A stretch of DNA of 33,897 nucleotides from Vicinamibacteraceae bacterium (GTDB lineage: Bacteria > Acidobacteriota > Vicinamibacteria > Marinacidobacterales > Marinacidobacteraceae): contig JAAXGQ010000140.1 of NCBI GenBank assembly GCA_012271265.1, positions 1 through 33,897 on the forward strand. The letters run 5' to 3'. Under the pieces are notes generated by a model. That model worked only from the letters and a program-made list of their open reading frames with translations, had not been told where the DNA came from and did no database searches. The position numbers and the translations under genes were made by a program. This document shows positions 1-33,897 of the stretch, piece by piece (the stretch's first letter is position 1; each line of letters begins with the position of its first letter).

Positions 1-2
1 CC

Positions 3-128
3 GCCGCCACTGTCGCCGCCGGCGCCCCGGTCCGCCTCCTCCTCGGCCACGGCGAGCTGGGAGTCCGGGTGGAAAGGGTCTATCCGGGCGAGGGCCCCAC
101 CCAGCCTTTCGGAGACGCGCCGTCATGA
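3..128 (+). CDS. xseA: Exodeoxyribonuclease VII large subunit, C-terminal fragment (truncated by window start)
   Basis: Frame 3 reads AATVAAGAPVRLLLGHGELGVRVERVYPGEGPTQPFGDAPS*, like the XseA C-terminal 'G..v.v.l.dG.l...V' segment. The stop overlaps the xseB start (ATGA). Confidence 0.65.
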   Translation, partial: AATVAAGAPVRLLLGHGELGVRVERVYPGEGPTQPFGDAPS

Positions 129-619
129 GTGACACGCCGACACCTGCTCCCGACCTGACGAAGTTCGAGCGAACCCAGGCGGAACTCGACACCGTCCTGG
201 CCAGGCTGGAAGACCCGGAGGCGCCACTCCAGGAACGCCTCGCGCTTCATGTGCGGGCCGTCCGCCTCCAGGAGTTGCTGGAGGCGACGCTGGAAAGAGC
301 GCGGGAGACGCTGGAGGAACCGGTTGCGCCGCCCGGCGCCGCCCCCGATCCGGACTTCCCACAGGGTGCGGAGGAGCCCTACGAATCCGTGCTGGCGCGA
401 CTCGGGGACACCGTCAGGGAAATGACGAACCGGGAACTTCCCCTGGCCCGGGTGATCGAGCTGCGTCGGACGGCGCTCCGGCTTGTCGCCCGGTGCGAGT
501 CCATCCTCGCCGGCGTGCAGGAAGAACTCGACCGGAGCGCATCGGGATCGGACGCCGCGAGCCCCCCGGGGCCGCCTCCACCGGCCGTCCCCCCAAAGGG
601 CGATGAAGCCCCCTTCTGA
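125..619 (+). CDS. xseB: Exodeoxyribonuclease VII small subunit-like protein with two XseB-like segments
   Basis: Translation has two consecutive XseB-like helical segments: FERTQAELDTVLARLEDPEAPLQERLALHVRAVRLQELLEATLERARETLEE and YESVLARLGDTVREMTNRELPLARVIELRRTALRLVARCESILAGVQEELDR. Position after xseA supports the call. Confidence 0.7.
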   Translation: MSDTPTPAPDLTKFERTQAELDTVLARLEDPEAPLQERLALHVRAVRLQELLEATLERARETLEEPVAPPGAAPDPDFPQGAEEPYESVLARLGDTVREMTNRELPLARVIELRRTALRLVARCESILAGVQEELDRSASGSDAASPPGPPPPAVPPKGDEAPF

Positions 620-649
620 CCCGGGCCGGCTCCCCCTGCCTTCGTTCGG

Positions 650-690
650 CCCCATGGAGCGCCGGCGTCCCCGCCGGCCTGCGCCGCACC
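650..690 (+). repeat. Left-end remnant of the 151-bp structured element between xseB and ispA
   Basis: ATGGAGCGCCGGCGTCCCCGCCGGCCTGCGCCGCACC nearly matches the left end of the elements at 13698, 13900 and 33766. Contains hairpin GCCGGCG-TCCC-CGCCGGC (661-678). Confidence 0.7.
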
Positions 691-746
691 TTCATGCCGC
701 GCACCTCGGGACCGATGCGGGTGCGCGGTCGCCGTCGCCGGCGCCC

Positions 747-1691
747 GTGAACGCGCCGCCGTCCCACCCGGCCCCGACGGGCGGTCCTCTGGATGCGTTT
801 CTCCGGGACGGCGCCAGGCTGGTCGACGCCTTTCTCGACCAGGCGCTTCCATCCGGAGCCGACGACGCGCTGGCCGAAGCCATCCGGTATGCGGTCTTTT
901 CCGGCGGCAAACGGGTGCGCCCGGCGCTCGCCATGGCCTCCTCCCTGGCCGTGGGCGCCCCGGCCGGCGACGCCCTGCCGGCAGCAGGGGCGGTGGAACT
1001 GATCCACGCCTATTCGCTGATCCACGACGACCTTCCCTGCATGGACGACGATGACCTGCGGCGAGGGAAACCCACGGTGCACCGCCGCTACGGCGAGGCG
1101 ATGGCGGTGCTGGCGGGTGACGCCCTCCACACTCTGGCGTTCGGCATCCTGGCCGGGAGCGATGCCCCGGCGCCGATTCGGGTCGGCTGGATTCGGAGGC
1201 TTACCGCCGCGGCCGGCCCGGAGGGCATGGTCGGCGGTCAGGTCCTCGACCTGGCGGCGGAGAGCGCGCCCCCGGACGCCGCGGGGCTCGAGGCCATCCA
1301 CCGGGCGAAGACCGGCGCGCTGATCGGAGCCGCGGCGGCCATGGGCGCGATCGCCGGCGGGGCGTCCCGGGCGGATGTCGAGCGGCTCGAGAGGTTCGGT
1401 CGGGAGATCGGGCTCGTCTTCCAGATCGTGGACGACCTGCTCGACGAGGAGGAAACGACCGCCGCTCTGGGGAAGACCGCCGGCAAGGACCGGGCCCAGG
1501 GGAAGGCCACCTATCCGGCGATTCACGGCGCCGAGGCGGCCCGGGGCGAGGCGGAGGAGCGCGCCGAGGCAGCGGCTCACCTGTTGGAGGGACTCACCGA
1601 CCCACCGCCGGGCCCCGAGAGGGCGCGCGCGGCCGAAGGACGCGACGTGCTGGTCCGGCTCGCGGACCGGATCCTGCGGCGCCGTTCCTGA
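747..1691 (+). CDS. ispA: Polyprenyl (farnesyl/geranylgeranyl) diphosphate synthase
   Basis: Motifs DDLPCMDDDDLRRGKPTVH and FQIVDDLLD (first and second Asp-rich motifs). GTG 747 is the preferred start; an in-frame ATG at 654 lies inside a repeat remnant. Confidence 0.88.
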   Translation: MNAPPSHPAPTGGPLDAFLRDGARLVDAFLDQALPSGADDALAEAIRYAVFSGGKRVRPALAMASSLAVGAPAGDALPAAGAVELIHAYSLIHDDLPCMDDDDLRRGKPTVHRRYGEAMAVLAGDALHTLAFGILAGSDAPAPIRVGWIRRLTAAAGPEGMVGGQVLDLAAESAPPDAAGLEAIHRAKTGALIGAAAAMGAIAGGASRADVERLERFGREIGLVFQIVDDLLDEEETTAALGKTAGKDRAQGKATYPAIHGAEAARGEAEERAEAAAHLLEGLTDPPPGPERARAAEGRDVLVRLADRILRRRS

Positions 1692-1783
1692 CCCGGGGAC
1701 CGGGCAGCCTTCCGTGGCTGCCCTGGATGTGGCCCGCGCCGGATAGGCTCCCGGTCGGAACAGGCAGGCGAGCGGAAGAGGAA

Positions 1784-2737
1784 ATGCCCGACAGCGGTGG
1801 CCATTTTCGCCGCTTCCGGCTGCCGGCCGGCCGCCCTCCGCGGGTCGGGATCGTGGCCAAGATCGCGGCGGCGGAGACCCGGGAGACGGTCCGGACCCTC
1901 GTCGGCTGGCTGGAGCGGCGCGGGGTCGAGGTCACGATGGAAGGCGCGCTCGCCGATGCCGCAGCCTGGCCGGGGCGGTCGGCTCCGCTCGCCGGGATCG
2001 GGACCGGCCAGGACTTCATCCTCCTCCTCGGCGGCGACGGGACGCTCCTCGCGGTCACCCGGGCCATGGGGGAAGACCAGCGCCCCGTTTTCGGGGTGAA
2101 TCTCGGAAGCCTGGGGTTTCTGACCCAGGCGCCTCTGGATCAGCTCTACACCGGTGTCGAGGCGATCCTTGCGGGCGAGGGAATCATCGATGGACGGGCG
2201 ACCCTGGCGGGGATCCTGGTGCGGAACGGGCGGGAGGTGGCGCGGCAGCACGCCGTGAATGACGTGGTGGTGACCGGCGGCGCCATCGCCCGCGTCATCG
2301 GGGTGCGCCTGAAGACCACCCAGGGCTTTCTCGCCAACGTGCTCGGTGACGGGGTGATCGTGGCGACGCCGACCGGCTCGACCGCCTACAGCCTCGGGGC
2401 CGGCGGCCCGGTCGTCGACCCCGCGGTCGAGGCGATCATCCTCGCTCCGATCGTGCCCCTGACGCTGACCCAGCGTCCGGTGGTCTTCTCCGATTCCGAA
2501 GAGCTTTCCCTGACGCTGCGGCCTCGGGGCGGTGAGGTGTACGTCACCTTCGACGGCCAGGCCAGCCACCCCTTCCGTCCCGGAGATGTCCTCCGCATCC
2601 GGAAGTCGCGGCGCCGCATCCGGATGCTGGGTGTCGGAGAACAGAACTATTTCCGGGTCCTCAGGAAGAAACTGCTCTGGAGCGCCCTGCCACCGAAGCG
2701 GGCTCCCGCCCGCCCCCCCATCCCGCCGCATCCGTAA
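1784..2737 (+). CDS. nadK: NAD kinase
   Basis: LLLGGDGTLLAVTR, VFGVNLGSLGFLT and ATPTGSTAYSLGAGGP motifs; ATG at 1784. Confidence 0.92.
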   Translation: MPDSGGHFRRFRLPAGRPPRVGIVAKIAAAETRETVRTLVGWLERRGVEVTMEGALADAAAWPGRSAPLAGIGTGQDFILLLGGDGTLLAVTRAMGEDQRPVFGVNLGSLGFLTQAPLDQLYTGVEAILAGEGIIDGRATLAGILVRNGREVARQHAVNDVVVTGGAIARVIGVRLKTTQGFLANVLGDGVIVATPTGSTAYSLGAGGPVVDPAVEAIILAPIVPLTLTQRPVVFSDSEELSLTLRPRGGEVYVTFDGQASHPFRPGDVLRIRKSRRRIRMLGVGEQNYFRVLRKKLLWSALPPKRAPARPPIPPHP

Positions 2738-2770
2738 GCCGGCCTTCCGGCGCCGTGGGTCTTCGCGGAC

Positions 2771-3577
2771 TCAGCGGAGGCGACCGACGCGGACGGTGAC
2801 CCCCATGGTCAGCGCCGACACGATCGCGGCGCCGCCAGCCCCTTCGGCGAGGTGCAGGGCGCCTTCACCGCCCGGATAACCGAGACGGCGGTAGTCGAAG
2901 GCCAGCGACACCGGAATGGTCGGGAACGGCACCTTGAGGCCGACTCCGAACATGGCAGCCCCGGTCCGGAACTCGTCGCCTCCCTCCACTTCCGAGTTGC
3001 GCCAGCCGTAGCCGACGACGGCATAGGGTGTCATCGCCGCCAGCGGCAACTGGGCCACGAGGGCCAGGGAGAGTTCCCGGCTTTCCTGCAGCAGCGGTTC
3101 GAGCAGAAACGTCCCTGCTTCCTCATCGGTCACCGAGAACTCGAAGGCCGTGGTGGTGCGGGTGTAGCTGGCCTCGACGCCGAGGTACTGGACGGCGAAC
3201 AGGCTGGCCCGCGCCCCGTAGTGCTCGCCGAACCCGACGTCATCCGCCTCCGCGGAAACCGTCTGGAAGATGTTCCGGGCGAAGCCCAGATCCTGGTCCA
3301 CGAGCTGGCTCCCCACCAGCAGGGACCCCTCGAGCCGGGTCCAGCTGCCGCCCCGCCGGAAGACCGCACCGTCCGGGACCCCGGCCTGTCTCGAAGCTCT
3401 TGGAAAGAGTGCTTCCTCGGGCGCTCTCTCGAGAACGGCCGGGGCTCCGGGTTCGGCTTTCCGGGTCGCCGCGGATTTCGGTTCCGCGGAGCCGCCGCAG
3501 GCTTCCGGCTCGCTGGCGGCTGGGCCCGCCACGCTCGCCATCAGCAGCGCGGCCAGACCCAGCCGCCTCGAACTCAC
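2771..3577 (-). CDS. Outer-membrane beta-barrel-like protein
   Basis: GTG start at 3577 with an apparent signal peptide (VSSRRLGLAALLMASVAGPAASE). Alternating amphipathic strands, e.g. YGARASLFAVQYLGVEASYTRTTTAFEF, ending in VTVRVGRLR. Start overlaps the upstream gene stop. Confidence 0.6.
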   Translation of the reverse strand: MSSRRLGLAALLMASVAGPAASEPEACGGSAEPKSAATRKAEPGAPAVLERAPEEALFPRASRQAGVPDGAVFRRGGSWTRLEGSLLVGSQLVDQDLGFARNIFQTVSAEADDVGFGEHYGARASLFAVQYLGVEASYTRTTTAFEFSVTDEEAGTFLLEPLLQESRELSLALVAQLPLAAMTPYAVVGYGWRNSEVEGGDEFRTGAAMFGVGLKVPFPTIPVSLAFDYRRLGYPGGEGALHLAEGAGGAAIVSALTMGVTVRVGRLR

Positions 3578-4605
3578 GGACGGACCTCGATGCGCACATT
3601 GGGAGCGTTCCGGCCGATGAGCGGCACCAGACTCGGGGCCACCGTGACCGAAAAGTCCTGATCCACCAGCCAGGGAAGGAAGAAGTACGCGAACGTGCTG
3701 TGATCGGGCGGGATGGGATTCACCCGGAGGATGTAGTGGCCATCGGCGAGTCCCCCCACTTCGAAGTTTCCGCTCTCGTCCGTCCAGGCCCCGACCAGAA
3801 CGCCGCGAACCGGGTCGTACACCGTGACGTGCGCGCGGCGGACTCCCTCGCCCGAACCCGCCCGGACGACCGTCCCCCGAATCACTCCCGTTTCGGCGCC
3901 TGGGCCCGGGTACAGGACCGAGGCCCCGGTCACGTCGTCGTCGGTCAACGCGCGCCCCAGGGACTTTCCCGCCCCGTGCGAGAACGGCCACATCACCGCC
4001 GAGCCCTCGAGGACCGAACCGTCCACGATCCTGCCCACGTTCGAATGGCCGAGCCCCAGGAAGTGACCCACTTCGTGCGTCAGCGTGCTGCGGAGGTCCC
4101 ATCCCCCGGCGCGCTCCGGGTCATTGGTCCAGTTCAGCGAAGGATTCACCAGGATGTCCGACTCGATGATGCGGCCGGTCTCCGCGTCGGTAAGCCAGGT
4201 CGTCACTCCGAGCGTCCTCGGCGAGAGTCCGAGCTCCGCCATGTGCTCTCGGGTGGTGAATCCAATGGTGTTCGTGGCGTCGAACGCGTCGAACGGCCTC
4301 TGGTTCGTAAGTCCCTGATAGGAAAAGGAAATCCCGACCTGGGCAGAACTCTCCCACTTCGCAAACGCGGCGCGCGTCTCCGTCGCGACCTCCTCGACGC
4401 TCATCCGGTAGTGGGCCATATTGGCCACCCAATAGCCGACCGGCTGTTCGGAGGCCGGCCAGACGAAGCCGTGTCCCCCGTACAACTGATAGGCGCCGGC
4501 TTCGTGAAGTCCGCCGGCGATCACGAGGCCGGCCGAGAGCGACAGAGCGACGCGCCACGCCCTCCTGCGCCTCGCGCCGGGGAACGGGTCGCGATCCGGA
4601 TCCAT
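3574..4605 (-). CDS. Matrixin-like zinc metalloprotease with a carboxypeptidase-regulatory-like beta domain
   Basis: HEVGHFLGLGHS (HExxHxxGxxH) with a Met-turn-like SAVMWPF. C-terminal GVIRGTVVRAGSGEGVRRAHVTVYDPVRG...GNFEVGGLADGHYILRV. N-terminal hydrophobic leader. Confidence 0.85.
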   Translation of the reverse strand: MDPDRDPFPGARRRRAWRVALSLSAGLVIAGGLHEAGAYQLYGGHGFVWPASEQPVGYWVANMAHYRMSVEEVATETRAAFAKWESSAQVGISFSYQGLTNQRPFDAFDATNTIGFTTREHMAELGLSPRTLGVTTWLTDAETGRIIESDILVNPSLNWTNDPERAGGWDLRSTLTHEVGHFLGLGHSNVGRIVDGSVLEGSAVMWPFSHGAGKSLGRALTDDDVTGASVLYPGPGAETGVIRGTVVRAGSGEGVRRAHVTVYDPVRGVLVGAWTDESGNFEVGGLADGHYILRVNPIPPDHSTFAYFFLPWLVDQDFSVTVAPSLVPLIGRNAPNVRIEVRP

Positions 4606-4628
4606 GGGCTGCTGGTGGATCCAGGCCC

Positions 4629-5222
4629 TCAAATGGGCCGAAGGGCGCTCCGAACCAGCGCCCGAACCTCTTCCAGGGAAACGCGCCCTCGCGGCGACGC
4701 GGATTCGTGCGGAACGTCCGCGCCGTCCCGGCTCCTCAGGGTCAGGCCGAGAAGGGAGCGACGCAGGGTTGGCTCGCCGGTGCGCGGATCCTGATCGAGG
4801 CTGAACTTGCCGGCGGCCAGCCCGAGCACGCCTGGAATGCGGCCGGCTGCGCCCTCGGAGAACACGAGCACCCGCTCTCCGAGTTCGAATCGGGGCGATC
4901 CGGGCACCACGAGGCGGTATCCCTCCGCCTCGCCCCCCAGGATCCGGAGGGTGACCATGCGCCGCCCGCGCCGCTCCCCCTTCAGGAATTCGTCCACCTC
5001 GATCGTCACGAACGTGTGGATGGAGTTCCGGCGCACTGCAACCTGCGCCCGCATCCCCACGACCTCTCCAATCAGGATCTGGTCGGCGGCGACGGCCATC
5101 TCGGGGAGCGTCTGGTACAGGACCGTGGAGCCCGCGCCCAGCCCGGGGAGCGCCAGGGCCAGCGCCGCGAAACCCACCAGGCGCCCGGGGCCCCACCGGG
5201 CGGCACACCACATTCCGCGCAT
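4629..5222 (-). CDS. Secreted hypothetical protein in an operon with the matrixin gene
   Basis: MRGMWCAARWGPGRLVGFAALALALPGLGAGSTVLYQTLPEMAVAADQILIGEVVGMRAQ; signal-peptide-like N-terminus; stop is 23 bp from the next start. Confidence 0.7.
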   Translation of the reverse strand: MRGMWCAARWGPGRLVGFAALALALPGLGAGSTVLYQTLPEMAVAADQILIGEVVGMRAQVAVRRNSIHTFVTIEVDEFLKGERRGRRMVTLRILGGEAEGYRLVVPGSPRFELGERVLVFSEGAAGRIPGVLGLAAGKFSLDQDPRTGEPTLRRSLLGLTLRSRDGADVPHESASPRGRVSLEEVRALVRSALRPI

Positions 5223-5302
5223 CAGCTGCCGGAATCTAGCAGAACGGGCCTCCTCCTCCCGGCGCCGGTCCGGCAGGGCCGGAGTGGCAGGATTCCGCTC
5301 CC

Positions 5303-6376
5303 ATGGCGGCGTCCCCGACCCCGAAAACCGCGCCGCGCCCCGCCGTGCCGGAGCGGGGGACAGTCGTGCGGGTCACCCGGCGCGAGACGACGGCCCGACT
5401 GTCCGACGGCTCTGAGGCGGGACGGCTGATCCGCTGTGCGGTGGGTGGCCGACTCTTCGGGCGTTCGCGGAACAAGGCCGCCGCCGCGGCGCTCGTGGTG
5501 GGGGACGAGGTGGCGGTCGAACGCCTCGCGGTCGAAAGAGGCCGGACGAGGCGGCGGCACCGGAGTCGGCGGTCGCCGGAGGGGCGGATCACCGAGGTGC
5601 TTCCCCGTCGGAACGAGCTGAGGCGGACCGTCGGCCGGGTCGGGCGACGGGAGACGCGAACCTTCGCCGCCAACCTCGACCTCTTCTTCATCGTCTCGGC
5701 CTTTCGCGCCCCTCCGTACCGCACCGGATTCCTCGACCGCGCGCTGGTCGTGGCCTTCGACGCCCGGGTCACCCCCGCGCTCGTCTTCAACAAGGTGGAT
5801 CTGGCGGACGCCGACGACGTGAAGCGTCTTCGCCGGGATCTGGCTGGCTACGGCAGTCTGGATCTGGACGTTCATGTCACCAGCGCCCTCGGCGGTGACG
5901 GTCTCGCGGCGTTTCGCGCCGCGGCGTCACGGGGCCGCTCCGTACTGTTCGGTCACTCCGGAGTCGGCAAGACGGAGCTTCTCGCCGCCCTCGGCATCTC
6001 GGGGCGCCGGAGCAGAGCACTGGATCGGCGCGGACGGGGTCGGCACACGACCACCGGCGCCGAGATCGTTCCGCTGCCTGGCGGGGGGGAGATCGTGGAC
6101 ACGCCGGGGGTGCGCGCCCTTGGCCTCGACGGCCTGACGGCGGCCGAGGTGCGGGCGGCGCATCCCGACGTCATGGCCCATGCCGACGGATGCCGTTTCG
6201 CCGGCTGCTCCCACGAGAGCGAGCCGGACTGCGCCGTGAAGCGGGCCGTGGCCTCCGGCGCCGTCGCGCGGAGTCGCTATGAGAGCCTCATCACACTGAG
6301 TGCCGAGGCCGCGGGGCTGGAAGCCGGACGGACGCCTTCCGGGCCCGGTAGGGAGCCGCCACCGGCATCGGAATGA
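5303..6376 (+). CDS. rsgA: Ribosome small-subunit-dependent GTPase RsgA
   Basis: Circularly permuted GTPase: NKVDLADADD precedes P-loop GHSGVGKTELLAAL, then DTPGVR. C-terminal Zn site CRFAGCSHESEPDCAV. Confidence 0.9.
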   Translation: MAASPTPKTAPRPAVPERGTVVRVTRRETTARLSDGSEAGRLIRCAVGGRLFGRSRNKAAAAALVVGDEVAVERLAVERGRTRRRHRSRRSPEGRITEVLPRRNELRRTVGRVGRRETRTFAANLDLFFIVSAFRAPPYRTGFLDRALVVAFDARVTPALVFNKVDLADADDVKRLRRDLAGYGSLDLDVHVTSALGGDGLAAFRAAASRGRSVLFGHSGVGKTELLAALGISGRRSRALDRRGRGRHTTTGAEIVPLPGGGEIVDTPGVRALGLDGLTAAEVRAAHPDVMAHADGCRFAGCSHESEPDCAVKRAVASGAVARSRYESLITLSAEAAGLEAGRTPSGPGREPPPASE

Positions 6377-8009
6377 GCCGGGCCACGGCAGCGAGCACCT
6401 CGTCGACGCCCTCCCCGGTCCTCGCCGAAACGGGTATGGCCTCGGCGCCGGCGAAACGGTCCGGAAGCGCCGCCTGCACCGGGCCCGGAAGCCGATCGGT
6501 CTTGTTCAGCAGTGTGACGCGGGGGATCCCGGAGAAACCCAGAGTCGCGAGAAGGCCCTCCACCGCATCGGCGCGGGCCTCGCGGCGGGGGTCCGCCGCG
6601 TCGACCACGTGGAGGAGCAGCGACGCCGCCGAAATCTCCTCGAGCGTGGCGCGAAAGGCGTCGATCAGGTCCGACGGAAGGTCCTGGATGAAGCCCACGG
6701 TGTCCGAAAGCAGCACTTCGCGCTCCACCGGCACCCGAAGCCGGCGGTTCGCCGGGTCGAGGGTCTCGAACATCCGGTTGCCGGCGGCAACACGGCTGTG
6801 GGTCAGGCGGTTGAGCAACGTGGACTTCCCCGCGTTCGTGTACCCGACCAGCGAAACGACCGGGACGCCTCGGGAATCCCGAAGACGCCGCTGAATGCGG
6901 CGCTTCACCGCCACCGCAGCCAGGTCCCGCCGCAGCCGGGCGATACGCGCCCGCACCCGCCGGCGATCGACCTCGAGCATCGTCTCCCCCGGCCCGCGCC
7001 CGCCAATGCCGCCCCCCAATCGCGACAGCGACGGGTCCCGGCCCACCAGCCGGGGCAGCCGATAGCGCAGCTGGGCGAGTTCCACCTGAATCCTGCCGTC
7101 CCGGCTGCGCGCGCGGCGGGCAAAGACGTCCAGGATGAGCTGGGTGCGGTCGAGCACCTTGAGATCGGTGGCGCGGGCGATGTTTCGGGCCTGGGCCGGA
7201 CTCAGATCGCGGGAGAACAGGATCACGTCGGCGCCCCGGTCGAGCGCCCGGATCACCAGCGCCCGCAGCTTTCCCTTGCCGACCAGGGTCCGGGGATCGA
7301 GACGGGGACGACGCTGCTGCACCGCATCCACCACGACCAGACCTGCGTCGCGCGCAAGTTCGCCCAGTTCCTCGACCCGCTCGTCGAGCGGCTCGCCGCG
7401 CGCCGCCACGCCTACCAGGATGGCCCGCCCCGAGTAGCCGCGTCGGGGCCGACGGGGTTCCAGCCGGGCGAGCTCCTGCTCCAGCCCGGCCACCAGCTCC
7501 TGGCAATCGACGGCAATCCGGCTTGGCGGGGCCGGGGGGATGAGTTCCCACGGCGTTTCGTCCGGCGGCCTCGGAGCGCCCGGCCTCGTCGGAGGTCGGA
7601 TGTGGGCCGCGTGAACCAGGAGCGGCAGGCCGCCCTCGTCCACCGTGATCGCCGCGATCAGATCGAGCCGGAGGAGCACCAGGTCGGCCAGGTCGTCCCG
7701 CGTCAGCGGCTCCCCCGCCAGGTGGGTGTGGAGAAAGCGCAGACCGCGGAGGCGGACGCCCGCGGCCCGCTGACGCTTCAGATCGGGGAGCTCGATCTGC
7801 CGGGCGTCGCCGACCCCGACCCAGCGGACCGCGCCGCTCCGGTCCACCAGCACGCCGACCTGCCGCCGGATCCGGCGCGACAGGGCGGAGAGGCGGCGGG
7901 CGAAGTCCTGCGGAACCACGACGGCGCGGGGGAGCCGCCGACCGTGGAGCCGTTCGAGGGCCCGGCGATCGCGGGCCTTCAGGCCCGCGGTCTCACCTCC
8001 GACCCGCAA
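6291..8009 (-). CDS. hflX: GTPase HflX
   Basis: [25 protein letters not shown] signature, [20 protein letters not shown]-loop, [14 protein letters not shown]. Confidence 0.92.
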
Positions 8010-8036
8010 GCCGGCCGGGCCGGTGGATGACGGACG

Positions 8037-9248
8037 TCAGCGCGACGGTCCGCCTCGGAGGTCCCGACTCTCCAGAAGAAGGTCGAGCTTGGCGCGCGCC
8101 GAAATGAAGTTGGGGTCGATGCGGATCGCTTTCTGGTACTCCTCCATCGCCTTCTCCTCGTCTCCCAGCTTCAGGAGCGTTTCCCCGAGGAAAAACCGCG
8201 CGTCGGCCATGTCGCGTTTCTTCGAGAGGGCGCGACGGAAGAACCCGACGGCCTCGTCGTAGCGCTGCTCGTGGTAATGGAGAACGCCGAGGTGATAGTG
8301 GACGTAGGCGTTGGAGTCATCGTTGCGGGCCGCCAGCTTGAACTCCTCGATGGCCCGGTCCACGTCGCCCTGGGCGTAGTGGGCGCTCGCCAGGTTCGCG
8401 CGCGCTTCGGTGAATTCCGGCTGCAGCTCGAGGGCGAGTTCGTACTGCTCGATCGCGTCGTCGACTCGTCCCCGCCGCTTGTAGGCGACGCCGAGGTTGT
8501 TCCGGGCGCGGTTGAACGAGGGACGGATCGAGAGCGCGAGCTCGTACATCTCGATCTCGCGGGCCAGCGGGTCGAAGCCGCCTTGGTCGGCGAGGGCCTC
8601 GGCGAAGTAGCCGTAGAGGAAGCCCTGGTTGTTGTAGAAGTTCGAGATCGCCTCGAAGTCGTCGATGATCCGGGCGCCCCCGTACTCCCGTTCGGGCGTC
8701 GCGGTGAAGTCGACGAAGATGAGGTCCGGACCGTCCTTGATCCCGCCGGTGATGTGCCCGCTGTTCACGATGACCTCGGCCTCCTTGGAGACCCGTTCGA
8801 TCGTTTCCACGTCCACGTAGATCGCCTCGACGCCAACCGCCCGGGACATGCCGACGAACAGGTTCGTGTAGGCGAGGCAATTGCCGCGTCCTTCGCGGTA
8901 GACATCCTTCGCGGTCTTGTTGGACAGCCAGTCGTAGGAGATGGCGCCGCCGGTGTGGTGGCGGATGGCCCGCACGATGGCCCGCATCTTTTCCTTGTCG
9001 GTGCGCAGGTTTTCGGTCACCCGGAAGGCCAGTTCGCGGATCTCGTCGTCGATCTCGAACGGGATCTCGACCTGCGCCAGCATCTCCGGTGTGATCCGGT
9101 GGTTCAGGTCGGCACGGATCTCTTCGACCGACCAGGTGCGCTTGGGAGCGGTCCCGCACGCGGCAAGAAGGAGCGCGGGAGCCAGGAAGACCGGCAACCC
9201 GAGGCGCAGCCAATGCGGCCCGGAGCCGGGGGGTCTTGTGAAACGCAT
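8037..9248 (-). CDS. TPR lipoprotein with an N-terminal transglutaminase-like domain
   Basis: Lipobox-like LLLAACGTAP. Transglutaminase-like Cys (REGRGNCLAYTNLFVGMSRAVG), His (NSGHITGG) and Asp (IFVDFTATP), followed by several TPR units. Confidence 0.8.
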   Translation of the reverse strand: MRFTRPPGSGPHWLRLGLPVFLAPALLLAACGTAPKRTWSVEEIRADLNHRITPEMLAQVEIPFEIDDEIRELAFRVTENLRTDKEKMRAIVRAIRHHTGGAISYDWLSNKTAKDVYREGRGNCLAYTNLFVGMSRAVGVEAIYVDVETIERVSKEAEVIVNSGHITGGIKDGPDLIFVDFTATPEREYGGARIIDDFEAISNFYNNQGFLYGYFAEALADQGGFDPLAREIEMYELALSIRPSFNRARNNLGVAYKRRGRVDDAIEQYELALELQPEFTEARANLASAHYAQGDVDRAIEEFKLAARNDDSNAYVHYHLGVLHYHEQRYDEAVGFFRRALSKKRDMADARFFLGETLLKLGDEEKAMEEYQKAIRIDPNFISARAKLDLLLESRDLRGGPSR

Positions 9249-9535
9249 CGAAATCGAGTATAGCGCCGTCGCGCGGCAGGAAAATGCGGCGCCTCGCAGT
9301 CGGAATCGGAGGTGTTCCGACCCGCGCCGGGTGCGGGCTGGTTGCTCCGTTTTCGGACGCGAACCGGGAGCCTCCGCACTGCGGCGCGGACGACCCCCGA
9401 TCCGCCTCGAACGCGCCGGAAAGGGAAGAATTCGTCTGGCCCAACGACGGATCCCGTCCCCCGGTTCCCTCCCGAACGGGCGTCGTTTTCGATTCGCCTG
9501 GCCGGCGGCGCCGCCGCCCTCGAGGCGCCCAACGT

Positions 9536-9564
9536 TTGCGGGGCGGCCCAGCCAAGCGTATTCT
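9536..9564 (+). promoter_or_regulatory. Possible sigma70-like promoter for the GWxTD-like gene
   Basis: TTGCGG-N17-TATTCT in the 403-bp divergent intergenic region; imperfect match, so tentative. Confidence 0.25.
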
Positions 9565-9651
9565 TCCGCTTCACTCTTCTCCACTGGAACATGCGGGACC
9601 GGTTCGGGGCGGCAGCCTGGCTCCATTGCCGTTCCGCCAAATGGGGGTCCC

Positions 9652-11241
9652 ATGCCTGAGCCATTCCGGGGTCGTTCCCCGTCGCCCTTCCCCTTCGCCC
9701 TGCTGGCCGTCGCGCTGGCGGTTCCGGCGCTCGCGCAGGAGAACCTGAGCCGGGGCGACCGCCGCTTCCTCGAGGAAGTCGAGCCGATCATGACCGCCCA
9801 GGAGCGGCAGATCTTCGCCGAGATCGATCGCGGTGACCGGGGCAAATTCCAGGACCTGTTCTGGGCGCGGCGGGACCCCACCCCGACGAATCGGCGCAAC
9901 GAGGCGAAGGATCAGTTCGAGAACTGGACCGAACAGGCCGACGATCAGTTCGGGAGGCGCGGACAGAGGGGTTCGCGGACGGACATGGCGCTGGTCATGC
10001 TGCTGCTCGGTCCGCCAGACAACCAGGAGCGCGTCGGGGGACGGGGCGGCGGACCTGGCGGCGCGCGGCCTCCCGCCGGCGCGACCGGCAACAACCCGCT
10101 GCAAAGCAGCGGGGGCGCACCCGGCGCGGGCGCCGGCCCCGGCGGGGGTGGCGGTGGCGGCGGCTTCGGCGGCCCCGGCGGCGGTGGCCTGAAGATGACC
10201 TACGTCCCGAATCCCACCCGGGGGCTTCCGGACGGGCTGGAGCTGGAGTTTCGGGCCACGCAGATGGGCCTCCGCCTCGTCCGGAGCGACGAGATCGAAG
10301 CTGCGCTGGAGCGCGCCCGCCAGCGACAGATCGCCTGGCCGAGCATCAACTACGCCCGGGACGAGGACGGACGCCTGCGGGACCTCGATGACCTCTTCGA
10401 TCCGAACAGTCCGGCGAAGCAGATCCTGAACGCGCTGCGGGACGGCGGCGAGCCAAGCACCGACATCGGGCTGACTCCCGACTTCCTCTTCTTCCGTTCC
10501 AACACGAACGACACCTACGTCGCCGCCGTCGTCGAGGTGGCCGGGGACACCATCGACTGGAGCGGCGACACGGCGGACGCACAGGTCTTCTACAGCGTGG
10601 AGGACGCGCTGGGAACGGTGATCGGACAGGCCGAGGAGAACGTGCAGCTCCAGCGGGGCGAGAACGGGGACGCGGTCCTGGAACTGCCGATGCAGATGCC
10701 TCCGGGCGCCTACACCCTCCGCCTCGGCCTCCGCGACACGGAGACGGACTCCCACGGCTCGATGAACCTCACCGTGGAGGCGCCCGACTACACCGGCGGT
10801 GAGCTCGTGCTCTCCTCGCTCGCCCGGTTCTCCGACGGCAGCCGGGTGGAGGACTTCACCCCGGTGCCCGGCCGGGCGCTGCTCGTGGGCGGCTTCCACT
10901 TCATCCCCAAGGTGTCGCCGGAATACGAAGCGGGCGGCGATCTGCGGGTGGTCTTCAACGCCTATGGCTACGCCTTGGACGGCGAGACAGCCGGCCTGAC
11001 GTGGCAGATCACGTTCACGAAGGACGGGGAGCAGGTCCTCCGCTACAACCCCTCCCCGTTCCAGTTGTCGTCGCCGGAACTGGCGATCGCCATCGTGGAC
11101 GTCCCCCTCGCGCGGCTGTTCCAGGACGGGCGGCGGGAGCCGTTCGAGGCCGGCTCGTACACGGCGGAAATCACCGTGCGTGACACGGTCGGCGGCGGCT
11201 CGGTGACCGAGTCCGTGACCTTCGAGGTGTCCGGCTCCTGA
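9652..11241 (+). CDS. Secreted GWxTD-like domain protein with a Gly-rich insert
   Basis: Signal peptide, then TAQERQIFAEIDRGDRGKFQDLFWARRDPTPTNRRNEAKDQFENWTEQADDQFGRRGQRGSRTDMALVMLLLGPPD, matching the GWxTD-family layout (FW.RRDPTP...N...LLGPPD) with GSRTD in place of GWxTD. Confidence 0.75.
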   Translation: MPEPFRGRSPSPFPFALLAVALAVPALAQENLSRGDRRFLEEVEPIMTAQERQIFAEIDRGDRGKFQDLFWARRDPTPTNRRNEAKDQFENWTEQADDQFGRRGQRGSRTDMALVMLLLGPPDNQERVGGRGGGPGGARPPAGATGNNPLQSSGGAPGAGAGPGGGGGGGGFGGPGGGGLKMTYVPNPTRGLPDGLELEFRATQMGLRLVRSDEIEAALERARQRQIAWPSINYARDEDGRLRDLDDLFDPNSPAKQILNALRDGGEPSTDIGLTPDFLFFRSNTNDTYVAAVVEVAGDTIDWSGDTADAQVFYSVEDALGTVIGQAEENVQLQRGENGDAVLELPMQMPPGAYTLRLGLRDTETDSHGSMNLTVEAPDYTGGELVLSSLARFSDGSRVEDFTPVPGRALLVGGFHFIPKVSPEYEAGGDLRVVFNAYGYALDGETAGLTWQITFTKDGEQVLRYNPSPFQLSSPELAIAIVDVPLARLFQDGRREPFEAGSYTAEITVRDTVGGGSVTESVTFEVSGS

Positions 11242-11278
11242 CCCTTCTTCCGCGTTCCCTGCCCGGGAGCCACCTGCG

Positions 11279-12583
11279 ATGCCGCTGACCGGCCGCCAAT
11301 CCTTCCGGCTGCGGCTCGTCGGCGGCCTTCTTCTCGTCGCCGGCTTCACCGCCGGTTTCGTCTATCTCTCGTCGAGAATCGTCGGGGGCATCGGCTGGAG
11401 CGGCGCCGCCCGGCAAACGCGTGCCCTGCTCGCCGCCACCGGGGAACGCCTCCGTCCGAACGAGGCTGCCCAGGACTCCACCTACCAGGCGCTGGAGGTG
11501 TTCGACAGCGCCCTGGCGCTGATCCGTGAACAGCATCTCGAGCCGGTCGAGGCGCAGACGCTGATGGATGGAGCGGTCCGGGGTCTCTTCGACGCCCTGG
11601 ATCCCGATAGCGCCTTTCTGAGTCCCGCCGAAGCCGATCTCTACCGCAACCCGCTGCCCGGGCGGGTCGGCATCGGCCTCGAAAAGCGCTACTACCTCCA
11701 TGTCGACGATGTGCTTCCCGGATCCCCGGCCGCCGAGGCAGGGATCGAACGGGGCGACGCGATTACGGCGATCGACGGTCAGAGCACGCGGGATCTTCGG
11801 GTTCCCGCCGGCGAGCTGCTGCTGACGGGACGCCTCGGCTCGGGGGTGGAGCTCTCGATCCGCGGTTCCGCGGAGTCCGAATCGGAGGATGTCGTCCTGC
11901 GCCGGGTAGCGCTTCCGCCCGCGGCCGTGGAGCACGAAGCGATCGAGGAAGGCATCGGGGTGATCCGGATCCGGCGTTTCCACGAGGAAACACCCATGCA
12001 GCTCGAAGCCGCGGTGCGCGCCCTCACCGCCTTGGGCGTCGGTTCCATCGCTCTCGACGTGCGCGGGAGCCGCGGGATGACCCAGGACTGCGCCGCGGGC
12101 GCGGAGAGCGCCGGGGTCTTTCTGGACGGTGTCCGCGTCGAGACTGTCCAGCGTGGTCCGGGTGGAGATGAAGTCTCCACGCCGGTCCCACCGACCGCGG
12201 CGGAGGCGGTCTGGGACGGGCGGCTCGCGGTGGTCACCGACGGCAGCACCGTCTGTGCGGGAGAAGTGCTCGCCGCGGCGCTCGCCGAGGGCGACCGCGC
12301 CGAGATCGTGGGCGGCCGGACGGCGGGCCGCGCCGGCCAGCCGGAGTTCATCGAGGTGGACGGCGGGGGCGCCATCCTGCTGACGACCACCCATGTGCGA
12401 GCGATCGGGGGTGACGACATTCTGGGCACGGGAGTGCGGCCCACGCTGCTTCCCGACGCTCTGGAGGAGATGGGGGTTTCGATCCGCGAGCTCGGCGACG
12501 AAAACCCCGAGCTGGAGCTGGCGATCCGCGTGCTGCGTCACCAGCCCGTCGAAACGCCGCCCCCGCCGCCCGCTTCCAACTAG
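11279..12583 (+). CDS. S41/CtpA-family PDZ protein, probably catalytically inactive
   Basis: PDZ-like VGIGLEKRYYLHVDDVLPGSPAAEAGIERGDAITAIDGQS. S41 core IRRFHEETPMQLEAAVRAL...VVTDGSTVCAGEVLAAAL...GGRTAGRAG. Confidence 0.75.
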   Translation: MPLTGRQSFRLRLVGGLLLVAGFTAGFVYLSSRIVGGIGWSGAARQTRALLAATGERLRPNEAAQDSTYQALEVFDSALALIREQHLEPVEAQTLMDGAVRGLFDALDPDSAFLSPAEADLYRNPLPGRVGIGLEKRYYLHVDDVLPGSPAAEAGIERGDAITAIDGQSTRDLRVPAGELLLTGRLGSGVELSIRGSAESESEDVVLRRVALPPAAVEHEAIEEGIGVIRIRRFHEETPMQLEAAVRALTALGVGSIALDVRGSRGMTQDCAAGAESAGVFLDGVRVETVQRGPGGDEVSTPVPPTAAEAVWDGRLAVVTDGSTVCAGEVLAAALAEGDRAEIVGGRTAGRAGQPEFIEVDGGGAILLTTTHVRAIGGDDILGTGVRPTLLPDALEEMGVSIRELGDENPELELAIRVLRHQPVETPPPPPASN

Positions 12584-12586
12584 AGA

Positions 12587-13648
12587 GTGGCGGCCGGAGC
12601 GTGGCGCCGGCGCCTCATTCCGGGGCTCGCCATCCTCCTGGGCGCTGTCGGCGCCGCAGCGGGGGCCTGGCAGGTGTTCCACGTCGCTCCGCTCGAGCAG
12701 GAACTGCGAACGCCGTTCCGGGACCATGGCGGCGAGGTGATGTTCCGCGTCGGCGCCGGATCGACGGCCCGCGCGGTCGCTGAGCGACTCGAGGCCTCGG
12801 GCATCGTCGCGAGCCGCCGGGTCTTTCTCTACGGAGTGCGGGCCGCCGGAGTGGAGGCCGGGCTGCAGGCGGGCCTCTACCGGTTCGATGATCCGCTGAC
12901 GCCCGCCGAGGTCGTTCGCCGGATCGCGGACGGCGTGGTGGCCACCCTGCGGTTCACGCTCCCCGAGGGACTCGATCTGGATCAGACCGCGGATGCGCTG
13001 GCGACGCAGGAGGTCGGCGGGGCCGACCGGCTTCGGGAGGCCTTTCGCGACCCTCGCCTGACCCGCGAACTCATGGGCGATCTCGATCCGGAGGCGGAGA
13101 CGCTGGAGGGCTACCTCTTCCCGAGCACCTACCGGATCCCGCCGGAGACTTCAGCGGAAGGCGTCGCGCGCCTCCTCGCCGAGCAGTTCGCGGCACTCTG
13201 GACTCCCACGCGGCGCGCCTCGGCCGCTCAGCGCGAACGCTCGATCCGGGAGATCGCGACCCTGGCCTCGATCGTCGAAAAGGAGACCGGGGATCCGGCG
13301 GAGCGGCCCCGGGTGGCTTCCGTGTTCTGGAACCGGCTGCGCATCGGCATGCCGCTCCAGACCGATCCGACCGTGCTCTACGCCATGCGCCGCACGGGGA
13401 ACCAATCGGGCAACATCCGCCGCGCGGACCTCGAACTGGAATCGCCCTGGAACACCTACCGGGTCCGAGGCATTCCCCCCGGGCCGATTTCCTCGTTCGG
13501 CGTGGCGGCGCTCGACGCCGTCCTCGCCCCGGAGCAGACGAACTTCCTCTACTTCGTCTCCCGCAACGACGGCACCCATGTCTTCAGCCGCTCGCTGCGA
13601 GAACACAATCGCGCCGTCCGCCGCTGGCAACCCCGCATCACCCGCTGA
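12587..13648 (+). CDS. mltG: Endolytic murein transglycosylase MltG (YceG-like)
   Basis: LEGYLFPSTYRIP, IATLASIVEKETGDPAERPRVASVFWNRLRIGMPLQTDPTVLYA, NTYRVRGIPPGPISSFG; GTG start. Confidence 0.9.
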   Translation: MAAGAWRRRLIPGLAILLGAVGAAAGAWQVFHVAPLEQELRTPFRDHGGEVMFRVGAGSTARAVAERLEASGIVASRRVFLYGVRAAGVEAGLQAGLYRFDDPLTPAEVVRRIADGVVATLRFTLPEGLDLDQTADALATQEVGGADRLREAFRDPRLTRELMGDLDPEAETLEGYLFPSTYRIPPETSAEGVARLLAEQFAALWTPTRRASAAQRERSIREIATLASIVEKETGDPAERPRVASVFWNRLRIGMPLQTDPTVLYAMRRTGNQSGNIRRADLELESPWNTYRVRGIPPGPISSFGVAALDAVLAPEQTNFLYFVSRNDGTHVFSRSLREHNRAVRRWQPRITR

Positions 13649-13653
13649 CCTCC

Positions 13654-13669
13654 CCGGCGAGAGCGCCGG
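13654..13669 (+). terminator. Hairpin immediately after mltG (possible terminator, related to the repeat family)
   Basis: CCGGCG-AGAG-CGCCGG, 6 bp after the mltG stop; no U tract. Confidence 0.35.
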
Positions 13670-13697
13670 ACCACCGCCCTGAGGACACCGGCCCCAT

Positions 13698-14284
13698 GGA
13701 GCGCCGGCGTCCTCGCCGGCCTGCCCCGCACCCTCCGTCCCTCAGACAGTCTCCTGCCGGCCGCGCCGCCGTGCCTGCGGACCGATGGCCGGGAGACCCA
13801 CGGACCGTGCCCGCCTCCGGCGGTGGCCGGTGAGGACACCGGCGCTCCAGAGGCGCGGTGGCCGGTGAGAGCGCCAGCCCCATGGAGCACCAGCCCCATG
13901 GAGCGCCGGCGTCCTCGCCGGCCTGCCCCGCACCCTCCGTCCCTCAGACAGTCTCCTGCCGGCCGCGCCGCCGTGCCTGCGGACCGATGGCCGGGATGCC
14001 CACGGACCGTGCCCGCCTCCGGCGGTGGCCGGTGAGGACACCGGCGCTCCAGGCGCACGCTGGCCGGTGAGAGCGCCAGCCCCATGGAGCACCAGCCCCA
14101 TGGAGCGCCGGCGTCCTCGCCGGCCTGCCCCGCACCCTCCGCCTCTCAAGCAGTCTCCTGCCCACCGCGCCGCCGTACCGACGCACCGTGGGCCGGCGAG
14201 GACGCCGGCGCTCCAGGCGAGCGGTGCCCGGTGAGGACACCAGCGCTCCAGAGGCGCGGTGGCCGGTGAGGACACCGGCGCTCC
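13698..14284 (+). repeat. Tandem array (202-bp period) of 151-bp structured elements, three copies plus extra hairpins
   Basis: GGAGC+hairpin starts at 13698, 13900 and 14102 (spacing exactly 202). Full copies 13698-13848 and 13900-14050 (151 bp each). Third copy shortened to 113 bp (14102-14214), followed by two more reverse-type hairpins. Confidence 0.93.
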
Positions 14285-14356
14285 AGGCGAGCAGTGGCCA
14301 TGATCCGTGACCAGGGTCATCTGGTGCGCTCCCGGCGAAGGTAAATTCCGGTCGTT

Positions 14357-15142
14357 GTGCTGCTTTCCGGGAAACGGGGCCTGATCGTCGGCGTCGCCAA
14401 CAAGCGCTCGCTCGCCTGGGGGATCGCCCGCGCGGCGGCGCGGGAAGGCGCCCGGCTCGCCCTCAGCTACCAGAACGAACGGCTTCGTCGGAACGTGGAT
14501 CGTCTCGGCGGCGAAATCGACGGGACGTGGACCCTTCCCCTCGACGTAGCCGTCGAGGAGGAAATCGACGCAGCCGCCCGCATGGTGCGGGAGCGGTTCG
14601 GAGGACTCGATTTCCTGGTGCACGCCGTGGCCTTCGCGCTCCGGTCCGATCTGGCTGGCGACTACGTTTCGACCTCGCGGGAGGGCTTCCGGATCGCCCA
14701 CGACATTTCGGCGTACTCGCTCACCGCGCTGACCCGGCGTTGCGCGCCGATGCTGGAGGCTGACGGAGGGGGCGCCGTCGTCACCCTCAGCTACCTCGGC
14801 GGCGAACGCGCCGTCCCCCACTACAACGTGATGGGCGTCGCCAAGGCGGCCCTCGAGGCCTCGGTGCGCTATCTCGCAGCCGACCTCGGCCCTCGGGGGG
14901 TGCGGGTCAACGCGATTTCGGCCGGTCCGGCGAAGACCCTGGCCGCGTCCGGCGTTGCCGGGATCGGCTCCATGGTGAAGCACTACCGCGAGTTCGCACC
15001 GCTTCGCGCCGGAACCGATCCGATGGAGGTCGGCGACGCCGCCGTGTTCCTGCTCTCCCATCTGTCGCGCGCGGTCACCGGCGAGGTGCTGCACGCGGAC
15101 AGCGGCTTTCATGCACTCGGCGCGACGATCCCGGGGGTCTGA
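14357..15142 (+). CDS. fabI: Enoyl-[acyl-carrier-protein] reductase (NADH) FabI
   Basis: GLIVGVANKRSLAWGIA; HYNVMGVAKAALEASVRYLAADLGPRGVRVNAISAGPAKTLAASG (FabI-type Y-x6-K); GTG start. Confidence 0.92.
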   Translation: MLLSGKRGLIVGVANKRSLAWGIARAAAREGARLALSYQNERLRRNVDRLGGEIDGTWTLPLDVAVEEEIDAAARMVRERFGGLDFLVHAVAFALRSDLAGDYVSTSREGFRIAHDISAYSLTALTRRCAPMLEADGGGAVVTLSYLGGERAVPHYNVMGVAKAALEASVRYLAADLGPRGVRVNAISAGPAKTLAASGVAGIGSMVKHYREFAPLRAGTDPMEVGDAAVFLLSHLSRAVTGEVLHADSGFHALGATIPGV

Positions 15143-15173
15143 GATCCGGGACACCTTCGGCGGAGATCGCGAC

Positions 15174-16466
15174 GTGGACACCGGGGACAGCGGCCCCTTC
15201 CCCGGCACGGTCGACCGGCCGCCAACGGTTCCTCCTGCCGAGGACCTCATCTACGACTGGAACCGGCCCGATCCGGACAACGCCTGGTTTCCCGAGCGGC
15301 CGGTGCGGCTGAACGACGAGACGCTGCGCGACGGGCTGCAGAGTCCCTCGGTCGTGTCCCCGCCGCCCGAGAAGCGGATCGAGGTGCTCCATCTGATGGA
15401 GGACCTGCGGATCGACTCCGCCGACATCGGGCTCCCGGCGGCGGGTTCCCACGTGGAAGCCCAGGTTCTGCGGATCGCCCGCGAGATCGCGGACAACCGC
15501 ATGCGGATCCGTCCCAACTGCGCCGCCCGCACGATCGTCGCCGACATCGAGCCCATCGCCCGGATCTCCGATCAGGTGGGCATCCCCATCGAGGTGGCGA
15601 TGTTCATCGGAACGAGTCCGATTCGCCAGTACGCCGAAGACTGGGACCTCGACCGGCTGCTTCGCCTCACCGAAGCGGCGGTGACATGGGCGGCCGATCA
15701 CGGCGTGCCGCCGATGTACGTCACCGAGGACACCACCCGCACCCATCCGGACACCGTGCGCCGTCTCTACACCGCCGCGATCGAGGCTGGGGCGCGGCGG
15801 GTCGTCGTCTGCGACACGGTGGGACACGCCACTCCGGACGGGACGACGCGCGTGCTCCGTTTCGTCCGCCAGGTCATCGACGACACCGGCGAGGATGTCC
15901 AGCTCGACTGGCACGGCCACCGCGACCGGGGCCTGTCCGTCCCCAACAGCCTCACCGCGATCGAAGCCGGCGCCGACTGCGTGCACGGGACGGCGATCGG
16001 CATCGGGGAGCGCTGCGGCAATACCCCGATGGACCAGTTGCTGGTGAATCTCCGGCTGCTCGGCTGGATCGACAACGACCTGCGGGCGCTCCCGGAATAC
16101 TGCCGTCTGGTGGCCGAGGCGACCGGTATGGCGATTCCGCCCGGCTATCCGGTGGTGGGGGAGGACGCCTTCCGCACCGGCACGGGCGTGCACGCCGCCG
16201 CGATCATCAAGGCTCGACGCCGGGGCGACGACTGGCTCGCTGACCGGGTGTACTCGGGGGTGCCAGCCGGGGAGTACGGGCTGCGCCAGCGGGTCGAGGT
16301 GGGACCGATGAGCGGGCTCTCCAACGTCGTCTACTGGCTGCGGCAGCACGGTCACGAACCCACCAGCGAACTCCAGGCGGCCGTTTTCCGCGCCGCCAAG
16401 GAAGCTCGCCGCGTCCTCACCGACGGCGAAATCGAAACCGTGATCCAGAGGGCGCAGCGCCCATAG
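15174..16466 (+). CDS. 2-isopropylmalate synthase/homocitrate synthase-family (LeuA-like) enzyme without a C-terminal regulatory domain
   Basis: VRLNDETLRDGLQSPSV; LDWHGHRDRGLSVPNSLTAIEAGADCVHGTAIGIGERCGNTPMDQLLVNL; ends soon after the catalytic part. Confidence 0.8.
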   Translation: MDTGDSGPFPGTVDRPPTVPPAEDLIYDWNRPDPDNAWFPERPVRLNDETLRDGLQSPSVVSPPPEKRIEVLHLMEDLRIDSADIGLPAAGSHVEAQVLRIAREIADNRMRIRPNCAARTIVADIEPIARISDQVGIPIEVAMFIGTSPIRQYAEDWDLDRLLRLTEAAVTWAADHGVPPMYVTEDTTRTHPDTVRRLYTAAIEAGARRVVVCDTVGHATPDGTTRVLRFVRQVIDDTGEDVQLDWHGHRDRGLSVPNSLTAIEAGADCVHGTAIGIGERCGNTPMDQLLVNLRLLGWIDNDLRALPEYCRLVAEATGMAIPPGYPVVGEDAFRTGTGVHAAAIIKARRRGDDWLADRVYSGVPAGEYGLRQRVEVGPMSGLSNVVYWLRQHGHEPTSELQAAVFRAAKEARRVLTDGEIETVIQRAQRP

Positions 16467-16485
16467 CGGTCCTCGGCGGCGTCGT

Positions 16486-18063
16486 TCAGAGGACCGCCGG
16501 CGCCGGCGAGAGAACGCCGGCCGCTTCGAGCCAGCAGCCGAGGCGAAGGACGCCCGCGTCGCCGCCCGGAGGGCCGACCAGCTGCACTCCGGTCGGCAGG
16601 CCCTCCGGATCCCTTCCGGCCGGAGCCTGGAGGGCCGGAAGCCCGGTGAGGTTGAAAGGACCGACCAGCCGGATCAGACCGGGGCGCAACGGCTCGCCGG
16701 TCGCGAGGCGTGGTTCTCCGGCGCGAGGTGGACCAGACGGGGTGGTGGGAACGACCAAGGCGTCCACGCCGGCGAAGACCCGGCGGAACGCGTCGGTGAC
16801 GACCCGCCGTCCGATCCGGGCGAGGACCAGGTCACGTGCCGGAATGCGGGCGCCGAGCCGGAGCAGGAAGGCGACATCGGGGCTGATGTCCCCGGGTCGA
16901 GTCTCCATCCGGGAGCGGTGCACGGCGGCGGCCTCGGTGAAGGCAATGACGGCCCGGGCAACGTCCGAAAGCCCGGCTTCGGGAATCCGAACCGGCGCCA
17001 GCGCGGCGCCCAGTTCCCTGCATCCCGCCACCACGCGTTCCGCGGCCGCGCGCGCGGGACGGGTCAGATCGGAGTAGAAGAAATCGCGGGGAACGCCCAC
17101 CCGGACCCCTTCGAGCGGCGTCCGCCGGGATCCGAGCGGGGGTCCCTCCGAAAGCGTCGGCGACGGGCCATCTTCAGCCAGAACATCCCACAGGAGGGCA
17201 ATGTCGAACGCCGAGCGCGCCATCGGGCCGACGTGATCGAGACTCCAGGAAAGGGGTGTGACGCCGGAGCGGGAGACGCCCTCGTAGGAGGGCTTGAAGC
17301 CGAAGATCCCGGTCAGCGCGGCGGGAATCCGAATGGACCCGCCGGTGTCGGAGCCGATCGATCCGAATCCGATTCCGGCGGCGACGGCAGCAGCGGAGCC
17401 GGAGGATGAACCCCCGGTGATCCGGTCGCCGTCCAGCGGATTCCGGACCCTGCCGAAGGTGGGGTTGTCCCCGGTGACCCCGAAGGCGAACTCCTGGAGA
17501 TTGGTCTTGCCGAGCAGTACCGCGCCGGCATCACGAAGCCGACGCCAGGCTCGCGCGCTCCTCGAGGGGCGACGCGGAAATCGCGACCCGGAGGTGGTGA
17601 CCAGCCCCCGAACATCGATGATGTCCTTGAGGCTGAGGGGCACGCCTTCCAGCGGCCGTGATGTCGGGGATCCGAAGGGCCCCTCCCCCGTCCCGCCCCG
17701 CCGGCGGCGCGCATCGGAAAGCCGCGCATCGGCGACCGCGTCCTCTCTCAGGTGGATGAAGGCGCGGAGGTTCGAGGCAGCCTCCGCCCGCAGGCGGGCG
17801 TCGGTGACCACATCGACGGAGGTTCGCTTCCCGCTCCCCAGCCGCTGCAGGGCGCCCGCGAGCGTGTCCGCCGGCGGAGACTCCGGGAGCGGGGGCGGTG
17901 GGATCCGGCCCTTCGCCGCGGTGCGCCCGGCGCGGCCCATCGCCGCGAGTTCGCCCGAGGTGAGGGGCTCGGGAAAGTCGGGGAGCCCGGCGATGACCCC
18001 GGAGAGTTCTGCGAGACCCTCGCGCAGTTCGCGCTCCCAGGCTCCCATGTCCGCGTCCGTCAT
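16486..18063 (-). CDS. Amidase-signature family protein (GatA-like amidase)
   Basis: PLSLKDIIDVRGL (catalytic Lys), GGSSSGSAAAVAAGIGFGSIGSDTGGSIRIPAALTGIFGFKPS. Confidence 0.9.
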   Translation of the reverse strand: MTDADMGAWERELREGLAELSGVIAGLPDFPEPLTSGELAAMGRAGRTAAKGRIPPPPLPESPPADTLAGALQRLGSGKRTSVDVVTDARLRAEAASNLRAFIHLREDAVADARLSDARRRRGGTGEGPFGSPTSRPLEGVPLSLKDIIDVRGLVTTSGSRFPRRPSRSARAWRRLRDAGAVLLGKTNLQEFAFGVTGDNPTFGRVRNPLDGDRITGGSSSGSAAAVAAGIGFGSIGSDTGGSIRIPAALTGIFGFKPSYEGVSRSGVTPLSWSLDHVGPMARSAFDIALLWDVLAEDGPSPTLSEGPPLGSRRTPLEGVRVGVPRDFFYSDLTRPARAAAERVVAGCRELGAALAPVRIPEAGLSDVARAVIAFTEAAAVHRSRMETRPGDISPDVAFLLRLGARIPARDLVLARIGRRVVTDAFRRVFAGVDALVVPTTPSGPPRAGEPRLATGEPLRPGLIRLVGPFNLTGLPALQAPAGRDPEGLPTGVQLVGPPGGDAGVLRLGCWLEAAGVLSPAPAVL

Positions 18064-18096
18064 GGAGTCGCCCCCGTATGGATCCCCGACTGGAAA

Positions 18097-18309
18097 CTAG
18101 CGTCTTCCGGTGGCCGCCGCCGGTCCCCGGAGGACCCGCGCCGGCAGGGCCAGCAGGGCGCCGAGCAGCGAGAACATCCCGCCGGCCGCGACCCCGAGCA
18201 GCCGGAACGGCAGCAGCAGGAGCCAGACCACGGGATAGGCGATGAGCGCCAGCAAGGCCAGCGGCCAGCAGACCACCAGCAGGACGAGCCAGAGAAAGAA
18301 CGCGGCCAT
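18097..18309 (-). CDS. Small hydrophobic membrane protein
   Basis: MAAFFLWLVLLVVCWPLALLALIAYPVVWLLLLPFRLLGVAAGGMFSLLGALLALPARVLRG, directly downstream of ligA on the same strand. Confidence 0.55.
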   Translation of the reverse strand: MAAFFLWLVLLVVCWPLALLALIAYPVVWLLLLPFRLLGVAAGGMFSLLGALLALPARVLRGPAAATGRR

Positions 18310-18317
18310 GCTGTTCC

Positions 18318-21259
<2,942 letters not shown>

Positions 21260-21352
21260 GCCGTGGGGAAGGTAGCACCGGGACCGGCATCCCGGCGCGG
21301 CCCCGAAACGCCGGATCGACGCGCCGCCCGGATCCCCCGACCATCACCTCGC

Positions 21353-22621
21353 ATGACCAGCAAGCCCGGCGTCCCCACCGCGAAGCAGGCGCTCCTGGTC
21401 TTCCTGGCCGCCTTCCTGGGCATTCTTGGGGTTGGTGCCGGACTCAACTGGATCGGGGCGCCGCTGGCCGTTTCGGTTCTGGCGGTCCCGGGGGTCACCC
21501 TGTTCGTCGCCGTCGCGGCGATTCGCGTTTTCCGTCTCGACCCGTACCGCGTCTTCCTGTTGCGGCCGGCGAAGAACGCCCACCTGTTGCTTGCTTTCCC
21601 GGTCGCGCTGGCGCTCTTCGTGGTGAGCGACCAGTTGGCGAACCTGAGCCGGTCCCTGATCCCGCTCGACGAGGGCGTCCTCGAGGCGGCGGCGCACCTC
21701 GTCCGGGCGGAGACCCTGTTCGACTGGGTCGTGCGGCTCGCAGGCATCGGATTCGGGGCCGCGGTGTCGGAAGAACTGCTCTTCCGGGGCGTCCTCCTGT
21801 CGGGCCTCAGCCGGCTCGGCCGCGTGGGGGCGATTCTCGTGACCGCCCTCCTGTTCACCGCCGGTCACGGCCTCCTCCTTCCCAACTACTTCGTGGCCGG
21901 CGTCGTGCTCGGAGTCGCGGCCGCGGCCACCGGCAGCATCCTGGTGCCGATCGCCGTCCACTTCTTCCACAACATCACCGCGCTGCTCCTGTTCAACCTC
22001 TCCCGGATCGAGACCCTGGGTGACCCGCTGTGGACCCCGCCCGGCATCCTGGTCCCAGCCGTCCTGATCCTCGCCCTCGGGTTGGGAGTGTGGATCCGGC
22101 ACGGCGTCAAGCGGTGGCGCAACGCGCATCCGGCCGAGTCCGAGGGGCCGGCGGCGGCGGAGATTCCGGCGCCGCCGCCGGAGTCGTTCAGTCTCGCGCG
22201 CGACCTTCGGTTTGTCCCCCGGAAGCGCCGGACCATGGGCTTTCTCGTCCTCGCCATCGCGATGGCCGCCGGAATCCTGACCGTGACCGGGCTGTTCGGC
22301 TATCTCGGCTACATGGCCAACGGCGAACCGCAGCGCGCAGCCATGATCGAGTCCCTGCAGCGGATTTCGCACGACGCGCTCGCGCCCGCCGCCGCGGAGC
22401 GGAGCGCCGAGATCGACGCCGCGTTTCAGACCCTGAGCGAGTTGAACCGCGAGGGTCGCCTCGGGCTGCGCCACATCTGGCGGACCGCCCGCGTCGTCGG
22501 CCTCGCCACCGTGGACGGCGCGTTCGACGAGGCCGATGTCGAGGACCTGCTCATGACCGTCGGAGGCGTCCGCTCGGAGCAACCCGGAAGCACCGCCCTG
22601 CCATCCCCCACCCGAGAGTGA
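21353..22621 (+). CDS. CPBP-family (Abi/CAAX protease-like) intramembrane metalloprotease with C-terminal extension
   Basis: Motif 1 AAVSEELLFRGVLLSGLSR, motif 2 LLFTAGHGLLLPNYFVAGVVLG, motif 3 PIAVHFFHNITALLLFN; multiple TM segments. Confidence 0.82.
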   Translation: MTSKPGVPTAKQALLVFLAAFLGILGVGAGLNWIGAPLAVSVLAVPGVTLFVAVAAIRVFRLDPYRVFLLRPAKNAHLLLAFPVALALFVVSDQLANLSRSLIPLDEGVLEAAAHLVRAETLFDWVVRLAGIGFGAAVSEELLFRGVLLSGLSRLGRVGAILVTALLFTAGHGLLLPNYFVAGVVLGVAAAATGSILVPIAVHFFHNITALLLFNLSRIETLGDPLWTPPGILVPAVLILALGLGVWIRHGVKRWRNAHPAESEGPAAAEIPAPPPESFSLARDLRFVPRKRRTMGFLVLAIAMAAGILTVTGLFGYLGYMANGEPQRAAMIESLQRISHDALAPAAAERSAEIDAAFQTLSELNREGRLGLRHIWRTARVVGLATVDGAFDEADVEDLLMTVGGVRSEQPGSTALPSPTRE

Positions 22622-22655
22622 AGCCAGGGAAGCCTGGCGCGCGCCCGCCTGAAGC

Positions 22656-23246
22656 ACCGGTGTCCTCACCGGTCGACATGGAGCGCCGGTGTCCCCACCG
22701 GCCACCGCCGCAGCCGGGCATGGTCCGTGGCCGTCCCGGCCCACGGTTCGTCGGTACGGTGCCGCGGTCGGCACCAGACTGCCCAAGGGACCGACGGCGC
22801 GCCGCAGGCCGGCGAGGACGCCGGCGCTCCATGGGACCGGCGCTCCAGACGTCAGGGCGCGCCAGTCTCGGAGCGCCGGTGTCCCCACCGGCCACCTCCC
22901 CATGTTGCGCCGGCATCCTCGCCGGCCACCCCCCATGGAGCGCCGGCGTCCTCGCCGGCCATCGCCGCAGGCGGGCATGGTCCGTGGGCCTCCCGGCCCA
23001 CGGTTCGTCGGTACGGTGGCGCGGTCGGCACGAAACGGCCCAAGGGAACGACGGTGCGCCGCAGGCCGGCGAGGACGCCGGCGCTCCAGGGGGCCGGCGC
23101 TCCAGACGTCAGGGCGCGCCAGTCCCCGAGCGCCGGTGTCCCCACCGGCCACCTCCCCAGGAGCGCCGGCATCCTCGCCGGCCACCCCCCATGGAGCGCC
23201 GGCGTCCTCGCCGGCCACCGCCGCAACCGGGCATGGTCCGTGGGCC
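22656..23246 (-). repeat. Tandem array (257-bp period) of 151-bp structured elements, opposite orientation to the 13.7-kb array
   Basis: Full copies 22680-22830 and 22937-23087 (151 bp each), third copy truncated at 23246. Reverse complement aligns along its length with the element at 13698. Confidence 0.92.
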
Positions 23247-23316
23247 TTCTCCCCATAGAGCAGTCCTCAAGGTGGGCCTCCCCGCCGTCCTCGGCGGAGG
23301 GAGCAGCCGGACGGGG

Positions 23317-25209
23317 TCAGGGGCCGAGGCGTTCTTCGAGAAGGCCGCGCGCGATGAGGGTGAAGTCGTGCTCGGTGACGATGCCCACCAGCCGCCCGTC
23401 CTTGACGACCGGAAGCGCCCCGATCCCCCGTTGGTTCATCAGCCGGATCGCATCCACGGACAGGGTGTCCGGGGGAATCGTCACCAGATCGGTCTTCATC
23501 ACCTTCCGCACCGGTAGCAGTTCGTCCTCCTCGAGCCGGCTTTCGGCCACCAGGCGGATGATGCAGCGGTACGAGACGAGCCCCACGAGTTCGTCCCCGT
23601 CCTCGACCGGCACATGGCGAATCCGCCCCCAGTCCATGATGATCGCGGCGCGGCGGACGGACTCCTCCGGGTGCACCGTGCGGAGTTCCTGGTTCATGAA
23701 CTGGTCCACGCGCAGGTAGTGGTGCTTCCAGCCACCCGAGTCAGCGAGCCGGGCCGGGCTCCAGCGGGCCACCGGGAGGCCCTCGCCCTGCTGCCTTCGC
23801 ATCGCCCCGGTGATGGCGCTCAGCCGCTCCGCTTCGGAGGCGACGTTTTCCAGCCGCTCGTGGGAGTCGAGGATCCACCGCGCTCCGGAACGGCCGGTGG
23901 CGACCCGCTCCTCGATGATGCCCATGTAAGTCTCGATGTCCGAGGCGACCACGCCCTTCCGCTGAAGTCCTTCGCGCGCCCTGGGGAGGAGTTCCTTCGT
24001 GAGGAGATCGCGCGCCTGCCAGCCGCGCCCGTCCAGCCAGGTCATCTCGGCGCTCAGGCCGAGCCGGCTCGCCGCAAAGAAGTTCTCGGCGGCGTCCACG
24101 AAGGGCATGGAATCCGCCGGATCGGCGCGGTCCTTGGCGAAGGCGCTCATGAGCCCGAGCCAGAGCGCCGCATTCGCCACTTCGTCGGGAATCGTGGGGC
24201 CGCTCGGCAGGTACCGACTCTCGATGCGGAGGTGCGGAATCCCGTTCGTGATCCCGTAGCAAGGCCGGTTCCAGCGCCAGACGGTTCCGTTGTGAAGCTG
24301 CAGCGCGCTCAGCCCGGGAGGATCCTCGTCGGCAGGGTCTTCGTCGCCAGCGTCGAGGAGCACCGCGTGCTGAGCCACGTTCTCGCGCAGGATCTCCATG
24401 ATCCCGCCGGTGACCCACCCCCGACCAAAGGACCCCCGGGGAGCCCGCCGCCGCGCGTTCGGCTGAGGACCGCGGGTGTCGATGCTCTGCTGGAACAGGC
24501 CGATCCGCGTCTCCCGCCAGAGGCGGCGGCCGAACAGCAGCGGAGAGTTCGCCGAGCAGGCCAGAATCGGCCCGGCGACCAGCTGGGCCACGTTGTAGAG
24601 CCGGCTGAACTCGTGCGCCCCGACCTGCAGGTGGATCTGGAAGCTGGCGTTGAGCGCCTCGAACATCACGTTGTCGTGGGTCGCGTGGAATTCGTCGGCG
24701 CCGGTGAGATGGATGGAATAGGGCTGCTGCCGGCGGAGCCGCGCCAGCGCCTCGTTCAGGACGCGATAGCGGGGCAGTGGCGTCAGGTTGTCCAGCGTCG
24801 TGTCGGACAGGCGTAACGTGGGGAGAATGCCGGTCAGGCAGACGTCCACGCCCACGCGGCGCGCGGCGTCGGCGGCGAGGGTCATGACCTCTTCCAGCGA
24901 GGCTTCCATCCGGGAAAGGAGGTCGCCGGAGAGCACCATCGGCGGCAGGTTGGCCTCGAGGTTGAACCGGGCGAGCTCGGTGGTGAACCTGGGGTCGTCG
25001 AGAGCCTCCAGCACTTCCATGGCCTTCGAGGCCGGGCGGTGCCCGTCCCCGATCAGGAACATCTCCTGCTCCACACCCACCCGGTAGACATCCTTCTCGA
25101 TCCGGCTGTCGCGGATCAGCGCCTCCAGGCGGCGCAGGTCGAGGAAGAGGCGCCGCTCGAAACGGCGCAGGGCGGCGCCGGTGACGGCGCGGGCGTCGAG
25201 TCTTCCCAT
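23317..25209 (-). CDS. Glutamate-cysteine ligase-like (GCS2/YbdK-type) protein fused to tandem C-terminal CBS domains
   Basis: VGVEQEMFLI...ARFNLEANLPP, QIHLQVGAHEF, GIPHLRIESRYLPSGPT. Then two CBS-like units: LRTVHPEESVRRAAIIMDWGRIRHVPVEDGDELVGLVSYRCI and LVTIPPDTLSVDAIRLMNQRGIGALPVVKDGRLVGIVTEHDF. Confidence 0.85.
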   Translation of the reverse strand: MGRLDARAVTGAALRRFERRLFLDLRRLEALIRDSRIEKDVYRVGVEQEMFLIGDGHRPASKAMEVLEALDDPRFTTELARFNLEANLPPMVLSGDLLSRMEASLEEVMTLAADAARRVGVDVCLTGILPTLRLSDTTLDNLTPLPRYRVLNEALARLRRQQPYSIHLTGADEFHATHDNVMFEALNASFQIHLQVGAHEFSRLYNVAQLVAGPILACSANSPLLFGRRLWRETRIGLFQQSIDTRGPQPNARRRAPRGSFGRGWVTGGIMEILRENVAQHAVLLDAGDEDPADEDPPGLSALQLHNGTVWRWNRPCYGITNGIPHLRIESRYLPSGPTIPDEVANAALWLGLMSAFAKDRADPADSMPFVDAAENFFAASRLGLSAEMTWLDGRGWQARDLLTKELLPRAREGLQRKGVVASDIETYMGIIEERVATGRSGARWILDSHERLENVASEAERLSAITGAMRRQQGEGLPVARWSPARLADSGGWKHHYLRVDQFMNQELRTVHPEESVRRAAIIMDWGRIRHVPVEDGDELVGLVSYRCIIRLVAESRLEEDELLPVRKVMKTDLVTIPPDTLSVDAIRLMNQRGIGALPVVKDGRLVGIVTEHDFTLIARGLLEERLGP

Positions 25210-25254
25210 GGCGCCGGCGATTCTACGGAGCCCGGGCCCGGCGCAGCCCGCGGA

Positions 25255-25944
25255 TCAGCCTTCCTCCGGCGCGGGGACGATGCGGCCGTCGAAGAGGTGG
25301 ACGGTGCGATGGGCCCGGCCGGCGTAGCGCGGATCGTGGGTCACCATGCAGATCGTGGACCCCTCGCGGTGGAGCGCATCGAGGAGGTCCATGACCTCGG
25401 CGCCGTTCTTCGAGTCGAGGTTGCCGGTGGGCTCGTCAGCGAGAAGGATGGCGGGATTCCCCACGACCGCCCGGGCGACGGCCACTCTTTGCTGCTGTCC
25501 ACCGGAGAGTTGCGAGGGGTAGTGCTTCGCCCGGTGGACCATGCCCACCTGGTCGAGGGCGTTCATCACCTTGCGCTTCCGTTTCTTCGGGGCCGTGCCG
25601 CGGTAGACGAGGGGCAGCTCGACGTTCTCGTAGGCGGTGAGATCGCCGATCAGGTTGAAGGCCTGGAAGATGAAGCCGATCTTCTCGTTGCGGATGCGGG
25701 TGCGCTCCACCACCCCGAGGTTCGCCACCGACCGGCCCTGCAGCAGGTATTCCCCCGCGTTCGGGGTGTCGAGGAGCCCCAGGATCGAGAGCAGCGTCGA
25801 CTTGCCGCAGCCGGATGGCCCGGCGACAGCGATGTAGTCGCCCTCGTCGAAGCGGAGGCGCACGTCGGAGAGGGCGTGGGTCTCGACTTCCTCGGTCCGG
25901 AAGATCTTGCTGATCCCGTTCAGTTCGATGACTGGTTCTGCCAC
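25255..25944 (-). CDS. ABC transporter ATP-binding protein (MacB/LolD-type)
   Basis: GPSGCGKSTLLSILG Walker A, LSGGQQQRVAVARA signature, LLADEPTGNLD Walker B. Confidence 0.93.
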   Translation of the reverse strand: MAEPVIELNGISKIFRTEEVETHALSDVRLRFDEGDYIAVAGPSGCGKSTLLSILGLLDTPNAGEYLLQGRSVANLGVVERTRIRNEKIGFIFQAFNLIGDLTAYENVELPLVYRGTAPKKRKRKVMNALDQVGMVHRAKHYPSQLSGGQQQRVAVARAVVGNPAILLADEPTGNLDSKNGAEVMDLLDALHREGSTICMVTHDPRYAGRAHRTVHLFDGRIVPAPEEG

Positions 25945-26024
25945 GGATTCCTCCTTGCTTCCGGGAGCTGCCGGCCCGTCAGGCCGCGTGGATTGTCTCC
26001 CGACCGGCTAGTGGCTGTTCCAAC

Positions 26025-27284
26025 TCAGCGCAGGCGGATCCGTTCCGCGCCCGCCCACTGACCCGGGTCGGACAGCACGACCTCGTCGCCCTCCGCGAGA
26101 CCTTCGAGGATCTGCACCGCGCTGACCGACACCCGGCCGAGATGCACCGCCACGCGGCTCGCGCTGCGGCCGTCGGGCCCCACGCGGAAGAGTTCGATCC
26201 GTTCACCCTCGCGTCCCACTGCCGGCCGCCCCACCTGGAGAACATCGGGCAACCGCGCAATCTCGATGAGCCCGTCCACCGAGAGATCAGGGCGGGCGCC
26301 GCGCGGCAGCGGTCCGTCAAGAGCAACGTCCACGGTGACCGCGCCCTCCCGCACCGCGGGCTCCACCCGGCTGACCGAACCGTTGACGATCCCGTTCCGG
26401 GTGTCCACCCGCGCCGTCTGGCCGATCTCGATGTCGCGGGCCTGTGCTTCCGGAACCCGCAGTTCCGCCTTCAGCCGGTCGAGCGCCGCGACCCGGGCGA
26501 GGTCGTGGCCGGCGGTGACCTGTTGGCCGGCTTCGGCGGCCACTTCCTGGAGCGTCCCGGCGATGCCCGCCCGCACCTCCAGGCGGGACGCCAGTTCCCG
26601 CTGGAGCACCGCCTTGGCTCGCAGGCTGTTTACGCGGGCCTCCTCGCCCTCGAGTTCGGCCCCGGCCGCCGCCTCGGCGAGGCGGAGCCGCTCTGCCTCG
26701 GCTGCCGCCCTGGCGGCCAGCTCCTCGGCGAGGCTGCGGCTGTCCTCCAGGGCGAGCCGGCCGATGATGCCCTCGGCGTGGATCGCGGTGTCGGCCTCGG
26801 CGTTCAACGCCGCCTGCCGCGCCTCCGCCTCGACCGAGGCGAGCTGGGAACGTTGCTGGAGCGCCTCGCGCCGGAGCCGCACCCGGCGGTCCACGAGGTT
26901 CGCCTCCGCTGCCGCCAGTTCCAGATCCGCCGCTTCGACCTGCTGTTCCAGAGCGGGGTTTTCGAGGGTGAGGAGCACCGTCCCGGGATCCACTTCCGCG
27001 CCGGGGAGCACATGGATGGCGGCAACCCGGCCGTCCACCGCCGCCGCCACCCGCCGGACCACGACCGGAACCAGCGTTCCCGGGGCTCGCGCACCCACCG
27101 CGAGTTCGCCTCGGCGCACGGTATCCACGACGACCGTTGACCGGTCCACCGAGGGACCCGCCGGCTCCAACAGGAGGGCGAAGCCGATGACCGCGGCGAG
27201 CCCGGCGCCGCCTCCGAGGCCGAGCAGCAGCCGACGCTTCCGCCGACGCTCCCGAACCCCCTCGCGGGCGACATCCATGGACAT
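26025..27284 (-). CDS. HlyD/MacA-type periplasmic adaptor (membrane fusion) protein
   Basis: N-terminal TM helix, lipoyl-like halves (AAVDGRVAAIHVLPGAEVDPGTVLLTLENP ... RAGIAGTLQEVAAEAGQQVTAGHDLARV), long Ala/Glu coiled coil. Confidence 0.85.
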   Translation of the reverse strand: MSMDVAREGVRERRRKRRLLLGLGGGAGLAAVIGFALLLEPAGPSVDRSTVVVDTVRRGELAVGARAPGTLVPVVVRRVAAAVDGRVAAIHVLPGAEVDPGTVLLTLENPALEQQVEAADLELAAAEANLVDRRVRLRREALQQRSQLASVEAEARQAALNAEADTAIHAEGIIGRLALEDSRSLAEELAARAAAEAERLRLAEAAAGAELEGEEARVNSLRAKAVLQRELASRLEVRAGIAGTLQEVAAEAGQQVTAGHDLARVAALDRLKAELRVPEAQARDIEIGQTARVDTRNGIVNGSVSRVEPAVREGAVTVDVALDGPLPRGARPDLSVDGLIEIARLPDVLQVGRPAVGREGERIELFRVGPDGRSASRVAVHLGRVSVSAVQILEGLAEGDEVVLSDPGQWAGAERIRLR

Positions 27285-27309
27285 CTGCGCGATCCCGGGA
27301 AGACGGGTG

Positions 27310-29295
27310 CTAACGCTCCGGGCCGGACGCGCCGGTCGGGGTGGCGAGCGGGACCGACCCAAGCAGCGAACGACCAGGCAGGTCGGGATCAGCGGGCAGG
27401 TCAAGGAGGTCGAGCGCCGTGGGAACGACGTCGAGGGCGCTGGCCCGAGGCCACCGGGTCCCTGGCAGGAGGCGCGGACCCCAGCCCCCCACCATCGCCC
27501 GCATGTCCGGACGCAGCGGGAAAAAGCCGTGGTTCCCCGAGGGCCGGGCCGGCATGATCACAGCAGCCGCCGGGCGCGCGGAGGGCACGAAACCGGGACG
27601 CAGCCGCAGGAACAGGTCCCCGGTGGTGGCGCCCCCGATCGGGATCGAACCTCGGTCGTCGGGGCGAACGAACCCGGTCACCACCGGCTCTCCCGATGCG
27701 TCGCGGATCCCGAGCACCGCTCGCCGGACGGCGGCGAGCGCGTCCGCCTCTTCCCCGGGCGGGACGATGCCCCCCGGACGCAGATCGCGGTTCACCGCGA
27801 TGCTCCCGTCGGCGGTCGTCAGCAGCATGGCCCGGGTCCGGGACAGGTCCGGCAGCCCGTCGGGGCCGAAGGCGAGCAGTCCGGCGCGCTCGAGCGCGAC
27901 ATTCACGTGGACCAGACGGTTCGTGCCGGCCATGCCGTGGTCGCTCACCACAAGGACGTGAGCCCCGCGCTCCTCTGCCAGACGGAAGACCCGCCCGAGC
28001 ACCCGATCGACCTCGCGGAACGCGTCGCGCAGGATCGGGCGCAGTAGGGCTGCGAGGTCCGGATCATGGCCCGGGAGCCGCTCGTCGAGGTAGCCGTACA
28101 ACAGGTGGCCGAACTCGTCGGCTGTCGGGATATAGAGCCCGATGAACCGCCAATCGGGAATCGTGGCCGCCGCTGCGAGGTGTTCGACAGCGGCGTCGGC
28201 GGTGGCGCCGGCGATTTCCACAAGGCGCGCTTCGGCCCGGCCGTCGCCCTCGCGAAACCGGGGGGGGCCGAGGCTGCCTCGCGCGTAGGCGGCGGCGCCG
28301 GCAGCCGCTGGCCACGACGGGGACCCCAGTCGCGCCTCCCAGGCCTCGGCGGGATGCGCCGCCACCTCGTGTGCGGCGGAGCGATGCACCACGAACCGGG
28401 CGGGAACCTCCGCCGTGCCCGGCTCGGCAAGAAACGCCCGCACCCGGAAGTCCACGCGACGGCCTTCCACCGAGGCGGCGATGGGGACGGAGAAGTTCCC
28501 GGCCGCCCCGACCGCGACCCGCGCCAGAAAGAGGAGCGGATCTGCTTCGGCGTCCGCGCCGTCGTCCCGGCGCGGGTCGTCGAGCACGGCAAACGTGTCC
28601 CAACCGCTCCGGGGATCGCCCCGATCGTCGAGGAATACGCCGAGGAACCTGCTCTCCCCGACCCCGAAACGGAAGACTCCGCCTGCGTCCCCGAGGCCTG
28701 CGGCGCCGGCCACCGGGGGATTCGCGAGCGGATGATCCTCGGCCGTGAGGGTCTCCGCGGGTTCACGAACCCCGGCATAACCGGTGAGGACGAAGAGACG
28801 TTCCCGGGCGTCCCGATCCAGCCCTTCGAGCGCCGCCTCGAGCGGATAGGTGTGCGTCGTGTGGATCGCGACCGCCGTCAGCCCGGCCCGGCTTAGCCGG
28901 GTCCAAAGAGGTTCGGCGCGAAGCTGGCGCGCGGAAAAGCCGTCGCGGGTATCGAGCAGCGAATGCGCGGCGGGCGGAACCGCGAGGACCGAGTTCCCGG
29001 TGATGCCGGTCTCACGGCCCGGCCGTCCCGTCCAGATCATCGCGAACGAGGCCGCGGTCTTCGACGGAAAGGCCGGCGCCATCCCGTCGGCCAAAGCGCC
29101 TTCGTCGCGGAGCCGGGCGAAATTGGGGAGGGCGCCTTCGCGGAGGAACTCGCGGATCTGGGCATCGCCGCCGCCGTCCACCGCCAGCACCACGAGGCGC
29201 GGCAAGGGGCGGCCCGCCTCCGCGCCGGCGTGGCCGAACGCCGCGATTCCGGCCAGAACCCCGACGCCCGCGCCGAGGATGACAGCCGCCCGCAC
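27310..29295 (-). CDS. Type I phosphodiesterase/nucleotide pyrophosphatase (alkaline phosphatase superfamily), secreted
   Basis: LVVLAVDGGGDAQ, PNFARLRDEGALADGMAPAFPSKTAASFAMIWTGRPGRETGITGN, LYIPTADEFGHLLYG, LVVSDHGMAGTNRLVHVN. Confidence 0.82.
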   Translation of the reverse strand: MRAAVILGAGVGVLAGIAAFGHAGAEAGRPLPRLVVLAVDGGGDAQIREFLREGALPNFARLRDEGALADGMAPAFPSKTAASFAMIWTGRPGRETGITGNSVLAVPPAAHSLLDTRDGFSARQLRAEPLWTRLSRAGLTAVAIHTTHTYPLEAALEGLDRDARERLFVLTGYAGVREPAETLTAEDHPLANPPVAGAAGLGDAGGVFRFGVGESRFLGVFLDDRGDPRSGWDTFAVLDDPRRDDGADAEADPLLFLARVAVGAAGNFSVPIAASVEGRRVDFRVRAFLAEPGTAEVPARFVVHRSAAHEVAAHPAEAWEARLGSPSWPAAAGAAAYARGSLGPPRFREGDGRAEARLVEIAGATADAAVEHLAAAATIPDWRFIGLYIPTADEFGHLLYGYLDERLPGHDPDLAALLRPILRDAFREVDRVLGRVFRLAEERGAHVLVVSDHGMAGTNRLVHVNVALERAGLLAFGPDGLPDLSRTRAMLLTTADGSIAVNRDLRPGGIVPPGEEADALAAVRRAVLGIRDASGEPVVTGFVRPDDRGSIPIGGATTGDLFLRLRPGFVPSARPAAAVIMPARPSGNHGFFPLRPDMRAMVGGWGPRLLPGTRWPRASALDVVPTALDLLDLPADPDLPGRSLLGSVPLATPTGASGPER

Positions 29296-29428
29296 GCCGT
29301 GATTATGAACCGCCGGCGTCCGCGCACCCGCGCCGAGGACCGCATTTCCCCGGGCGCCGGAACCGATCGGTCTCGGGTCCGGAAGAGCCTGCGTTCGGGT
29401 CGCTCCAGGCGCCGCTACGGACCGGAGG

Positions 29429-29848
29429 GTGCGTGCTACGATGCGAAGCGTGCGGCAGGAGACTTTCACCTCGTCCGCCACGACGCATGGGATCCGGGTC
29501 GATGTGGAAGCGCGCTTCGCGGACGAACGGCGACGCCCGGTTCCGGAGTGGCTCTTCCAGTACGAAATCGAGATCACCAACGAATCGCGCGACCTGGTCC
29601 GGCTGCTGAGCCGGCACTGGATCATCGAGCACGGCGACGGCAAACTCGAAGAAGTCCGAGGCCCCGGGGTCGTCGGCGCCCGTCCGTGGCTGGTGCCCGG
29701 CGAGTCGTTCCGCTACACCTCGTGGTGTCCGCTGCGGGCGCCTTTCGGCTCGATGAAGGGGGCCTACCTGATGGAGGGCCCCGGCGGAAACCGTTTCGAG
29801 GTCGAGATCGCCGAGTTCGCGCTCAGCCCGCCGGTCACCCTCCACTGA
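29429..29848 (+). CDS. apaG: ApaG domain protein
   Basis: VRQETFTSSATTHGIRVDVEARFADERRRPVPEWLFQYEIEITNES...LLSRHWIIEHGDGKLEEVRGPGVVGARPWLVPGESFRYTSWCPL...GSMKGAYLM. Confidence 0.92.
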   Translation: MRATMRSVRQETFTSSATTHGIRVDVEARFADERRRPVPEWLFQYEIEITNESRDLVRLLSRHWIIEHGDGKLEEVRGPGVVGARPWLVPGESFRYTSWCPLRAPFGSMKGAYLMEGPGGNRFEVEIAEFALSPPVTLH

Positions 29849-29958
29849 GCCTGCGGCGCCCGTCGCTCCCGGGCGCTCCATAGCCGGCCGCCGCTCACCC
29901 CTCCGCGTCCTTGGATTCGACCCGCCTTTTTCCCCGCCGACCGCGCCGCCGGCGCAGC

Positions 29959-30744
29959 ATGGCCGACCGCGCCGACCGCTACGAGCTCTACGAAGCCGCC
30001 GTGCAGGACGCGCCGGGGGACGCGGAGTTCCTCGACGACGAGTTCTTCCGGCGCCGGGGGCGGCGGGCCGACTCGTTCCGCGAGGATTTCTGCGGGACCG
30101 CGGCTCTCGCCTGCGAGTTCGCCCTGCGCCGACCCGGGAGCCGGGTCTACGCGATCGATCGGGATCCGGTCCCGCTGGAGTGGGGGCGGGAGCGTCATCT
30201 GCCGCGCCTCGACCGCGAAGCGCGGGAGCATGTCCGGCTCGTCGAGTCCGATGTACTCGACTGGGAAGGGCCGGCGGTGGACCTGATCGCCGCGATGAAT
30301 TTCAGTTACTGGATCTTCGAGACGCGGGAGATGCTGCGGAGGTACTTCGAGCAGGCGCGCCGGGCGCTGCTGCCGGACGGGCTGTTCTTTCTTGACGCCT
30401 ACGGGGGCTCGGACTGTCACGAAACGAAGGAGTACCCCCGCCGGGAGCAGGGCTTCGTCTTTGTCTGGGACCAGGTCTCCTACGACCCCATCACCGCCCA
30501 TATGGAGTGCGCGATGCACTTCGACCTCCCCGACGGAAGCCGGCTGGCGAACGCCTTCCGCTACGCGTGGCGATTCTGGTCGCTGCCCGAGATCCGGGAA
30601 TTGCTGGAGGAGGCGGGCTTCCGCCGGACGTTCGTCCTCTGGGAAGGCGCCGACGAGAACGGCGACGGCAACGGCGTCTTCGAGGAGGTCGAGGCCGGCT
30701 CCCCGGACCCCACCTGGATCGCCTACCTGGTGAGCGAGCCCTGA
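29959..30744 (+). CDS. Class I SAM-dependent methyltransferase
   Basis: REDFCGTAALACEFALRRPGSRVYAIDRDPVPLEWG; AMNFSYWIFETREMLRRYFEQARRALLPDGLFFLDAYGG. Confidence 0.8.
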   Translation: MADRADRYELYEAAVQDAPGDAEFLDDEFFRRRGRRADSFREDFCGTAALACEFALRRPGSRVYAIDRDPVPLEWGRERHLPRLDREAREHVRLVESDVLDWEGPAVDLIAAMNFSYWIFETREMLRRYFEQARRALLPDGLFFLDAYGGSDCHETKEYPRREQGFVFVWDQVSYDPITAHMECAMHFDLPDGSRLANAFRYAWRFWSLPEIRELLEEAGFRRTFVLWEGADENGDGNGVFEEVEAGSPDPTWIAYLVSEP

Positions 30745-30800
30745 CCGGGAAGGCCGCCCCGGAGGGGCTCTCCCGAGGGACTCCGGCCCGGGCGGCGGAC

Positions 30801-33755
30801 ATGAGGCTCGACGAGGGCCTGAAGCGCCATTTCGGATTCTCCGGCTTCCGGCCGCTCCAGAAGGAAGCCGTCGCGGCGCTTCTCGCCGGACGCGACGCCG
30901 TGGTCCTGCTGCCGACCGGCGGGGGGAAATCCCTCTGCTACCAGTTGCCGGCGCTGCTGCTGCCGGGAACCACTCTCGTGGTCTCACCGCTCATCGCGCT
31001 GATGAAGGACCAGGTGGACGCTCTTCGCGCCCGCGGCGTCGCGGCCCGGTTCCTGAACAGCTCGCTCGGCCTCGCGGAGAGCCGCCAGGTCTGGAGCGAA
31101 GCCTTGCGGGGCGATCTGAAACTGCTCTACGTCGCTCCGGAACGCATCGCAGCATCCGGCTTCGACCTGCTTCTCGAACGCCTGGAGGTGAGCCTGGTAG
31201 CGGTGGACGAAGCCCACTGCATCTCCCAGTGGGGCCACGAGTTCCGTCCCGACTACCGCACTCTTGGCGGGCTCCGGGAAGCGCTGCCCGAGGCGCCCTT
31301 CGCCGCGCTGACGGCGACTGCCACCCGAGGCGTGCGCCGCGACATCGCCAACCAGTTGCGGCTGAAGCGGCCGGAATTCTTCGTGGCCAGTTTCGACCGG
31401 CCGAACCTCACCTACGAAGTCGTCCCGAAGCGGGGCGCCCTCGAGACCCTGGTCCGGCTGCTGCGGAAGCAGGAAGGAGAGTCCGCGCTCATCTACTGCC
31501 TCTCCCGAAAGCAGACGGAAACCCTCGCGGCACAACTCAGAGGGGCCGGGTTCCGCGCCCGGCCTTACCACGCCGGTCTCGATGCGGCGCGCCGGCGCGA
31601 AGAGCAGGACCGGTTCCGCTCGGGCGAGATCCAGGTGATCACGGCCACCGTCGCGTTCGGGATGGGGATCGACATGCCCCGGCTCCGCCTCGTGGCGCAT
31701 CACAGCCTCCCCAAGTCGGTCGAGAGCTACTTTCAGGAGACCGGCCGGGCCGGCCGGGACGGCGGGCCGAGCCGCTGCGTCCTGTTCTTCAGCCATGGCG
31801 ACCGGATCGCGCAGGAGCACTTCTTCCGCGAGCTCCAGGATCCCCGCGAGCGGCGGGCGGCGGAGGCCCGCCTCGCCCGGATGGTGGAGTACTGCAACCT
31901 CACCTCCTGCCGGCGCCGTTTCCTGCTGGAGTACTTCGCCGACCCCGCCGCAGCGGGGACAGGCAACTGCGGCGGCTGTGACAACTGTCTCGACGGGCGG
32001 AAGACCGATGACCGTGATCTCGAGGAGTACGACGCCACCGACATCTCGCTGAAGTTCCTCTCCGCCGTGGTCCGTACCGGGCAGCGCTTCGGGACGCGGC
32101 ACATCGTCGCGGTGTTGCGCGGCTCCCAGGCGAAGAAGATCCTCGATCGCGGCCACGACCGGCTGAGCGTCCACGGGATCGCCAGTGATGCTTCGGCCGA
32201 CGAGCTGGCCGGGCTCGCCGAGGCGCTCCTGCAGCGAGGCCTCCTGGTCCGCCGGGGCAGCGAGTTTCCGACCCTCGGGCTCTCCCCCGCCGGCCGCTCG
32301 TTTCTCCGAACCCGCACCCCCCTGATGCTGCAGCGGCCCCGCGCTCTCCGGTCCCCGGCGTCGCCCGAGGGAGGCGCCACGAAGCTGGACGACGATCTGC
32401 TCCGTGCGTTGAAGGACCTTCGCCGCAGGATCGCGGCCGAACGGGGCGTTCCTGCTTACATTGTGTTTCCTGACCGCACCCTGACAGCCATGGCGGCGGC
32501 CGAGCCGCGCGATGACACGGAGTTCCTGGACCTGCCCGGCGTCGGCCCGGCGAAGCTGGAGTCCTACGGCCCAGCCTTCCTGGAAGAAATCGCCAAGTTC
32601 CACAGCGACGCTCCGCCGCAGGCGCAAGGGGCGAAATCCGAGCCGGGGCCACCGGCAGCGACCGGGCCCGCGGAGGCCGGGAAGCCGAAGCAGAATGGCG
32701 CCGGCATGAAGAAGTCCGCTGCCGAGCGCGTTCGTTCCCGGCTCGCCCGCGGTCTTTCCCTGGAGCAGATCGCCGCCGAACTCGGGATCCAGCCGGGGAC
32801 GGTGATCGGCCACATCACACAACTCGTGGCAGGGACGGAACCCTGCCGCCTGGATCACCTCCTCCCCGGCGCCGACCGCACCGCTCGGATCCGCGACGGT
32901 CTGGACCGGCTCGGAATCTGGCCGCTGCGTCCGGTCAAGGAGCTTCTCGGCGACGAGGTCTCGTACGATGAGATCCGGCTGGTGCGGGCAGCGATGGTCA
33001 TGGAGCGGCGGGGCGCGGGGGCCAAGGCGGCGCGCGACGGTTCCGGCTACCGTCAGACCGCCGCGCTCCTCGTCATCGGGAATGAGCTCCTCGCCGGAAA
33101 GGTGGCCGACACGAACACCGGGAAGCTGGCCCGGCTGCTTCGCGAGAAGGGGATCGAGCTGCGCCGGGTGGTGACGATCCGGGACAGCGTCGAACGGATC
33201 GCCGCCGAAACCGCCGCCCTTGCCGAGCGCCACGACGTGGTGTTCACGTCCGGCGGTATCGGCGGCACCCACGACGACGTGACGATGGAGGGCGTCGCCC
33301 GGGCCTTCGGAACGAGCGTCGTCCACCACCCGCGCTTTCTCACGGCGATCCGGGAACGCGGACTCGAAAACAGCCATCGCGGCCTCGCTCGCGTGCCCGC
33401 CGGCTGCGAGCTGCGCGGGGGAACGCCCGGCGGCTCCTGGCCGGTGCCGGTCATGAGGAATGTGTGGATCCTGCCCGGGCTGCCCTCGGCCTTCGACGAC
33501 AAGATTGAAGTGCTCGCGGGCTGCCTTCCCGAGGGTCCGGCGTTCCACACCGACTTCGAATTCGTGCCCGGACCGGAGGAAGCCCTGATCCCCCTCCTCG
33601 ACCGCGTCGTTGCAGCGCACCCTGAGGTGCAGATCGGCTCCTATCCTGGACCCGAAGGGACCCGCATCACGTTCGACGGTGACGACGGCGGCGCCGTGAA
33701 CCGGGCGGCAGCGGCGTTCCGCCACGCGCTCCAAGGCGCGTCCACCGGCGTCTGA
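30801..33755 (+). CDS. recQ: RecQ helicase (helicase, RQC, HRDC, HTH_40) continuing in frame into a CinA/MoCF-like domain
   Basis: LLPTGGGKSLCYQLPAL, DEAHCISQWGHEFRPDY, CRRRFLLEYFADP...CGGCDNC, HRDC LDLPGVGPAKLESYG, HTH_40 GLSLEQIAAELGIQPGTVIGHI. Then LLVIGNELLAGKVADTNTGKLARLL...FTSGGIGGTHDDVTMEGVARAFG with no intervening stop. Confidence 0.9.
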   Translation: MRLDEGLKRHFGFSGFRPLQKEAVAALLAGRDAVVLLPTGGGKSLCYQLPALLLPGTTLVVSPLIALMKDQVDALRARGVAARFLNSSLGLAESRQVWSEALRGDLKLLYVAPERIAASGFDLLLERLEVSLVAVDEAHCISQWGHEFRPDYRTLGGLREALPEAPFAALTATATRGVRRDIANQLRLKRPEFFVASFDRPNLTYEVVPKRGALETLVRLLRKQEGESALIYCLSRKQTETLAAQLRGAGFRARPYHAGLDAARRREEQDRFRSGEIQVITATVAFGMGIDMPRLRLVAHHSLPKSVESYFQETGRAGRDGGPSRCVLFFSHGDRIAQEHFFRELQDPRERRAAEARLARMVEYCNLTSCRRRFLLEYFADPAAAGTGNCGGCDNCLDGRKTDDRDLEEYDATDISLKFLSAVVRTGQRFGTRHIVAVLRGSQAKKILDRGHDRLSVHGIASDASADELAGLAEALLQRGLLVRRGSEFPTLGLSPAGRSFLRTRTPLMLQRPRALRSPASPEGGATKLDDDLLRALKDLRRRIAAERGVPAYIVFPDRTLTAMAAAEPRDDTEFLDLPGVGPAKLESYGPAFLEEIAKFHSDAPPQAQGAKSEPGPPAATGPAEAGKPKQNGAGMKKSAAERVRSRLARGLSLEQIAAELGIQPGTVIGHITQLVAGTEPCRLDHLLPGADRTARIRDGLDRLGIWPLRPVKELLGDEVSYDEIRLVRAAMVMERRGAGAKAARDGSGYRQTAALLVIGNELLAGKVADTNTGKLARLLREKGIELRRVVTIRDSVERIAAETAALAERHDVVFTSGGIGGTHDDVTMEGVARAFGTSVVHHPRFLTAIRERGLENSHRGLARVPAGCELRGGTPGGSWPVPVMRNVWILPGLPSAFDDKIEVLAGCLPEGPAFHTDFEFVPGPEEALIPLLDRVVAAHPEVQIGSYPGPEGTRITFDGDDGGAVNRAAAAFRHALQGASTGV

Positions 33756-33765
33756 CCGCTCCCAT

Positions 33766-33897
33766 GGAGCGCCGGCGTCCTCACCGGCCTACGCCGCACC
33801 GTTGGTCCCTTACGGAAGTCTCCTGCCGACAGCCCCGACGTCCCGACCGACCGTGGGTCCGGAGCCACGGACCATGCCCGCCTACGGCGGTGGCCGG
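33766..33897 (+). repeat. Diverged copy of the 151-bp structured element, cut by window end
   Basis: GGAGCGCCGGCGTCCTCACCGGCCTACGCCGCACC...CCATGCCCGCCTACGGCGGTGGCCGG aligns with the element at 13698; right hairpin begins at the expected offset within 1 bp. Confidence 0.85.

Follow-up and report, generated by a model that had tools for sequence, protein, structure and literature searches.

At the end of the window (the whole stretch of 33,897 nucleotides analysed here), the reading frame of a RecQ helicase continues into a MoCF domain, which raises the question of whether one protein or two are encoded there, and what the second enzyme might be. The window represents the entire contig C261 of a 3.4-Mb genome (G000) of an uncultured member of the Acidobacteriota, which is 88 % complete and distributed over 274 contigs.

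Reading frame, domains and junction

The RecQ gene with its COG1058/FLAD1-type MoCF part constitutes a single open frame of 984 codons on the plus strand, extending from the ATG at 30801 to the TGA at 33755, and the Pfam and NCBIfam models recognise both families within it, all Pfam domains being complete and above their gathering cut-offs. The N-terminal half comprises a DEAD/DEAH helicase domain (PF00270, residues 17–178, 30849–31334), with Walker A TGGGKS at 39 and DEAH at 136, followed by Helicase_C (PF00271, residues 214–321, 31440–31763), with motif VI QETGRAGRDG at 312, the zinc-binding RecQ_Zn domain (PF16124, residues 333–397, 31797–31991; Cys 370, 390, 393 and 396), RQC (PF09382, residues 408–515, 32022–32345), HRDC (PF00570, residues 531–597, 32391–32591) and HTH_40 (PF14493, residues 650–729, 32748–32987), all on the plus strand. 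The helicase signatures are all present, and this half passes the NCBIfam recQ equivalog TIGR01389 (651.3 bits, cut-off 640.2). On the same strand, it is followed by MoCF_biosynth (PF00994, E 6e-26, residues 756–905, 33066–33515), which carries the catalytic-type residues E762, D795 and D826, and by FLAD1_M (PF24102, residues 915–979, 33543–33737). An earlier note on this DNA had described a complete RecQ and a MoCF domain in one frame, and both statements are borne out by the open frame and the Pfam domains, although the note did not name FLAD1_M.

The strand opposite the fused gene also holds an open frame, of 916 codons, and long open frames come cheaply in a GC-rich genome, so the frame by itself carries little weight. 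The case for fusion is therefore built on the domain matches, the homologous RecQ C-terminus and a second fused genome (described below); the homologous domains and the second genome rule out a spurious frame as the sole cause.

About 20 residues separate the end of RecQ from the start of MoCF (HTH_40 ends at residue 729 and MoCF begins at 756), and no stop occurs in the RecQ frame as far as the MoCF end. The 20-codon linker (32994–33053, plus strand) shows GC contents of 0.75/0.65/0.90 at the three codon positions, a coding-like pattern. The separate RecQs of relatives read SYEEIRIVRAS followed by a short tail and a stop, located a few to some 20 codons past the position matching the junction, whereas the fused RecQ reads SYDEIRLVRAA at the matching C-terminus and continues directly into MoCF. 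In the AlphaFold model of the fused protein, the mean pLDDT is 83; values exceed 90 in the greater part of the two enzymes and drop under 50 in the junction region (residues 701–744); as the pTM is just 0.54, no claim is made on the relative packing of the two parts.

The junction could also be read as two overlapping or coupled genes, RecQ ending near 33000 and MoCF starting from the ATG at 32994 or 33000, with the intervening stop removed by an assembly or sequencing error. These are the only in-frame ATGs at the junction, both overlapping the RecQ end, and the window derives from a single metagenome-assembled contig, in which an indel or base error is possible. Against two genes stand the uninterrupted frame, the coding-like linker and the missing Shine–Dalgarno sequence: in agreement with the earlier note, which saw no clear one at the junction, no match of at least four bases precedes either ATG. 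The RecQ start at 30801 likewise has no such match, and internal initiation at 32994 or 33000 could yield a free MoCF protein.

Affinity of the C-terminal part

The C-terminal part scores 94.3 bits against PF00994 (cut-off 26.6) and 37.8 bits against FLAD1_M (cut-off 27). Its closest solved structure, and its best solved relative over the whole length, is human FAD synthase isoform 2 (8RON, 2.5e-32), to the first domain of which it is akin, with Thermus thermophilus CinA (TtCinA, 4CT8) behind at 3.3e-17. FLAD1 is likewise a natural fusion of the same domain, but with a PAPS-reductase-like FAD synthase domain in place of RecQ. According to Pfam, the fused protein contains neither this FAD synthase domain nor an NMN deamidase domain, and it does not pass the moaB model for MoaB/MogA (20 bits vs 222.4).

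In the alignment, E762, D795, D826 and E926 of the fused protein correspond to E12, D45, D76 and E187 of TtCinA, which are located at the catalytic metal, E156 holding the terminal ribose (PMC4246079); the equivalent residues of Agrobacterium tumefaciens COG1058 were tested by mutagenesis (PMC3680494). The GXEX3G motif and the metal-site Glu/Asp/Asp are shared with the stand-alone COG1058 proteins (A. tumefaciens COG1058 and yeast FPY1), and E762, D795 and D826 are invariant in the family alignment A1. The fused part differs from the stand-alone proteins in its helicase partner, in Ala897 at the position of TtCinA E156, and in the motif GG(L/I)GPX3D, which reads GGIGGTHDD, with Gly for Pro (other family members have Ala). 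The pyrophosphatases of COG1058 depend on Co2+ and K+ and hydrolyse ADP-ribose, to which the stand-alone form tested adds Ap2A and FAD as substrates; the domain has been described by itself and in fusions with NMN deamidase or FAD synthase (PMC3680494). From the conserved residues we infer that the C-terminal part is an active pyrophosphatase, perhaps one that prefers substrates other than ADP-ribose.

The earlier note had instead taken this part for a CinA lacking its deamidase, with a possible link to competence or damage inducibility. A truncated CinA joined to RecQ, coupling a competence or damage response to repair, would be consistent with the homology of the MoCF domain to the N-terminal half of CinA (TIGR00200, 68.8 bits), with the matching CinA structures and with the shared catalytic residues, but it is very improbable: the scores against the CinA models (69–74 bits) lie far below the cut-offs of 243 and 379, FLAD1_M is present, the human FAD synthase is the closer structure, and the counterpart of TtCinA E156 is Ala. 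Moreover, the cell's CinA is a different protein from the fused domain: contig C105 of the same genome carries a full-length CinA gene (its deamidase half was recognised from the translation). On these sequence comparisons, the C-terminal part is to be placed with the stand-alone COG1058 proteins and not with a deamidase-less CinA, and the proposed competence or damage link therefore does not transfer to it. The C105 gene (L006, 424–2352) is a 642-codon frame, the first part of which overlaps an upstream PgpA-like gene in another frame, and its start is uncertain.

Relatives, a second fused gene and the contig end

All ten family genomes, including that of the window, have this MoCF, the other nine being 68–74 % identical. 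In eight of them (G001–G008), MoCF has a gene to itself, which follows a SAM methyltransferase gene at a distance of 46 nt to 1.8 kb (counted to the MoCF core); in the window, this same methyltransferase gene (29959–30744, plus strand, start codon provisional) lies directly upstream of the fused gene. The methyltransferase–MoCF linkage is seen across the family, and it recurs with intervening genes in a second family of the order. A RecQ with HTH_40 (TIGR01389 type) is located at another site in G003–G006 and, split over two contig pieces, in G008; these separate RecQs and the G008 fragment resemble the fused protein in having every RecQ domain and motif as well as HTH_40 at the C-terminus, whereas the fused gene has no stop after HTH_40 and gains a C-terminal enzyme domain. 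A close RecQ was not found in G001, G002 or G007.

The tenth genome, G009, assembled separately, 66 % complete and from another genus of the family, encodes a RecQ–MoCF protein in a single 926-aa frame (L058, 6240–9020, minus strand), its domains confirmed by Pfam. It shares with the window's gene the two families, their order and the single frame, but differs in the absence of HTH_40, in a linker of about 60 rather than 20 residues and in its neighbours, with an 81-aa gene downstream; a methyltransferase of the window's kind was not found in this 66 %-complete genome. The absent HTH_40 points to either a deletion within the fused gene or an independent joining. No ATG, GTG or TTG occurs between HRDC and the MoCF core in G009, so its MoCF would be made only within the fusion, unless translation started inside the first strand of MoCF itself.

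As two separately assembled genomes have different junctions, assembly error is unlikely to be the cause of both. Two separate genes at the window's junction are thus quite unlikely, even though in eight of the ten family genomes the two genes lie apart or RecQ was not found. The idea, raised in the earlier note against a fusion, that relatives consistently encode two genes holds for these eight and is broken by the fused G009.

At the level of the phylum, a MoCF relative (E ≤ 1e-18) is present in 46 out of 396 genomes, and only the window's is fused among the matches listed, which do not include G009. In the GTDB scan, RecQ was found upstream in frame at none of 80 MoCF loci among the matches listed; the same holds for fusion to RecQ in some 130 distinct further MoCF relatives (genomes counted twice removed), again among the matches listed, so that rarer fusions may have escaped, and no MoCF lay near RecQ at the 24 RecQ loci checked in the class. 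A literature search for RecQ joined to CinA, COG1058 or a molybdopterin protein returned no report of such a fusion. With two fused genes among ten family genomes and none among these relatives, the earlier impression that the architecture is not standard is upheld. The longest open frames around MoCF relatives (L104, L115, L130, L140, L147, L160, L165 and L178), considered as candidates for other fusions, were rejected, as they gave no RecQ match and their upstream parts mostly had no coding GC pattern.

In the MoCF tree, G000 falls outside the clade formed by G009 and the other g2 genomes, and the RecQ tree has the same branching order with support of 89/86; both read (G000,(G009, rest)), in agreement with the genus grouping. 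A clade of G000 and G009 is rejected by the MoCF data (AU p 0.01) but not by the RecQ data (p 0.23). Judged from these sequences, a single fusion that predates the divergence of g1 and g2 and was later split, or else two fusions, are both possible. Nei–Gojobori estimates of dN/dS in both fused genes amount to about 0.2 (MoCF) and about 0.4 (RecQ), rough values given the high dS; for MoCF, dN of about 0.2 against dS of about 0.9 resembles the stand-alone MoCF genes. Both halves thus look to be under purifying selection.

A dispersed repeat of roughly 138 bp closes the window with one of its copies (33761–33897, plus strand). The final 131 bp of the window match the beginning of contig C149 exactly, whereas other full-length copies of the repeat are at most 88 % alike. 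The two contigs therefore probably adjoin each other, a placement based on the overlap alone; C149 could be mis-binned. Directly behind the repeat copy on C149 lies what is left of another MoCF gene, a C-terminal remnant with a broken frame (L004, 329–593), and beyond it an 81-aa gene and a protein that we take, from its motif, to be GWxTD-like. The two pieces of the remnant match the G009 MoCF at 83 % and 87 % versus 60 % and 77 % for the window's, and the 81-aa gene shares 91 % identity with its counterpart after the G009 fusion; a second MoCF of the G009 type was therefore probably once present in this genome and is now broken. The fused MoCF is the only intact copy of its kind found in the genome. 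The repeat itself has 220 matches in the 3.4-Mb genome, its full-length copies being mostly 80–88 % identical and often tandem, with further sites at 22698–23225 of the window and at 1–323 of C149; its end motif, GAGCGCCGGCGTCCTCACCGGC, is also found inverted, and several contigs terminate in or near it.

These observations bear on whether the joint matters. The protein may be made while only one half, or an internally started free MoCF, is of use, the joint being a passing accident. The sporadic occurrence of the fusion (two of ten in the family, none elsewhere among the matches listed) would fit this reading, as would the two trees, in both of which the fused genes occupy the two deepest branches beside unfused relatives, a pattern compatible with repeated gain or loss. 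However, both halves retain catalytic residues and signs of purifying selection, and apart from a broken remnant the genome yielded no second copy of this MoCF; any work that is needed must then fall to the fused one. An inconsequential joint is accordingly regarded as rather unlikely.

Proposed activities and significance of the fusion

The RecQ–MoCF gene appears to be a real fusion and, as far as the searches reach, a new architecture of two known families. Probably, it is a genuine gene fusion giving one polypeptide, predicted to be a bifunctional helicase–pyrophosphatase. A recQ of the HTH_40 type would have arrived between the methyltransferase gene and the stand-alone COG1058 gene normally next to it, with loss of the RecQ stop and of the usual MoCF start. 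The resulting polypeptide of roughly 105 kDa would combine an ordinary 3'–5' RecQ helicase with a putative metal-dependent nucleotide pyrophosphatase of the FLAD1/FPY1 kind, connected by a presumably flexible tether, and the latter may cleave dinucleotides that contain ADP (FAD, ADP-ribose or the like), releasing AMP and the remaining half. In the simplest view of the tethering, two housekeeping activities would be co-produced; a possible benefit is that ADP-ribose or dinucleotides are removed where repair takes place. Since most relatives have two genes, the fusion is dispensable for either function.

The further proposal, that RecQ brings its own ADP-ribose or dinucleotide pyrophosphatase to DNA and so ties cofactor clearance to recombination or repair, is speculative and judged unlikely; the sporadic occurrence of the fusion calls for caution over any functional coupling.

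Natural fusions provide clues to functional links, and RecQ would be a third kind of COG1058 partner, beside NMN deamidase and FAD synthase. If the fusion were a mere accident, it would still illustrate clearly how genes become joined, with unfused relatives available for comparison. Through a RecQ–COG1058 fusion, a single protein would suffice to test the proposed link, ADP-ribose scavenging in the course of DNA repair.
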